In this document: positions 1 through 64,000 of the stretch, in pieces | Layout: each line of letters begins with the position of its first letter | Numbering within the stretch: the stretch's first letter is position 1 | NCBI GenBank assembly: GCA_003279605.1 | Contig: QCHF01000002.1 | Location: 447,586-511,585, forward strand | DNA: 64,000 nt | Reading direction: 5' to 3' | DNA from: SAR86 cluster bacterium AG-390-O18 | GTDB taxonomy: Bacteria; Pseudomonadota; Gammaproteobacteria; Magnimaribacterales; AG-339-G14 | Made by a program: the position numbers and the translations under genes | Notes under the pieces: model-generated | Told to the model about the DNA's origin: nothing | The model's input: the letters and a program-made list of their open reading frames with translations, nothing else | Databases searched by the model: none

Positions 1-306
1 CTAAGACTTAAAAGTGGCGAGGTCAGAAAGGTTTTGACTGAATGCAGGGCAACAATTGGAGAAGTCTCAAATCAAGAACATTCACTAAAATCATTCGGTA
101 AAGCTGGAGCTAAAAGATGGATTGGAGTGAGACCCACCGTTAGAGGAGTAGCAATGAATCCTATTGATCATCCTCATGGAGGTGGAGAAGGAAAGACTTC
201 AGGAGGAAGACATCCGGTCTCTCCATGGGGAGTTCCTACTAAGGGATACAGAACCAGAAGTAATAAAAGAACAGATTCATTAATTGTTAGAAGAAGGAAG
301 AAGTAA
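1..306 (+). CDS. rplB: 50S ribosomal protein L2, C-terminal part (cut by window start)
   Basis: The reading frame is open from the first base and gives the last 101 residues of L2, a 23S rRNA-binding protein at the peptidyl transferase centre. The segment carries the family's most conserved stretch, [21 protein letters not shown], including the histidine of the HPHGGGEG loop, and ends in the usual basic VRRRKK tail. The 5' part lies outside the window, so the start is not visible; a TTG at base 34 is internal and not a start. The stop shares one base with the rpsS start, as expected in the S10 operon. Confidence 0.98.
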
Positions 307-578
307 TGGTTAGATCGTTAAAAAAAGGCCCGTTTGTAGATCATCATCTTGAAGAGAAAGTTCAAAAGGCAATTGAAGAGAAGAGCAAAAGACCAATAAA
401 AACTTGGTCAAGGAGATCAATGATTACACCTGAAATGGTGAACTTGACTATTGCAGTCCACAACGGTCGTGCTCATGTGCCAATTCTTATTAAAGAGGAC
501 ATGGTTGGGCATAAGTTAGGAGAATTTGTTCCTACAAGAACATTCAAAATACACTCGGGAGACAGACAAGCAGGTTAA
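306..578 (+). CDS. rpsS: 30S ribosomal protein S19
   Basis: S19 is a small head protein of the 30S subunit that pairs with S13. The 90 residues open with the family signature [15 protein letters not shown] and keep the [10 protein letters not shown] core and the C-terminal [13 protein letters not shown] block. The start ATG overlaps the rplB stop by one base (TAATG), and only two bases separate its stop from rplV, so it is translationally coupled within the S10 operon. Length is normal for the family (about 92 residues). Confidence 0.98.
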
Positions 579-580
579 TT

Positions 581-922
581 ATGACTGAAGTAAAAGCAAA
601 GCTTAGCAGATTAACTGTTTCATCTTATAAAGTAAGGTTGGTAGCTGATCAAATTAGAGGTAAAAAGGTTGAAGAGGCCATAGATATATTATCTTTTAGC
701 AAAAAATCTTCTGCCTCAAACGTACTTAAGCTTTTAGAATCAGCCATTGCCAATGCCGAAAACAACAAAGGATTAGACATTGATGATCTTTTTGTTTCAG
801 AAATTAAAGTTGATGAATCTTTTATTTTAAAAAGAATCCAAGCAAGAGCTAGAGGAAGAGCAGACAGAATTCAAAAACGTAGTTGTCATGTCAACATAAC
901 TTTAGGGAGTGAGAAAAATTAA
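581..922 (+). CDS. rplV: 50S ribosomal protein L22
   Basis: L22 binds 23S rRNA and lines the peptide exit tunnel. The 113-residue product has the conserved [12 protein letters not shown] segment near residue 20 and the C-terminal hairpin ([16 protein letters not shown]), which reaches into the tunnel in known structures. It sits between rpsS and rpsC with a two-base gap before and none after, the standard S10 operon order. Confidence 0.98.
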
Positions 923-1573
923 ATGGGACAAAAAGTAAACCCAATAGGAATACGATTAGGAGTTTCGCGTAAGCATAATTCAACTTGGTATGCTGAAAAA
1001 GATAAGTATCAAGAACTTTTGCTTAATGATTTTGCTGTGAGAGAGTTCCTTAAAAAAGAACTTGATAATTCTTTTGTAAGCAAAATTGAAATTGAACGTC
1101 CTTCACAAAGTGGGAAAGTAACCATCCATACCTCAAGACCAGGAATGATCATTGGAAAAAAAGGTGAGGATATAGACCGTCTAAGGGATGAGCTTGCAAA
1201 GTTAATGGAAGTTCCAGTTAGTTTAAATATTCAAGAAATAAGAAAACCTGATTTGGATGCTCAATTGGTCGCTGCAAATATTGCAGTTCAACTTGAAAGA
1301 CGTGCAATGTTTAGAAGAGTCATAAAAAGAGCTGCACAAAATACTATGCGTCAAGGTGCTCAAGGAGTAAAAGTTAGAGTAGCAGGAAGATTGGGTGGTG
1401 CAGAAATTGCAAGAGCTGAATGGCATAAAGAAGGGCGAGTACCCCTTCATACTCTTAGAGCAGATATAGATTATGGTCTTGCAGAAGCAAAAACAACTTA
1501 TGGAATCATTGGGGTAAAAGTATGGATTTGTAGAGGTGAAATATCTACAAAACCTAAAAAAACTGATAATTAA
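923..1573 (+). CDS. rpsC: 30S ribosomal protein S3
   Basis: S3 forms part of the mRNA entry channel of the 30S subunit. The 216 residues begin [13 protein letters not shown] and carry a type II KH domain whose GxxG-like loop is visible as IGKKGEDI near residue 78, followed by the conserved C-terminal domain with [13 protein letters not shown]. The gene starts directly after the rplV stop. It is slightly shorter than the E. coli protein (233 residues), the difference being in the C-terminal tail. Confidence 0.98.
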
Positions 1574-1578
1574 AAATT

Positions 1579-1992
1579 ATGTTTCAACCAAAAAGAACAA
1601 AGTATAGAAAGCAAATGAAGGGCCGCAACAGAGGTCTTGCCCAGAAGGGCAATTCCCTAGATTTTGGTGCTTTTGGTCTAAAAGCTACGTCTAGAGGACA
1701 AATCACTTCAAGACAAATTGAGGCTGCTAGAAGAGCTATGACAAGACATGTCAAAAGGGGGGCAAAAATTTGGATAAGAATTTTTCCTGATAAACCAATT
1801 ACAAAAAAACCTCTTGAAGTCAGACAAGGTAAGGGTAAGGGAAATGTTGAGTATTGGGTTTGTCCGATTAAACCAGGAAGAATTCTTTATGAGATGGAAG
1901 GTGTTGATGAGTCAATTGCAAGAGAAGCTTTAACTTTAGCAGCTGCAAAATTACCTGTAGGAACAAAATTTGTTCAGAGGAGATCAGTTTAA
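1579..1992 (+). CDS. rplP: 50S ribosomal protein L16
   Basis: L16 helps organise the A site of the 50S subunit. The 137 residues match the family from end to end: N-terminal [19 protein letters not shown], the central [17 protein letters not shown], and the [18 protein letters not shown] loop near residues 75-95. The stop codon shares a base with the next start (TAATG), coupling it to rpmC. Confidence 0.98.
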
Positions 1993-2162
1993 TGGCTAAG
2001 AAAAAAGAAAACTTATCTGAAATTGAAAAACTCAATACAGAGTATTTAGATTTGAAATTAAAAAATAGTTCGGGCTCGCTTAAAGAGACTCACAAACTAT
2101 CGGAAATAAGAAAAGACATTGCAAGATTAAAAACTAAAGAAAGAATGGAAGTAGATAAATGA
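1992..2162 (+). CDS. rpmC: 50S ribosomal protein L29
   Basis: A 56-codon gene read directly from the sequence between rplP and rpsQ. L29 sits beside L23 at the tunnel exit. The product is a short two-helix, lysine-rich protein; the second helix (SEIRKDIARLKT) carries the family's hallmark pattern. Its start overlaps the rplP stop by one base and its stop overlaps rpsQ by four (ATGA). Position and length leave little doubt, although the N-terminal half is divergent. Confidence 0.95.
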   Translation: MAKKKENLSEIEKLNTEYLDLKLKNSSGSLKETHKLSEIRKDIARLKTKERMEVDK

Positions 2163-2422
2163 GCGAAGTAATTGAGAGAACTTTAGTTGGTTCCGTAGTG
2201 AGTATATCTGGAGATAAGTCTAGAGTCGCCCTTATTCAGAGAAGTGTCAAACATAAAACACTAGGAAAGATTATAAAGCGCTCTTCAAAAATTAGTTTTC
2301 ATGATGAAGAAAATTCTAGCAATTTAGGAGATAAGGTAAAAATTATGGAATGCAAACCTTACTCTAAATCTAAATCTTGGAAACTTGTTGAAGTTCTAAG
2401 AGTTTTTGAGGGAGTTGAATAA
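2159..2422 (+). CDS. rpsQ: 30S ribosomal protein S17
   Basis: S17 is a primary 16S rRNA-binding protein with an OB fold. The 87 residues contain the conserved [18 protein letters not shown] opening and the later [20 protein letters not shown] block typical of S17. The start ATG lies inside the rpmC stop region (ATGA overlap). It closes the S10 operon; rplN begins two bases after its stop, so the S10 and spc operons are fused without a visible intervening promoter. Confidence 0.97.
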
Positions 2423-2424
2423 AA

Positions 2425-2793
2425 ATGATTCAAACTCAAACCATTCTAGAAATTGCAGATAATAGTGGAGCAAGGAAAGTTATGTGCATAAAAGTTCTTG
2501 GCGGCTCGAAAAGAAGATACGCTCGAGTTGGGGACATTATCAAAGTTGCCATTAAGGAAGCTATTCCAACTGGAAGAGTGAAAAAAGGTCAGGTTGCTGA
2601 AGCAGTTGTAGTTAGAACTAAAAAAGATATAAAAAGAGAAGATGGCTCAAGCATAAGATTTGATGATAATGCAGCAGTTTTAGTTAACACTCAAAAACAA
2701 CCTATTGGAACTAGAATTTTTGGGCCTGTATCAAGAGAGCTTAGAAGCAAAGACTTCATGAGAATTATTTCTCTTGCTCCGGAGGTCATTTGA
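2425..2793 (+). CDS. rplN: 50S ribosomal protein L14
   Basis: First gene of the spc operon. L14 binds 23S rRNA and forms an inter-subunit bridge. The 122 residues start [27 protein letters not shown], the textbook L14 N-terminus, and end with the conserved [23 protein letters not shown]. Full family length. Confidence 0.98.
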
Positions 2794-2795
2794 TA

Positions 2796-3107
2796 ATGAA
2801 AAAACTCAGAACTGGAGATGAGGTTATTGTGATATCTGGAAAAGATACCGGAAAAACTGGAACTCTTTCTAAATTTATCTCAGAAACAAAATGCATTGTT
2901 TCTGGAGTTAAGATTGTTAAGAAACACCAGAAGCCTAATCCTCAACTTAATATTCAAGGAGGCATTCTTGAAAAAGAATCACCAATTCATGTTTCTAATT
3001 TAGCTATCTATAACAAGAAATCAAAAAAAGCAGACAAAATTAATTATGAAATTAAAAAAGACAAAAAAATAAGAGTATTTAAATCGGATGGAAAAGAAAT
3101 CAAATGA
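2796..3107 (+). CDS. rplX: 50S ribosomal protein L24
   Basis: L24 is an early assembly protein of the 50S subunit with a KOW motif, seen here as [20 protein letters not shown] near the start. I place the start at the ATG at 2796 (103 residues) rather than an in-frame TTG six bases earlier. A GGAGGT ribosome binding site at 2781-2786 is properly spaced for the ATG and too close for the TTG, and the resulting N-terminus ([10 protein letters not shown]) matches the family. The stop overlaps the rplE start (ATGA). Confidence 0.96.
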
Positions 3108-3652
3108 GCACTTCAATTTTAAAAAAAACTTATCTTGAAAAGGCTGTTCCAAACTTAAAGGAATCTTTAGGTTTTAAGTCCAATATGGCAGTGCCTAAAA
3201 TTACTAAAGTAACTCTAAATATGGGTTTAGGACCTGATGCAGTAAACGACAGAAAAGTTATTGATACCGCAATAGAAGATCTTAGATTGATCTCTGGACA
3301 ACAGCCAGTTAAAACATTGGTCAGAAAGTCAGTGGCAAGTTTTAAAATTAGAGATGGATATCCTATAGGTTGCAAAGTAACTCTTAGAGGGGAAAGAATG
3401 TACGAATTTCTAGATAGGTTATTAAACATCGCTATCCCTAGAGAAAGAGATTTCAGAGGACTAAGTATCAAGTCTTTCGATGGACAAGGTAATTACACCA
3501 TGGGAATAAAAGAGCATATTATTTTCCCGGAAATTGATTACGATAAAGTCCAAAAAATTAGAGGTATGGATATAAGCATTACTACTTCTGCAAGAAATGA
3601 TGAAGAAGGCCTGTCCTTACTTAAAGAACTAAATTTTCCATTTGTAAGTTGA
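3104..3652 (+). CDS. rplE: 50S ribosomal protein L5
   Basis: L5 binds 5S rRNA and the central protuberance. The 182 residues include the conserved [14 protein letters not shown] block near residue 30, [22 protein letters not shown] in the middle, and [15 protein letters not shown] near the C-terminus. Length agrees with E. coli (179). The start overlaps rplX by four bases. That leaves no spacer for the S8 repressor site which in E. coli lies at the rplX-rplE junction. Confidence 0.98.
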
Positions 3653-3659
3653 GGTAAAA

Positions 3660-3965
3660 ATGGCAAAAAAATCAATGATAGCTAGAGAAATTAAGAGACA
3701 AAAAACGGTTGAAAGATTTGCCGCTAAAAGGGCAGAGTTGAAAAAGATAATTACCGATTCTCAATCTTCAGAAGAGGATAAGTTTGCTGCTAGAGAAAAA
3801 TTACAAAAACTTCCAAGAGATTCAAGTCCAATTCGTCTTCAAAGAAGATGTCAAATAACAGGAAGACCTCATGCTGTATATAGAAAATTTGGTCTTTCAA
3901 GAAATAAATTAAGAGAATTAGCTATGAGGGGAGATGTCCCAGGATTAGTGAAATCAAGCTGGTAA
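3660..3965 (+). CDS. rpsN: 30S ribosomal protein S14 (long, zinc-free type)
   Basis: S14 is a head protein of the 30S subunit. The 101-residue form is the long type without the four-cysteine zinc ribbon; only one cysteine is visible, in [13 protein letters not shown]. The C-terminal block [25 protein letters not shown] is nearly invariant in the family. It lies between rplE and rpsH as in other spc operons. Having only the zinc-free S14 here says nothing about a second copy elsewhere. Confidence 0.98.
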
Positions 3966-3970
3966 GAATT

Positions 3971-4366
3971 ATGAGTATGCAAGATCCAATTTCAGATATG
4001 ATTGCAAGAGTTAAAAACGCTCAGTCTAGAGGCCATAAAGAAGTTTTTCTTAACTCCTCTAAAATTAAGTTTGGCATATGTAAAGTCTTAGAATCAGAAG
4101 GTTACATTAAAAAAGTTGAGCTAATTGGAGACCAACCCAAGCAGGATATTAAAATTACTCTTAAATATTTCGAAGATTCACCTGTTATTAAAGAATTTGA
4201 TAGAGCAAGTAAACCAGGTCTTCGAAAATACTTTTCCTTTGATCAAATTCCTCCCGTTAAAGGAGGTTTAGGCACAGCTATTATGACTACCAGCAAAGGA
4301 ATAATCACAAGCGAACAAGCTAAAAAAGAAAAAGTGGGCGGCGAACTAATCTGTACAGTATTTTAA
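3971..4366 (+). CDS. rpsH: 30S ribosomal protein S8
   Basis: S8 binds the central domain of 16S rRNA and in E. coli also represses the spc operon. The 131 residues begin MSMQDPISDMIARVKNAQ and end with the conserved GIITSEQAKKEKVGGELICTVF. One base separates its stop from rplF. Confidence 0.98.
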   Translation: MSMQDPISDMIARVKNAQSRGHKEVFLNSSKIKFGICKVLESEGYIKKVELIGDQPKQDIKITLKYFEDSPVIKEFDRASKPGLRKYFSFDQIPPVKGGLGTAIMTTSKGIITSEQAKKEKVGGELICTVF

Positions 4367-4367
4367 A

Positions 4368-4907
4368 ATGGCAAGAAATATAAATAGAAAATTACCCCTT
4401 TCTGATGGTGCAACAGCATCATTAGCTGAAGATATATTATCTATTTCTGGAGCAAAGGGAGAGTTATCTCTTAATGTGCATGATACTGTGAAAGTATCTT
4501 TAGAAGAGGATTCGATCCTATTCAATCCAAAGGACTTGGATGATAAAAATTCTATTTCAATGACTAGCACTATGAGGTCTCTTACTTTAAATATGATAGA
4601 AGGAGTTACTAAAGGTTTTCAGAAAAAACTTGAAATTAATGGCGTTGGTTACAGGGTAAAAATATCAGGAGCAAATCTTGAACTCTCACTTGGCTACTCA
4701 CATCCAATTAACTACAAACTCCCTGACGGGGTTACTGCTGAAGCTCCTACCAACACTGAATTAGTTTTGACATCAACTAACAAACAACTACTAGGTGATA
4801 CAGCATCAGAGATAAGGGCCTTTAGACCTCCAGAACCATATAAAGGAAAAGGAGTTAAATATTCCGATGAACACATAAAAAGAAAAGAATCTAAGAAAAC
4901 CGCCTAA
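4368..4907 (+). CDS. rplF: 50S ribosomal protein L6
   Basis: L6 sits near the factor-binding site of the 50S subunit. The 179 residues show two tandem L6 folds. The second holds the diagnostic block [20 protein letters not shown] near residues 150-170, and the middle has [15 protein letters not shown]. Length equals the E. coli protein to within a few residues. One base separates its stop from rplR. Confidence 0.98.
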
Positions 4908-4908
4908 G

Positions 4909-5256
4909 ATGAAAAAGATTGAAGCAAGAAATAGAAGAGCAAGAAAACTAAGAAGTTTATCTGAAGGGCTCAAAGTAAATAGGTTAGCTATATTTAGATC
5001 TGCAAAGCACATATATGCTCAAGTTTTTTCAGTTGATGGAAAGCAAATACTTGCACAAGCTTCCTCTCTAGATAAAGAGTTAAAAGCTACCAATGGAGGA
5101 AACATAGAAGCAGCTGAGAAAGTTGGAGAATTAGTTGCAAAAAGGGCAATTGAACAAGGAATAAAGAAGGTTACTTTTGATAGATCTGGTTACAAATATC
5201 ACGGAAGAGTGAAGTCTCTTGCTGATGGTGCCAGATCTCAGGGGTTAGAATTTTAG
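4909..5256 (+). CDS. rplR: 50S ribosomal protein L18
   Basis: L18 carries 5S rRNA into the large subunit together with L5. The 115 residues have the basic N-terminus (RNRRARKLR), the [16 protein letters not shown] strand region and the C-terminal block [20 protein letters not shown], all characteristic. It is followed by rpsE after eight bases. Confidence 0.98.
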
Positions 5257-5264
5257 AGAAGAAT

Positions 5265-5747
5265 ATGGAAGAAAATTTTGAACAAACTACAGAAGTTTTA
5301 GAAGAAAAACTAGTAGGTGTGAATAGAGTTGCCAAAGTTGTTAAAGGTGGAAGACTTTTCGGTTTTACTGCTTTAACCGTAGTTGGAGATGGAAAAGGAA
5401 AAGTTGGATTTGGTAGAGGGAAAGCAAGAGAAGTGCCTATAGCAATCCAAAAGGCATTAGAGAGTGCCAGAAGAAATATGGTTAACGTTGATTTAAATGG
5501 ATCAACTATCCATTACGCAGTTAAAGCCAAACATGGTTCGGCAACAGTATACATGCAGCCTGCTTCCCCCGGGACAGGAATTATTGCTGGAGGAGCAATG
5601 CGAGCAGTTTTAGAGCTTGCTGGTGTAAAAGATGTATTAGCTAAATCATATGGCTCCACAAATCAAATTAATGTTGTAAGAGCTACATTCAAAGGTTTGT
5701 CTGAAATAGAATCTCCAGAAAAAGTAGCATTAAGAAGATCAAAATAA
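5265..5747 (+). CDS. rpsE: 30S ribosomal protein S5
   Basis: S5 contributes to decoding fidelity and the mRNA entry channel. The N-terminal double-stranded-RNA-binding-like domain is clear ([24 protein letters not shown], then [16 protein letters not shown]). The second domain carries [22 protein letters not shown]. The 160-residue length is normal. The start ATG at 5265 lies eight bases after the rplR stop with an AGAGAAGA stretch upstream. Confidence 0.98.
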
Positions 5748-5749
5748 AA

Positions 5750-5938
5750 ATGGCTGAAGAAAAAACAATCTCTGTGAAACAAATTAAAAGCGTTACTGGT
5801 TCTAAAAGCAATCAAAGACTTTCATTGAAGGGATTGGGCTTAAAAAAAATCAATCATGTTGTGCAAGTTAAAAGCACAAAAGAAAATCTTGGAATGATAA
5901 ATAAATGTAGGCATTTAATAGAGGTAATCGAAGAATAA
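5750..5938 (+). CDS. rpmD: 50S ribosomal protein L30
   Basis: A small single-domain 50S protein of 62 residues. The family pattern VKQIKSVTGSKSNQRLSLKGLGLKKINHVV is visible. It begins two bases after rpsE and its stop overlaps the rplO start by one base (TAATG), as expected inside the spc operon. Confidence 0.96.
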   Translation: MAEEKTISVKQIKSVTGSKSNQRLSLKGLGLKKINHVVQVKSTKENLGMINKCRHLIEVIEE

Positions 5939-6366
5939 TGAAACTTAATGAATTAAATCCTAATTTAAAAAACAAACCTACGAAAAGAGTCGGTCGAGGA
6001 GCAGGATCTGGCTTGGGTAAAACTTCTGGAAAAGGCCATAAAGGACAGAAAGCAAGATCCGGCGGAAAAGTTCGTCCTGGATTTGAAGGTGGACAGATGC
6101 CAATTCAACAAAGATTACCTAAATTTGGTTTTACTTCTAGATCATTAAAATATAAAACACATATCAAACTTGGAGATTTAAATAATTTATCTGAAGAGAT
6201 TATTGACCTAGATGTTTTAAAAGCAAATAAACTAATTTCAAGAATTACAAAAGAAGTTAAGGTAATTAATTCCGGTGAGTTGAAAAAAGCCATCAAAATA
6301 AAAGGTCTTAAAATTTCAAAAACTGCTTCTGAGGAAGTTAAAAAATCTGGAGGCGAGGTAAGTTAA
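5938..6366 (+). CDS. rplO: 50S ribosomal protein L15
   Basis: L15 is a late assembly protein of the 50S subunit. The glycine-rich N-terminal extension is intact (RVGRGAGSGLGKTSGKGHKGQ, then FEGGQMPIQQRLPKFGF), followed by the globular L15 domain. At 142 residues it matches the family. Its stop shares a base with the secY start, coupling the ribosomal genes to the translocon gene. Confidence 0.98.
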   Translation: MKLNELNPNLKNKPTKRVGRGAGSGLGKTSGKGHKGQKARSGGKVRPGFEGGQMPIQQRLPKFGFTSRSLKYKTHIKLGDLNNLSEEIIDLDVLKANKLISRITKEVKVINSGELKKAIKIKGLKISKTASEEVKKSGGEVS

Positions 6367-7670
6367 TGGCAGCTATTAATCCTAAGTCATCTGGTCTTTC
6401 AGAACTATGGTCTAGATTAAGATTCGTTTTACTAGCACTTATCATTTATAGGATTGGTACTCATATACCTGTTCCGGGAATAGACCCTGTAAAAATCTCA
6501 TCATTATTTGATCAAAATCAAGGTACCTTACTAGGCTTATTCAATATGTTTTCTGGAGGAGCTTTGGAAAGAATGAGCATCATGGCTTTAAATGTTGTTC
6601 CTTACATAACTGCGGCTATCGTGATGAATCTTTTAGAAGCAACTACTCCAAGTTTAAAGAAAATGTTCAGACAAGAAGGAGAACAAGGAAGAAGGAAAAG
6701 AACTCACTATGTGCGTTTAGGAACTTTGCTTCTAGCAATATTTCAATCTATGGGTTTTGCTATAGCTCTTTCCTCACAAGGAATGGCAATAGACCCCGGC
6801 ACGATGTTCATTTTTACTGCTGTGGTTTCTTTCGTTACAGGCACAATGTTTTTAGTCTGGCTTGGAGAACAAGTAAATGAAAGAGGAATTGGAAATGGTA
6901 TTTCGCTAATTATTTTTGCAAGTATCGTATCTGGTTTGCCAAGTGCAATTGGACAATCCTTTGAGGGAGCGAGACAAGGAGAAATAAGCCTTATCTTGCT
7001 TCTTACAGTTGCCTTTATGGCAATAATAGCCATTTCTTTCATAGTTTGGGTAGAAAGAGCACAAAGAAGAGTAACTGTAAATTATGCTAGAAGAAATCCT
7101 AACCAAATGGCTATGGGACAAGCTTCACATGTACCATTGAAAGTAAATATGTCAGGGGTGATTCCTGCTATTTTCGCCAGCAGTATAGTTCTTTTTCCAG
7201 CGTCAATCAGCTCTTGGTTTGGACAAAGCGAAGGGATGGAATGGCTACAAGAAGTATCTCTGGCATTAAGCCCTGGACAACCTTTATACGTGGTTGTTTT
7301 TTCTATTTTGATTGCTTATTTTTGCTTTTTTTACACTGCAATACAGTTCCCAGCAAAAGATATTTCAGATAATTTGAAAAGATCTGGCGGGTTCCTTCCT
7401 GGAATAAGACCCGGTGGTCATACTGAAGAATATATTGATAATGTTATGTCTAGACTGACAGTCTGGGGATCCATATACATGATTATGATTTGTTTGTTGC
7501 CTCAATTTCTAATTGTTTCCGCGAATGTTCCTTTTTATCTTGGAGGAACTTCACTTTTAATTGCAGTAGTAGTGGTAATGGACTTCATGGCTCAGGTACA
7601 ATCACACCTTTTATCGAGTCAGTATCAGTCTTTGATGAAGAAAGCTAATTTAAAAGGGTTTAAAAGATAA
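6366..7670 (+). CDS. secY: Preprotein translocase subunit SecY
   Basis: SecY is the channel of the SecYEG translocon in the inner membrane. The 434 residues contain about ten hydrophobic segments. The plug region is [22 protein letters not shown] near residues 60-80, and the cytoplasmic loop blocks [12 protein letters not shown] and [11 protein letters not shown] are conserved. Length is close to E. coli (443). It ends the long r-protein run before rpmJ, the standard spc operon position. Confidence 0.98.
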
Positions 7671-7671
7671 A

Positions 7672-7788
7672 ATGAAAGTAAGAGCATCAGTAAAAAAAAT
7701 ATGCAAAGATTGCAAACTTGTTAAGAGAAGAGGCACAGTTTATGTAATCTGCAAAACTGATCAAAAACATAAACAGAGGCAAGGATAA
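7672..7788 (+). CDS. rpmJ: 50S ribosomal protein L36 (zinc-binding type)
   Basis: A 38-codon gene read directly from the sequence, starting [15 protein letters not shown] and ending KHKQRQG, almost identical in plan to E. coli L36. The zinc ligands are present as C11, C14, C27 and H33, so this is the zinc-containing (C+) form. It starts one base after the secY stop, and its own stop overlaps the rpsM start by one base. Confidence 0.97.
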
Positions 7789-8144
7789 TGGCAAGGGTAG
7801 CAGGAGTAAACATACCTGATAAAAAGCAGGCTTGGATATCACTAACACATATTTTTGGAATAGGCAGAACAACTGCTCTTAAAATTTGTGAAACTACAGG
7901 AATTAAGTTTGATACAAAAATTTCTTCATTAAATGATCAAGAATTAGAAAAGTTAAGAAAAGAAGTAGGTAATTTTATCGTAGAAGGAGACTTAAGAAGA
8001 GAGGTAAGTACCAATATCAAAAGATTAATGGATCTTGGCACTCTAAGAGGTATCAGGCATAGAAAAAGACTACCTGTAAGAGGTCAAAGAACAAAGACAA
8101 ACGCTAGGACTAGAAAGGGGCCTAGAAAACCAATTAGAAGATAA
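7788..8144 (+). CDS. rpsM: 30S ribosomal protein S13
   Basis: S13 bridges the 30S head to the 50S subunit and contacts the P-site tRNA through its tail. The 118 residues start [26 protein letters not shown] and end with the basic [17 protein letters not shown] tail. It opens the alpha operon, but its ATG overlaps the rpmJ stop, so the separate leader that carries the S4 pseudoknot operator in E. coli has no room here. Confidence 0.98.
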
Positions 8145-8146
8145 TA

Positions 8147-8536
8147 ATGGCAAAAGAAAAAGGAAAGAAAACAAAAAACGCTAAGTCTATTGCAAGTGAG
8201 GGTATAGCTCATATTCTTGCAACTTTTAATAACACGATTATTAATATTACTGACAAAAAAGGGAATACTATTTCTTGGTCAAGTTCTGGAGCAAATGGAT
8301 TTAAAGGATCAAGAAAAAGTACTCCTTTTGCTGCTCAAATAGCCGCAACTAAAGCTGGAGAGCAAGCTATGAATTTAGGTCTTTCAGAAGTAGAAGTGGA
8401 AGTTTCTGGTCCTGGGTCAGGTAGAGAGTCAGCGGTAAGAGCTTTAAACGGTTGTGGTTTAAAAATTACGAAAATTTCAGATGTCACACCAATTCCTCAT
8501 AATGGTTGTAGACCGCCTAAAAAGAGAAGAGTGTAA
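8147..8536 (+). CDS. rpsK: 30S ribosomal protein S11
   Basis: S11 lies on the platform of the 30S subunit near the E site. The 129 residues carry [18 protein letters not shown], the [16 protein letters not shown] helix and the C-terminal [19 protein letters not shown] tail, all diagnostic. It follows rpsM after two bases and precedes rpsD by two bases. Confidence 0.98.
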
Positions 8537-8538
8537 TT

Positions 8539-9159
8539 ATGGCAAGATATAGAGGACCAAAAATTAAGCTTTCTAGAAGAGAAGGCACTGATCTCCAACT
8601 TAAAAGCGGATACAGATCTTATGAATCTAAGGCTAGGTCAGAAAATCCTCCCGGCGTTCATGGATTAAGAAGAAGTAGGCTTTCTGATTACGGAATGCAA
8701 TTAAGAGAAAAGCAGAAAGTAAAAAGAATGTATGGCGTCCTAGAAAAACAGTTTAGAAATTATTATAAAAGAGCAGCTCGTCAAAAGGGTGAGACAGGCA
8801 CTAATCTATTACTTTTTTTGGAAGCAAGACTTGATAATGTACTGTATAGACTTGGTTTTGCATCAACTAGAGCAGAGGCAAGACAACTTGTTAGCCACAA
8901 ATCTGTTCTAGTAAATGGGAAAATAGTAAATATTCCTTCTTATCAGGTTGCTGAAGGTGATGAGATCTCTATAGCAGAAAAATCACAGTCGCAAAAAAGA
9001 ATTACACAGGCTTTATCTTTAAGCGAACAAAGAGAAGAATGTGAATGGGTATCAGTAGATAAATCTAAATTTACAGGTACTTTTAAAAATTTACCTACAA
9101 GAGAGTTGCTAAGTAGTGAAATAAATGAAAACTACATAGTAGAGCTTTATTCAAGGTAA
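8539..9159 (+). CDS. rpsD: 30S ribosomal protein S4
   Basis: S4 is a primary 16S rRNA-binding protein and, in E. coli, the repressor of the alpha operon. The 206 residues start [16 protein letters not shown] and carry an S4 RNA-binding domain around residues 95-155, visible as [25 protein letters not shown]. It is the same length as E. coli S4. The N-terminal zinc ligands found in some S4 proteins are absent, as in E. coli. Confidence 0.98.
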
Positions 9160-9181
9160 AAAATCTAAATTTGAGGATCAT

Positions 9182-10174
9182 ATGACAGACAATTTTGACA
9201 TTATCAAAGACTTCTTAACTCCAAAAGAAATCATTGTGGAGGAGGTAAATCCTAACCATTCAAAAATTATTTTAGAGCCTTTAGAAAGGGGATTCGGCCA
9301 TACTTTGGGGAATGCTTTAAGAAGAATCATTTTATCTTCTATACCTGGCTCATGTATTGTGGAGGCAAAAATTGATGGGGTTTTGCATGAATTTTCAACA
9401 ATTGATGGAGTTGCAGAAGACGTCATAAATATCCTTCTAAATTTAAAAGGTATAGCCGTTCGAATGATGGATGTCGAAGAGGCAGAATTGTCTGTAGAGA
9501 AATCCGGAACAGGAAAGTTAACTGCAGGAGATTTTGAACTTCCTGCTGGAATAGAAGTTATAAACCCAGATCATAAGATTGCTACTCTTGCAGATAACGG
9601 AAGTATAAAAATGTCTATCAAAGTTCAAAAGGGTAGAGGTTATGATCCAGTAATAATTTCTGCTACTGAGGAAGAAGAAAGCAAAGAAGTCGGTCTGTTA
9701 AGATTAGATGCTTCTTACTCGCCAATAGAAAAAGTGGCTTATCAAGTTGAAAATACAAGGGTAGAAAACAGAACAGATCTGGATAAGCTTATTTTAGATG
9801 TACATACAAATGGTACGATTGACCCAGAAGAAATCTTAAGGTTAGCAGCAACTATTTTGCAAAGACAGCTAATTGCATTTGCTGAATTAGGGTTTGAAAC
9901 TGAAGAGGAAGAGGAGGAGGAGATACCTCCAGTTGATCCAATCATGCTTCGACCTGTTGATGAATTAGAACTTACCGTTAGGTCAGCAAATTGCTTGAAA
10001 GTAGAGAAAATTTATTACATCGGTGATCTCGTTACTAGAAAAGAATCTGATTTATTAAAAACACCCAACCTCGGAAGAAAGTCCTTGAATGAAATTAAAG
10101 ACGTATTGGCTGCTAGGGGCTTATCTTTGGGATTAGAGTTAGATAACTGGCCGCCTTCAAATATAGAGAGTTAA
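9182..10174 (+). CDS. rpoA: RNA polymerase subunit alpha
   Basis: The alpha subunit nucleates polymerase assembly (N-terminal domain) and contacts UP elements and activators (C-terminal domain). The 330 residues contain [20 protein letters not shown] in the N-terminal domain and [10 protein letters not shown] plus [16 protein letters not shown] in the C-terminal domain; the arginine of VRSAN is the DNA-contacting residue in E. coli. The linker near residues 240-250 is a run of glutamates not seen in E. coli. A GAGGA site lies five bases before the ATG. The stop shares a base with rplQ. Confidence 0.98.
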
Positions 10175-10581
10175 TGAGTAATTTAAAAAGAGGCAGAACT
10201 TTTGGTAGGAATAGTTCCAGAAGAAAGGCACTATTTCAATCTTTAGCTATTTCTCTTATAGAACATGAAGGGATTAAAACAACTTTGCCCAAAGCCAAAG
10301 AATTAAGGTCATTAATTGAACCTTTGATAACTCTTGCTAAAGATGATTCTGTAAGTAACCGAAGACTCGCTTTTTCAAAGATAGGAAATAAGTCTGCGGT
10401 AGGAAAACTTTTCTCTGATTTAGGTCCAAGATTCAAAGATAGACCTGGAGGCTATTCAAGAATAATTAAGATCGGTTTCAGAAAAGGAGACGCCGCTCCT
10501 ATTGCTTTTATTGAGCTTGTAGACAGATCTATAGTGGACGAGACTGTTTCTGAAGCACCAGCAGAGCCAGAAAAAGCATAG
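10174..10581 (+). CDS. rplQ: 50S ribosomal protein L17
   Basis: Last gene of the alpha operon. L17 is a surface protein of the 50S subunit. The 135 residues hold the conserved [12 protein letters not shown]-like opening ([21 protein letters not shown]) and the [22 protein letters not shown] block. A short acidic tail rich in Glu, Ala and Pro extends beyond the E. coli end. The start overlaps the rpoA stop by one base; uvrA converges from the other side after 24 bases. Confidence 0.97.
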
Positions 10582-10605
10582 TCTGATTTTTTTACTCTAA
10601 GTAAT

Positions 10606-13407
10606 TTATAAAAATTTTCCGGTATAGGACTTTTTACATTTAGCTAGTTGACTAGTATTTCCTACTGCAACTATCTCTCCACCACCGTTTCCTCCTTCAG
10701 GTCCAATATCTATAATCCAATCAGAGTTTCTAATAACATCTAGGTTATGTTCAATCACTACAATTGTATTTCCCTGAGAATTTAGTTTCTGCAGAACATC
10801 CATCAAAAGCTGGACATCATGAAAATGCAAACCCGTCGTAGGCTCATCTAATAAATAGATTGTTTTTCCTGTAGAAGTTTTAGAGAGTTCTTTAGCTAAC
10901 TTAACTCTTTGAGCTTCTCCTCCAGATAAAGTAGTAGCTGGCTGTCCTAACCTCAAATAGCCAAGGCCCACTTGATTTAAAGTATCGAGTTTTTTCTTAA
11001 TTTTTGGGACGGCTTCAAAAAACATAGTTGCTTGTTCAACAGTCATATTTAAAACTTCTGAAATATTTTTACCTTTATATTTAACTGTTAGGGTTTCATT
11101 GTTATATCTCTTTCCATTACATACATCACATTTAACATAAACATCTGGAAGAAAATGCATTTCTACTTTTATCATTCCATCTCCTTCACAGGCTTCACAT
11201 CTTCCCCCTCTGACATTGAAGCTGAATCTTCCAGGTTTATATCCCTTAGCTCTTGCCTCTTGTGTTCCAGCAAAAAGTTCTCTTATCGGTGTAAAAATAC
11301 CTGTATAAGTTACTGGATTAGATCGAGGAGTTCTACCAATAGGACTTTGACTAATTTCAATCACTTTATCTATAAGTTCTGTTCCTTCTATTTTTTCAAA
11401 TGCCTCAGTTTTCATAGAGCTTTTACTTAAAATATTCGATAGAGCGGGGTAAAGCGTTTGATTTATCAAGGTAGATTTTCCAGAACCAGAGACTCCTGTT
11501 ATGGAAATTATATTCCCTAGGGGAATTTCTAAATCTATATTCTTGAGATTATTTCCTGAACATCCTGATAACTTAATTTTTCCTTTATCTGTAATTTTTT
11601 TCTTTTTTTCTATTTGAATTCTTTTTTTTCCAAAAACATATTGAGACGTAAGAGAGTTTTTAGCCTTTTTAAGAGATTCAATATTACCGGAGAAACAAAT
11701 TTCTCCTCCATGAATCCCTGCTTTTGGTCCTATATCTATAATGTGGTCTGCTTCTTCAATTGTTTCTTGATCATGTTCTACGACTATTACAGTATTACCC
11801 AGTTCCTTCAGTCTTTTAAGAGTAGATAAAAGTTTTTTATTATCTCTTTGATGCAAGCCAATAGAAGGTTCATCAAGTATGTAGGTTACACCCACTAGGC
11901 CTGCACCAATTTGAGAGGCAAGCCTTATTCTTTGTGCTTCACCTCCGCTTAAAGTTTCAGCACTTCTAGAAAGTGTTAGGTAGTTAAGACCTACATCAGA
12001 AAGGAAGGTTAAACGTTCTTTTATCTCTTTAATTATTTTTATTGCTATTTCACCCTTTACTCCTGTTAAAGAAAGCTTTCTAAAAAAACTAAGAGCATCG
12101 CCAATTGTCATCCCTACAATTTCAGGTAAAGAATATTTATTTATAAAGACACTTCTTGCTTCTAAATTTAATCTGGTTCCGCCGCAGTCATCACAGATGG
12201 TATTAGTCATAAATTTTGCATAATATTCCCGTCTAAAATTGGAATCTGTATCTCCAAGTCTCCTTTCAATATTTCTTACAATGCCTTCAAATGGCTTAAA
12301 TATTTCTCTTTTGAAACCTCTTTTGGAAACATAACTAAAATCAACTTCATCGTTGCTTCCATAAAGGACGATCTCTTTTTCTTTTTCTAACAGGTCTTCG
12401 AAAGGTGTATCCAGAGAAAACCCAAAAGTTTGACTGACTCTATTTAAGAGGTATCTATTATGATAGGTGTGACTTGCATCCCAATCTTTAATGGCTCCTT
12501 GATTAAGACTTAGTTCTGGCCTAACAATTAATTTTGAAAGATCTATTTTAGATTTATATCCTAAACCATCGCAGGATGGACAAGCACCTGATGGACTATT
12601 GAATGAAAATAATCTTGGCTCTAATTCTTGAATGCTAAAACCGCATTTGGGACAAGCCATTTTAGTCGAAAATGCATCAAAGCTTTTTTCGTCATCCATG
12701 TCCTGAATTTCTATCAATCCATTAGATTCAGAAACACATGTCTCTAAAGATTGTATGAGACGACTATTATTTTTTGAATCAACAGTGAGTCTATCAACCA
12801 CGATGGAGATTGAATGTTTTTTATTTTTATCTAGTTTGATTTGATCGCTTAAATCATAAACTACTCCATTCACAATTACTCTTACATATCCTTTCATAAG
12901 AAGGTCATTAAATAAGTTCAAATGCTCGCCTTTTTGCTCTTTAACTAAAGGAGCTAAAATAAAAACTCTTTTTTTATTAAAAGTTTTTAGTATTTTTTTA
13001 CTTATTTGGTCAATGGTTTGTCCTTCAAGAGAGATATTATGATCTAGGCATTTTGCAGTGCCTGACCTAGCATAAAGAAGCCTTAGATAATCATAAATTT
13101 CTGTCACAGTTCCAACCGTTGATCTAGGATTATGAGAAGTTGATTTTTGCTCAATGGATATCGCGGGAGATAATCCTTCTATAGTATCAACCTCAGGTTT
13201 ATCCATGACGGAAAGGAATTGTCTGGCATAAGCGGAAAGAGATTCTACATATCTTCTTTGTCCTTCAGCATACAAAGTATCAAAAGCAAGTGAGGATTTT
13301 CCTGAACCCGATAAGCCGGTTATCACAGTCAATTTATCTCTAGGTATATCTAAATCGATATTTTTAAGATTATGTTGTTTGGCGCCTTTGACATGGATAA
13401 ATTTCAT
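10606..13407 (-). CDS. uvrA: Excinuclease ABC subunit UvrA
   Basis: UvrA is the damage-sensing ATPase of nucleotide excision repair and loads UvrB. The 933 residues show two ABC ATPase modules. Walker A of the first is GLSGSGKSS at residues 31-39; the second is GVSGSGKST near residue 633. Each has an LSGGEAQR signature. Two four-cysteine zinc modules are intact (CPKCGF...CPSCDGLG near 255-285 and CEACEGDG...CDVCNGKR near 740-770). It diverges from ssb, the arrangement also seen in E. coli, but the 47-base spacer holds no recognisable LexA box. Confidence 0.98.
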
Positions 13408-13454
13408 TTATTTAATTTTTCTTTTAGATTAGACTAACTTATCAGATATCAATT

Positions 13455-13898
13455 ATGGCTCAAAGTGGAATAAATAAGGTTATATTACTTGGAAATTTAG
13501 GACAGGATCCTGAAGTCAGATATACAGCTGGAGGCGTGCCAATAGCAAATATATCTATTGCTACCTCAAACAGCTGGAAGGATAAAAACTCTGGAGAGAC
13601 TGTAGAACAAACTGAGTGGCATAGAATTGTTTTTTTCAATCGTCTTGCAGAAATTGTTGAACAATATCTTAAAAAAGGTTCAAAAATATATGTAGAAGGT
13701 CAATTAAGAACTAACTCCTGGGAAGATAAAAATACTGGAGAAAAAAAATTTAGAACTGAAATTGTTGCAAGAGAAATGCAAATGCTTAGTTCTAGAGGAG
13801 AGATGAGCCAGCAGAATCAGGACTCAGGATTTGATCAGTCTTCGCAAAATTCTCAAGAAGAAAGTGTGCCATGGGACGACGAAGATATACCTTTTTAA
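13455..13898 (+). CDS. ssb: Single-stranded DNA-binding protein SSB
   Basis: SSB coats single-stranded DNA and recruits replication and repair proteins. The 147 residues contain an N-terminal OB fold ([21 protein letters not shown], then [15 protein letters not shown]) up to about residue 112, a short Gln/Ser-rich linker, and the acidic tip DDEDIPF. In known systems that tip binds the chi subunit among others, and a chi gene (holC) is present in this window. Its stop overlaps the converging fabB gene by four bases. Confidence 0.97.
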
Positions 13899-15118
13899 TT
13901 CTCGTATTTAGAAAGAACTAAACTCACATTAGTTCCACCAAAACCAAAACTATTACTCATAAAAGAATTAAATTCTTTTTCCAAAGATTTTTCGGGAATA
14001 TTTATGCCATCTGCTTCAGGAATGGGATTAGTTAAATTTTTATTTCCAGCGATGAAGTTTCCATTCATCATAAGTATGCTGTAAATGCATTCTTGCACAC
14101 CTGCTGCACCTAAAGTGTGTCCAGTAAGGGATTTTGTTGAACTTACTATTGGAATATCATTTTTGAATACTGATTTTATAGCATTCAACTCAATAGGATC
14201 TCCAGCAGGGGTAGAAGTTCCATGGGCATTAAGATAATCAATAGATTTTAGACCACTCATTTCCAAAGATTTTTTCATACAATTTTTCGCCCCTTCACCA
14301 GATGGAGCAACCATATCATCCCCATCCGATGTTGCTGAGTATCCTTTTATTTCTGCATATATTTTTGCTTTTCTTGACAAGGCATGTTCCAGTTCTTCAA
14401 CTATCAAAATTCCTCCTCCACCTGAAATTACAAAACCATCCCTATTTTCGTCGAAAGGCCTTGAAGCTGCAGTTGGATTTTCGTTGAAATTACTAGATAA
14501 AGCTCCCATCGCATCGAACAATCCAGATTGTGTCCAATGTTCATCTTCTGCTCCTCCTGCAATAATCACATCTTGATTACCAAGTTGGATCTGCTCCCAA
14601 GCAGAACCTATGCAGTGAGCGCTGGTAGAGCAAGCTGATGAGATTGAGAAATTTACTCCTTTGATTTTTAAAGAAGTAGCCAGGCAAGCCGAAACTGTAC
14701 TTCCCATAGTTTGGGTTACTCGATAAGGACCAATTCTTTTAACTCCTTTTTCTCTTAATATATCTGCTGCATCGACTTGGCTTCGGGAAGATGCTCCGCC
14801 AGAACCCGCGATAACTCCTATCCTATCCGTCTTAAAGATACTTTCTGGTAATTCAGAGTCCCTTAATGCATCTAAAGCACTTATATAGGAATAAGCTGCA
14901 GCTTCTCCCATAAATCTAAATAATTTTCTATCTATTAAATCTTTTAGATTAATTAAAATGGATCCAGAAATTTTGCTTCTAAATCCTAAATCATCGTATT
15001 CATCATTTTTAGATATTCCCGAGTTACCTTGTCTCAATGATTCAGATATTTCATCTAAGTTATTTCCAATACAGGAAACTGAACCCATTCCTGTGATAAC
15101 TGCTCTTTTTTTTATCAT
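13895..15118 (-). CDS. fabB: 3-oxoacyl-ACP synthase I
   Basis: FabB condenses malonyl-ACP with acyl-ACP and, with FabA, makes unsaturated fatty acids. I start it at the ATG one base after the fabA stop, giving 407 residues that begin [12 protein letters not shown] as in E. coli (406). An open frame extends eleven codons further up into fabA but looks wrong. The catalytic triad is visible at C163 (SSACSTSAH), H299 ([12 protein letters not shown]) and H334 (GHTLGAAG), with K329 nearby. Confidence 0.97.
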
Positions 15119-15119
15119 T

Positions 15120-15641
15120 TTAGAAATTTTGTGGATCTTCAAATAAACCAACTCTTAAATCTTTGGCAGAATAAATTTCTTTTCCATCGACAAACATTAA
15201 TCCATCAGCGAATCCAATGACAAGCTTTTGTTTTCTGACCTTTTTTATACTGATTTTGTATTCAACCAGTTTAGCTTTTGGTAGTACTTGGCCATAAAAT
15301 TTCACTTGTCCTGAACCTAGTGCTCTTCCAATGCCACTACTACCTTCCCATAAAAGATAAAAACCTAATAATTGCCACATTGCATCAAGTCCAAGACAAC
15401 CTGGCATAACCGGATCTGTTGAAAAGTGACAGTCAAAAAACCAAAGCTCAGGAGTTATGTCCAGCTCACCTTGAATTTCTCCATTATTGTAATCACCTTT
15501 AGAATCATTGATTTCAACAATTCTATCCATCATCAACATTTCATTATTAGGCAATCTTCCATTTCCCGGCCCAAATAAATCACCATCTGAGCAAGCTATA
15601 AGCTCATCTTTAGAAAAATTATTTTTATTTTTTAAATCCAT
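15120..15641 (-). CDS. fabA: Bifunctional 3-hydroxydecanoyl-ACP dehydratase/isomerase
   Basis: FabA dehydrates 3-hydroxydecanoyl-ACP and isomerises the double bond, the branch point of anaerobic unsaturated fatty acid synthesis. The 173 residues match E. coli in length. Active-site H72 ([13 protein letters not shown]) and D86 ([11 protein letters not shown]) are present. It is the first gene of a fabA-fabB pair whose pairing itself supports the FabA, not FabZ, assignment. The 86-base divergent spacer to rplU probably contains both promoters. Confidence 0.97.
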
Positions 15642-15672
15642 TTTTAATCAATTATCATACCTTTCTTAAAGA

Positions 15673-15699
15673 TTGCGAGGAAAGACTTTATCCTATACT
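15673..15699 (+). promoter_or_regulatory. Candidate promoter for rplU-rpmA-obgE-proB
   Basis: In the fabA-rplU divergent spacer, TATACT (15694-15699) is a good -10 element, with TTGCGA (15673-15678) as a weaker -35 at a short 15-base spacing. It would place the transcript start about 20 bases before the rplU ATG. Seen by eye only. Confidence 0.45.
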
Positions 15700-15727
15700 A
15701 TTCGCTTCTATTTTGTAATTTGTAAAG

Positions 15728-16045
15728 ATGTACGCAGTAATAAAAAGCGGAGGAAAGCAACATAAAGTTTCAGAAGGAGAAGAAATTCTTCTTGAAAAAA
15801 TATCTTTAGATGAAGGACAAGGGATTGAGTTTTCTGAAGTTTTAGCTGTAAACAAAGACGGTACTTTAAATGTGGGTAAACCACTCTTAAAGGGAGCAAT
15901 CGTAAAGGGCAAGGTAATAAACCATATCAAGACAAAAAAAATTACTGTTATAAAAATGAAAAGAAGAAAAGATTACAGAAAAAAACAAGGACATAGGCAG
16001 AATTTAACAAAAGTAAAAATTGAATCTATAAGTTATGGCGCATAA
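15728..16045 (+). CDS. rplU: 50S ribosomal protein L21
   Basis: L21 is a 23S rRNA-binding protein that needs L20 for assembly. The 105 residues start [18 protein letters not shown] and include the C-terminal [23 protein letters not shown] block that defines the family. It heads the conserved rplU-rpmA-obgE cluster, and its end overlaps rpmA by eleven bases. Confidence 0.98.
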
Positions 16046-16295
16046 GAAAGCAGGCGGAAGCTCCAGAAACGGAAGAGATTCTGAGTCAAAGAGGCTTGGA
16101 GTCAAAAGATATGGCGGCCAAGCAGTTTCCGCTGGAGAAATACTCGTCAGGCAAAGAGGAACAAAATTTCATCCTGGGCATAACGTTGGAATCGGAAAAG
16201 ACCATACTCTTTTTGCAAAATGTGATGGAAAAGTTTTCTTTAATAAAAAAGGAAAAAACCTCAAACAATTTGTCAATATAGAATCAACCTCATAA
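16035..16295 (+). CDS. rpmA: 50S ribosomal protein L27
   Basis: L27 reaches the peptidyl transferase centre with its N-terminus. The 86 residues start [22 protein letters not shown] and continue with [23 protein letters not shown], the classical L27 sequence. There is no N-terminal cleavage extension of the Firmicutes kind. The start lies inside the last codons of rplU. Confidence 0.98.
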
Positions 16296-16299
16296 TGTC

Positions 16300-17316
16300 A
16301 TGCGCTTCATTGATGAAGCAGTAATTGAAATATCATCTGGAGATGGCGGTAATGGCTGTCTTAGTTTCCGTCGTGAGAAATTCATTCCAAAAGGAGGGCC
16401 CGACGGTGGCGATGGTGGAAAAGGCGGTAATATTAATTTTATTGCAAAAGAATCTTTGCATACTTTGCAAGATTTTAAACTTAAAAGAAAATACAAAGCC
16501 CAAAACGGCCGACAAGGAAAAGGCAAAAATATGCATGGAAAGGATGGTGAAGATACCATCTTAAAGGTGCCCTTAGGAACCGTATTAATAAATGATGAAA
16601 CGGATGAACTTCTTTGCGATCTTACTAAATCCAATGAGGTATACACAGCTGTAAAAGGAGGGACAGGAGGTCTTGGCAATGCTAGGTTTAAGACATCAAC
16701 CAATAGAGCTCCAAGAAAAACCACTGAAGGAAAATTAGGAGAAATAGTAAAAGTAAGATTGGAGTTAAAAGTCCTAGCAGATGTAGGTCTTCTAGGTAAG
16801 CCTAATGCAGGAAAATCAACTTTAATTTCAAAAATATCTTCAGCAAAACCTAAAATTGCTGATTATCCTTTCACAACATTAAGCCCTAATTTAGGCGTGG
16901 TTAAGATAAATAGTTATTCAAGTTTTGTAGTAGCCGATATACCAGGATTAATTCCAGGAGCATCAGAAGGTATTGGGTTGGGAATAGATTTTTTGAAGCA
17001 TCTTTCTAGAGTAGAAATACTTTTACATCTTATAGATGTCGAGGAAGGAGACTCTGAAAGGATTAAAAAAGATTTTGATGATATTAATAAAGAATTAGAA
17101 GAATATAGTGAAGAGCTTAATCAAAAAGAACAGTGGGTTGTAATAAGTAAAATCGATAAAATTTCTGAAGATAAAAGAAAACATATAGAAAAAGAATCAA
17201 AAAAACTTTTTAGCAGAAAAAATATCTTTTATGTATCATCGATTTCTGGATCAGGTTTAGAGAACATAATTCAAAGCATAGGAAATAGACTAGCAAATGA
17301 AAAAAATAAATCATAA
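16300..17316 (+). CDS. obgE: Obg-family GTPase ObgE/CgtA
   Basis: A GTPase that acts in late 50S assembly and stress control. The first 160 residues form the glycine-rich Obg fold (GDGGNGCLSFRREKFIPKGGPDGGDGG). The G domain follows with P-loop GKPNAGKS at 166-173 and G3 motif DIPG at 213-216; a further G motif reads SKIDK. At 338 residues it lacks the long acidic C-terminal tail of E. coli ObgE (390). The stop lies 20 bases inside proB. Confidence 0.97.
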   Translation: MRFIDEAVIEISSGDGGNGCLSFRREKFIPKGGPDGGDGGKGGNINFIAKESLHTLQDFKLKRKYKAQNGRQGKGKNMHGKDGEDTILKVPLGTVLINDETDELLCDLTKSNEVYTAVKGGTGGLGNARFKTSTNRAPRKTTEGKLGEIVKVRLELKVLADVGLLGKPNAGKSTLISKISSAKPKIADYPFTTLSPNLGVVKINSYSSFVVADIPGLIPGASEGIGLGIDFLKHLSRVEILLHLIDVEEGDSERIKKDFDDINKELEEYSEELNQKEQWVVISKIDKISEDKRKHIEKESKKLFSRKNIFYVSSISGSGLENIIQSIGNRLANEKNKS

Positions 17317-18082
17317 AAAACTAATTGTAATCAAAGCTGGATCAAGCCTAACAACTTTGTCATCAGGACTGCCTAATTTGAGATTTATAAGGTCAATTTC
17401 TGAGCAAATTTTTGGGCTTTACAAAAAAGGGTTTCATATTGTTCTGGTTTCTTCAGGTGCAATTGCTCAAGGAATGAAAATATGGAATTTATCTTCCAAA
17501 CCTAAGTCGGTTGATTTTCTCCAGGCTTTATCTGCATCTGGTCAGATTGGACTTATAAATAACTATCAAAAAGAGTTTAAGAGATATGATTTAATCGCCG
17601 CACAAGTTTTACTAAGCCATTCAGATTTTGGCGTTAAAAGCCGTTCTGAAAATGCTAAAAATAGTATTTCTAACCTTATAAGGCTAGGCGCTATCCCAAT
17701 TATTAATGAAAATGATTCTATATCTACAGAAGAAATTTTAAACGGAGATAACGATAGGCTAAGCGGTAAAGTTGCAACATTATTAAGCTCAAAAAAACTA
17801 TTTATTTTGACAGATCAAGATGGACTCCATGATAAAAACCCTGATAAAAATAGAGATGCAGAATTAATTCATAAAATTAACTTGAACAAATTTGATTTTA
17901 AAAGCATATCTTTTGGTGATTCAAGTATTTTAGGAAGAGGAGGAATGACGACTAAAATAAAAGCTGCAAGAGATTACCTCAACAAGAATAATGAGGTTTG
18001 GATATTAAATGGTAATGAAAAAGGGATTATAGAAAAAGCAATGCAAAGAAAACCTATTGGAACAAAGATATACTTAGCCTAA
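17297..18082 (+). CDS. proB: Glutamate 5-kinase, short form without PUA domain
   Basis: ProB phosphorylates glutamate in the first step of proline synthesis. The 261 residues cover only the amino-acid-kinase domain: IVIKAGSSLTT at the start, VSSGAIAQGM near residue 55, NENDSIS near 140 and the GRGGMTTKIKAA segment near 215. The E. coli enzyme has a further 100-residue C-terminal PUA domain, absent here; stop and flanking genes are clean, so this is a short form rather than a break. The start overlaps obgE by 20 bases and the 3' end overlaps the converging rpsT by nine. proA is not in the window. Confidence 0.93.
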   Translation: MKKINHKKLIVIKAGSSLTTLSSGLPNLRFIRSISEQIFGLYKKGFHIVLVSSGAIAQGMKIWNLSSKPKSVDFLQALSASGQIGLINNYQKEFKRYDLIAAQVLLSHSDFGVKSRSENAKNSISNLIRLGAIPIINENDSISTEEILNGDNDRLSGKVATLLSSKKLFILTDQDGLHDKNPDKNRDAELIHKINLNKFDFKSISFGDSSILGRGGMTTKIKAARDYLNKNNEVWILNGNEKGIIEKAMQRKPIGTKIYLA

Positions 18083-18337
18083 TTTTTTTATAGATTTACT
18101 TAATCGAGACTTTTGTCGAGCAACTGCATTTTTAGGAAGGACTTTTTTGTTGGCCAGTTTATCTAAAACTTTTTGAGTTGAAATAAATATATCTTTAGCC
18201 TTTGTAGCGTCGTTTTCTGCAATAGCATCTTCAACATTTTTAATCATGGTTCTCATAGATGCCCTTTGGGAACTCTTTAAAGAATTACGAGAGTTTGCTT
18301 GCCTAGACCTTTTTTTAGCTGATTGGATATTCGCCAT
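18074..18337 (-). CDS. rpsT: 30S ribosomal protein S20
   Basis: S20 binds the 5' domain of 16S rRNA. The 87 residues start MANIQSAKKRSRQ and end KSIKKLG, aligning over their whole length with E. coli S20. The ATG is certain from that N-terminus, yet the bases just before it read CCTCCT on the coding strand, the reverse of a ribosome binding site, and the ATG lies in a small hairpin. It is the last gene of a minus-strand line smpB, ssrA, glycosyltransferase, rpsT. Confidence 0.97.
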   Translation of the reverse strand: MANIQSAKKRSRQANSRNSLKSSQRASMRTMIKNVEDAIAENDATKAKDIFISTQKVLDKLANKKVLPKNAVARQKSRLSKSIKKLG

Positions 18338-18346
18338 AGGAGGCGA
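18331..18346 (-). promoter_or_regulatory. Hairpin over the rpsT start codon with anti-Shine-Dalgarno sequence
   Basis: Read on the minus strand, TCGCC pairs with GGCGA around a six-base loop TCCTAT. The A and U of the AUG are in the loop and its G is in the stem. CCTCCT (18343-18338) occupies the place where a GGAGG site would be expected and equals the 16S rRNA 3' end. This could hinder initiation and allow feedback by S20, which is known to regulate its own synthesis in E. coli. The pairing is seen; the role is inferred. Confidence 0.5.
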
Positions 18347-18370
18347 TGATGAAGAGTATTTAGTTTATTG

Positions 18371-19138
18371 TCAACTTTCTATTTTGATTTTTGTGAATAA
18401 AAATAGCTTATAGATTAGCCTTAGAAGCTCATTTACCAATCTATAAGGAGCCATAATCCAATATCTTTTATAGAAAGGAAACTTGAACTCACTTTTTGCT
18501 TGAATATATGAATTTTTGAGATGCAGCTCTTCTTTAAGGTATACAGGAGCTGGAGAAATACTTAAAGATCTTAGATTCAAAATCCAATCTCTATCCATTG
18601 CATGGTCTATAGGAAGACTCATTTTGTTAATTTTTTTTAAAATATTTTTTGCTGCATGCCTATTTATCAAGTAACAACCTGTACCAGATTTAAATCCAAA
18701 ATTTAATGATAAAAAGAAGTCTTTATAAATTTTTTTTAATTTTAGGGGCAATCCTATTTCTTTTGTTCTATTGCTTCCTCCGCTGAGTCTTAATAAATCA
18801 AAATTAATCTTAGACTTAAGAGCGCCGTTGATTATTTCAATCATATCTTTATTAAATTCAATATCATCTTCACAGACAAGAGCCCAGTCCTCTTTGGTTT
18901 TTAGAAACTTTTTTAAGACATTTAAGTGACTAAAATAACAACCCAATTCTCCAAGGTTTGTTTTTTTACCATGCAATATATTGTATTTTAGTTCAGAATA
19001 ATTTTTATGAGGCAAAGATAAGTCTTTACCATCTACTGCCTCTTCGAGATAAAAATCTATTCCTACTTTATTAAAAGTCTCCTTTGCTGAAACTAATCTA
19101 TCATTTGCTCTTTTTAAATTTATTAAGTAAGTGATCAC
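18371..19138 (-). CDS. Glycosyltransferase family 25 (LPS/LOS sugar transferase)
   Basis: A 255-residue enzyme of the Glyco_transf_25 family, which adds sugars, often galactose, to lipooligosaccharide. Family features are the N-terminal YLINLKRANDRL, the GELGCYFSHLNVLKKFL block near residue 83 and the acidic ALVCEDDIEF motif near 107. No signal peptide; probably cytosolic. The start is a GTG with no visible ribosome binding site, only 12 bases after the tmRNA 3' end, and no other in-frame start fits the family. The acceptor sugar cannot be predicted. Confidence 0.85.
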   Translation of the reverse strand: MITYLINLKRANDRLVSAKETFNKVGIDFYLEEAVDGKDLSLPHKNYSELKYNILHGKKTNLGELGCYFSHLNVLKKFLKTKEDWALVCEDDIEFNKDMIEIINGALKSKINFDLLRLSGGSNRTKEIGLPLKLKKIYKDFFLSLNFGFKSGTGCYLINRHAAKNILKKINKMSLPIDHAMDRDWILNLRSLSISPAPVYLKEELHLKNSYIQAKSEFKFPFYKRYWIMAPYRLVNELLRLIYKLFLFTKIKIES

Positions 19139-19150
19139 AATAAAATTATT

Positions 19151-19503
19151 TGGTGGAGGCGGCGGGTATCGAACCCGCGTCCATCAATCTTTCCCTATCA
19201 GCTCTACATGTTTAGATTCATCTTTTCAATTCCTTTTTTAACTCTCCGATGAGCAGGATAGATAAAAAGTATTCTGTAAAAAGCTTTTCAAAAAAATCAC
19301 AGAAATATTTTCTTGAGCAACCTATTAATCGACTTTCTTTTACCTTAATAGATATCAGGTAAAGAAAGCTAGCCTAATTAAGCGGCTAGAGCGTAGTTTG
19401 CTTTATTGCCAACTAATTGTTTTGCAACTTTTTTTAACGAGATTGTTACCAGCTCGACATGCACATTAAGTTCAAAAACAGATGTCTAATCCATTTCGCC
19501 CCC
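19151..19503 (-). ncRNA. ssrA: Transfer-messenger RNA (tmRNA, ssrA)
   Basis: tmRNA rescues stalled ribosomes with SmpB, whose gene lies just upstream on the same strand. The 5' end GGGGGCG (from 19503) pairs in all seven positions, one as G-U, with CGCCTCC before the discriminator A and the encoded CCA ending at 19151. The T arm is GCGGG-TTCGATA-CCCGC. The coding part reads, from a GGC resume codon preceded by TAGTT, GNKANYALAA and stop, giving a tag with the usual hydrophobic ALAA end. Length is 353 bases, one-piece type. A possible -10 (TAAGAT on the minus strand) lies eight bases before the 5' end. Confidence 0.96.
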
Positions 19504-19531
19504 ATAAAGTTATCTTATTGTAATAATTTTT

Positions 19532-20005
19532 TTATAAGTTGCTATTAAAGTTCTTTGTCTTAAGCTTTTCTCTTTCCCATTCCTTTCTTTTAATACTATC
19601 TCTTTTATCAAATTTAGTTTTTCCTTGACCTAAACTAATTTTCAATTTTATTAAATTATCCTTCCAGAAAATTTTAGTAGGAATGCAAGTTAGACCTTTT
19701 TCTTGAGTAGCCTTAAAAATTTTTGATAACTCAGATTTTGTAAGTAATAGTTTCCTTACTCTTAGAGGATCCACAGAAAAAGTTACTTCTTTGAGGGGTA
19801 AAATAGACAATCCAATTATATAAGCCTCACCTTTCTTCATTAAGATGTAACTATCCTTTAATTCTAAACTTGAGGCCCTAATAGACTTCACTTCCCAGCC
19901 TAAAAGAGAAATTCCAGCTTCAAAACTTTCTAAAAGCTTATAGTTAAACTTTGCTTGACGATTTTCAATGACCGGCTTTCTATTTATTTTCTTGTCTTTA
20001 GCCAT
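19532..20005 (-). CDS. smpB: SsrA-binding protein SmpB
   Basis: SmpB binds the tRNA-like part of tmRNA and brings it to stalled ribosomes. The 157 residues contain NRQAKFNYKLLESFEAGISLLGWEVKSIR, the SmpB signature, and a basic C-terminal tail (RKEWEREKLKTKNF). The gene ends 28 bases before the tmRNA 5' end on the same strand. It diverges from the sodium symporter gene. Confidence 0.97.
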   Translation of the reverse strand: MAKDKKINRKPVIENRQAKFNYKLLESFEAGISLLGWEVKSIRASSLELKDSYILMKKGEAYIIGLSILPLKEVTFSVDPLRVRKLLLTKSELSKIFKATQEKGLTCIPTKIFWKDNLIKLKISLGQGKTKFDKRDSIKRKEWEREKLKTKNFNSNL

Positions 20006-20053
20006 TTTACTAGACTAGTATAACTTGTTAGAAAATTTTAAGAATCATATAGA

Positions 20054-21391
20054 ATGAGTGATATAAAAATTTGGAAAGGTAATTCAACTTTCATTCTCGC
20101 AGCAGCTGGTTCAGCTGTAGGACTTGGAAATATTTGGAAATTTCCTTATATGGTCGGTTCTAATGGAGGCAGTGCTTTTGTTATTGTCTATTTAATTTGT
20201 ATATTGGTTATAGGATTGCCTGTAATGGCATCTGAAATATTAATTGGGAAGTATGGTAGAAAAAGCCCTATTAATTCTTTAAAAAAATTATCTAAGGATT
20301 TAAATCTTAATAAAAATTGGTATTTCCTTGGCGTCTTAGGAGCAATAGCCGGTTTACTAATACTTTCATATTATAGTGTTTTTGCCGGGATGGCTTTTTC
20401 ATATATTTTTAAAATATTTCCTTCTGGCTTAGAAAATCCATCAAATTACTCTTCCAATTATTTTGGAAGTTTATCTTCATCTCCAGTGATACTAATTTTT
20501 TGGCACTCTATATTTCTTTTTTTTACATGCTTGATCGTTGGATTTGGAGTAGTAAAAGGAATTGGAAGATCAGTGAATATTTTGATGCCTTTTCTTTTTA
20601 TTTTTCTATTGGCGGTATCTGCTTATTCAGCATATGTAGGAGATTTGAAAAGTACTTTAAATTTTTTATTTTTTCCAAATTTTTCTGCTTTAACTCCTGA
20701 AGTAATTTTAAGCGCAATGGGTCAAGCTTTCTTTTCATTATCAATTGGAATGGGAGCAATTATGGCTTATGGAGCATATATGCCAGAAAAACAAGTTATT
20801 GGAAAAACAGTATTAACAATTATTTTTTTAGATACTTTTGTTGCCATTGCAGCTGGAATAGCAATATTTCCGATTGTTTTCAGTAATGAATATTTAGAAA
20901 TATCTGCCGGACCTGGATTGATATTTGAAACTTTACCAGTTGCATTTTATTCCTTACCTTTTGGAGAATTATTTTCAATAATATTTTTTATTCTTATTTC
21001 GATTGCTGCCTTGAGTTCATCTATTTCACTTCTAGAGCCTTTTACCGCATGGATAGAAGAGAGAAAAATCATCAAAAGGAAAATCATTGTCTTGTTGCTA
21101 GGCCTTTCAACTTGGATTTTAGGCTTAGGTAGTATTTTTTCTTTTAATATTTGGTCTGAAATTACTTTTCTTGGATTAAATTTTCTAGAACTTCTAGATT
21201 ATTTGACAAATAATATAATGCTTCCTTTAGGAGGCTTTTTAGTTGCTATTTTAGTCGGGTGGCTAATTTCCGAAGATTTTCTTCAAAAAAATATAAAAAT
21301 GAACCATTTACAATTTTCTGTTTTTAAATTTTTCTTAAAATATGTTTCAGCTGGATCTATTGTTCTAATTTTCTTTTACTCTGTTCTTTAG
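20054..21391 (+). CDS. Sodium-dependent transporter, neurotransmitter:sodium symporter (NSS/SNF) family
   Basis: An inner-membrane protein of 445 residues with about eleven or twelve hydrophobic segments. The first one carries the NSS signature AAAGSAVGLGNIWKFPYMVG, whose unwound centre binds sodium and substrate in the family's known structures (LeuT). Further markers are GQAFFSLSIGMGAIMAYGAY in the sixth segment and SLLEPFTAWIEE in the eighth. Bacterial members import amino acids with sodium, which suits a marine cell; the substrate is not deducible. Its 3' end overlaps the converging bamE by 35 bases. Confidence 0.9.
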   Translation: MSDIKIWKGNSTFILAAAGSAVGLGNIWKFPYMVGSNGGSAFVIVYLICILVIGLPVMASEILIGKYGRKSPINSLKKLSKDLNLNKNWYFLGVLGAIAGLLILSYYSVFAGMAFSYIFKIFPSGLENPSNYSSNYFGSLSSSPVILIFWHSIFLFFTCLIVGFGVVKGIGRSVNILMPFLFIFLLAVSAYSAYVGDLKSTLNFLFFPNFSALTPEVILSAMGQAFFSLSIGMGAIMAYGAYMPEKQVIGKTVLTIIFLDTFVAIAAGIAIFPIVFSNEYLEISAGPGLIFETLPVAFYSLPFGELFSIIFFILISIAALSSSISLLEPFTAWIEERKIIKRKIIVLLLGLSTWILGLGSIFSFNIWSEITFLGLNFLELLDYLTNNIMLPLGGFLVAILVGWLISEDFLQKNIKMNHLQFSVFKFFLKYVSAGSIVLIFFYSVL

Positions 21392-21731
21392 ATTTTTCTT
21401 TAAGGTTTTCATTAACTTCAGAAGCTATTTTTTTATTCCAATTTACCAATTTATTTTCTTCGAAAACTAAAGTGTGGTGAACATTACTTCTCTTATTTTC
21501 TCCAATAATTTCAAATCCAATATAATCCCACCTATTCGAATTAAAAGGATCCTTAATTGATGGTGTTCCCATTATGTACCTTACTTGAGCCTTTGTTAGT
21601 CCTGATTCTAATTTATCAAGCATAGACGCACTAATTATATTTCCTTGTGCCACTGGAACTTGATAAAAGTTGCTTGCACAGGAATATATAAAAAATACAG
21701 TTATAATAGAAAAAAATTTGAATAACTTCAT
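21357..21731 (-). CDS. bamE: Outer-membrane assembly lipoprotein BamE
   Basis: BamE is a small lipoprotein of the BAM complex that inserts outer-membrane barrels. The 124 residues start with a lipoprotein signal peptide ending FIYSCAS, where the cysteine is at about residue 18. The SmpA/OmlA domain follows, with QGNIISASMLDKLESGLTK and VRYIMGTPSIKDPFNSNRWDY. The C-terminal tail is lysine- and glutamate-rich. It diverges from fur, the same pairing as omlA-fur in Pseudomonas. BamA is encoded further along in this window. Confidence 0.95.
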   Translation of the reverse strand: MKLFKFFSIITVFFIYSCASNFYQVPVAQGNIISASMLDKLESGLTKAQVRYIMGTPSIKDPFNSNRWDYIGFEIIGENKRSNVHHTLVFEENKLVNWNKKIASEVNENLKEKSKEQSKRKLEQ

Positions 21732-21734
21732 TAG

Positions 21735-21747
21735 ATGATTTAATCAT
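21735..21747. promoter_or_regulatory. Palindrome in the 27-base bamE-fur spacer
   Basis: ATGATT-T-AATCAT is a perfect 13-base palindrome exactly between the two divergent start codons. It resembles, but does not match well, the GATAAT-type half sites of a Fur box. It could be an operator for one or both genes. No footprint is implied. Confidence 0.3.
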
Positions 21748-21758
21748 ATTTATTAAAA

Positions 21759-22172
21759 ATGAGCGAAGATAAAAATATAAGAAAAGCTGGCCTTAAAGTT
21801 ACTTTGCCAAGAGTAAGAATTTTAGAAATATTTGAACAGTCAAAAGAAAGACATTTAAGTGCTGAAGATATTTATAATAAAATAAGAGAATCTGGTGATG
21901 AAGTCGGCTTAGCTACTGTTTATAGAGTGCTTACTCAATTTGAGTCTGCTGGAATCTTGATGAAACAAAATTTTGAAGATAACTTCTCAGTTTATGAACT
22001 TGTCTCCGATGATCATCACGACCATATGGTTTGCATAGACTCTGGAAAAGTAATTGAGTTTAAAAACGATTTAATTGAAGAAGAGCAGGATAAAATTGCA
22101 AAAGAACATGGTTACAAAATTGTTGATCATAAATTAGTTTTATATGTAAAACCTTTAGATGGCGAAAAATAA
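21759..22172 (+). CDS. fur: Ferric uptake regulator Fur
   Basis: An iron-responsive repressor of 137 residues. The N-terminal winged helix (KVTLPRVRILEIFE, then LATVYRVLTQFESAG) is followed by the metal-binding part, with H86, H87 and H89 in DDHHDHMVC. The structural zinc pair C92-x2-C95 of E. coli Fur appears here as C92-x2-S95, and the C-terminal cysteine pair is missing as well; Pseudomonas Fur also lacks most of these cysteines and still works. The last 14 bases overlap grpE, so both may be translated from one transcript. Confidence 0.96.
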   Translation: MSEDKNIRKAGLKVTLPRVRILEIFEQSKERHLSAEDIYNKIRESGDEVGLATVYRVLTQFESAGILMKQNFEDNFSVYELVSDDHHDHMVCIDSGKVIEFKNDLIEEEQDKIAKEHGYKIVDHKLVLYVKPLDGEK

Positions 22173-22707
22173 AAAACAGAAAGCAGATAATAAATCTAGC
22201 GATATTAGTTCTGACAAAGAACCTAGCCCAGAGGAAACCACCGAAAGCAAAAAATTCTCTGAAAATGAAGTTGAAATTGTAGCCTCTTTAGAAAAGATCA
22301 AAGCTCTTGAAGAAAAAGTTTTAAGGGCACATGCAGAAGTGGAAAATGTGAGAAGAGTTTCTCAAAAAGAAATTCTTAAATCAAGAGCCTTTTCATCAGA
22401 GCTAATAACTAAAGATCTTCTCTCTCCTATAGATAACTTGGAAAGATCTTTACAACATTCTGATCAAGAAATTCCAAGAAGTCTGATTGAACTTGTTTTA
22501 AAGGAAATTTCGCAGGCCTTATCCAATAATAATATTGAAGAAATTAAACCTTTAGGGGACAAATTTGATCCGAATTTTCATGAAGCTTTAACAATAAAGG
22601 AAGATAAATCTAAGCAAGCTGACGAAATTTTAGAAGTTGTTCAAAAAGGTTACAAAATTCAAGAAAGAGTTATCAGACCAGCTCTAGTAATAGTTAATAA
22701 AATTTAG
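22159..22707 (+). CDS. grpE: Nucleotide exchange factor GrpE
   Basis: GrpE releases ADP from DnaK. The 182 residues have an acidic, disordered N-terminus, a long coiled coil (about residues 35-80, LEEKVLRAHAEVENVRRVSQKE) and the C-terminal beta domain with PLGDKFDPNFHEAL and VQKGYKIQERVIRPALVIV. The start lies within the end of fur. In Pseudomonas recN separates these genes; here it is gone from this site. Confidence 0.97.
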   Translation: MAKNKKQKADNKSSDISSDKEPSPEETTESKKFSENEVEIVASLEKIKALEEKVLRAHAEVENVRRVSQKEILKSRAFSSELITKDLLSPIDNLERSLQHSDQEIPRSLIELVLKEISQALSNNNIEEIKPLGDKFDPNFHEALTIKEDKSKQADEILEVVQKGYKIQERVIRPALVIVNKI

Positions 22708-22714
22708 TTTTTTC

Positions 22715-22742
22715 CTTGTTTTTTTTCTCTTTAACCCCATAA
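22715..22742 (+). promoter_or_regulatory. Candidate sigma-32 (heat-shock) promoter of dnaK
   Basis: Between grpE and dnaK, CTTGTT (22715-22720) and CCCCATAA (22735-22742) stand 14 bases apart. The sigma-32 consensus is CTTGAA, 13-15 bases, CCCCATnT, so the -10 core is perfect and the -35 matches four of six. The run of C in an otherwise AT-rich spacer makes it stand out. Transcription would start near 22750, about 20 bases before the dnaK ATG. Confidence 0.7.
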
Positions 22743-22771
22743 AAAGGGAAGGCAATGTTATGGAGTGAATA

Positions 22772-24691
22772 ATGTCAAAAATTATAGGTATAGACTTAGG
22801 TACAACAAACTCTTGTGTATCTATTTTAGAGAGCGGAAAGCCAAAAATAATCGAAAATTCTGAGGGCGATCGCACTACACCATCTGTAGTAGCATATACT
22901 GATAACGAAACTATTGTAGGGCAAAGTGCTAAGCGTCAAGCAGTAACTAATCCCGAAAATACTCTTTATGCAATTAAAAGGTTGATCGGAAGGAAGTTTG
23001 ACGGAGAGATAAAAAAAGAGGCAGAGTCTACTCCTTTCAAAATAATAAAAGCAGATAACGGGGATGCTTGGGTTGAAGTTAAAGGAGAAAAACTTGCACC
23101 CCAGCAAATTTCAGCCCAAGTTCTTACAAAGATGAAGAAATCAGCCGAAGATTATTTGGGTCACGAGATTAAGGAGGCTGTAATAACAGTGCCAGCATAT
23201 TTCAATGATTCTCAAAGGCAAGCTACTAAAGATGCAGGAAAAATTGCAGGTCTTGAAGTTAAAAGAATTATAAATGAGCCTACTGCTGCTGCCTTAGCAT
23301 TCGGCATGGACAAAAAAACTGGAGACCAAAAAGTTGCAGTTTATGACTTAGGCGGAGGAACTTTTGATATTTCTATCATTGAACTGGCTGAAATTGATGG
23401 AGAAAAGCAGTTTGAAGTTCTTTCAACTAACGGAGATACTTCATTAGGAGGAGAGGATTTTGATAATGTTCTAATTGAGCATCTAGTTTCAGAATTTAAA
23501 AAAGAGCAGAATTTCGACTTAACTCAAGATTCCTCAGCAATTCAGAGATTAAAAGAAGCAGCTGAAAAGGCGAAAATAGAACTTTCTTCAAATCAGCAAA
23601 CTGAAATCAATCTCCCATACATTACTGCAGATTCTTCAGGGCCAAAACACTTACTTTTGAAACTTACTAGAGCAAAATTAGAGTCTTTAGTTGGTGATCT
23701 GGTCTCTAAAACTTTAAAGCCCGTCGAAATTGCTCTTAATGATGCAAAGCTTTCTACATCAGACATTAGTGATGTAATTTTGGTAGGAGGCCAAACAAGA
23801 ATGCCTCTTGTTCAAGAAAAAGTTAAGGATTTCTTTGGAAAAGATCCTAGAAAAGATATCAATCCTGATGAGGCTGTTGCTGCTGGAGCAGCAATTCAAG
23901 GAGCGGTTCTTTCAGGAGATGTAACTGACATTCTCTTACTTGACGTAACTCCTTTAACCCTTGGAATTGAAACAATGGGAGGAGTGATGACTCCTTTAAT
24001 AGAAAAAAATACAACTATTCCAACAAATAAATCTCAAATCTTTTCAACTGCTGAAGATAACCAGACAGCAGTTACAGTGAATGTTGTTCAGGGAGAAAGA
24101 AAACAAGCTAAGGACAATAAACAACTTGGTTTATTTAATCTTGACGGTATTCCTGCTGCACCCAGAGGGATGCCTCAAATTGAAGTTTCTTTTGACATAG
24201 ATGCAAACGGTATTCTTAACGTATCAGCTAAAGATAAGGCTACAAATAAAGAGCAGTCTATAACCATTCAAGCTTCAAGTGGTTTATCAGATGAGGAAAT
24301 TGAAAAAATGGTTCAGGATGCTGAAGCAAATGCAGAAGAAGATAAGAAATTTGAAGGACTTGTTCAAGCTAAAAATGCTGCAGATACTTTAATACACGGC
24401 TGCAAGAAGACCTTAGAAGAGTCTGCTGACAAAGTTGAAGATGCCGAGAAAGAAAGTATTGAAAGTGCTATATCGAACCTTGAAGAAGCTTTGAAAGGTG
24501 AAGATAAGGATGATATTGAAGAAAAAACAAAAGCTCTTGCTGATGCTTCTTCCTCATTAGCTCAAAGACTTTATGCTGAGCAACAACAAAATACCCAAGA
24601 AAACCAAGATAATCCAGAAGCTAATGAATCGAATTCTGATGCTGAAGTCGTTGATGCTGATTTTGAAGAAGTAAAAGAAGAGAAAAATTAA
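22772..24691 (+). CDS. dnaK: Chaperone DnaK (Hsp70)
   Basis: DnaK is the ATP-driven Hsp70 of the cytosol. The 639 residues open with [15 protein letters not shown], and carry the phosphate 2 motif [13 protein letters not shown] near 195, IIVGG-type [11 protein letters not shown] near 340 and the linker [10 protein letters not shown]-like [15 protein letters not shown] near 390. The substrate domain and acidic tail end in EEVKEEKN. The start has GGAG seven bases upstream. It is followed after 19 bases by dnaJ. Confidence 0.98.
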
Positions 24692-24710
24692 TTCCTCTTA
24701 ATAATACATC

Positions 24711-25787
24711 ATGAGTAAGAAAGACTATTATGATGTTTTAGGCGTTGGTAGGAGCGCTACAAAAGATGAGTTAAAAAAAGCTTATCGAAAATTAGCTATG
24801 AAATATCATCCGGATCGAAATCCAGATGATTCTAAAGCCGCTGAAAAATTCAAAGAGCTCTCTGAGGCTTATGAAATTCTCTCTGACGATCAAAAAAGAC
24901 AGACCTATGATAACTTCGGTCATGATGGTGTAAATTCCTCATTTAATACTTCCCAAGGAGCAGCGGATGCTTTTAGCGATATATTTGGTGATATATTTTC
25001 AGATATTTTCGGAGGTTCCTCGGAAAGAAGAGCCTCTTCTAGAGGAGCTGATTTAAGTTATAACTTAGAGGTCTCGCTCGAGGAAGCAGTTTTTGGTAAA
25101 TCTCTTAATATTGAAATTCCTTCAAAAGAAAGGTGTAACGGCATATGGAATAGATGCTCATACTGCGGCGGTACTGGAGTGATAAGACAACAACAGGGTT
25201 TTTTCTCAATGCAGCAGACATGTCCCCATTGTAGAGGGGAAGGAGAAATACACGATCCTAATTGTTCTATATGTAATGGAGTTGGCTACATAAATAAAAA
25301 TAAAAAACTTTCTGTAAAAATTCCTGCAGGAGTTGACGATGGCGACAGAATTAGACTTTCAGGAGAAGGAGAGATAGGTCGGGGAGGAAATAGAGGAGAT
25401 CTTTATATTTCTATAAACGTTAAAAGGCATTCTATTTTTGAAAGAGATGGAAAACACCTCTATTGTGAAGTTCCCTTAGATTTTGTAGATGCTGCATTGG
25501 GTGGATCGATAGAAGTCCCCACACTTGTCAGTAAAGCAAAAATAAAAATACCTTCTGGAACTCAAAGCCATAAGATTTTTAGGCTTAATGGCAAAGGTAT
25601 TAAACCTCTAAGAGGCGGATCTGTAGGAGATATTCTTGTTAGGGTAATAGTTGAAGTTCCAGTAAACTTAAACTCCGAGCAAAAAAATCTTTTGAACAAA
25701 TTTAAAGAAAACATGTCTCATGAAAATAACTCACCTTTGATGAGTTCTTGGCTAAATTCGGCTAAAGCCTTTTTTAAAAATTTATGA
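24711..25787 (+). CDS. dnaJ: Chaperone DnaJ (Hsp40) with reduced zinc-finger region
   Basis: DnaJ delivers substrates to DnaK and triggers its ATPase. The J domain has HPD at 33-35; a G/F-rich linker (about 80-105) follows. The cysteine-rich part normally has four CxxCxGxG motifs. Here three are intact: CSYCGGTG (149-156), CPHCRGEG (171-178) and CSICNGVG (185-192). In place of motif 1 there is a single C142 in CNGIWNR, so one zinc centre lacks ligands. The C-terminal substrate domains look normal ([21 protein letters not shown]). At 358 residues it is shorter than E. coli (376). Its stop overlaps dapB by four bases. Confidence 0.95.
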
Positions 25788-26545
25788 CAAATTTTCAAAA
25801 TGACTTAATTCTTGTCGGTGCCACAGGAAAGTTGGGCACTTCTATCTTGCGGACCAATAAAGTATCTTATGGCACTTGTTCATCAGAAAACCCTCTTTTA
25901 GGAAAAAAAATAGATAACTTGGCTCATCCTCTGTTAAGTTCTCTCTCAGAAATACCAAAGGATAAATTAAATAGATCTATAGTAATTGATGCTTCATCTC
26001 CAGAAAATTTTTCAAATGTCCATGAGTTTTGTCTTTCTAATAAAATTCCTCTGGTGCTAGCTTCAACAGGACATAGCTCTGAACAGATAGAAAATTTAAA
26101 AAGTTTGTCTGAAGATATAGCTATACTTCATGCTCCAAATCTAAGCAGAGGAATTGCTTTTTTTAAATCAAAGATTCTTAAAACTATTATTGATGACATT
26201 GCTAAAAACTCAATTAATAATTCTCACATTAACTACTCTGTAAAGATTATAGAAATACACCATGATAAAAAGAAAGATGCTCCATCTGGAACAGCACTAG
26301 ACTTGAAGCAATTTATAGAATTTCATCTTGGTAAAGATATTGATATAAAAATTGAATCTCTTCGAGATAAGTCTTCTGTGGGAAGGCATGAAGTAATATT
26401 TCGGTTTGATAATGAAGAAATTTTTGTCACCCATAATGCATTAAGCAGAGACATCTTTGGTGAAGGCGTAAGGCATAGTCATTTTTTGCATCAAAAAAAA
26501 CCGGGCTTATATAGCGTAGAAGACCTCTTAACAGAAGATAATTAA
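25784..26545 (+). CDS. dapB: 4-hydroxy-tetrahydrodipicolinate reductase
   Basis: DapB reduces the product of DapA in lysine and meso-diaminopimelate synthesis. The 253 residues have a nucleotide-binding opening (LVGATGKLG near residue 12) and the catalytic block [16 protein letters not shown] near 160, which carries the paired histidines and the lysine of the family. The dnaJ-dapB junction (ATGA overlap) is also found in Pseudomonas. carA, which follows there, is missing; rpsB comes next. DapC and DapD are encoded at the far end of this window. Confidence 0.95.
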
Positions 26546-26550
26546 TCTCT

Positions 26551-26578
26551 TTATTCTTAATTTGGAATATGTTCTAAT
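26551..26578 (+). promoter_or_regulatory. Candidate rpsB promoter with extended -10
   Basis: TCTAAT (26573-26578) preceded by TGT forms an extended -10 element (TGnTATAAT type). A weak -35 candidate TTATTC lies 16 bases upstream. The transcript would start near 26585 and have a leader of about 135 bases before the rpsB ATG. Confidence 0.5.
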
Positions 26579-26610
26579 TCGCTTTCTCATTAATGTAGAG
26601 AAAAAAATAC

Positions 26611-26700
26611 GCACTCGTTTGGATAGAGTATTAGGGTGCTGTCATTGCTCAATGTCAGTTTAATACTTAGCCTCGAGGAGGAATAACCCAGCCTAAAGGC
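26611..26700 (+). promoter_or_regulatory. Structured rpsB leader, possible S2 autoregulatory element
   Basis: The 175-base spacer before rpsB is the longest non-coding stretch apart from tmRNA. GCACTC (26611-26616) pairs with GGGTGC (26634-26639). The enclosed AGTATTA (26627-26633) is an exact complement of TAATACT (26661-26667) outside it, allowing a pseudoknot. Between them CTGTCATT and AATGTCAG (26639-26658) form a hairpin around GCTC, and AGCC-TAAA-GGCT follows near 26690-26701. In E. coli S2 represses rpsB-tsf through its leader; the pairing here is seen, the function inferred. Confidence 0.5.
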
Positions 26701-26720
26701 TATAAAAAAAGGAGCAATTT

Positions 26721-27521
26721 ATGGATATCTCCATAGAACAAATGTTAAAAGCCGGAGTTCATTTCGGACATCAAACCAGATTTTGGAATCCTAAAATGGA
26801 AAAATACATCTTTGGAGACAGAAATAAAGTTCATATTATCAATTTAGAAAAAACTTTAGAGTGTCTAAACCCTGCTATTGAGTTTTGTAAAAAGCTCTCT
26901 GCCTCTAATAATCGAATTCTTTTTGTGGGAACTAAAAGAGCTGCCAGAAGAGTCATAAAAGAAGAAGCTGAGAGATGCAATATGCCTTTCATTAACTATA
27001 GATGGCTTGGTGGGATGCTCACAAACTACAAAACTGTAAGATCTTCAATCAGAAGGCTTGAAATTCTAAATACTCAGGAAGAAGAGGGTAAATTTGCGGA
27101 TTTAACAAAGAAAGAGGTTTTAGGTATCAGAAGAGAAATGGAAAAGCTCGATCGTTCAATTGGTGGAATAAAGAATATCGGAGGTCTCCCAGAAGCTCTT
27201 TTTGTAGTTGATGTAGAAAATGAAAAAATAGCAATAGCTGAAGCAAAAAAAATGGGAATTCCCATTATAGGAATAGTTGATACTAATTCAAACCCAGATA
27301 ATGTAGATTTTATTATTCCAGGTAATGATGATGCTATTAGGTCAATTTCTTTAATTTCTAGAATAATTTCAAACGCATGCCTTGAAGGAGCTGAAATGTC
27401 AGGATCAACCAGAACCTCTAAAGATGGTCCTGTAGTTGTTAAAAAATCTTCTCAAGAAGAAGAAGTTCAAACCAAAAGTAGCAAGCAGGAAGAAACAAAA
27501 GAATCAACTGAGGATAAATAA
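26721..27521 (+). CDS. rpsB: 30S ribosomal protein S2
   Basis: S2 joins the 30S subunit late and is needed with S1 for initiation. The 266 residues include the diagnostic [19 protein letters not shown] near the start, [15 protein letters not shown] near 92 and [25 protein letters not shown] near 190. A 30-residue acidic and lysine-rich tail extends past the conserved domain. GGAG lies six bases before the ATG. tsf starts directly after the stop. Confidence 0.98.
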
Positions 27522-28376
27522 ATGACAATAAAAGCACAAGACGTAAAAGAGCTTAGGGAGAAAACAGGCTTGGGCATGATGGAATGTAAAAAAGCTCTTG
27601 AACAAGCAAATGGAAATTTAGAGGAAGCAATTAAAAATTTACGAAAAAGCAGTGCTTTGAAAGCTGAAAAAAAAGCTTCAAGAACTGCTGTTGAGGGGAT
27701 AATTACTTCTAAAACATCCAACAAAGAAATTACTTTTCTAGAAGTTAATTGCGAAACTGATTTTGTTGCTAAAGATGAAAATTTTATCAATTTCTGTGAA
27801 GAAACTTTAAAAGTTGCTGTTGATACTTCTTCGAAAGAAAATTTATTGGATGAAGTTTCTCAAGCTATGGAAAAGCAAAGAATGTCTTTGGTTCAGAAAA
27901 TCGGCGAAAACATAATTATCAGAAAGGTAAAAAAAATTACTGGAGAAGTTTTAGAATCATATATTCATTCAAATAAAAAAATAGCTGCCGGTGTTTCTTT
28001 AGAGCAAGGTAATCCAGAGATTGCTAAAGAATTGGCTATGCATATAGCTGCAACTAATCCTATAGTTTTGTCTCCAGAAGATTTGGATGAATCCTATATA
28101 AATTCTGAAAGAGAAATATTTAAATCACAGGTCGAAAAGGAAGATAAGCCTGAAGAAATCAAAGAAAAAATGATTCAGGGTAAATTAAACAAACAGCTTG
28201 CTGATGTGAGCTTATTGAAACAACCTTTTGTCAAAGATCCTTCTAAGAGTGTTGAAGCATTTCTTTCTGATTCGAATGCAAAAATATCTTCGTTCGTAAG
28301 AATTGAAGTTGGTGAAGGTATAGAGGTTGAAAAGAAGGATTTTGCAGAGGAAGTTCAGTCTCAACTTGAAGGATAA
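27522..28376 (+). CDS. tsf: Elongation factor Ts
   Basis: EF-Ts exchanges GDP on EF-Tu. The 284 residues start with the UBA-like domain (VKELREKTGLGMMECKKALEQANGNLEEAI) and include the conserved TDFVAKDENF contact motif near residue 80. Length matches E. coli (283). It directly follows rpsB. The usual next gene pyrH is absent; frr follows after 25 bases. Confidence 0.98.
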   Translation: MTIKAQDVKELREKTGLGMMECKKALEQANGNLEEAIKNLRKSSALKAEKKASRTAVEGIITSKTSNKEITFLEVNCETDFVAKDENFINFCEETLKVAVDTSSKENLLDEVSQAMEKQRMSLVQKIGENIIIRKVKKITGEVLESYIHSNKKIAAGVSLEQGNPEIAKELAMHIAATNPIVLSPEDLDESYINSEREIFKSQVEKEDKPEEIKEKMIQGKLNKQLADVSLLKQPFVKDPSKSVEAFLSDSNAKISSFVRIEVGEGIEVEKKDFAEEVQSQLEG

Positions 28377-28401
28377 TAATCTTTTTTTATAGATAATTAG
28401 A

Positions 28402-28959
28402 ATGATTAACGAAACTAAATCTGAAACTGAAGAGCAAATGAATAAAACTATTTTATCTTTAGAAAAAAAACTCCAAAGGATAAGAACGGGAAGAGCTAAC
28501 CCATCTTTATTGGAATCAGTTGAAGTAGATTATTATGGTTCAAATACTCCGATAAGTCAGATGAGCAATATTTCAGTAGAGGATGCCAGGACTTTATCAA
28601 TAGTTCCATGGGAAAAGGATCAGGTACAAAATATTGAGAAAGCTATCCAATCTTCAGATATTGGTCTTCAGCCTGCTACTTCAGGAGACGTGATAAGAGT
28701 TATCATTCCCGAGCTAACTGAAGAGACCAGAAAAGATTTAATTAAGGTTGCTAAATCTGAGGCAGAAAACTCAAAAGTTTCTATAAGAAATCAGAGAAGA
28801 GATGCAAATGCTATGTTAAAGGAATTCTGCAACGAAAAAGAAATCTCTCAGGATGATCTAAGACGTGGCGAAGAAATTATTCAGAATCTCACCGATAACT
28901 ATGTAACCAAGATAGACTTACTTCTTGAGAAAAAAGAAAAAGATCTTTTAGAAATTTAA
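28402..28959 (+). CDS. frr: Ribosome recycling factor
   Basis: RRF splits terminated ribosomes with EF-G. The 185 residues show the two-domain tRNA-like family: LRTGRANPSLLE-type RIRTGRANPSLLESVEVDYYG near residue 28, then SNISVEDARTLSIVPWEK, and RISIRNQRRDAN-like VSIRNQRRDANAMLKEF near 130. Normal length. uppS starts two bases after its stop. Confidence 0.97.
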   Translation: MINETKSETEEQMNKTILSLEKKLQRIRTGRANPSLLESVEVDYYGSNTPISQMSNISVEDARTLSIVPWEKDQVQNIEKAIQSSDIGLQPATSGDVIRVIIPELTEETRKDLIKVAKSEAENSKVSIRNQRRDANAMLKEFCNEKEISQDDLRRGEEIIQNLTDNYVTKIDLLLEKKEKDLLEI

Positions 28960-28961
28960 AA

Positions 28962-29654
28962 ATGAAAAATCTCAACCATCTTGCGGTAATCATGGATGGA
29001 AATAACAGGTGGGCGTCAAGCAGAAACCTTCCTTCAAAAGCTGGGCATAAAGAAGGTGTAAAAAAAGCTAGATTAGCAGTTGAGTATGCCTTAGAAAAAA
29101 AAATCGATTATCTTACTTTATTTGCTTTCAGCACAGAAAATTGGCTAAGAGAGGAAGTAGAAGTTAGAGATTTAATCAGTTTGTTCTTTGATGCATTAGA
29201 AGAACAGACTCCAGAACTTAGGGAGGAAAAAGTTAAGTTAAATTTTATTGGAGATATTTCAAGGTTTAACAAAAAATTAATAAAACAAATTGAAAAATCA
29301 AAAAAACTAACCGAGGAATATAAACCGAAGCTTAATTTAATAATTGCTGCTAGCTACGGAGGAAAGTGGGACATAATAAATGCGGTCAAAAAATTTTATG
29401 CAGACAAAAAAGGTAAAGAGTTAAATGAAAATTCTTTAGAAGATTATCTAGAAACAAAAAGTTTTCCTAATCCAGATTTAATAATAAGGTCTGGAGGAGA
29501 ACAAAGACTGAGTAATTTCTACCTTTGGCAGTCTTCATACTCTGAGCTCTATTTTTCTGAAAAACTTTGGCCTGATTTTAATAAAAAAGATTTTGAAAAG
29601 GCTATCGAGGACTTTTTAACTAGAAAGAGAAAGTTCGGAGTAGAAACAGGATAA
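28962..29654 (+). CDS. uppS: Undecaprenyl diphosphate synthase (UPP synthase)
   Basis: A cis-prenyltransferase that makes the C55 carrier lipid for peptidoglycan and LPS. The 230 residues carry AVIMDGNNRWA with the catalytic aspartate near residue 11, LTLFAFSTENW near 50, and RSGGEQRLSNFYLWQSSYSELYF near 180, all family signatures. It sits with cdsA and dxr, the normal order. Two bases separate it from cdsA. Confidence 0.97.
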   Translation: MKNLNHLAVIMDGNNRWASSRNLPSKAGHKEGVKKARLAVEYALEKKIDYLTLFAFSTENWLREEVEVRDLISLFFDALEEQTPELREEKVKLNFIGDISRFNKKLIKQIEKSKKLTEEYKPKLNLIIAASYGGKWDIINAVKKFYADKKGKELNENSLEDYLETKSFPNPDLIIRSGGEQRLSNFYLWQSSYSELYFSEKLWPDFNKKDFEKAIEDFLTRKRKFGVETG

Positions 29655-29656
29655 GT

Positions 29657-30334
29657 ATGAAAAGAGTTTTCACAGGATTGATTTTGGGCCTTTTTGCACT
29701 TTTTTTCGTTTTTTTCACTAGCGACACTCTCTTTCAAATAATCTTGACTGGCATATTAGGATATTCCCTTTTTGAGTTATTAAGAATAAAAGCAGAAAGA
29801 AGCTTCTTTGTATGGATTATATTTATTATGATTCTTATCAATATATCTTTAATCTTTTCGATAGCGAACTCATCTGGTAGAAGCTTTTTTTTTACCGCAT
29901 TATTAATTTCCGTATTCACGGATATTTTTGCTTTAGTCTTCGGAAAACTTTTGGGTAAAAGATTTATCTTTCCTTCTATTAGTCCAAACAAAACCTTAGA
30001 AGGAACTATATTAGGATTAGTGATTCCAAGTTTCTTATTCCTCTTTTTTGGATATTTGTTCATTGAAGTTGAAATAATAGGATCAGAGGTTTTTTCAGAA
30101 TTTCTAGTTATATCTCTATTTATTGATTCATACGGGTATCTCATAACTTTTTTTATAATTCTGATTTCTTCTTTAGCAAGTATTTCTGGAGACTTGTTAG
30201 CTAGTAAATCAAAAAGATTAATGGGTGTTAAGGATTTTGGAAATTTGTTGCCAGGGCATGGCGGTGTACTTGATAGAATAGATAGTCACGTTATTTGCAT
30301 ACCCGTTTTTTTTATTTTTTATAGCCTAATTTAA
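29657..30334 (+). CDS. cdsA: Phosphatidate cytidylyltransferase, short form
   Basis: CdsA makes CDP-diacylglycerol for phospholipid synthesis in the inner membrane. The 225 residues have about six or seven hydrophobic segments and the family signature GDLLASKSKRLMGVKDFGNLLPGHGGVLDRIDS near residue 177. E. coli CdsA has 285 residues; the missing part is at the N-terminal membrane region. Its stop overlaps the dxr start by one base. Confidence 0.94.
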   Translation: MKRVFTGLILGLFALFFVFFTSDTLFQIILTGILGYSLFELLRIKAERSFFVWIIFIMILINISLIFSIANSSGRSFFFTALLISVFTDIFALVFGKLLGKRFIFPSISPNKTLEGTILGLVIPSFLFLFFGYLFIEVEIIGSEVFSEFLVISLFIDSYGYLITFFIILISSLASISGDLLASKSKRLMGVKDFGNLLPGHGGVLDRIDSHVICIPVFFIFYSLI

Positions 30335-31479
30335 TGCAGAAAGTAGTATTACTTGGATCTACAGGATCGGTTGGAAAATCCTCTTTAGAAGTTATTGAAA
30401 AAAATAAAGAAAAATATGAAATTGCCTGTTTGGTTGCTCTTTCTAATGAAGAGCTGATAAAAGTTCAAGCCAAAAAACATAAGAAAGCAAAAATATACAT
30501 AGAAAAACCAAGAGATAAACTTTCTTCAAAGAAACTTATTAATAAAAATGATCTTCTAAAATTAATTTCCGGTAAAGATGTAGACATAGTAATTGCCGCT
30601 ATATCGGGTTCAGATGGTTTAGAGCTTATCCATCATTCTATCGTATCAGGAAAGAAAGTTTTAATTGCCAATAAAGAACCATTGGTAATGGCTGGTGATT
30701 TTATAGTTAATGAAGCAAAAAAATTTGGAGCTCAAATCATTCCAATTGATTCTGAACACTGTTCTATTCATCAAAGCATTCAAGGTAAAAAAGAAAATTC
30801 CATATCAAAAATTACTCTCACTTGTTCAGGTGGTCCTTTTTATAATTTAACTAAATCAGAATTTAAATATATTTCCTCAAAACAAGCTTTAAAACATCCA
30901 ATTTGGAAGATGGGACGCAAAATTACCATAGACTCCTCAACTTTGATGAATAAAGCTTTAGAAATAATAGAGGCAAGGTATTTGTTTAATCAAAACCCTA
31001 ACAAGATAGAAGCTATTATTCATCCTGAAGGGCTTATTCACTCTTTAGTCGAGTTTCATGATGGAACAATCTTAGCCTCCATGGCTTTGCCAGATATGAA
31101 GATTCCAATATCTTATGGTCTGGGCTTCCCTGACACAATAGAAAATGGCGTAAATAAAATTAATTTACAAAAATTAAAAAATCTAAGTTTTAAACCAATA
31201 GATACTAAAAAGTTCCCGTCTATAGATTTTGCATATTTTGCTTTAAATCATGAGAAAGGGATGCCAATTATTTTAAATGCTGCAAACGAGGTTGCTGTGG
31301 AATTATTTCTAAGAAATAAAATAACCTTTTTAAATATATACAAGCTAATTTCATCCACCCTTAACTATGCAGATAAGAGTAATATGGATTTAACTTCTGT
31401 ATCATTAGAATCAATTTTAGAATTTAATAGGGAAGCAAAAAAAATTGCCTTAAACTTAGCAGCCAAAAATAATAGATGA
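30334..31479 (+). CDS. dxr: 1-deoxy-D-xylulose 5-phosphate reductoisomerase
   Basis: Dxr catalyses the first committed step of the MEP isoprenoid pathway. The 381 residues start VVLLGSTGSVGKSSLEVI (NADPH binding). The metal and substrate region IPIDSEHCSIHQSIQG near 138 and the flexible loop HPIWKMGRKITIDSSTLMNKALE near 190 are present. Products feed UppS, encoded just upstream. The rseP start overlaps its stop by four bases. Confidence 0.97.
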   Translation: MQKVVLLGSTGSVGKSSLEVIEKNKEKYEIACLVALSNEELIKVQAKKHKKAKIYIEKPRDKLSSKKLINKNDLLKLISGKDVDIVIAAISGSDGLELIHHSIVSGKKVLIANKEPLVMAGDFIVNEAKKFGAQIIPIDSEHCSIHQSIQGKKENSISKITLTCSGGPFYNLTKSEFKYISSKQALKHPIWKMGRKITIDSSTLMNKALEIIEARYLFNQNPNKIEAIIHPEGLIHSLVEFHDGTILASMALPDMKIPISYGLGFPDTIENGVNKINLQKLKNLSFKPIDTKKFPSIDFAYFALNHEKGMPIILNAANEVAVELFLRNKITFLNIYKLISSTLNYADKSNMDLTSVSLESILEFNREAKKIALNLAAKNNR

Positions 31480-32810
31480 CTTTTCTTGTATATATATGTT
31501 CTTTTTTAGTACTTATTTCGATAATTGTTTTCGTTCATGAACTTGGGCACTTTTCTTTTGCTCGTCTTTTTGGAGTAAGAGTATTGGATTTTTCCATAGG
31601 GTTTGGTAAGTCAATCAAAAGCTGGGAAACAAAATCTAAAACTGTTTTTAACCTCAGATTATTACCCTTTGGTGGTTATGTAAAAATGAACGGAGAAGAA
31701 ATTATAGAAAAATCTCAATCTAGTGACTCCTATTCTTCTAAAAAGTATTACCAAAAATTATTGATAACTTTAGGAGGGCCAATCTTTAACTTTATTTTGG
31801 CTATTGCAATTTTTTTTATTATAAATATTTTAGGTATATATAAAATTATGCCAATAGTTGGTGACGTTCTTCCAAATTCAATTGTGTTTGAAGAAGGTAT
31901 TGAAAAAGGAGATTTGATATCAAAGATTGACAATATTGAAATATACTCTTTTTCCGATGCGCAGCTTGCCCTTTCAAAGAGATTAGGCGAAACAGGGAAT
32001 ATAGAAATAAAAATTTTAAGAAATGAAAATTCTTTTGAATTTTTCTTGCCAATTAATAATTGGCTAAGCTCAAAAGAACCTTCGAACCTCTTATACGAAT
32101 TAGGAATTTTCCCTCCCTTGGAACCAATCATCGGCTCAGTTATGAAGGCCAGTCCTGCAGAAATGGGAGGCATTAAACCTGGAGATAAAATTCTTGAAAT
32201 CAATGATAAACCTATCACTTTTTGGGGAGATATTAGACAGGAAATAAATAAATCTAGAGGTAATGAAATTCCAGTAAAAATTCTTAGAGAAAATAAAATT
32301 AATACATTAACAATTACACCCAGTCTTTCAGAAAGTGACTTTAACTGGCAGATTGGTGTTAGTTCGTCATTTGAACTTAGTTCAAAAGCAAGAGTTTTGG
32401 TAACTTATTCTTTGGTTGATTCTTTAAAAAACTCATTCACTCAAACATATATTGTCATTGAAAACTCAGTTTTATTTCTTGGAAAAATTATTTTCGGTCA
32501 AGTTTCTGCAAAAAATCTTGGAGGACCAGTAATGATAGGTCAGTATGCTGGAGAATCTCTAATCTACGGCGGATTTTATTCCTTTTTTTATCTCATTGCT
32601 TTGATTAGTATCAGCCTTGGCATAGTTAATTTATTTCCTCTTCCAGTTTTGGATGGTGGCCAAGCTCTCATCCTAACTATTGAAAGAATAATTGGCAGAG
32701 ATTTACCAGATAAAATGCTTGATTTCTTTTATAGATTTGGGACTGCCTTTTTAATTTCCCTTTTTCTTTTTGTTTTTTTTAATGATATTTTTAGGATTCT
32801 TCAACCATGA
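31476..32810 (+). CDS. rseP: Site-2 protease RseP
   Basis: An intramembrane zinc metalloprotease that cleaves anti-sigma factors and signal-peptide remnants. HELGH sits in the first membrane segment at residues 21-25. Two PDZ domains follow in the periplasmic part (about 125-210 and 215-290). The second catalytic motif is NLFPLPVLDGG near residue 387. Length 444 is normal (E. coli 450). It overlaps dxr and bamA by four bases each. No rseA is in the window, so the substrate is not shown. Confidence 0.96.
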   Translation: MTFLVYICSFLVLISIIVFVHELGHFSFARLFGVRVLDFSIGFGKSIKSWETKSKTVFNLRLLPFGGYVKMNGEEIIEKSQSSDSYSSKKYYQKLLITLGGPIFNFILAIAIFFIINILGIYKIMPIVGDVLPNSIVFEEGIEKGDLISKIDNIEIYSFSDAQLALSKRLGETGNIEIKILRNENSFEFFLPINNWLSSKEPSNLLYELGIFPPLEPIIGSVMKASPAEMGGIKPGDKILEINDKPITFWGDIRQEINKSRGNEIPVKILRENKINTLTITPSLSESDFNWQIGVSSSFELSSKARVLVTYSLVDSLKNSFTQTYIVIENSVLFLGKIIFGQVSAKNLGGPVMIGQYAGESLIYGGFYSFFYLIALISISLGIVNLFPLPVLDGGQALILTIERIIGRDLPDKMLDFFYRFGTAFLISLFLFVFFNDIFRILQP

Positions 32811-35131
32811 AAAACAGGTTTATATTCTTAATTTTATTAACTTTTTCATCTTTTTCTATTACTCAACAAGATTCTTGGGTCCTTGATGACATAAGGATTT
32901 CGGGCCTTCAAAGAGTTTCTGCAGGAAGTGTGTTTGCTGTTATGCCAGTGAGTATTGGAGATATCATCAATAATGAAAATTATAAAGAAATAGCAACTTC
33001 AATTTTTGAGACTGGTAAATTTGATGATATTAAATTAGGCAGAGAAGGTAACGCACTATTAATTAGTCTTGCAGAACGACCAACTATTGATGAAATATTA
33101 ATAGAAGGTAACAAAGCAATTAAAACTGACGCGCTATTAGACGGCCTTAAAAAGTCAGGAACATTTGTCGGAGCTTTGTATAAAAGGGCTATTTTTGAGA
33201 GCCTAAGCGTAGAATTAGAAAGACAATACTCTTCTCAAGGAAAGTATTCTGCTGAAGTAGAGGTTCAGTCTGAGAATTTACCTAAAAATAGAATAAAGCT
33301 ATCTATAAACATAGATGAAGGTGTTTCATCTTCTTTAAAAGTTATAAATTTAGTAGGTAATAAGAAATTTTCTGATGAAGAAATTTTAAAAGAGTTTAAA
33401 TTAAAGGAAAAAAATTGGCTATCTGTATTCAGCAGGGGGTCGGGATACTCAAAAGAAAATTTAAAGGGAGATTTAGAAACTTTAGAGTCCTTGTATAAAA
33501 ATAATGGATTTCTTAAGTTTGAAGTTCTCTCCACTATGGTTTCAATCTCAGAAAATAAAAAAGATATATTTCTTACTATAACTTTAAATGAAGGAAATAT
33601 TTACAAGGTTAAAGAGGTGAGTCTTGCAGGAGATTTAGATATCGATGAATTGATTCTTAAAAGCCTACTAAATATTCCCACTAATGAAATATATATGGAG
33701 TCATTTGTCAAATTTTCTGAAGACAGAATAAAAGGCTTACTCGAAAGTATTGGGTATACAAATGCTGAAGTTTCTACATCAAGAGAAATTAACGAAGAAG
33801 AAAAATCTGTCTCCTTAACTCTTTTTGTTGATAAAGGCCAAAGAACGATGGTTAACAGAATTTCTTTCCAAGGAAATGAAAGAACTCATGATGTGGTTTT
33901 GAGAAGGGAAATGAGGCAAATGGAAAAAAGTTGGGCATCAAATGACTTAATGGAGATCTCAAAATTAAGACTGGATAGGCTTGGATTTTTTAAAAATGTG
34001 GAGTATGAAAAGAAATCTGTTCCAGGTTCCCCTGATGAAGTAGATGTAATTTTTAAAGTAGAAGAACAATATTCTGGATCAATAGGAGGTTCTTTAGGCT
34101 ATGGTGCTTATGGGTTCAGTTTGGGGGCAAACTATTCAGAAAAAAATGCTTTTGGAACAGGGAACACAGTTTCGGTTGGAATAAGTTATAGCGAATGGAG
34201 ACAAGATATCTCATTTAATTTTTTTGACCCATACTTTACTATTGATGGGCTTGGCTTAGGCTATGGAGCTTATTTAAGAAAAACTGATTATGGAAACTTT
34301 AATATCGCATCCTACAACACAGATTCTTATGGAGGGTCAGTAAATTTTCAGCTACCAATTACTGAGATTGAACAGCTTGGACTTTCATTGCAAGTCGATA
34401 ATACGCAATTAAAAGCAAATGCATTTAGCTCTAGACAGTTAGTAGATTTTTATACTTCCGAAGGTTTTGATTTTAACACTTACAGCGGACAAGTAAGCTG
34501 GTCTAGAGTTACTTTAGACAGAGGTCTATTTCCAACAAATGGATCTAGAAATTCAATTTCAATCAGCTTAACGCTTCCAGGGAGTAATATTAATTATGGA
34601 AGATTTAATCATGACTTCAAAATATTTAGGCCTTTACCTCTTGGATTAGTTTTTGCTTATAAATCAAGAATTGGAGCCTTATTTACATACGGAGATACCC
34701 AAACGGCTCCTCCCTATCAAAATTTTTATGCTGGAGGAATGAGATCGGTTAGAGGTTTTAAACAAAATTATTTAGGTCCAAAAGCCGTTTATAATCAAGG
34801 TTATGGACCAAGCAGACCCAGACCAATAGGAGGCCCTTATAGCTTATCCGGAGGATTTGATTTAATCGTTCCATTAGATTTTGTTCCCGATCCAAGATCA
34901 GTAAGAGCTTCAGTTTTTATTGATTATGGGAATGTATTTAGTGATGGATGTAAATCTTATGAGACAAACTGCTATGAGTTTGATTTATCTGAGCTTAGGT
35001 ATTCAGTAGGCTTAGGTTTCACATGGGTTACAGCATTAGGACCACTATCCTTTGCAATTTCCTCTGTTTTTAATGATTCTCCTGAAGATCGGACTGAATC
35101 TTTTCAATTTGAAATAGGCACGCAATTTTAA
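32807..35131 (+). CDS. bamA: Outer-membrane assembly protein BamA
   Basis: BamA is the barrel insertase of the outer membrane. The 774 residues have a signal peptide (about 1-19), five POTRA domains (about 24-420) and a C-terminal 16-strand barrel. The lid-locking motif VRGF is present in MRSVRGFKQNYLGPKA near residue 655, and the protein ends with an aromatic C-terminal residue (EIGTQF), as barrel proteins do. It lies between rseP and skp as in most Gammaproteobacteria. Confidence 0.97.
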   Translation: MKNRFIFLILLTFSSFSITQQDSWVLDDIRISGLQRVSAGSVFAVMPVSIGDIINNENYKEIATSIFETGKFDDIKLGREGNALLISLAERPTIDEILIEGNKAIKTDALLDGLKKSGTFVGALYKRAIFESLSVELERQYSSQGKYSAEVEVQSENLPKNRIKLSINIDEGVSSSLKVINLVGNKKFSDEEILKEFKLKEKNWLSVFSRGSGYSKENLKGDLETLESLYKNNGFLKFEVLSTMVSISENKKDIFLTITLNEGNIYKVKEVSLAGDLDIDELILKSLLNIPTNEIYMESFVKFSEDRIKGLLESIGYTNAEVSTSREINEEEKSVSLTLFVDKGQRTMVNRISFQGNERTHDVVLRREMRQMEKSWASNDLMEISKLRLDRLGFFKNVEYEKKSVPGSPDEVDVIFKVEEQYSGSIGGSLGYGAYGFSLGANYSEKNAFGTGNTVSVGISYSEWRQDISFNFFDPYFTIDGLGLGYGAYLRKTDYGNFNIASYNTDSYGGSVNFQLPITEIEQLGLSLQVDNTQLKANAFSSRQLVDFYTSEGFDFNTYSGQVSWSRVTLDRGLFPTNGSRNSISISLTLPGSNINYGRFNHDFKIFRPLPLGLVFAYKSRIGALFTYGDTQTAPPYQNFYAGGMRSVRGFKQNYLGPKAVYNQGYGPSRPRPIGGPYSLSGGFDLIVPLDFVPDPRSVRASVFIDYGNVFSDGCKSYETNCYEFDLSELRYSVGLGFTWVTALGPLSFAISSVFNDSPEDRTESFQFEIGTQF

Positions 35132-35211
35132 AAAAAATAGGAATTTTTTTTACCAAAAGTGTAAAATTCAATATCTTTTTTAATTTAAAATAGATCTTCA
35201 AGGGGTTAAAT

Positions 35212-35739
35212 ATGAAAAACATTAAAAGAATTTTTATTTTTATTTCTCTATCATTTTTTGGTAGTTCGGCTTTTCTTTCAGAAGGAATTGCTGTGATTGA
35301 TTACAATGCAATTTTCCTAGGAACAGATCTAGCAAGAGAGCGTATTGATGATTTAAGAGATTCATCTGACTATAAAGACCTTACTGACGAGGCCCAAGCT
35401 AAAGACAGTGAAAGAATAAAGTTAGCTGAAAAATTAAAAAAGGACGAATCAACCCTCTCCGATTCAGAAAAGGATGAAATTTTAAAAAAAATTCAAACTC
35501 TTTACCAAAGCATACAGCTCTTATCTCAGCAAATCCAAGCTAAGGAACAAGAGGTAACCCAAAAACTTCAGGCAGATCAGGCAGAGGCTGTACAAAAAGT
35601 TGTTAATGAATTGATAAAAGCAAAAAAAATAAAAATGCTTTTAAATTCTCAAGCTTTACTTGCATTTGATAGAAGTGATGAAAAAATAAACCTTACCCCT
35701 GAAGTAGTTGATCTTATAAATAAAGAACAGAAAAAATAA
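35212..35739 (+). CDS. skp: Periplasmic chaperone Skp/OmpH
   Basis: Skp holds unfolded outer-membrane proteins in the periplasm. The 175 residues start with a signal peptide (about 1-20), followed by AVIDYNAIFLGTDLARERI, the OmpH opening, and a long charged coiled coil (about residues 55-145, with LYQSIQLLSQQIQAKEQEV). Sequence is weakly conserved, as usual, but position between bamA and lpxD is decisive. An AAGGGG site precedes the ATG. The 80-base spacer upstream may hold its own promoter. Confidence 0.9.
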   Translation: MKNIKRIFIFISLSFFGSSAFLSEGIAVIDYNAIFLGTDLARERIDDLRDSSDYKDLTDEAQAKDSERIKLAEKLKKDESTLSDSEKDEILKKIQTLYQSIQLLSQQIQAKEQEVTQKLQADQAEAVQKVVNELIKAKKIKMLLNSQALLAFDRSDEKINLTPEVVDLINKEQKK

Positions 35740-35745
35740 TAAAGT

Positions 35746-36720
35746 TTGTCCAAAGAGTCTTTTAAGCTTTCAGAAATCTCAGATTTTCTAGGTGGACAGT
35801 TATCTGGCGATGGCTCTATAACTATTTCTGAAATTAAAACTTTATTAGAAGCTGACAAAGGATCTATATCTTTTATCTACAATAAAAAATTCAAAAAAGA
35901 TCTTGAAGCAACATCAGCCTCAGCAGTTCTTATTTCAAAAGAATATATCAATCATTGCCAAGTAGATTATATTCTCGTTGCAAATCCACACGAATCTTAT
36001 GCAAAGCTAACCCAACTATTTTCTGGAAATTTGAGAAAAAAAATTTCAAATAAAAATTATGCAGATTCATATTCAAAAGATGGTATCGAAATTGGAAAAA
36101 ACGTTTTTGTCGGTAAGAATGTAATAATTGAAAAAGGAACTAAAATAAATTCTGGATCCTTTATTGGAGATGATGTTTTTATTGGAGAAGAGACCTATAT
36201 ACACCCAAATGTTTGCCTTTATCATTCTGTAAGGATTGGAAAAAAAAATATTATTCACGCCAATTCAGTTATAGGATCAGACGGCCTAGGTTTTGCAAAT
36301 AACGAAGATTCATGGGAAAAAATAGAACATCTTGGGTCTGTTGAGCTAAAAGATAATGTAGAAGTTGGAGCTTCTTGTACCATTGATAGAGCATCTTTAG
36401 GCGCAACGATTTTAAACAACGGGGTAAAGCTAGATAATCAAGTCCACATTGCTCATAACTGTAATATCGGAAAAAATACAATAATAGGTGCGAAGACTGC
36501 AATTGCAGGAAGTACAGTTATCGGGGAAGAATGTTTAATTGGAGGCGGTTGTGGAATTGTTGATAATATTAAAATAGAAAAAGGCGTTAGAATAAATCCG
36601 ATGACATTCATAACTAAATCCATAAAGAAACCGGGAATTTATTCTGGCGGCTCTGTTGTTTTAGAACACTCAAAATGGCTTAAACATATTACAATTCAGA
36701 AAAAAGAATTTGATGATTGA
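35746..36720 (+). CDS. lpxD: UDP-3-O-acylglucosamine N-acyltransferase
   Basis: LpxD adds the N-linked acyl chain in the third step of lipid A synthesis. The 324 residues have an N-terminal uridine-binding domain ([20 protein letters not shown]) and a left-handed beta-helix of hexapeptide repeats from about 110. Catalytic H237 is in NQVHIAHN. The start is a TTG six bases after the skp stop; no ATG is possible without losing conserved N-terminal residues, and there is little of a ribosome binding site. Its end overlaps fabZ. Confidence 0.95.
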
Positions 36721-37150
36721 TATTGAAAAAATAAAAACATTATTACCTCACCGTTATCCATTTTTGCTTGTAGACAGAGTTGAAGAACTTGAAGAGCATA
36801 AATACATAAAAGCTTATAAAAATATCACAAACAGCGAACCTTTTTTTCTTGGCCATTTTCCGAATAGATCTGTTATGCCCGGCGTTTTAATTCTTGAAGC
36901 TTTAGCTCAAGCTTCAGGAGTTCTGGGTTTTGTTTCAATGAATAAAACTCCTGAAGAAGGTTCAATGTATTATTTCGTAGGCGCAGATAAATTAAGGTTT
37001 AAAAACCCCGTTACACCTGGAGATAAACTAACACTCGAATCAACTAAAATTTCAGAAAAGGCAGGAATTTGGAAATTTGATTGTAAGGCAACTGTAGGAG
37101 AAAAATTTATTTGTTCGGCAATTGTACTTTGTGCTGATCGACCTAAATGA
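36713..37150 (+). CDS. fabZ: 3-hydroxyacyl-ACP dehydratase FabZ
   Basis: FabZ dehydrates 3-hydroxyacyl-ACP in fatty acid elongation and competes with LpxA for the same substrate. With the ATG at 36713 it has 145 residues; a TTG one codon earlier is unlikely. The start [23 protein letters not shown] is typical. Catalytic H48 ([15 protein letters not shown]) and E62 ([11 protein letters not shown]) are visible. It overlaps lpxD by eight bases and lpxA by four. Confidence 0.97.
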
Positions 37151-37917
37151 TTCATTCTTCGGCTCAAATAGATTCATCTGCTGAAATAGATGATGGTGTT
37201 TCAATAGGCCCTTATACGGTAATAGGTCCTAATGTAAAGATAAAATCTGGTACCGTCATCGAAGGAAATGTTTTTATTCATAAGAATACGTTTATTGGTA
37301 AAGATAACCTTATTTATCCTTTTGCAAGCATAGGAGGAGATCCTCAAGATTTAAAATATCAAGGAGAAGATACTTTTCTAGAAATTGGCAATCATAACGA
37401 AATTAGAGAGGGATCAACAATTAATAGAGGCACCGTTCAAGAAAATGGAAAAACCATAATTGGTAACAATAACCTTTTGATGGCTTACACTCACGTTGCA
37501 CATGATTGTATTTTGGAAGACGATATAGTTATGACAAATAATGCAGGTGTTGCTGGAGTTGTTAAAGTCGGCAGGGGAGCAAGGCTTAGTGGTTTTACAT
37601 TAGTTCACCAGTTCTGCAACATAGGAAGCTATAGTTTTAGCGCCTTAGGTACAATTATTACTAAAGACGTGCCTGCTTATGTGAGAGTTAGCGGAAATCC
37701 TGCAATTCCAAGAGGATTAAATATCATTGGTATTCAAAGACAAGATCTTTCTAAAGAAGTAGGCGATGCCTTAAAAGAGTCATATAAAATTTTGTATCTC
37801 AGAAAAAATAAATTGAAGGACGCAAAACAGGAAATTATCTCGAAATTTAAAGATATTAAAGAAATGAGTCTTTTCATTGATAGTATTTCAAATACTGGAA
37901 GAAGTATAGTTCGTTAA
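37147..37917 (+). CDS. lpxA: UDP-N-acetylglucosamine acyltransferase
   Basis: LpxA starts lipid A synthesis. The 256 residues form a hexapeptide-repeat beta-helix from the N-terminus, then an alpha-helical C-terminal part (about 190-256). Catalytic H119 lies in AYTHVAHDC, the equivalent of E. coli H125, and [12 protein letters not shown] near 63 is a family signature. ATGA overlap with fabZ. Together with LpxD and LpxB it makes the early lipid A precursors. Confidence 0.97.
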
Positions 37918-37930
37918 GGGTTAAAAAATT

Positions 37931-39046
37931 TTGAAAATCGCAGTTTGTGCAGGCGAAAAATCTGGAGATGCTCTCGGGCAAGAACTCCTTGCTGATCTAA
38001 AAAGAAATAATGAAAACATAAAGATTATTGGCGTCGGCGGCTCGCTGATGGAAAGGGAGGGATTAAAAAGCTTTTTTCCTATTAAGGAAATTTCTTATAT
38101 GGGTTTAATTGATCCATTATTAAACTTAAGAAAAATTTTAAAAATCAGAAAAAATTTTATAAATTTTATAAAAAAAGAGAATCCCGACATATTTATTGGA
38201 ATAGATAGCCCATCTTTTAATAGCGGTATTTGCAAAGCTTTAAGAAGAGATACAAATATTAAAACAGTTCAATATGTATGTCCTCAGTTTTGGGCATGGC
38301 GATATGGAAGAGTTCATAAATTTAATTCTTTGTACCACAGAATATTCTCACTATTTCCTTTTGAATCTGAACTATTAAAAAAACATGGCGTTAATTTTTC
38401 TTATGTAGGCCATCCGCTAGCTAAAAATTTATCAAGTGATTCTAATCAACAAGAATGGAAAAAAAACTTTGACATCCCATTAGCTAAAAGAGTAATTGCA
38501 ATTCTACCTGGTAGTAGAAAATCTGAAATAAATTATCATTCAAAGCCATTAGCAGACTTCATAAATAAATATAAAAGGGAGAATTCTGATGTAGAAATTG
38601 TAGTGGCTTTGAATAAAGAATCTGACCTTCAAGGCGAATTAAAAAAGTTATCAAAAAAAATTAATGTTATTTATAACTCTACTCAAAAAGTTTTAGCTAT
38701 TTGTGATTTAGCTATAGTGGCATCTGGAACAGCTACCTTAGAGGCTGCAATTTTAGCTAAACCAATGGTGGTAATTTATAAAAGTAATAAATTTAGTAAT
38801 TTCATCTTATCCAATTTTTTCTTAAAAACTAAATTCATTTCTCTGCCTAATATTCTTTCTCAGGAAAAAATTGTCTATGAGCTAAGACAAAATAAAGTCT
38901 CTAGTAAGGAAATGATAGAAAAAGTTGAACTTACCTTAAAAAACCAAAAAGATATTTCAGATAAGCTAAGTTTAATAAAAGATAGTTTATTAGTTACAAA
39001 TTCAAATAAGTTCTCAAATGCTTTGAAAGAAATTCTTGCAAAATGA
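37931..39046 (+). CDS. lpxB: Lipid-A-disaccharide synthase
   Basis: LpxB joins UDP-2,3-diacylglucosamine and lipid X. The 371 residues show the GT19 family pattern: AVCAGEKSGDALGQELL at the start, VGVGG-like IIGVGGSLMEREGL near 35, VQYVCPQFWAWRYGR near 115, GHPLA near 160 and LPGSRKSEI near 190. The start is TTG, thirteen bases after the lpxA stop, with AGGG ten bases upstream; no ATG fits. It overlaps rnhB by four bases. Confidence 0.96.
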   Translation: MKIAVCAGEKSGDALGQELLADLKRNNENIKIIGVGGSLMEREGLKSFFPIKEISYMGLIDPLLNLRKILKIRKNFINFIKKENPDIFIGIDSPSFNSGICKALRRDTNIKTVQYVCPQFWAWRYGRVHKFNSLYHRIFSLFPFESELLKKHGVNFSYVGHPLAKNLSSDSNQQEWKKNFDIPLAKRVIAILPGSRKSEINYHSKPLADFINKYKRENSDVEIVVALNKESDLQGELKKLSKKINVIYNSTQKVLAICDLAIVASGTATLEAAILAKPMVVIYKSNKFSNFILSNFFLKTKFISLPNILSQEKIVYELRQNKVSSKEMIEKVELTLKNQKDISDKLSLIKDSLLVTNSNKFSNALKEILAK

Positions 39047-39603
39047 AAAATTACCTTGTCGGAGCTGATGAAGTAGGAAGAGGCTGTTTGTTTGGTCCTG
39101 TAATTGCTGCAGCAGTAATTTTAGGAAATTATAATAATTTTGAATTAAAAGATTCAAAAAAGCTTTCTGAAAAAAAAAGAACTATGCTTTTTAGTGATAT
39201 TAAAAAAAATGCAACCAAAATTTCAATTGGTGAAGCATCTGTTAAGGAAATAGATTTCTTAAATATAAAAGAAGCCAGCCTTTTAGCTATGAAAAGGGCA
39301 ATATTAGGATTAAAAGTTAAAAATATAGAGGTTATTGTAGATGGCATAGATATTCCTAAAATAAATTATCCTTGCAAAGCAATAATTAAAGCTGACGAGA
39401 AAATTTCTGAGGTAATGGCTGCATCTATTGTTGCAAAAGTCCATAGAGACAATTTAATGATAGCTTTTAGTAAAAAATATCCTGATTTTTCTCTAGAAAA
39501 AAACAAAGGATATCCAACAAAAGAACACTTAAATATTTTAAAATCTTTAGGACCAACTGAATATCATAGGAAAAGTTTTAAGCCAGTTTTAGATGCTAGA
39601 TAA
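39043..39603 (+). CDS. rnhB: Ribonuclease HII
   Basis: RNase HII removes ribonucleotides from DNA. The 186 residues start with YLVGADEVGRGCLFGPV, with the catalytic D9 and E10, and keep DGIDIPK and ADEKISEVMAASIVAKVHRD (further acidic residues). The family-typical KGYPTKEHL motif is near 150. Four-base overlap with lpxB, eleven-base overlap with dnaE. Confidence 0.97.
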   Translation: MKNYLVGADEVGRGCLFGPVIAAAVILGNYNNFELKDSKKLSEKKRTMLFSDIKKNATKISIGEASVKEIDFLNIKEASLLAMKRAILGLKVKNIEVIVDGIDIPKINYPCKAIIKADEKISEVMAASIVAKVHRDNLMIAFSKKYPDFSLEKNKGYPTKEHLNILKSLGPTEYHRKSFKPVLDAR

Positions 39604-42600
39604 AAAATTTACACACTTAAATATTCATAGCGAATATTCTATTGTCGATAGCATTGTCAAAATTGATCAACTTTCTGAAAAAGCTGAGAAATATAATTAT
39701 GAAAGTATAGCTATTACTGATTCTGCGAATCTTTTTGGATTTTTAAAATTTTATAAGTCAGTCAGATCAAAAGGTATAAAACCTATTGCTGGAGCAGAAA
39801 TTAATCATGTGAGAGATAATTCTTCTCATCACGAACATGCCAATTTAACTTTGATTGCAAAAAACCAATCTGGTTATAAAAATTTAATAAAGCTAATTTC
39901 AAAATCTCAAATAGCTGGAAAAACATCAGGTATTCCGGTCATAGAAACTGAATGGCTTGCTGAACATTCCGAAGGACTTATTGCTCTTTCCGGAGGGTTT
40001 AGGGGACATATAGGAAAAGCTATTTTGGATACTAATCATGATCTTTTTTTAAAAAGAATTAAATACTTTCAAAAAATATTTGAAGAAGATTTCATTCTAG
40101 AAATATCAAGAATCAATAGACCGCAAGAAGACTTGTATAACGAATACATACTTTCAAAAGCAGGAGAATTGGGGTTGCCAGTGGTTGCATCAAATGAAGT
40201 CAGATTTATCGATAAAGAAGATTATGAGGCGCATGAGACAAGGGTATGCATTCAAAAAGGAGAAGTATTAAGTGACGCAAGAAGAACACGAAATTATTTT
40301 GAAGATCAATATTTTCTTTCTTCAGAGGAAATGCATGAAAAGTTTAAAGACATTCCAGAAGCTCTTTCAAATGCTTATGAATTATCAAAAAAATGTAATT
40401 TAGAGATTAAAACTGGTATTTACGTGTTACCTGATTTTGAAACGCCTTTGAATAAATCAGCCGCAGATCACTTGATTGAACTTTCTAATAATAATTTAAA
40501 AGAAAAAATTAAAGATCTCTCTGAAGATGACAAAGTTAAATACGCTAACAGACTTGAATTTGAATTAGATGTGATTTCTAAAATGGGTTATTCCGGTTAT
40601 TTCCTCGTTGTATCGGATTTTGTTAATTGGGCTTTGGAAAACAATGTGCCTGTTGGACCAGGAAGAGGATCAGGTGCAGCCTCCTTGGTAGCTTATTGTT
40701 TAGGTATAACAGGTATAGACCCTTTGAAATATGGTTTACTTTTTGAAAGATTTCTAAATCCTGACAGGATAAGCAATCCTGATTTTGATATAGATTTTTG
40801 CAAAGACGGAAGAGATAAAGTTATTGATTATGTCACTCAAAAATATGGAAAACAGGCTGTAGCGCAAATTTGTACTTTTGGAACCATGGCTGCTAGAGCA
40901 GTAGTTAGAGATGTTGCAAGAGCTCAAGGAAAATCTTATGGCTTGGCAGATAAGTTAGCAAAAATGATTCCCTTTTCCCCAGATATGACACTTGAAAAAG
41001 CTTTGGAAAATAATGACTTAAAAAGAGCATTAAAAACTGATGAACAGGCAGAAGAAATATTTGATATGGCAAGAAAACTAGAGGGCATTATTAGAAATGT
41101 TGGAAAACATGCTGCAGGAGTAGTCATTGCACCATCAGAGATCAATGATTTTTCCCCTCTTTATCTTGATGAGGCAACAAATACCTTAGCAACGCAATTC
41201 GATATGAAAGATATCGAATCGGTAGGTCTACAAAAATTTGATTTTTTAGGATTGAGGACCCTCACCATTATAAAAGATGCTTTAGACCTTATTAATACAA
41301 AAAGACAAAAGCTAAATTTAGATTCAATTAATTTAGATCAATTAAATCTTGAAGACAGATTAACTTTTGAGCTTTTGCAAAATGGTCTTACGACTGCGGT
41401 CTTTCAATTAGAATCCCGAGGTTTGAAAGAATATCTGGTAAAGATTAAACCATCTTCTTTTGAAGATATTATTTCTGTTGTTGCTTTATATCGCCCTGGA
41501 CCTTTGGATGCAGGAATGGTTGATACCTTCATTAAAAGAAAGCATGGATCTGAAAAAACAGACTATCTGGGAGATAAGGATATTGAAAAAGTCTTAAAAA
41601 ATACATACGGCGTAATAGTCTATCAAGAACAAGTCATGCAACTAGCTCAGGAGTATTCAGGCTTTTCTTTAGGGCAAGCAGATTTACTTAGAAGAGCTAT
41701 GGGTAAAAAAATTCCTGAAGAAATGGAAAGACAAAGACCTGAATTTATCAATGGAGCTTTGAAAAAGGGAAAAATAGAAAGAGCAGCAGAGGGATTATTT
41801 GATCAAATTCAAACTTTTGCAGGATATGGTTTTAATAAAGCACATTCAGCAGGATACGGGCTCATTGCATTTCAAACAGCATGGCTTAAAGCACATTATC
41901 CCGTTGAGTTTTTGAGTGCAGCCTTATCCTCAGATATGGATGATTCAGATAGAGTTAGGTTACTATTAGATGATTGTCAGAATTTTGAAATAGATATCAT
42001 CAAACCAGATGTAAATAAAAGTCAATTGAACTTTATAAATCAAGGAGACAACGAAATTTTATATGGTTTGGGTGCAGTAAAGGGTTTAGGTAAAGCAGCT
42101 ATTGAAAATATTATCAGCCAACGAGATCATAAACCTTTTGAAAACTTATATGATTTTTGTGCAAGAGTAGATTTAAGTAAGGTTGATAAAAGAGGTATAG
42201 AGCCACTAATTAAATGCGGGGCGATGGATTCTTTTAATTTATCTCGAAAAGAGATGTTAGAGAGTTTAGAAGATGCTATGAAATACGCAAAACAAAATAC
42301 CATGACTCAAGAAAGTGGCATTTCAGATTTGTTTGGCGGCATTAGCGAAAGCAATGATTTCATTCCCATTAAAAAAGATAAGTATGATGACTTTGCTAAT
42401 TCTAAATTTGAATTTTCAGCTCTTGGGTTTTATTTAGAGACACATCCAGTTAAAGAACATTACTGGGAACTAATAAAACTAGGAACTGGTTCTATTGAGA
42501 ATGTAATAGAAGAAAGAGTGAATACAATATCAGGAGTAATCATTCGTCAAAATAGAATCCAAACCAGAAGAGGACCTCTAGTTTTTGCTACTTTAGATGA

Positions 42601-43054
42601 TGGAACAGATAGGATAGAGCTTGTTATCTCCTCAGAAGTCCTCGATAGTTTTGAAGGTAATTTAAATCCTCAAACAATTTATATTGCTAGTGGAGATGTT
42701 ACTTTTGAAAAGGATGCTCAAAAGAAAAATATTGGATTACAAAAGAAGATGAGAGTTTCAAATATAAAATCTCTTGAAGAGGCTAGGATGAAATCAGTAA
42801 CGAAATTAAAAATCAATATTGAAGGCCAAGAAAAAAAGGATGTTCTGGATATTGTGGAAAATTTAAAAGCAATAGCCTTAATAGAAAATAATACTCAAGG
42901 TAGTCAAATCGAAATGCAATATAATCTTAATTCTGGTTCAGCAAATATTGAGCTAGATAAAAATTTTAGAATCCTTTTAAATGACGATAATATGGATAAA
43001 CTTGTTGAAAATTGCGGTAAAGAAAATATTGATTTCCAATATCGTGCGAGATAA
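39593..43054 (+). CDS. dnaE: DNA polymerase III subunit alpha
   Basis: The replicative polymerase. The 1153 residues have an N-terminal PHP domain (FTHLNIHSEYSIVD) and a C-family polymerase core with VGPGRGSGAASLVAYCLGIT and the catalytic NPDFDIDFCKDGRD near 400, and GFNKAHSAGYGLIAFQTAWLKAHYP near 760. C-terminal OB and tau-binding parts follow. A short SDLFGG stretch near 910 may be the clamp-binding motif. The start is inside rnhB. The window also encodes SSB, chi and psi. Confidence 0.98.
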   Translation: MLDKKFTHLNIHSEYSIVDSIVKIDQLSEKAEKYNYESIAITDSANLFGFLKFYKSVRSKGIKPIAGAEINHVRDNSSHHEHANLTLIAKNQSGYKNLIKLISKSQIAGKTSGIPVIETEWLAEHSEGLIALSGGFRGHIGKAILDTNHDLFLKRIKYFQKIFEEDFILEISRINRPQEDLYNEYILSKAGELGLPVVASNEVRFIDKEDYEAHETRVCIQKGEVLSDARRTRNYFEDQYFLSSEEMHEKFKDIPEALSNAYELSKKCNLEIKTGIYVLPDFETPLNKSAADHLIELSNNNLKEKIKDLSEDDKVKYANRLEFELDVISKMGYSGYFLVVSDFVNWALENNVPVGPGRGSGAASLVAYCLGITGIDPLKYGLLFERFLNPDRISNPDFDIDFCKDGRDKVIDYVTQKYGKQAVAQICTFGTMAARAVVRDVARAQGKSYGLADKLAKMIPFSPDMTLEKALENNDLKRALKTDEQAEEIFDMARKLEGIIRNVGKHAAGVVIAPSEINDFSPLYLDEATNTLATQFDMKDIESVGLQKFDFLGLRTLTIIKDALDLINTKRQKLNLDSINLDQLNLEDRLTFELLQNGLTTAVFQLESRGLKEYLVKIKPSSFEDIISVVALYRPGPLDAGMVDTFIKRKHGSEKTDYLGDKDIEKVLKNTYGVIVYQEQVMQLAQEYSGFSLGQADLLRRAMGKKIPEEMERQRPEFINGALKKGKIERAAEGLFDQIQTFAGYGFNKAHSAGYGLIAFQTAWLKAHYPVEFLSAALSSDMDDSDRVRLLLDDCQNFEIDIIKPDVNKSQLNFINQGDNEILYGLGAVKGLGKAAIENIISQRDHKPFENLYDFCARVDLSKVDKRGIEPLIKCGAMDSFNLSRKEMLESLEDAMKYAKQNTMTQESGISDLFGGISESNDFIPIKKDKYDDFANSKFEFSALGFYLETHPVKEHYWELIKLGTGSIENVIEERVNTISGVIIRQNRIQTRRGPLVFATLDDGTDRIELVISSEVLDSFEGNLNPQTIYIASGDVTFEKDAQKKNIGLQKKMRVSNIKSLEEARMKSVTKLKINIEGQEKKDVLDIVENLKAIALIENNTQGSQIEMQYNLNSGSANIELDKNFRILLNDDNMDKLVENCGKENIDFQYRAR

Positions 43055-43056
43055 AT

Positions 43057-44010
43057 ATGGCATATACCTATTTAGAATTTGAGAAACCGATAAGCGATCT
43101 TGAAAACAAGATTGAATCTCTAAGAGATAATAAAGATAACGATGAAAGCGTTCATCAAGAAATTTCTTCCCTGAGCGATAAAATTGAAAATCTCACTAAA
43201 GAAATTTATGAAGGCCTTTCCATTTGGCAAAAAGTTCAAGTAGCTCGCCATCCTCATAGACCTCATTTTTCTGACTATATAGAAAACATTTTTACCGATT
43301 TTGATGAGTTGCATGGCGATCGATTGTTTGGTGACGATCAAGCAATCATTGGTGGTTTAGCAAAATTTAAAGGTAATCCAGTTGTAATCATTGGACATGA
43401 AAAAGGGAAGTCTACTGAAGATAAAATATCTAGAAACTTTGGTATGTCTCAACCTGAAGGCTATCGCAAAGCTTCAAGATTAATGAAATTAGCTGAAGAT
43501 TTTTCTTTGCCAATTATTACTTTTATAGACACGCCAGGAGCTTATCCTGGAATTGAGAGCGAAGAACGTGGAATGAGTGAAGCCATTGCTAAAAATTTAA
43601 GCATTATGTCGGGTTTGAAAGTACCAATAATTGTAATCATTACAGGAGAAGGAGGTTCAGGAGGAGCACTGGCTATTGGAGTAGGAGATCATATCTCTAT
43701 GTTGCAATACTCAATTTACTCAGTAGCATCTCCAGAAGCTTGTGCGTCTATTGTTTGGAGAGATAATTCAAAAGCTCAAGAAGCTGCGGAGGCAATGAAG
43801 CTTGATGCTAAAAATTTACTGGATTTTGGCTTGATTGATAACGTAATTGATGAGCCTTTGGGCGGCGCTCATAGAGATACAAAAAAAGCGTCTTCATTAA
43901 TTGCTAAAGAAATTGACGACAACTTAAAACGTCTAAAAGAAATCGGCATCGATGAGCTTATCGAAAAGAGATATCAAAAAATCATGTCTTATGGGTCAAT
44001 TCAGAAGTGA
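43057..44010 (+). CDS. accA: Acetyl-CoA carboxylase carboxyltransferase subunit alpha
   Basis: AccA with AccD transfers carboxyl from biotin to acetyl-CoA to make malonyl-CoA. The 317 residues match E. coli length (319). Markers are YLEFEKPISDLENKI at the start, RPHFSDYIENIF near 70, DTPGAYPGIESEERG near 163 and GEGGSGGALAIGVGD near 203. It follows dnaE after two bases and ends directly before tilS, the common order. Confidence 0.98.
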   Translation: MAYTYLEFEKPISDLENKIESLRDNKDNDESVHQEISSLSDKIENLTKEIYEGLSIWQKVQVARHPHRPHFSDYIENIFTDFDELHGDRLFGDDQAIIGGLAKFKGNPVVIIGHEKGKSTEDKISRNFGMSQPEGYRKASRLMKLAEDFSLPIITFIDTPGAYPGIESEERGMSEAIAKNLSIMSGLKVPIIVIITGEGGSGGALAIGVGDHISMLQYSIYSVASPEACASIVWRDNSKAQEAAEAMKLDAKNLLDFGLIDNVIDEPLGGAHRDTKKASSLIAKEIDDNLKRLKEIGIDELIEKRYQKIMSYGSIQK

Positions 44011-44982
44011 ATGGATTTTTCTGATTATCTCAAGCCATATTTAAATAAAAAAACTGAAAATTATTATGTTGCTTTAAGCGGTGGAGCAGACTCTCTTGTG
44101 CTTCTTAATGAATTAAAAAAGCTACAAAAAGATAATGATTTCAATTTAATTGCTATCCATATAAACCATAACGTTCAGAAAGATTCAAAAAAATGGAAAA
44201 CTATTTGTGAAAATATATGTAAAAAAAATGAAATTAAATTCATTACTCATTCTTTAAGATGGAAAAAAAATAGTTCTTCAAATCTTGAAAAAAAACTAAG
44301 AGATGAAAGATATAGATTTTTTGAAAAGACTTTAGAAAAAAACTCAATTCTTTTCATGGGTCATCATCTAGATGATGTTATCGAGACTTTCTTTTTAAGA
44401 GCATTCAGAGGAAGTGGAATTGAAGGTTTGAGTTCCATTCCAAAAGAAAGGGCCTTAGGAAAAGGAAAGCTTGTGAGACCCTTCTTAAATATTTCAAAAA
44501 GTGAAATTTTAGCAAGAGCAAAAAAAGACAAATTAAAATTTATCAAAGATCCATCCAATAAAGATAATTATTTTGATAGAAATTATTTAAGAAACGAAGT
44601 TTTACCCAAGATAGAAAAAAGATGGCCTTCATATAGAAAAAATTTAAATCAGTTGACTGCAAACTTAAAAGAATCAAGCAACTTACTAATGATTCAGGCA
44701 GAAAAAGACTTTAATGAGGTGAAAGTAAAAACAAATCTTATTTCATTGAAAAAATTTCTTTGCCTTTCAAAAATTCATCAAAAAAATGTTTTTATGTTTT
44801 GGATCAACCTAAATGGGTTAAATCAACCTAGCGCTAAAGTGATAAATCTTTTTTTTAGTAAATTTCTAAAAGATGAAAAGACGTCTAAAGCAAAATATAT
44901 TTGGGGAACTGCTTCAAAAAAAGGCTCAGTTTGTATTACTAAAAACAGAAATGAATTAAAAATTTCAGAACTATCAGCTTAA
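44011..44982 (+). CDS. tilS: tRNA(Ile)-lysidine synthase TilS, short form
   Basis: TilS makes lysidine at the wobble base of the AUA-reading tRNA(Ile). The 323 residues have an N-type ATP pyrophosphatase P-loop (ALSGGADSLVLL near 23), HINHNVQKDS near 50 and GHHLDDVIETFFLRAFRGSG near 115. The protein stops about 100 residues short of E. coli TilS (432), so the C-terminal substrate-binding domain is reduced. AUA codons are frequent in this genome, so the enzyme should be essential. It overlaps the converging leuA by nine bases. Confidence 0.93.
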   Translation: MDFSDYLKPYLNKKTENYYVALSGGADSLVLLNELKKLQKDNDFNLIAIHINHNVQKDSKKWKTICENICKKNEIKFITHSLRWKKNSSSNLEKKLRDERYRFFEKTLEKNSILFMGHHLDDVIETFFLRAFRGSGIEGLSSIPKERALGKGKLVRPFLNISKSEILARAKKDKLKFIKDPSNKDNYFDRNYLRNEVLPKIEKRWPSYRKNLNQLTANLKESSNLLMIQAEKDFNEVKVKTNLISLKKFLCLSKIHQKNVFMFWINLNGLNQPSAKVINLFFSKFLKDEKTSKAKYIWGTASKKGSVCITKNRNELKISELSA

Positions 44983-46644
44983 AATTTTATTGATGCAATT
45001 AAGAATTGCTTTGTAAGAAGCTACCGTAGTGTTTTGATCTATCCCGGCGCCCCAATCTGAGGAATTTTTATTTTGTATTTCAATATATGCTGCAGCTGAG
45101 GCATCTGACCCAGATGAAATTGAGTGCTGATGATAATCGGAAACTTTAAAGTCTAAAGACAAGTAATCGTTTAAAGCATTAATGAAAGCATCTATCGGAC
45201 CATTTCCAGTTCCCTCGATTTGGATTTCTTTATTATTCTCTAATAATGAAAGCTTAATAATGTCTTTTTCTTTTGATGATTGAATCTCATGAGAAGTATA
45301 AGAAATCTTTTTTGTATTATTTTTTAGATAATAATTTTCAAAACTTTGCCAAATCTCCTTGGAATCTAATTCTTTTCCAGTTTCATCGGCTTGCTTTTGT
45401 ATAACTTGACTGAAATCAATTTGCATTCTTCTAGGCAAGGTAACTCCATAGTCTTGTTCAAGAATGTAGGAAATGCCTCCTTTTCCTGATTGGCTATTTA
45501 TCCTAATCACAGCTTCATAGGTTCTTCCAACATCTTCAGGGTCTATAGGCAAATAGGGCACTCGCCACTTTGAATCATTTGAATTTCGCATTTCATCAAA
45601 TCCTTTTTTAATTGCATCTTGATGAGATCCTGAAAAAGCTGTGAAAACCAAGTCTCCTGCATATGGATGACGTGGATGAACCGGAAGTTGATTGCAATAT
45701 TCCACCTCACGCATTGTCTTATTGATATCAGAAAAATCTAGCTGAGGGTCAATTCCTTGAGTAAATAAATTTAATCCCAAAGTCACAATATCTACATTAC
45801 CCGTTCTTTCTCCGTTTCCAAAAAGAGTACCTTCAATTCTATCTGCACCTGCCATCAAACCAAGTTCAGCCGCCGCAACTGCTGTTCCTCTATCGTTATG
45901 CGGATGAAGACTAAGAATGACATTATCTCTATTCTTTAAATTTTCATTCATCCATTGAATTTGATCGGCATAAATATTTGGCGTGGAGAGTTCCACTGTC
46001 GCAGGAAGGTTTATAATTGTTTTGTTTTTGTTACCTTTGTACCAGATATTATTGACTTCATTACAAACCTCGGCAGCGTAGTCTAGTTCTGTTCCAGTAA
46101 AGCTTTCTGGACTGTACTCAAATTGCCAATTTGTTTTGTTGTACTCTTCTGAAAGTTTTTGCACAAGTTCAGCTCCTTCCGTAGCAATTTTTGTAATTCC
46201 TGATTTATCTTTTTTGAAAACAATTTCTCTTTGGAGAGTTGAAGTAGAGTTATACAGGTGAAAAATTACATTTTTTGCACCTTCCGTAGCCTCAAAGGTT
46301 CTTTTTATTAAGTGCTCCCTAGCTTGTGACAAAACTTGGATTTTTACATCGGAAGGAATTAAATTTTCATCTATTAATTTTCTTACGAAGCTGAATTCTG
46401 TTTCAGATGCTGATGGAAATCCTATTTCTATTTCCTTAAAACCCAATTCAATCAACATTGAAAAAAATCTAAGTTTTTTTTCTATCCCCATTGGCTCAAT
46501 AAGAGCTTGATTTCCATCTCGCAAGTCAACGCTACACCAGATGGGGGCATTTGTGATTTGGTTGGCAGGCCAGCTTCTATTTTTAAGTTTAATTTTCTCA
46601 AAAGATGAGTACTTGGAAATAGCGCTGTTATCTATTTTCTTCAT
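44974..46644 (-). CDS. leuA: 2-isopropylmalate synthase, long (LeuA2) type
   Basis: LeuA condenses 2-ketoisovalerate and acetyl-CoA in the first leucine-specific step. The 556 residues start with a HMGL-like TIM barrel (WCSVDLRDGNQALIEPMG near 38, metal-binding SLHPHNDRGTAVAAAELG near 245, GNGERTGNVDIVTL near 275) and end with the allosteric LeuA dimer domain (about 430-556). Sequence and length fit the LeuA2 branch rather than the E. coli type (523). It stands alone on this strand; no leader peptide or attenuator was seen before it. Confidence 0.94.
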   Translation of the reverse strand: MKKIDNSAISKYSSFEKIKLKNRSWPANQITNAPIWCSVDLRDGNQALIEPMGIEKKLRFFSMLIELGFKEIEIGFPSASETEFSFVRKLIDENLIPSDVKIQVLSQAREHLIKRTFEATEGAKNVIFHLYNSTSTLQREIVFKKDKSGITKIATEGAELVQKLSEEYNKTNWQFEYSPESFTGTELDYAAEVCNEVNNIWYKGNKNKTIINLPATVELSTPNIYADQIQWMNENLKNRDNVILSLHPHNDRGTAVAAAELGLMAGADRIEGTLFGNGERTGNVDIVTLGLNLFTQGIDPQLDFSDINKTMREVEYCNQLPVHPRHPYAGDLVFTAFSGSHQDAIKKGFDEMRNSNDSKWRVPYLPIDPEDVGRTYEAVIRINSQSGKGGISYILEQDYGVTLPRRMQIDFSQVIQKQADETGKELDSKEIWQSFENYYLKNNTKKISYTSHEIQSSKEKDIIKLSLLENNKEIQIEGTGNGPIDAFINALNDYLSLDFKVSDYHQHSISSGSDASAAAYIEIQNKNSSDWGAGIDQNTTVASYKAILNCINKILS

Positions 46645-46689
46645 GGTTATAAATTAACTTAAGTGTGCTTATCATATAAGATATTTACA

Positions 46690-46989
46690 ATGAAATCAGA
46701 GGAAAAGCTTTTGAAAGAAATGGGAATTTCTTCTTGGACTTTGAAAAAAAATTTTTTGTTTGACGGCAAACATATCGCCAAAAAAGATATTAAAAATATC
46801 TCTACGGAAGATTTAAAATTTTTAAAGTCTTTAAACATTTCACTTAGACAAGAGTTTTCCGAGAATTATCCAGAGCAAATAATTGATTATTTATCTTCAA
46901 AGAAAATTGAAATAGATAATTTCGATTTTTTGAAAAATATGTCTGTTAAAGAAAAAAAAGAACTTTTGATTAACATTGAGAAAGATTGA
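46690..46989 (+). CDS. holD: DNA polymerase III subunit psi (short HolD)
   Basis: The 99-residue product is not obvious at first sight, but its start LLKEMGISSWTLKK matches the psi opening in E. coli (LQQLGITQWSLRR), the segment that binds the clamp loader. It lies directly before rimI, overlapping it by 14 bases, exactly the holD-rimI order of E. coli. It lacks about 35 residues of the E. coli protein (137), and similarity fades after residue 25. I use the ATG at 46690 rather than a GTG nine codons earlier. Its partner chi (holC) is also in this window. Confidence 0.72.
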   Translation: MKSEEKLLKEMGISSWTLKKNFLFDGKHIAKKDIKNISTEDLKFLKSLNISLRQEFSENYPEQIIDYLSSKKIEIDNFDFLKNMSVKEKKELLINIEKD

Positions 46990-47485
46990 AAAAATAAAAA
47001 AACGTTATCTTGAGCAAGTCTTTGGAATAGAACAGCTTTCTAATTCCACTCCTTGGAGCTTCTCCAGCTTTCTTGATTGTATGAGAAAAGATTATGAATT
47101 TTACGTATTTCTGGAAAATGAGAAGGTTCAGGGTTTTTTTATAGCTAGTTTTAGTTTACTGGAAGGACACTTATTAAATATTTCTGTCGCGCCTAATATG
47201 AAAAGACAAGGAATAGGAAATGAACTTTTAAACAAAGTAGAATCCATTGCCAATAAGTATGGAATTAAAGAAATATTTTTAGAGGTCAGAGAATCAAACA
47301 AAGAAGCTATATCTTTTTACAAAGATAATGAATTTTTGGAGATTGGATTAAGAAAAAACTATTACAAACTGTACGATGGGAGAGAGGATGCTCTCATTTT
47401 TTCAAAGAAGCTGAGAAATGATTCTTTTTCTTTAAAGCAGATTTTCTATGTCTTGAGCAATATCTTTAGGTTCCGTATTAGGTGA
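46976..47485 (+). CDS. rimI: Ribosomal protein S18 alanine N-acetyltransferase RimI
   Basis: A GNAT acetyltransferase that modifies S18, or a close paralogue. The core contains LLNISVAPNMKRQGIGNELL (acetyl-CoA loop, near residues 65-85), EIFLEVRESNKEAISFY near 102 and RKNYYKLYDGREDALIF near 122, all RimI-specific. The only available start is a TTG within holD. The last 20 or so residues, beyond SKKLRND, match nothing in the family and are read from DNA that also codes the converging peroxidase; the overlap is 54 bases. Confidence 0.88.
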   Translation: MRKIEKIKKRYLEQVFGIEQLSNSTPWSFSSFLDCMRKDYEFYVFLENEKVQGFFIASFSLLEGHLLNISVAPNMKRQGIGNELLNKVESIANKYGIKEIFLEVRESNKEAISFYKDNEFLEIGLRKNYYKLYDGREDALIFSKKLRNDSFSLKQIFYVLSNIFRFRIR

Positions 47486-47923
47486 GTAACGCTTAATTAC
47501 CTCACCATCTTTATTGACTAAAAATTTAGTGAAATTCCATTTTATTGCCTTGCTTCCAAGTAAGCCTTTCTTTTCCGATTTGAGATAATCATACAAAGGA
47601 TCAGCATTTTTTCCATTGACGTCAATTTTCCCCATGACAGGGAAACTGGTTTGAAAATTTATTGAACAAAATTCTTGGATTTCTTCATTACTTCCAGGCT
47701 CTTGATTGCCAAATTGATTACAAGGAAAAGCTAAAACAGAAAAATCTTTTTCTGAGTATTTTTTTTGTAGCTCTTCTAAACCATCATATTGCGGAGTAAA
47801 TCCACATTTGCTGGCTGTATTAACAATTAGCAGGGTTTTTCCTTTATATTTTTCCAATGATACTGAATTATTTGCATTATCATTCACTGAAAAGTCATAT
47901 AATGTTTGGCTCATAAAATTCAT
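47432..47923 (-). CDS. Glutathione peroxidase (cysteine type)
   Basis: A thiol peroxidase of the GPx family (E. coli BtuE is one). The 163 residues have the peroxidatic cysteine in NTASKCGFTPQYDGLEEL near residue 39, the FPCNQFGNQEPG block near 67 and WNFTKFLVNKDG near 130 with the conserved Trp and Asn. The active site is encoded by an ordinary TGC/TGT cysteine, not selenocysteine. No signal peptide. It may start at either of two nearby ATGs. Physiological reductant is probably thioredoxin, as for most bacterial members. Confidence 0.93.
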   Translation of the reverse strand: MNFMSQTLYDFSVNDNANNSVSLEKYKGKTLLIVNTASKCGFTPQYDGLEELQKKYSEKDFSVLAFPCNQFGNQEPGSNEEIQEFCSINFQTSFPVMGKIDVNGKNADPLYDYLKSEKKGLLGSKAIKWNFTKFLVNKDGEVIKRYSPNTEPKDIAQDIENLL

Positions 47924-47969
47924 TTTATCAGAAAAAATATAAATACTTTAATCAACGGGGAGAGCAATC

Positions 47970-49010
47970 ATGAAGTACAAAAAATTAGGTAACACCGACT
48001 TAGACGTAAGTCTTATTTGTTTAGGGACAATGACTTGGGGCCAACAAAATACTGAAGAAGAAGGTCATGAGCAAATGAATTATGCTGTTGATAGAGGAGT
48101 TAATTTTTTTGATACAGCAGAACTTTATTCAATTCCACCAAAAGCAGAAACACAAGGAAGCACGGAAACAATTATTGGAACTTGGTTTAAGAAAAACAAT
48201 AATCGTGAAAAAATTATTTTAGCTACGAAAGTTGCTGGTAGAAGTGGCATGGATTGGTTCAGAGGAGGAGAGACTCGACTCGATAAAAAAAATATAGAGG
48301 CAGCGATAGAAGGGAGCTTGAAAAGACTGCAAACTGACTATATCGATTTGTATCAACTTCACTGGCCGGATAGACCTTTGCCAATGTTCGGCGGTGGAGC
48401 AGGCCTTTACAAACATTATGATATGGAAAGCATCGAAATTTCCGAAACATTGGAAGTGTTAAAGTCTTTAGTAGATTCCGGCAAGGTGAGGTATATCGGT
48501 TTATCTAATGAGACCCCTTGGGGACTTTCAGAATTCATCAGAATTGCAGATCAAATGAATTTACCAAGGGTTCAGTCAGTTCAAAATGCTTACAATCTTT
48601 TAAATAGGACATACGAATACGGCATGTCTGAATTTTATTTCAGATCTGAAGTAGGCCTATTGGCATACTCTCCGCTTGCTCAAGGATATTTATCTGGAAA
48701 ATATTTAAATGGCGCAAAACCTGAAGGCTCTAGAACTCAATTGTTTGGTAGAGGTCAAAGATATGAGACAGAATCTGCCGAAAATTCAATTCAAAAGTAT
48801 GTCGACTATGCAAAAGAAATAAATATGGATCCTTCTGTCATGGCTAACGCTTTTGTTAATTCCAGAGATTTTGTGACATCCAATATCATCGGAGCTACAA
48901 CAATGGAACAACTAAAATTAGCCATAGATAGCTTTGAAGTTGAACTGAGCGAAGAAAATCTGACCTATTTGGATCAAGTACACGCGGCTTGCCCTAATCC
49001 ATGTCCTTAA
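47970..49010 (+). CDS. tas: Aldo/keto reductase, Tas family
   Basis: An NADPH-dependent oxidoreductase with a TIM barrel. The 346 residues include KLGNTDLDVSLICLGTMTWG at the start, the catalytic FFDTAELY near 47, ATKVAG with the catalytic lysine near 87, YQLHWPDR with the histidine near 130, and GLLAYSPLAQGYLSGKY near 230. Close in plan and length to E. coli Tas (346). A GGGGAGAG site precedes the ATG. It leads a run of four + strand genes (this, acetyltransferase, PPIase, HupE-like). The substrate is unknown. Confidence 0.88.
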   Translation: MKYKKLGNTDLDVSLICLGTMTWGQQNTEEEGHEQMNYAVDRGVNFFDTAELYSIPPKAETQGSTETIIGTWFKKNNNREKIILATKVAGRSGMDWFRGGETRLDKKNIEAAIEGSLKRLQTDYIDLYQLHWPDRPLPMFGGGAGLYKHYDMESIEISETLEVLKSLVDSGKVRYIGLSNETPWGLSEFIRIADQMNLPRVQSVQNAYNLLNRTYEYGMSEFYFRSEVGLLAYSPLAQGYLSGKYLNGAKPEGSRTQLFGRGQRYETESAENSIQKYVDYAKEINMDPSVMANAFVNSRDFVTSNIIGATTMEQLKLAIDSFEVELSEENLTYLDQVHAACPNPCP

Positions 49011-49014
49011 TTTG

Positions 49015-49452
49015 ATGAAATGGATATGGAACAAATATCATGATTTGGATGACTCGCAGTTAAGAGATATTTCAGAGCTAAGAAAATCTTTTTTTGAAGC
49101 AGACCAAGAAGATCCGGTAAAGGACGAATACGATGAAATTAGTTTTCATCTTCTGGGACAGATAAACGCTGACTTGGTTGCATATGGTAGAGTGACTCCT
49201 CCTCACGGTGAATTTATCAATCCTTACCTTAGTAGAATCATCGTTGCCGAAAAATTTAGAAAAAAAGGGTTCGGTAAAGCTTTGGTTAATGAGTTAAGTA
49301 AAAAATCAAAAGCTTTGTTTTCCAATAAAATAACAAAAGTATCAAGCTTAGCTTCTACCTTAAGTTTTTATAAAAAACATAATTTCATTGAAGATAAAAA
49401 GGTCATTGACGAGGCTGGAGTTGAGCATTTTATTTTATTGAAAAATGATTGA
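49015..49452 (+). CDS. GNAT acetyltransferase, ElaA-like
   Basis: A 145-residue acetyltransferase starting MKWIWNKYHDL, with the ElaA-type pattern RKSFFEADQEDP early on and VAYGRV in the middle. The acetyl-CoA motif is weakly but clearly present (IIVAEKFRKKGFGKALVNEL near residue 80). ElaA proteins are widespread and have no agreed substrate. Its start follows the reductase by four bases and its end overlaps the PPIase start by eight. Confidence 0.8.
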   Translation: MKWIWNKYHDLDDSQLRDISELRKSFFEADQEDPVKDEYDEISFHLLGQINADLVAYGRVTPPHGEFINPYLSRIIVAEKFRKKGFGKALVNELSKKSKALFSNKITKVSSLASTLSFYKKHNFIEDKKVIDEAGVEHFILLKND

Positions 49453-50278
49453 TAAAAAATACGTCAACATTGCATTAATCGTTGTTTTTTTTGTTTCCTT
49501 ATTCATTTCTTTAAATTCAGTTATTTTTGAAACCAATTTTCAACTCAACCAAGCAATTGCCCGCGTTGGCGAAAAAGAAATAAGCCGACAGAGGTTTAAA
49601 GAGATAATTAAAGTTTTAGACGATCAAAGCAATTCAGAGTTGACTTTGGAAAAGAAAAATTTGATCCGAGAAAGGCTGATCGATGAGGAGCTTTTAATTC
49701 AAAAAGCAATAGAGCTTGATTTGGTAAGAAATGACTCTTTGGTAAAAGGGAATGTAATTCAGACTATGTTTCAATACATTATAAATTCAAGTGAATTAGC
49801 AGAACCTTCTGAGACTGAGTTAAGAGATTATTTCAACAAAGAAAAGAATTACTTCTCTACAGGGAAGCGTTACAAAGTTAGGAATTATACTTTTCGTAAT
49901 TTGAGTGATGCAGAAGTAGCAAGAAAATCACTAACTCAAAACAATTTAGAAAACTTTTTAAAACTTGTAGAAACGGAAAATGCTATTGATTTACCTAATG
50001 TCTTCCTCACACCACAAAAAATAAGAGATTATTTAGGACCCAAAGTATTAAAAGAATTGCCAAGTCTTGAAAAAGGAGGCTTTTCTAATGTTTTTGAAAT
50101 AAACCAAGTACCTAGCATCGTTATTTGTATTGATATTTTGTTGGACAACAATCCAAAATTCGAAGAAATCATTGAACAAATCAAGAATAAATTCCTCAGA
50201 GATCGTGAAGACAGTCTTGTCAAAGAGTATATTGAAAACTTAAGAAATTTTTATGAAATTGAAAAATATTCTTTTTAG
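49445..50278 (+). CDS. Membrane-anchored peptidyl-prolyl isomerase, parvulin-like (SurA/PpiC type)
   Basis: The 277 residues have an N-terminal membrane segment or uncleaved signal (about 8-27), a helical SurA-like domain (IARVGEKEISRQRFKEIIK, then ERLIDEELLIQKAIELDL) and a C-terminal region resembling a rotamase fold (LPSLEKGGFSNVFEINQVPSIVICIDI). The catalytic parvulin residues are not conserved well enough to claim activity. It probably works as a periplasmic chaperone for the following gene's product or for outer-membrane proteins. Overlaps HupE-like gene by 26 bases. Confidence 0.72.
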   Translation: MIDKKYVNIALIVVFFVSLFISLNSVIFETNFQLNQAIARVGEKEISRQRFKEIIKVLDDQSNSELTLEKKNLIRERLIDEELLIQKAIELDLVRNDSLVKGNVIQTMFQYIINSSELAEPSETELRDYFNKEKNYFSTGKRYKVRNYTFRNLSDAEVARKSLTQNNLENFLKLVETENAIDLPNVFLTPQKIRDYLGPKVLKELPSLEKGGFSNVFEINQVPSIVICIDILLDNNPKFEEIIEQIKNKFLRDREDSLVKEYIENLRNFYEIEKYSF

Positions 50279-51443
50279 CTTTCTTCTAATCCTTTTTTTT
50301 TCAGGAAATATTTTATCTCACCAAAAAAGTCAGTCTTATACCTCTTGGAAGGGCGAAGTGGCTGGTACGAACTTTATAGTTTCCGTTTCAACAAAAATCA
50401 GCAAAGCAGTTTTATTTAATCAATTACAAAATAATGGCTACCGCATAGATCAGCTTGAGGATTATTTTAAAAACAAAATAAACTCTGAAGATTGCTTTTC
50501 CCAAAGTCCGCTGATCCAGGACAAGGATGGTAACTTTGTTCAATACCTAGATAAATTTATCTGTTCCAAAGAGGAGCCTAGATTTAATTTCAACTTGTTT
50601 TTTGACTTGAATCTTTCCCACTTGGATTTTTCTTCTCAACAAAAGGAAGGTCAACTCTTTCCTGACTTTATTATTTCCTCAGATAATCGTGAGATTTCTA
50701 TTTTTGATGAGAATCAAAGTGCTGAGCTTAATTTATCCTTCTTTAACTTCCTGTCTTTTGGTTTCAGACACATTTTGAGTGGTTTGGACCATATTGCTTT
50801 TTTATTACTCATAATTTTTTTATGTGCAAACTTAAAAACCCTTTTTTTTGCTATTTCAGGTTTTACCTTAGGTCATTCGGCTAGCCTTTTTTCAAGTGTT
50901 CAAGGCCTCATTGTATCTTCAACAAGTTTGGTTGAAATTATGATTGGATTTTCTATTTTAGTCTGCTCGATAGAGGTTTTAGGAAAAAAGACCTCTCAGC
51001 TCGGCACTTTTTCAAATCTTCTGTTAGTTGCTTGGGCAATTCTTACTTTTGCTATTTATATCTTTTTACCCAAGCAGGCTCTTTTCTTTTTGTCTTTAGG
51101 TCTCATGATGTTTTGTTACTTGAGATTATCTGAAAACTATCAAAGTAGTTTGAACCTTATTTTTATAACGATCGTGTTTGGGTTTATCCACGGCTTGGGT
51201 TTTGCAGGTGCAATCAATGAGATTTATTTACCTAAAGAAGACATGTTAAAAATCCTTCTCGCTTTCAACTTAGGCATTGAAATTGGTCAAATATTAATTT
51301 TTGGTGTTTTTGCTTTATTTACCTACCTTTTAAAATTTTATAATTTGGAAAAGTTTAGAAACTTTGCCACCTTAGCTATTTCGGCTTCAATATTTGGCTA
51401 TAGCTTAAATCTCATAATCGAGAGATCTTTTTTAGTTTTTTAG
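50253..51443 (+). CDS. HupE/UreJ-2 family membrane protein
   Basis: A 396-residue protein with a signal peptide (about 1-22, cut after ILSH or so), a soluble periplasmic part of about 140 residues, and then seven or so membrane segments. The membrane half is of the HupE/UreJ type, with HILSGLDHIAFLL near 176, GFTLGHSASLF near 205 and GFIHGLGFAGAINEIYLP near 312; the conserved histidines suggest metal handling, since relatives are nickel or cobalt permeases. Function of this subfamily is not established. The link to the preceding PPIase recurs in other proteobacteria, to my knowledge. Confidence 0.78.
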   Translation: MKLKNILFSFLLILFFSGNILSHQKSQSYTSWKGEVAGTNFIVSVSTKISKAVLFNQLQNNGYRIDQLEDYFKNKINSEDCFSQSPLIQDKDGNFVQYLDKFICSKEEPRFNFNLFFDLNLSHLDFSSQQKEGQLFPDFIISSDNREISIFDENQSAELNLSFFNFLSFGFRHILSGLDHIAFLLLIIFLCANLKTLFFAISGFTLGHSASLFSSVQGLIVSSTSLVEIMIGFSILVCSIEVLGKKTSQLGTFSNLLLVAWAILTFAIYIFLPKQALFFLSLGLMMFCYLRLSENYQSSLNLIFITIVFGFIHGLGFAGAINEIYLPKEDMLKILLAFNLGIEIGQILIFGVFALFTYLLKFYNLEKFRNFATLAISASIFGYSLNLIIERSFLVF

Positions 51444-51838
51444 ATGATTCTTATGTCTTTTGCTTGAGGTCCTTTAAGGCCATTAGTTACAACGTAACTC
51501 ACTCTGGTACTTTCCTTGAGAAGCTTTCTATCTTTGATTTCCACTGAGGCGAAGTGAATAAATAAATCTCCGCCTTTGTCTCTTTCTACAAATCCATAGC
51601 CTTTGCTTGGATCAAACCACTTGATTTGACCTTTTTCTCTTCTAATCCTTCTCTTTATTTGTTTTCCATAAACAATAATCATGCTCGAAGTATAAATACC
51701 AAGAAAAAAGAAGAGAGTTAAAAATACAAGATTTCCTTGAAAAGCTTGGCTAAAAGATTGATTTTCAACGAACCAAAAGTAAGCAAAAGCAAATAAAAAA
51801 GAAACCAACAAAGATGAAGTCGCTCCTCTTAACCACAT
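51440..51838 (-). CDS. Membrane-anchored cold-shock-domain protein
   Basis: The 132-residue product has two hydrophobic segments (about 8-24 and 36-57), a basic stretch (KQIKRRIRREKG) and then a complete cold-shock domain with RNP1 KGYGFVERD (79-87) and RNP2 DLFIHF (91-96). Soluble CspA proteins are about 70 residues and have no membrane part, so this places a nucleic-acid-binding domain on the cytoplasmic face of the inner membrane. A perfect TATAAT ends six bases before the ATG. It lies downstream of valS and overlaps the HupE-like gene by four bases. Confidence 0.88.
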   Translation of the reverse strand: MWLRGATSSLLVSFLFAFAYFWFVENQSFSQAFQGNLVFLTLFFFLGIYTSSMIIVYGKQIKRRIRREKGQIKWFDPSKGYGFVERDKGGDLFIHFASVEIKDRKLLKESTRVSYVVTNGLKGPQAKDIRII

Positions 51839-51844
51839 AAGGAT

Positions 51845-51850
51845 ATTATA
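51845..51850 (-). promoter_or_regulatory. -10 element of the membrane cold-shock gene
   Basis: TATAAT on the minus strand is followed by six bases and then the ATG, so transcription would begin at or next to the start codon, giving a leaderless mRNA. No ribosome binding site and only a poor -35 are visible, which fits or weakens the idea respectively. The site sits in the 36-base gap after valS. Confidence 0.35.
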
Positions 51851-51874
51851 TCGTTAATGTTATAAAGCTAAAAA

Positions 51875-54607
51875 CTACTTTAATTTTTCAAGAGTTTTAA
51901 TGTGTTTTTCAGAAGTAACAATTTTTTTAGAAATTTCTTTTAAATTTCGTTTTCTTTCTAGAATCAGTGCTTTTGGAGCATTCAAAAGAAATTTTTTATT
52001 ATCGAGTTGATTTTTCAGGCCTTGAAAAGATTTGTTAAATTTTTCTAGGTTTTTGTGATTCCTTGCAATTTCAGACTGAGGGTCAATAAGACCTTGTAGT
52101 GGAATATGAATTTTCGTGCCATCAACAAGAGAAATTGCTGAAGGAGGGATGTTTTTGCTTAAAAACTTAATCTTTTTAACTCTTGTTAAGTTAAGCAAGT
52201 AGTTTTTATTTTGCTCCAGTAATTTTTTAATGTTTTTATTTTTTTCGACAATGATGGTGATATCTTTCTTAGGAGAGATAAGCATTTCAGATCTTATGTT
52301 TCTAATGCCTGAGATTACTGATCTCAAAGATTCAATATTCTTAAGATTAGAGGTTCCTATATATTTTGTCGGAAGTTTTGCAATCATAATGCTCTTTTCC
52401 TTTGCATTGAATGTTTCTTTGAAGGATTGCCAAATTTCTTCTGTAATGAAAGGCATCATGGGATGGGCTAATTTGAGTGTCTTTTCAAAAATATCTAATA
52501 AGGAATTTTTTATTTGGGCTTTCTCGGCATTAGTAATATCTTGGTCATTAAGTCTAATTTTGCAAAACTCAATGTACCAATCGCATAACTTTTCCCAAAT
52601 GAATTCGTAGAGAACTTGTGTAGCCAAGTCGAATCTAGAGTTGTCGATATGATCAACATAACTTTCTAAACTCTTGTTGAATTCAGATCTTATCCATTTA
52701 TCGATTGGGTCATCACTTAGTTTCTTTGATTTTTCATATCCTTTGCATTGAAGCTTGATAAATCTTGAGGCATTCCATAACTTGTTACAGAAGTTTCTGT
52801 AGCCTTCAACTCGTTTGACATCAAAGTTTATGTCTCTACTTCCCGATGCCAGAGATGCAAAAGTAAGCCTAAGAGCATCTGTTCCAAAAGAAGGTATTCC
52901 AGAGGGAAACTCTTTTTTTGTTGCTCTCTCAATTTTGTCTTTCAAACTTGGCACAATTAAGTTTTCAGTTCTTTTTGCTATTAAAGTTTTCAGAGGGATT
53001 CCATCAATTACATCAATTGGATCAATTATGTTTCCTTTTGACTTAGACATTTTTTGACCATCTGAATCTCTTACCAGTCCGTGAATAAAAACCTTTTTAA
53101 AAGGAGGCTCTTTTAGAAATTTTTGCGAAATCATGATCATTCTGGCTACCCAGAAGAATATGATGTCAAATCCCGTAACCAAAATGGAAGTGGGGTGGAA
53201 TTTTGCAAGTTGTTTGGTTTTTTTTGGCCAACCTAAGGTCGCAAAAGTCCACAATTGCGAGGAAAACCACGTATCCAATACATCCTCATCTCTTATTAAG
53301 ATTCCAGAAACTTTGTTTTTCTTTCTTACTTCTGCTTCGGACTTTCCAACATAAACTTTTTTATTCTCATCGTACCAAGCCGGAATTCTATGTCCCCACC
53401 ACAATTGACGACTGATACACCAATCTTCAATATCCTTCATCCAATTAAAGAAAGTTTTTTCCCAGTTTTTTGGTACGAATTGAACTTTTCCGTTTCTAAC
53501 TAATTTCGAAGCCTCTTGAGCCAGATCTTTTGTTTTCAAATACCATTGTTCTGTTAAATAGGGTTCTAAAATTTCTCCTGTTCTTTCGCCACGAGGAATA
53601 GCTAGTTTGTGCTTTTCACTGCCCACAAGTAAATTTGCTTGATCTAAATCTTCGATGATAATTTTCCTTGCCTCAAGCATTTTTAAATTCTGAAATTTCT
53701 TAGGTACGTTTTCGTTCAAAGTTCCGTCTTTATTTAAAATATTTAGAAACTCGAGTTTATGACGTTTGCCAATTTCAAAATCATTGAAGTCATGAGCTGG
53801 AGTTACTTTCAGACAACCCGTACCAAACGACATATCTACATAGTCATCAGCAATTACAGGTATCTCTCTATCCGTTAGCGGCAATTTAACTGTTTTACCG
53901 ATAAGTTTTTTATACCTTTTATCTTTGGGATTTACGGCAACAGCCATATCTCCTAATAAAGTTTCTGGCCTGGTGGTTGCTACCGTTAAGTGACCTTTAT
54001 CGTGTTCATACTTGATGTTCCAGATGAAAGAACTTTCTTCTTCATTGGAAACTTCAAGATCTGATAGTGCTGTTTGCAGAGAGGGATCCCAATTAACGAG
54101 TCTATAACCTTTATAAATCAGACCCTCATCGTAAAGCTTACAGAATACTTCCGATACTGCATTGCTGAATTCAGCATCCATAGTAAATTTTTCAGTAGAC
54201 CAATCCACTGAGGAACCAAGTCTTCTAAGTTGCTTGGTAATGGTATTGCCAGAATACTTTTTCCATTTCCAAATTTCTTTCTCAAACTTACTTCTGCCAA
54301 GAGATTCTCTTGTCTTGCCTTCACCTTCAAGTTTTCTTTCAACAACTAACTGTGTTGCGATGCCTGCATGGTCCGTACCGACTTGCCATAAGACGTCATA
54401 CTGCTGCATCCTTTTTAACCGCGTCATAATATCCATTAAGGTATTTTGGAACCCATGACCCATATGCAGGCTACCCGTAACGTTGGGCGGCGGAATCATA
54501 ATAGAAAAAGTTTTTTTTGATTTATAGGTGGGTTTAAAAAAACCAGATTTTTCCCAAAACCTATACCATTTTTTTTCTAAACTTTTTGGGTTGTAAGTCT
54601 TTTTCAC
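51875..54607 (-). CDS. valS: Valyl-tRNA synthetase
   Basis: Class I synthetase of 910 residues. HIGH appears as PPPNVTGSLHMGHGF near residue 44 and KMSKS as KMSKSKGNIIDP near 530. Between them is the editing domain (TTRPETLLGDMAVAVNP near 210). The C-terminal coiled-coil arm with many lysines ends the protein. It is the last gene of pepA-holC-valS, an order typical of Gammaproteobacteria, and follows holC after two bases. Confidence 0.97.
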   Translation of the reverse strand: MKKTYNPKSLEKKWYRFWEKSGFFKPTYKSKKTFSIMIPPPNVTGSLHMGHGFQNTLMDIMTRLKRMQQYDVLWQVGTDHAGIATQLVVERKLEGEGKTRESLGRSKFEKEIWKWKKYSGNTITKQLRRLGSSVDWSTEKFTMDAEFSNAVSEVFCKLYDEGLIYKGYRLVNWDPSLQTALSDLEVSNEEESSFIWNIKYEHDKGHLTVATTRPETLLGDMAVAVNPKDKRYKKLIGKTVKLPLTDREIPVIADDYVDMSFGTGCLKVTPAHDFNDFEIGKRHKLEFLNILNKDGTLNENVPKKFQNLKMLEARKIIIEDLDQANLLVGSEKHKLAIPRGERTGEILEPYLTEQWYLKTKDLAQEASKLVRNGKVQFVPKNWEKTFFNWMKDIEDWCISRQLWWGHRIPAWYDENKKVYVGKSEAEVRKKNKVSGILIRDEDVLDTWFSSQLWTFATLGWPKKTKQLAKFHPTSILVTGFDIIFFWVARMIMISQKFLKEPPFKKVFIHGLVRDSDGQKMSKSKGNIIDPIDVIDGIPLKTLIAKRTENLIVPSLKDKIERATKKEFPSGIPSFGTDALRLTFASLASGSRDINFDVKRVEGYRNFCNKLWNASRFIKLQCKGYEKSKKLSDDPIDKWIRSEFNKSLESYVDHIDNSRFDLATQVLYEFIWEKLCDWYIEFCKIRLNDQDITNAEKAQIKNSLLDIFEKTLKLAHPMMPFITEEIWQSFKETFNAKEKSIMIAKLPTKYIGTSNLKNIESLRSVISGIRNIRSEMLISPKKDITIIVEKNKNIKKLLEQNKNYLLNLTRVKKIKFLSKNIPPSAISLVDGTKIHIPLQGLIDPQSEIARNHKNLEKFNKSFQGLKNQLDNKKFLLNAPKALILERKRNLKEISKKIVTSEKHIKTLEKLK

Positions 54608-54609
54608 TT

Positions 54610-55053
54610 TTAGTTAATGTAAGTGGGATCCAATCCATCAATTTTACATTGTTTGAAGCTCTCTCTTGCCTGATTTTGCAAAGAAGCATTATCTTTAATG
54701 ACAATTTGAAACACAGTATCGTAGTCTTGGTAGTCTGGAGGCAGCTTTGGATTTAGATTAATCAAAGTTGAAAAATCATTTTTTACCTTTATACCTGGAT
54801 AAGATATTTCAAGAGGACAAGAGGGTATTTTTGCATCGTTAGAAATCTTATGAGCTAAAAAAACCTCATTAAGGTCATCCCAAAGCTTCTGATCGAGTTC
54901 ATTAGCTTGAGTAGCATCATTACACCTCAGGTTAATTTTATTCTGAGGAGATGACCCAAGTTCTAAAAATTTTTCTTCAACAAACTTGAGTAAGAAACTT
55001 ATGGCTTCTTTTTCATCTTCTCCAGCAGAAATAAAACTTATTTCTTGGGTCAT
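54610..55053 (-). CDS. holC: DNA polymerase III subunit chi
   Basis: Chi connects the clamp loader to SSB. The 147 residues align with E. coli chi: LRCNDATQANELDQKLWDD near 44-62 matches the CEDEKQAYRLDEALW region, LEISYPG near 82-88 the EIAWP strand, and ARESFKQCKIDG near the end the RERYKAYRVAG segment. Its position between pepA and valS is the family's standard place. The start overlaps pepA by four bases. Partner psi is encoded near 46.8 kb. Confidence 0.9.
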   Translation of the reverse strand: MTQEISFISAGEDEKEAISFLLKFVEEKFLELGSSPQNKINLRCNDATQANELDQKLWDDLNEVFLAHKISNDAKIPSCPLEISYPGIKVKNDFSTLINLNPKLPPDYQDYDTVFQIVIKDNASLQNQARESFKQCKIDGLDPTYIN

Positions 55054-56546
55054 GCACTGAGTAAATATTCAGACAAGAGAGGGACAGGTCTTCCTGAAGA
55101 TACCTTTTGTCCTCCAATTCCGTATGCCGTTCCCGCAATATCTAAATGTGCCCACTTGTACTTTTCGGTGAATCTTGAAAGAAAACAAGCAGCTGTTATT
55201 GTGCCGGCAGAACCACCTATGTTTGCGATATCGGCATACCTGCTTTTTAAACCACCTTGGTACTCATCCCATAGAGGCAATTGCCAAGCTTTATCACCAC
55301 TTGTAATTCCCGAGCTAAGAATCTTATCAGCCAATTTTTGATCATTTGACATAACGCCTGTAGCTTCATGCCCAAGCGCTACGATCACTGCACCCGTTAG
55401 GGTAGCGATATCAATAACACTTGCTGGCTTAAATCTTTCTACATAAGTAAGTGCATCACACAATACCAATCTACCTTCAGCATCCGTATTAAGTATTTCT
55501 ACGGTTTGGCCTGACATAGTGCTGACAACATCGCCTGGTTTTGTGGCAGTGCCACTTGGCATATTTTCGGCTGAAGCAATTACGCCAATAATATTTTTCT
55601 TAGGTTTTAATTCAGCAATCGCTCTCATCGTACCTAATACACTAGCTGCTCCAGACATATCATATTTCATTTCGTCCATAGCACGAGAAGGTTTAATGCT
55701 TATCCCTCCGGTATCAAAGGTAATTCCTTTTCCAACAATGATATGCGGTTGTTCATCCTTTTTACCCCCGGCATAGTTCATGATAATGAGCTTCGATTCT
55801 TGTACGCTACCGTTGCCAACAGATAAGAGGCAGTCCATACCTAATTTTTTCATTTCTTTTTCACCGAGAACCTTGGTTTTTACTGCAGAAAAAGTTCTTG
55901 ATAAGGCGCGCGCCTGATTTGCAAGATGCGTAGGGGTGCAAATGTTTGCAGGGGTATTTGCAAGCTCTTTGCTGAAATTACTTCCTGCACCAATGATTTG
56001 ACCTTTTTTAAGAGCTGCAGACAGACCTACTTTTTTTGAATCCATAAATATTTCTACTTTTTTTAAGACATTTTTAGGTTGATTCTTTTTGCCTTTAAAA
56101 AAGTATTGATAGCTTGATGCTTCCAGATGTCTGCCCAATACCTCAACCGTCCAACTGGTATCTCTATTTTCTATCGAAACTTCAGGAATGATTATTTTTA
56201 CCGAAGCAGATTTCGATGCCAATGCAGCGCTTGAAATTGATTGGCAAATTTTGAAATAGTCTACTTCTGAAATCTTTTTATTTTTTTTGCCTGTTCCAAC
56301 AAAATAAGATTTTTCAGCTTTAACCCCACTAATGGCAGGTAAATAAACGCTATTTCCAATTTTTCCGGTAATCTCTTCTCTGGAAATAAGTTTTTTTATT
56401 GTGCCATTGCTAACTTCATTGATTACTTTTAAATTGCCATCAAGAGTTTTGGCTTCGCTAACACCTATAATTAAAGTTTGAAATTTGTCTTTTTTGAAAT
56501 TTAACTTTTTATTTGACGATATTGATTGATTTAATAATTTCTTCAT
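55050..56546 (-). CDS. pepA: Leucyl aminopeptidase (M17)
   Basis: A hexameric zinc or manganese peptidase that trims peptides; in E. coli it also acts as a DNA-binding factor. The M17 catalytic domain has VGKGITFDTGGISIKPS near 255 and the diagnostic NTDAEGRLVL near 337. I start at the ATG at 56546, with GGAGAAG upstream, giving 498 residues; a TTG five codons earlier is in frame. It is the first gene of pepA-holC-valS and diverges from lptF after 62 bases. Confidence 0.96.
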   Translation of the reverse strand: MKKLLNQSISSNKKLNFKKDKFQTLIIGVSEAKTLDGNLKVINEVSNGTIKKLISREEITGKIGNSVYLPAISGVKAEKSYFVGTGKKNKKISEVDYFKICQSISSAALASKSASVKIIIPEVSIENRDTSWTVEVLGRHLEASSYQYFFKGKKNQPKNVLKKVEIFMDSKKVGLSAALKKGQIIGAGSNFSKELANTPANICTPTHLANQARALSRTFSAVKTKVLGEKEMKKLGMDCLLSVGNGSVQESKLIIMNYAGGKKDEQPHIIVGKGITFDTGGISIKPSRAMDEMKYDMSGAASVLGTMRAIAELKPKKNIIGVIASAENMPSGTATKPGDVVSTMSGQTVEILNTDAEGRLVLCDALTYVERFKPASVIDIATLTGAVIVALGHEATGVMSNDQKLADKILSSGITSGDKAWQLPLWDEYQGGLKSRYADIANIGGSAGTITAACFLSRFTEKYKWAHLDIAGTAYGIGGQKVSSGRPVPLLSEYLLSA

Positions 56547-56608
56547 TTCTTCTCCATACAAAAATTACTGTTAAACATGTGGGATAATACCCTAAGAATA
56601 TAATAGCA

Positions 56609-57763
56609 ATGCCAAGAATTATTACATTATATTTAATAGGACAAGTAACTAAGATTAGTTTTTTAACTTTAATTGTTTTATTTAGCGTTTTTTTTCTAAA
56701 CGAGTTTACGGTCTATCTTGAAAAAGTCTCAAGCGGTGAGCTTTATCCTGAACTCCTGATACTGGTTTCGATTTACAGCATGTCTGAAATTGTTGAGGTC
56801 GTGCTCCCGCTGAGTGTTTTTATCGGGACCATTATTGCCATTTATCGCCTTGATCAGAACAATGAATTATTGGCTTTTTCTAAAATGGGCCTTGGAAAGC
56901 GAAAGGTCGTTTTAGTTTCCTGTATTCCAGCTATATTTTTTGCGCTTTTTGTTGCTTTGGTTTCCTTTTACCTCACTCCACTTTCAAACAACAAACTTGC
57001 GTTTTTAAACGATGTTGAAAGATTTTCAGATAGATTTAAATTAATGGGAGCAGAAAAGATCAATGTCCTTGATGATCTGAATGCAATTTTTTATGCAAAG
57101 GAGGCTTCAGATAGGGGCTTCCAAGATGTCTTTTCGAGTTTTGAAACCAACGAATCGGAATTTGTTTTGACTGCTGATGAATTAATTTCAAAACCCTTAA
57201 ATGAAAAAGAAAACCAGATATCTTTTGAGTCTGGTAAATTTTCCATTTTATCTGAAGCCATGCCACTGGATTTTAGCTTTGACGAATTCTTTTTAATTCT
57301 GCCAAAAAAGCCAATACTCAATATTGAGGATTTAAAAAGAAAATATTTTCACGAATTATTGTTTACTAAAGATTCAGAGCGAATTGAATTACTAAAACGC
57401 TCTTCCATGCCTTTAATCATTATCATTTCAGCTTTGATAGCAGCATCTTTAACCATGAGATTGAAAGAGTCGGGGCGTTTTTATATTTTTCTTTCTGGTC
57501 TAATTATATTTATGTCTTATTATGGACTATCGCTTTCTCAGGAAGTCTTTAGTAATTTTTCTCTAAATTCAACGATGGTCTTTTTTAGCATTCACGGTAT
57601 TTATTTGATTGCAGCCATTATGTTAGCACTGGATCAGAGTTATCAAAATTTTAGTTTTAATTTTGGCGGCTTAAAATATTCAAGAAACTTCATGATCAAC
57701 CTCTTTGTTCTATTTTTAATTGCCACTGTATTTTCTTATTTGGTTTTTTATGTCTTCTTATAG
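56609..57763 (+). CDS. lptF: LPS export permease LptF
   Basis: LptF and LptG form the membrane part of the LptB2FG ABC transporter that pulls LPS out of the inner membrane. The 384 residues have the YjgP/YjgQ pattern: an N-terminal pair of membrane segments, the EIVEVVLPLSVFIGTIIAIYRL loop near residue 55, the LAFSKMGLGKRKVV coupling helix near 90, a periplasmic beta-jellyroll (about 130-265) and three further membrane segments at the end. Its last 14 bases overlap lptG. Confidence 0.94.
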   Translation: MPRIITLYLIGQVTKISFLTLIVLFSVFFLNEFTVYLEKVSSGELYPELLILVSIYSMSEIVEVVLPLSVFIGTIIAIYRLDQNNELLAFSKMGLGKRKVVLVSCIPAIFFALFVALVSFYLTPLSNNKLAFLNDVERFSDRFKLMGAEKINVLDDLNAIFYAKEASDRGFQDVFSSFETNESEFVLTADELISKPLNEKENQISFESGKFSILSEAMPLDFSFDEFFLILPKKPILNIEDLKRKYFHELLFTKDSERIELLKRSSMPLIIIISALIAASLTMRLKESGRFYIFLSGLIIFMSYYGLSLSQEVFSNFSLNSTMVFFSIHGIYLIAAIMLALDQSYQNFSFNFGGLKYSRNFMINLFVLFLIATVFSYLVFYVFL

Positions 57764-58790
57764 TCTTATTTTTGGTGATACTTTAGACAATCTTTTTACA
57801 CGGTATGCCTGGCGCTTTCTAATTCTTACTGTTGGGGTATTTTTTTTACTGGATTTGGTTCTCTCGTTTCTGAATGAATTTGAAGATTTAAGTGAATTTT
57901 ATTCATTTGATAAGATTCTACTCTTTTTGGCATTTACGTCAGTTGATGCAGTTTTTGATATTTTTCCTTTAAGCGCAATTGTTTCGACAATTATGTGTAT
58001 GGGTGCAATTTCAGATTCAGGAGAATTGATAGCAGCAAGGGTATCTGGAAAAAAATTATCCAGAATTGTCTTTGCGGTTCTAAAGCCAGTAATTTTTGGA
58101 ATCACAATAATGCTCGTTTCATGGCAATTTTTTATTCCTAATCTTCAAGAGGCTGCCAATAAATTGAAATTCGAACCCGCATCTAATGTCTCTGAACAAA
58201 AAGAACAGTGGGTGTTTAAAAACGATCGGTTTTCAAAAGTAACAGATCGGGGTGTCAGCAAAGAAGTAAAAATTTACGATCTCGATGAAAAAGGAAACGT
58301 CGATAGCATTGTCATCGCTGAAGATTTTGAAATTACTGAAAACGAGTGGGTTATTAAAGAGGTAAGTGATTACAAGGAAAATATTGGTAAGTCAGATTTT
58401 GTCTGGGAAAATGCCCCAAAGTTGGCTATGAATTATTCCATGAAAGGTCTAAAACACATGTCCTTGACGGATAACTATTATTACTGGCAATCCATCAACG
58501 AAGCCGCTGACCGAAACAAAGTGGGTTACCAATTTTGGAAGAAAATGCTTGAACCCATTTCTTTGATCTGTCTTATTATTTTTGCTTTAGCCATTTCTCT
58601 GAGAGCCGTGGGTAGGAACAAAAGTGTCGATCGCTTCGTCTTAGGAATTTTAATTGCCTTTGGCTTTAACCTTTTAATTAAAATCTTCGGCAATATTTCT
58701 TTGATTCTCGGTTGGAGTGCTTTTTGGGGAATTCTGCTGTCTTCTTTGCTTCTGCTTTACTTCGGCATAAGAATCATTCGACGCGTTTAG
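57750..58790 (+). CDS. lptG: LPS export permease LptG
   Basis: Partner of LptF. I take the ATG at 57750 (346 residues, MSSYSLIFGDTLDNLFTRY) rather than an in-frame TTG ten codons upstream. The pattern repeats that of LptF: FPLSAIVSTIMCMGAISDSGELIAARVSG near 75, a periplasmic domain (about 130-255) and C-terminal membrane segments. The lptFG order and the divergent pepA neighbour agree with other Gammaproteobacteria. Its 3' end overlaps the converging RDD gene by four bases. Confidence 0.94.
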   Translation: MSSYSLIFGDTLDNLFTRYAWRFLILTVGVFFLLDLVLSFLNEFEDLSEFYSFDKILLFLAFTSVDAVFDIFPLSAIVSTIMCMGAISDSGELIAARVSGKKLSRIVFAVLKPVIFGITIMLVSWQFFIPNLQEAANKLKFEPASNVSEQKEQWVFKNDRFSKVTDRGVSKEVKIYDLDEKGNVDSIVIAEDFEITENEWVIKEVSDYKENIGKSDFVWENAPKLAMNYSMKGLKHMSLTDNYYYWQSINEAADRNKVGYQFWKKMLEPISLICLIIFALAISLRAVGRNKSVDRFVLGILIAFGFNLLIKIFGNISLILGWSAFWGILLSSLLLLYFGIRIIRRV

Positions 58791-59203
58791 ACTTTTACCA
58801 AAAACGTTTTTGATAAAATATCGTTTAAAGTTTTTTTATCCTTACGAAATAACATCGGTAGATAATTCAAGCCAAATAATAAAGTGAAGATCAATCCCAG
58901 TAGACATCGATAAACCATTCTCCCAAAACTTACGTCAAGAGAGTCTTCTTGAGCCAAGCGAACTTTCCAAACTTGCATGCCTAAGGTTTGACCTTTATTT
59001 TTTTTCCAAAAATAACAGTAAAAACCAACACCCAAAGCTAAAAAAACTAAATACATCAAAGGGCTTTCCACTTCGGTATTGAATGCATAAGTAATGAGCA
59101 GGGTGAGACCCACACAAAGGGCAATGATTAAAATCAAATCATAAAAAAGAGCAACCATTCTCCTGAAGAAGCCTGCTGGTTTATAATTTAAAGTAGAATT
59201 CAT
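58787..59203 (-). CDS. RDD-family membrane protein
   Basis: A 138-residue inner-membrane protein of the RDD family, starting MNSTLNYKPAGFFRRMVALFYDLILII; the family's R and D residues in the first membrane segment are seen in RRMVALFYDL. About three membrane segments. The family is widespread without an agreed role; some members influence ion or solute handling. RDD genes lie next to lptG in Pseudomonas as well. Its ATG is three bases from the ATG of the divergent POT transporter. A TTG five codons upstream would overlap that gene and is rejected. Confidence 0.85.
   Translation of the reverse strand: MNSTLNYKPAGFFRRMVALFYDLILIIALCVGLTLLITYAFNTEVESPLMYLVFLALGVGFYCYFWKKNKGQTLGMQVWKVRLAQEDSLDVSFGRMVYRCLLGLIFTLLFGLNYLPMLFRKDKKTLNDILSKTFLVKV
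59182..59187 (+). promoter_or_regulatory. -10 element of the POT transporter inside the RDD gene
   Basis: A perfect TATAAT on the + strand inside the 5' coding part of the divergent RDD gene, 19 bases before the transporter ATG. No good -35 is apparent. With only three bases between the two start codons, any promoter for either gene has to lie in the other's coding sequence. Confidence 0.4.
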
Positions 59204-59206
59204 ATT

Positions 59207-60694
59207 ATGTCTGAACAAGAAGCTAATCTATCACAAAGCAATTTCTTCGGTCATCCCATTGGCTTAAGAACCTTATTCTTTACTGAGCTCTGGGAGCGAA
59301 TGTCTTATTACGGCATGCGTGGCTTGCTGGTTCTTTACATGACCATTGGTGTGGTTGGCAATCCAGGACTGGGTTGGTCAAACGTAGAAGCCAATGCCAT
59401 TTATGGCATTTATGCTGGGATGGTTTATTTCTTAGCTTTGCCAGGTGGTTGGCTTGCAGATAATTTATTGGGTTATCAAAAGGCCGTGCTTTATGGTGCG
59501 CTCATTATCATGTTGGGACACTTTACCTTGGCCATTCCTTTGGAAGAGACTTTTATCTTGGGCTTGGCGTTTGTTGCGATTGGTACCGGTCTTCTAAAAC
59601 CCAACATCTCTTCCATCGTGGGTCAACTTTATGCGGATCAAGACGAACGCAGAGATTCAGGGTTCACCATTTTTTACATGTCGATCAATATTGGGAGCAT
59701 GCTGGGCTTTGCTGTTTGCGGTTACTTAGGCGAGCGTATCGGTTGGCATTGGGGTTTTGGTGCTGCAGGCATAGGTATGCTTTTTGGGGTTATTCAATTT
59801 GTTTATTTTCGAAGTCAGCTTGGAACTGCTGGCTTAAATCCAAATGAGATGGCAGAAGGGCGCAGAAGCACTTTGAGACTTTGGACCATCATTACGGTTA
59901 TATTTTTTGCAGCAGTGGTCATCTCAGGAGTCCTTGGGCTTTGGAGCATTGATCCAGTATTCTTTGCCGAACGTTTTCGTGACTTTTTGGTAGTGATCTC
60001 ATTTATCTATTTTGGTTACTTGTTCTTCTTTGCAGGTCTTACTAGCTTTGAGAAGAAAAACGTTTTGATGCTTTTACTTTTATTTGTGGGAGCGGCTGCT
60101 TTTTGGTCAGGCTTTGATCAGTCGGCAGGTTCGTTATCCATCTTTACCAGAGATTATGTCAATCTTACTTTTGGTTCTTTTCAAGCGCCTGTCAGTTGGA
60201 CGCAATTCTTAAACCCACTTTTTGTGGTGATGTTTGCACCGTTCTTTGCTTATCTTTGGGTCTTTTTGGGGAAAAGAAATTTAAATCCCAATACGCCTAT
60301 TAAATTTGCCATTGGGTTAATTTTCATGGGTCTAGGCTTTATTGTAATGCTCTACGCTGTGCAATACGCTATGGTTGAAGCGCCTGTAGGAGTTCAATGG
60401 TTGCTTTTGACTTATCTCTTACACACCTTTGGTGAATTGGCTTTATCGCCAGTTGGTTTATCTGCTTTTTCAAGATATTCGCCGAAAAAATATCTTGGCC
60501 AAATGATGGGTTTGTGGTTTTTGGCTTCCTCTCTTGGAGGAGTCCTTGCCGGACTGTTTGGTGGGGAAGCAACCGAATCCGGTTTGAGTAGTATGACACC
60601 AATATTTTCTGAACTGATTTATTATTATTTAATCATAGCAGCAGTCTTAATAGTTCTTTCTTTTTTTATAAAAGGATCTTTAAAAGAGAGGTAA
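59207..60694 (+). CDS. Proton-dependent oligopeptide (POT/PTR2) transporter
   Basis: A 495-residue MFS protein importing di- and tripeptides with protons. The POT signature ExxER is at FTELWERMSYYGMRGLL near residue 32, and the second PTR2 motif lies around FTIFYMSINIGSMLGFAVCGYLGERIGW near 155. About fourteen membrane segments, similar to E. coli DtpA (500). Codon use differs from the ribosomal genes: arginine is often CGT or CGC and G+C looks higher, which suggests later acquisition or different selection. Its end is ten bases from the converging small zinc-ribbon gene. Confidence 0.92.
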   Translation: MSEQEANLSQSNFFGHPIGLRTLFFTELWERMSYYGMRGLLVLYMTIGVVGNPGLGWSNVEANAIYGIYAGMVYFLALPGGWLADNLLGYQKAVLYGALIIMLGHFTLAIPLEETFILGLAFVAIGTGLLKPNISSIVGQLYADQDERRDSGFTIFYMSINIGSMLGFAVCGYLGERIGWHWGFGAAGIGMLFGVIQFVYFRSQLGTAGLNPNEMAEGRRSTLRLWTIITVIFFAAVVISGVLGLWSIDPVFFAERFRDFLVVISFIYFGYLFFFAGLTSFEKKNVLMLLLLFVGAAAFWSGFDQSAGSLSIFTRDYVNLTFGSFQAPVSWTQFLNPLFVVMFAPFFAYLWVFLGKRNLNPNTPIKFAIGLIFMGLGFIVMLYAVQYAMVEAPVGVQWLLLTYLLHTFGELALSPVGLSAFSRYSPKKYLGQMMGLWFLASSLGGVLAGLFGGEATESGLSSMTPIFSELIYYYLIIAAVLIVLSFFIKGSLKER

Positions 60695-60704
60695 AAATAG
60701 ATTT

Positions 60705-60878
60705 TTAAAAAAATATTTCTATAAGAAATGTTGCAAGAAAATAAACAATTCCCAAGGCAATTATTCCTGCTAAAAATTCCCAAAATGCACCGCTAAGATT
60801 AGTACCTCCGCAAGTGGGACAGGTTCCAACATAATCTGCAATTGTTGCCCCACATGCGTCGCATTTTTTAGTAGCCAT
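60705..60878 (-). CDS. Small zinc-ribbon membrane protein (57 residues)
   Basis: Read directly from the sequence; too short for most gene finders. ATG GCT ACT AAA starts a frame of 57 codons. The N-terminus has two CxxC knuckles (C6-x2-C9 and C20-x2-C23) with glycines after each pair, and residues 33-55 form one hydrophobic segment (LAGIIALGIVYFLATFLI). It looks like a zinc-ribbon domain tied to the membrane, similar in style to many unnamed small proteins. The reading frame and cysteine spacing support a real gene. No function can be given. Confidence 0.8.
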   Translation of the reverse strand: MATKKCDACGATIADYVGTCPTCGGTNLSGAFWEFLAGIIALGIVYFLATFLIEIFF

Positions 60879-60928
60879 TAATGTAAAATTAATCTCTAAT
60901 AGAGTATATATTTTTTTGGGAGGAAAAT

Positions 60929-61714
60929 ATGATCAGTTTCATAGTTTACGTTTTTTGGTTACTAGTTTTCCTTGCTTCAGTTTTTTTTCTTGCAGTATCA
61001 CTTTGGGATAACAGCGAAGACAATAAAGACCCTGAAAGTTTTGAAAAAAAGAAGATAATTTATGGCTTAACCTCTATAGGACATTTAAATTCTTGGCAGA
61101 CTGTGGGTACAAGCTTAGGATGTTTTTTAGCTGCTCTTTTATCTGCATGGTTCATTGATATTTTTTACCTTTTTCTTTGGATAAGTTTATTTGCAGTCGG
61201 TTTTGCAGTCTTTGGTATTCTTAGTGCATTAGGCTCAGATGAAGAAGATTTTTCTTCATCGATTATGAGAAACCTTAAAGAGTTTAATTTAGATAAAGCT
61301 TTAATTTACTTACCAACTTATGCTCTAGTCACTTCGTTTGTTTTAATTTTTGCAATTAACGGAGGTGGCATGGCAGAGTGGGATGATGCTTCCACAAGTA
61401 AATCATCAGCTTCTTCTAGCAGTTCAAGTTCATCTGGCGGATCAAAAGATCGATATTCAATAGGTTCTGATGGACACCCTTTGAAAAATGGAGAGCACTA
61501 TGCATTTTCTTCAGGATATATTGCAGGGGAGATATTTAATATTACAATTGCTCAAGGAGGAGGCATACAAAGTGCTAATTCCCGATGCTATAAAGCTATG
61601 ACATCTAGGGCTGCAAGTGGTGGCGATGATTATCATTTATGTGACCGGATGGTAGATTCAGCTTCTAATTCTTCCTATTTCCAGTCTATGAGGAATAACA
61701 AAACTTATAAATAG
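60929..61714 (+). CDS. Unknown membrane protein with Ser-rich linker
   Basis: I do not recognise this 261-residue product. It has four hydrophobic segments (about 3-26, 57-78, 80-102, 126-144), a serine-rich linker (155-172, with a run of eight serines) and a soluble C-terminal part of about 90 residues, rich in Gly, Ser and Asn, with two cysteines (C220 and C238) that could form a disulphide. A strong GGGAGG site precedes the ATG. It diverges from the zinc-ribbon gene 50 bases away and converges on the CPBP gene. Probably an accessory envelope protein. Confidence 0.75.
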   Translation: MISFIVYVFWLLVFLASVFFLAVSLWDNSEDNKDPESFEKKKIIYGLTSIGHLNSWQTVGTSLGCFLAALLSAWFIDIFYLFLWISLFAVGFAVFGILSALGSDEEDFSSSIMRNLKEFNLDKALIYLPTYALVTSFVLIFAINGGGMAEWDDASTSKSSASSSSSSSSGGSKDRYSIGSDGHPLKNGEHYAFSSGYIAGEIFNITIAQGGGIQSANSRCYKAMTSRAASGGDDYHLCDRMVDSASNSSYFQSMRNNKTYK

Positions 61715-61726
61715 AATATATAGGTT

Positions 61727-62332
61727 TTAATCAGAAGTGCCTTTTGGTGCTTTTGGAGTATTGAGAAAAGTTATCGCCCAATGCAAAAGAATTACGGCAG
61801 TCAAATCTCCGGTTGTATCCAACATTCTGCTAAAGCCCATGCCGCCAAGAAAAGTAAAAATACAGGCATTGAGTTTCCAGCGTAAAGTGAAATAGTGAAT
61901 GGCTGCAAAAAGAACATTGCTAATGAGAGCTCCAATCCAAAAGAAGCTGATACCTGTAACATCCGAAGTAATTAAAAGAGGTAGAGAAAGTCTGAAAGCA
62001 ATTTCTTCAACTACAGAAATCAAGAAAAGATAGCCAACCCAGATTAATTGACGAAAATCAATTTCTCTTTTTGTATATTTAAGAAACCCAAAGATAAAAC
62101 TAGCAACTATCAAACTCCAAAGAAGATATTTCAGAGGATTTCTGAATAAATTATCCAGTGAAGATAATAGAGCGGTTTGAATGGATGGCAGCAAAAGACA
62201 AATAATCGCTATTGAAGTCATCGTTAGACCATGTCTGGCAAGGACTTGACGAAATTTAGAGATGTAATTCTTTTGGGTTAAGGCTGCTCTTTGTAGTCGA
62301 CCAGCAGGAATTGGATTAGAAGCTTCCTTCAT
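61727..62332 (-). CDS. CPBP-family intramembrane metalloprotease (CAAX/Abi type)
   Basis: A 201-residue membrane protein with about five or six hydrophobic segments. The CPBP motifs are visible: EExxxR as E109-E110 to R114 (VVEEIAFR), FxxxH as F142 to H146 (LFAAIH), and a third histidine at 184 (LLHWAITFLN). Members include eukaryotic Rce1 and bacterial proteins of uncertain targets. It lies 19 bases downstream of dapD on the same strand and may be co-transcribed with it. Confidence 0.82.
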   Translation of the reverse strand: MKEASNPIPAGRLQRAALTQKNYISKFRQVLARHGLTMTSIAIICLLLPSIQTALLSSLDNLFRNPLKYLLWSLIVASFIFGFLKYTKREIDFRQLIWVGYLFLISVVEEIAFRLSLPLLITSDVTGISFFWIGALISNVLFAAIHYFTLRWKLNACIFTFLGGMGFSRMLDTTGDLTAVILLHWAITFLNTPKAPKGTSD

Positions 62333-62351
62333 TGATGACTATACGATTAAG

Positions 62352-63239
62352 TTAATCGTTGGAATGCAATTCTTCGTTGAGTTCTATGACTTTTTTATTC
62401 GGGCGACACTGAATGGAACCCGTTAAAGAATTTCTGATAAATAAAAGATCGGATTTCGAAGCAAGCTCAGACGCTTTAAGGGTTTCAGAAATCTCACCTT
62501 TGTCATCGATAACCTCCACTTTGGAAGAAGCTGTTAGATAAAGTCCAGCCTCAACTGTGCATCGGTCTCCTAATGGAATGCCTAAACCGGAATTGGCGCC
62601 AAGCAGACAATTTTTCCCAAGAGAAATTCGAACATCGTTACCACCGGATAAAGTTCCCATGGTGGAAGCGCCACCGCCAATATCGGTTTTATCGCCAATG
62701 ACAACTCCTTGGGAAATTCTGCCTTCGATCATTGCTTCGCCTAAAGAACCGGCATTAAAGTTCACAAAGCCCTCGTGCATGATAGTTGTTCCGGATCCCA
62801 GATAAGCTCCCAATCTCACACGGTTGGCATCGGCAATTCGGACATCGGATAAAGTTACGTAATCGGTCATGCGTGGAAATTTATCAATGCTGTGGACCAA
62901 GATATGTCGGTTCTCTTTTCTTGCCTCAAGTTGCGCTTTTTTGAAATCGGCAATTGAGAAAGGACCTTCAGAGGTCCAAACGACATTTTGTAAAATTCCA
63001 AAAATACCATCTAAATTAATTTCGTTTGGTTTGACCAAGCGATAAGAAAGCAAATGCAGTTTTAAATAGGCTTCTGGTACTGAAGTAGGGGCTTTGTCAT
63101 CACTGACAGATACTTTTTCAAAAATAGCATCGGATGACTCAAGATCTTCAGCGGAAATATTCTCCTCGGCGAAAAACATTTCAATCCACTCACCGTCGCT
63201 GTTTTTTGTGCCAATTCCTAAGCCAGTCCAATTACTCAT
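62352..63239 (-). CDS. dapD: 2,3,4,5-tetrahydropyridine-2,6-dicarboxylate N-succinyltransferase
   Basis: DapD adds succinyl to the DapB product, so this cell uses the succinylase branch to lysine. The 295 residues have an N-terminal domain and a hexapeptide-repeat beta-helix (GAYLGSGTTIMHEGFVNFNAGSLG near 140, then GGGASTMGTLSGGNDVRISLG). The sequence resembles the longer Pseudomonas/Mycobacterium DapD type (about 315-345) rather than E. coli (274). Its start overlaps the end of dapC by eight bases. Confidence 0.9.
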   Translation of the reverse strand: MSNWTGLGIGTKNSDGEWIEMFFAEENISAEDLESSDAIFEKVSVSDDKAPTSVPEAYLKLHLLSYRLVKPNEINLDGIFGILQNVVWTSEGPFSIADFKKAQLEARKENRHILVHSIDKFPRMTDYVTLSDVRIADANRVRLGAYLGSGTTIMHEGFVNFNAGSLGEAMIEGRISQGVVIGDKTDIGGGASTMGTLSGGNDVRISLGKNCLLGANSGLGIPLGDRCTVEAGLYLTASSKVEVIDDKGEISETLKASELASKSDLLFIRNSLTGSIQCRPNKKVIELNEELHSND

Positions 63240-64000
63240 TATCTAAAACCTTTTTTATGCTTGTTAATGCTTTTGTTGTTGATTCTATATCATGCACTAA
63301 AGCAATTCTTAAATATTGCTCTGCAGGATTTTGCCCATTGTCTTCAGCGCCTAAATATTTACCTGGTAATACTATGACTTGCTCTTCGTCGTAAAGTTTT
63401 TTGGTAAAAGCTTCGGTATCCTTTACTCTCAGCCAAAGATAGAAAGCTCCATCTGGGGTTAAAGAGTCTTTGGCTAAAATTTCTTCAGCCAATTTAAATT
63501 TTTCTGCATAGGCGGCTCGATTGTCTTCAACAGTTTTGTCGTCTGCCCATGCCAAAGTACTCGCATTTTGAATGGGCAAGGGGACGCTGACACCATGAAA
63601 CATGCGATATTTTGAGAAGGCGGCAATGATACTGGCGTCTCCAGTAGCACAACCGGATCTAAAGCCTGGTAAGTTGGAACGCTTTGAGAGACTGTGCAAT
63701 GCTAAAACATTCTCCAAGCTACCATTTACTTCCATGGCAGCTTCCAAAAGGGAAGTGGGTTTTTCACCAAAATAGATATCTATGTAGCATTCATCGCTTA
63801 AAACTTTAAAACCAAATTCTTTGGAGAGCCTTACCACTTTGCAAAGTTCAGTTTTACTCATTACTTTGCCGGTAGGATTGGAAGGCGAGCAAAGAACAAG
63901 CAGCTGACATTTCTCCCAAACTTCTTGCGCGACATTTTCCAAATCCATTTGGAAATTATTTTCTTCAGAGCAATTTAAAAAATGAGGTTTGGCGCCTGCA
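63232..64000 (-). CDS. dapC: Succinyldiaminopimelate transaminase (cut by window end)
   Basis: A PLP-dependent class I aminotransferase; 255 residues are visible and the frame stays open to the window edge, so the N-terminal part is missing. An ATG at 63948 is internal. The visible part starts AGAKPHFLN and has LVLCSPSNPTGKVMS, the SDECYIDIYFGEKP strand and the lysine region HSLSKRSNLPGFRSG, where the lysine binds PLP. DapC makes succinyl-diaminopimelate; dapD, the next gene, overlaps its stop, supporting DapC over other class I aminotransferases. Confidence 0.9.
   Translation of the reverse strand, partial: AGAKPHFLNCSEENNFQMDLENVAQEVWEKCQLLVLCSPSNPTGKVMSKTELCKVVRLSKEFGFKVLSDECYIDIYFGEKPTSLLEAAMEVNGSLENVLALHSLSKRSNLPGFRSGCATGDASIIAAFSKYRMFHGVSVPLPIQNASTLAWADDKTVEDNRAAYAEKFKLAEEILAKDSLTPDGAFYLWLRVKDTEAFTKKLYDEEQVIVLPGKYLGAEDNGQNPAEQYLRIALVHDIESTTKALTSIKKVLDNE

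Follow-up and report, generated by a model that had tools for sequence, protein, structure and literature searches.

A probable autogenous S2 operator in the rpsB leader of a SAR86 genome, with a lineage-specific match between a hairpin loop and the Shine-Dalgarno sequence

Positions 26585-26720 of the 64-kb stretch of DNA analyzed here (the window) are the 5′ leader of rpsB, the gene of ribosomal protein uS2, in a SAR86 genome, and as a whole this element is best explained as an operator through which S2 controls the rpsB-tsf mRNA autogenously, a reading to which we assign a probability of about 90%. The closest named homologues of the uS2 protein encoded here are records of the SAR86 cluster. 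The core of the leader is a ribosomal protein leader of an already known kind, and it belongs almost certainly to the gammaproteobacterial S2/rpsB leader class (Rfam t44; the "rpsB motif" of PMC2704228). In E. coli, uS2 together with bS1 represses rpsB-tsf, according to the rpsB passages of PMC10931766.

The genes around the leader run dnaK-dnaJ-dapB-rpsB-tsf-frr-uppS-cdsA-dxr, as called from ORFs, with all names except rpsB read from the protein sequences. By a rough ORF call the dapB-rpsB spacer measures 175 nt, with a median of 2 nt for the spacers in the window; a preliminary description made from the sequence alone had called it the longest free leader there, which was roughly right as to its being long but not as to rank, since the spacer comes sixth. 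The two longest spacers of the same rough call are 58106-58786 (681 nt) and 47486-47969 (484 nt), and one of the spacers longer than the rpsB leader contains tmRNA. In Gammaproteobacteria pyrH often sits between tsf and frr; here frr follows tsf directly (window positions 28377-28401) with no pyrH between them. Upstream of the leader, a possible extended −10 element was seen by eye (Table 1). Because this string was absent from the list of the consensus scan, we infer a promoter there only provisionally; if it is one, transcription would possibly start near 26585.

Table 1. Features of the rpsB leader and the genes that follow it (window coordinates).
Feature	Position	Strand	Basis
Possible extended −10 promoter TATGTTCTAAT	26568..26578	+	By eye; similar strings at the same place in relatives
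5′-terminal hairpin TCTC...GAGA (P0)	26585..26601	+	In the MFE fold; likely transcript 5′ end
Conserved CAC at the operator's 5′ edge	26612..26614	+	31/32 f1 (one CGC), 29/29 f2; also E. coli
P1 outer, 5′ strand CUCG	26614..26617	+	Paired with 26674-26677 in 99.2% of cells; double changes in 2/4 pairs
P1 middle GG, paired to CC 26671-26672	26621..26622	+	76.6% of cells paired; double changes in both pairs (GC/AU/UA)
P1 inner, 5′ strand AGUAUUA (arm of the preliminary description)	26627..26633	+	96.9% of cells paired; double changes in 4/7 pairs
Pseudoknot 5′ arm, the GGGU of an invariant GGGUGC	26634..26637	+	Pairs with ACCC in 32/32 f1; longer in f3
Hairpin P3, apical loop GCUC 26647-26650	26640..26657	+	5/7 pairs changed on both sides
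P1 inner, 3′ strand UAAUACU (arm of the preliminary description)	26661..26667	+	f1 covariation
P1 outer, 3′ strand CGAG	26674..26677	+	f1 covariation
Pseudoknot 3′ arm ACCC, 3′ of P1	26686..26689	+	f1 pairing; same architecture as in the motif section of PMC2704228
Hairpin P4 AGCC-UAAA-GGCU, between pseudoknot and Shine-Dalgarno (SD) sequence	26690..26701	+	92.9% of cells paired; 2/4 pairs changed on both sides
SD GGAGC, whose GAGC (26712-26715) complements the P3 loop	26711..26715	+	61/61 f1+f2
rpsB, ribosomal protein uS2	26721..27521	+	ORF and homologues
tsf, elongation factor Ts	27522..28376	+	Abuts rpsB directly; ORF, name read from protein

Leaders were compared across families f1 to f4, f1 being the SAR86 family of the window. 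Every f1 genome in which uS2 was matched was used (35 genomes, with 32 distinct leaders after three identical ones were dropped), as was every such f2 genome (31, with 29 distinct leaders after two identical ones were dropped). For f3, 23 leaders were fetched and 21 counted, L048 and L174 being excluded for lack of the CAC anchor though both carry GGGTGC and AACCC; seven leaders were fetched for f4. L084 was excluded from the comparison as no start was obtained. The set of 49 other gammaproteobacterial leaders left out L125, L131 and L132 (f3-like leaders), L127, L130, L133 and L134 (SAR86), and L136 (labelled Clostridiales).

Class membership was approached with two models. A permissive search of 301 bases matched t44 (RF00127) over its full length to 26592-26687 with 30.4 bits (E 8.8e-5), short of the gathering cut-off of 44 bits, and at the Rfam gathering threshold tmRNA was the only match in the window. 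Under stricter filters t44 exceeded its cut-off in 0/61 genomes of the order; matches at E ≤ 0.001 were obtained in 5/61, the window's own genome not being among the five. Model R1, built from the 32 f1 leaders and hence from SAR86 leaders only, detected the E. coli rpsB leader with 27.1 bits (E 1.8e-4) as well as the leaders of several other gammaproteobacteria (of 27 loci tested, 13 were matched at E ≤ 1), and homology with the E. coli leader was found both ways, from R1 to E. coli and from t44 to SAR86. In a search of 202 genomes of the order, R1 had matches in 41, comprising 35/40 in f1, its training family, and 6 in f2; the five f1 genomes without an R1 match also had no uS2 match. A weak second R1 match in the window (56163-56043, minus strand; 18.8 bits, E 0.03) was dropped, as it looks like coding sequence by eye.

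Both Rfam and the E. coli annotation label t44 a small RNA, which would make the element a trans-acting RNA of that type and not a leader. We consider this extremely improbable: the R1 match lies directly 5′ of rpsB in all 35 matched f1 genomes, and the E. coli work, in the pertinent passages of PMC10931766, regards t44 as the rpsB 5′UTR. The E. coli operator, annotated tff/T44, is located ahead of rpsB, and PMC2659441 lists t44 ahead of Shewanella rpsB. Features of the rpsB motif that were found in the SAR86 leader are a position directly ahead of rpsB, a long covarying P1 capped by P3, and a pseudoknot between GGGU and the 3′ extension. The earlier proposal was right in that the rpsB leader is structured, is of the S2 type and includes a pseudoknot. 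No SAR86 rpsB leader was found in the literature searched, most subscription journals lying outside its coverage.

The fold was derived from the f1 alignment: of the 889 cells that make up the outer, middle and inner parts of P1, P3, P4 and GGGU/ACCC, 91.9% formed standard pairs. Changes on both sides were counted in 107 cells, compared with 40.5 in shuffles (0/500 as high) and 5-29 in slid controls; one shuffle measure ran in the opposite direction, with 28 further pair types observed versus 33.7 in shuffles. Among the 32 f1 leaders, a C-G pair of the lower P1 is switched to U-A in 11, a G-C pair of the upper P1 to A-U in 10, and an A-U pair at the top of P1 to U-A or C-G in 18, and three pair types were seen in P3. 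Other hairpin-like sequences were noticed by eye at the place of P0 in relatives. A conserved SD-like GAGG/GAAG run follows P1 (window 26676-26681) with no start codon at the usual distance, and could possibly serve as a standby or decoy site.

The preliminary description had built an H-type pseudoknot from four strings, GCACTC (26611-26616), AGTATTA, GGGTGC (26634-26639) and TAATACT, all of which are present where it placed them. An exact 7-nt complement occurred in 158/400 dinucleotide shuffles of 26585-26720, and a 6 × 7 H-type crossing in 100/400, so that the pattern from the single sequence is not beyond chance and the comparison of relatives decides. Single-sequence folding combined with string matching was accordingly rejected as evidence, the MFE z-score of 26585-26735 being −1.79 and chance matches being common in shuffles. 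In the relatives the AGTATTA/TAATACT helix proved real and constitutes the upper part of P1 (pairing and double changes over 32 leaders in Table 1); because both arms vary with compensation, it passed the test that had been set for it, a search for uncompensated change in either arm. The GCACTC/GGGTGC helix fared differently. Its outer pair is broken without compensation in 21/32 leaders, none of its pairs changed on both sides, and it competes with the covarying lower P1 and with the published pseudoknot. Moreover, CAC is followed in f2 by A or G and never by U or C, and therefore the pair with G is lost there. The C-to-U change of the last C of GCACTC in 11/32 leaders is matched by G to A in its lower P1 partner, and the CTC of this string, which pairs with CGAG as lower P1, therefore belongs to P1. 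Although five of the six GCACTC/GGGTGC pairs form in 32/32 leaders, and CAC and GGUGC are widely conserved, we regard it as very unlikely that the originally proposed crossing of the two helices is the functional fold. As both sides hardly vary, a short core pairing of CAC with GUG may still form. The claim of a pseudoknot itself stood, with a different partner: GGGU fits ACCC and not GCACTC.

The GGGU/ACCC pairing is intact in all 32 f1 leaders without any variation or covariation, and pairs that never vary can, taken alone, neither support nor refute the pseudoknot. One position further out, 18/21 f3 leaders have a standard pair (GC 12, GT 3, TA 1, AT 1, TG 1). Only 12/29 f2 leaders have a standard first pair (GC 6, AT 3, TA 2, GT 1), leaving GGU/ACC. 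In the pseudoknot described in the motif section of PMC2704228, J2-3 pairs with the 3′ extension that follows P1. The case for GGGU/ACCC therefore rests on its invariance, the f3 extension and the published motif.

In this fold the long interrupted P1 (26614-26677) bears P3 and leaves GGGU exposed; with the matching ACCC just 3′ of P1, GGGU makes the pseudoknot, after which come P4 and then the SD site. By analogy with the E. coli system, surplus uS2, aided by bS1, would bind the fold and block rpsB translation, and this repression would also lower tsf. As a lineage-specific proposal, the P3 loop GCUC would in addition pair with GAGC of the SD, through which the folded operator could occlude the ribosome-binding site.

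This last step derives from a sequence match restricted to part of the relatives. Between GGTGC and the descending P1 strand, the P3 loop reads GCTC in 56 and GCTT in 5 of the 61 distinct f1 and f2 leaders, all of which have GAGC within 20 nt 5′ of the start codon. GAGC is absent from all 21 f3 leaders, which have neither the loop nor the SD element (0/21), and of the 49 other gammaproteobacterial leaders six have GAGC, none has GCTC, and none combines GCTC/GCTT with GAGC. The occurrence in 61/61 f1 and f2 leaders versus 0/21 and 0/49 suggests a lineage-specific link between operator and ribosome-binding site, with the limit that these are counts of sequences, which may reflect one ancestral event. 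The P3 stem covaries whereas its loop stays fixed, and the sequence GAGC is the same whether it begins 1, 3 or 4 nt downstream of the first base of GGA (33, 27 and 1 leaders). The energies of duplexes between the P3 and SD regions gave z-scores against shuffles of −1.80 in f1 and −2.98 in f2, and were not better than shuffles in f3 (+0.30) and the other gammaproteobacteria (+0.64). Over the 61 leaders, the loop-SD core had no double change, its sole variation being the GCUU in five, and the pair flanking it did not covary (32/61 versus 32.4 shuffled). Ensemble folding gave a mixed picture of the pairing, and a four-base loop, we infer, is tight for a kissing contact. The leader contains just two exact complements of 7 nt, and one of them, ATTGCTC/GAGCAAT (26644-26650/26712-26718), would extend the loop-SD pairing; this longer helix is not kept in relatives, as the flanking pair lacks covariation. 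As a control of SD context, GGAG was found for 9/51 window ORFs of at least 150 aa and was followed by C in two, numbers too small to serve. Overall, a contact of the P3 loop GCUC with GAGC of the SD is predicted tentatively, at somewhat less than even odds.

The leader may instead work as in E. coli, with uS2 binding the core and the SD outside the structure; the conservation of GCUC would then reflect a protein contact, and that of GGAGC ribosome binding alone. We put the chance of this at about even. It agrees with the absence of covariation between loop and SD, and with the statement in the E. coli passages of PMC10931766 that the ribosome-binding site lies outside the operator, where the mechanistic details are called unclear. 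It leaves unexplained the C after GGAG, which the anti-SD does not account for (own 16S end GATCACCTCC), and it is further opposed by the retention of GAGC at three different offsets and by f3, which has neither GCUC/GCUU loop nor GAGC. The lineage-specific match of operator loop and SD would make the way in which S2 binding blocks initiation directly testable.

GCUC and GAGC also pair with each other at the beginning of a 16S helix (GCUCGU/ACGAGC in the Rfam SSU structure) and are present in this genome's own 16S too. The likeness spans only four pairs and is a lead, not a test. We take this helix, which belongs to the uS2 site, to be helix 35 (E. coli 1068-1073/1102-1107); its GCUC/GAGC strings are identical to those of the P3 loop and the SD. 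The P3 loop and SD might accordingly rebuild helix 35, uS2 recognizing the mRNA by mimicry and clamping the ribosome-binding site shut, which we think improbable; if true, it would supply the step called unclear for E. coli in a 2024 review. For enterobacteria, in-cell probing cited in PMC10931766 indicates that the uS2 sites on 16S and on rpsB mRNA share a common architecture.

In the other families the arrangement differs. Neither R1 nor t44 matched the f4 leaders (L049-L054, L056; 0/7), and from these seven the S2 operator seems to have been lost in this SAR86 family. By eye, rpsB closely follows a coding sequence in the seven f4 leaders, overlapping it as ATGA in some. In f3 (L164-L167 and others), AACCCC, the pseudoknot arm, lies next to or almost next to the SD GGAG with no P4 between, possibly another way to couple operator and ribosome-binding site. 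The operator has persisted in an AT-rich and streamlined lineage of the ocean, which suggests that feedback by S2 has been kept there.

Compared with t44 (RF00127; E. coli rpsB 5′UTR, tff), the SAR86 leader shares the full-length match to model positions 1-95, the reciprocal detection, and conserved CAC, GGGUGC, GGAGG and AACC; it differs in scoring below the cut-off, in being AT-rich, and in an outer P1 shorter than that of E. coli. With the rpsB motif of Meyer et al. 2009, as given in the motif section of PMC2704228, it has in common the long P1, a short or absent P2, P3, the position directly ahead of rpsB, and the pseudoknot in which J2-3 pairs with the 3′ extension beyond P1. Two elements of f1 and f2 go unmentioned in that section, P4 ahead of the SD and the fixed GCUC loop of P3 matching GAGC of the SD, and the comparison of leader sequences suggests that these constitute a lineage-specific extension, P4 plus the loop-SD match, on a leader of known kind.
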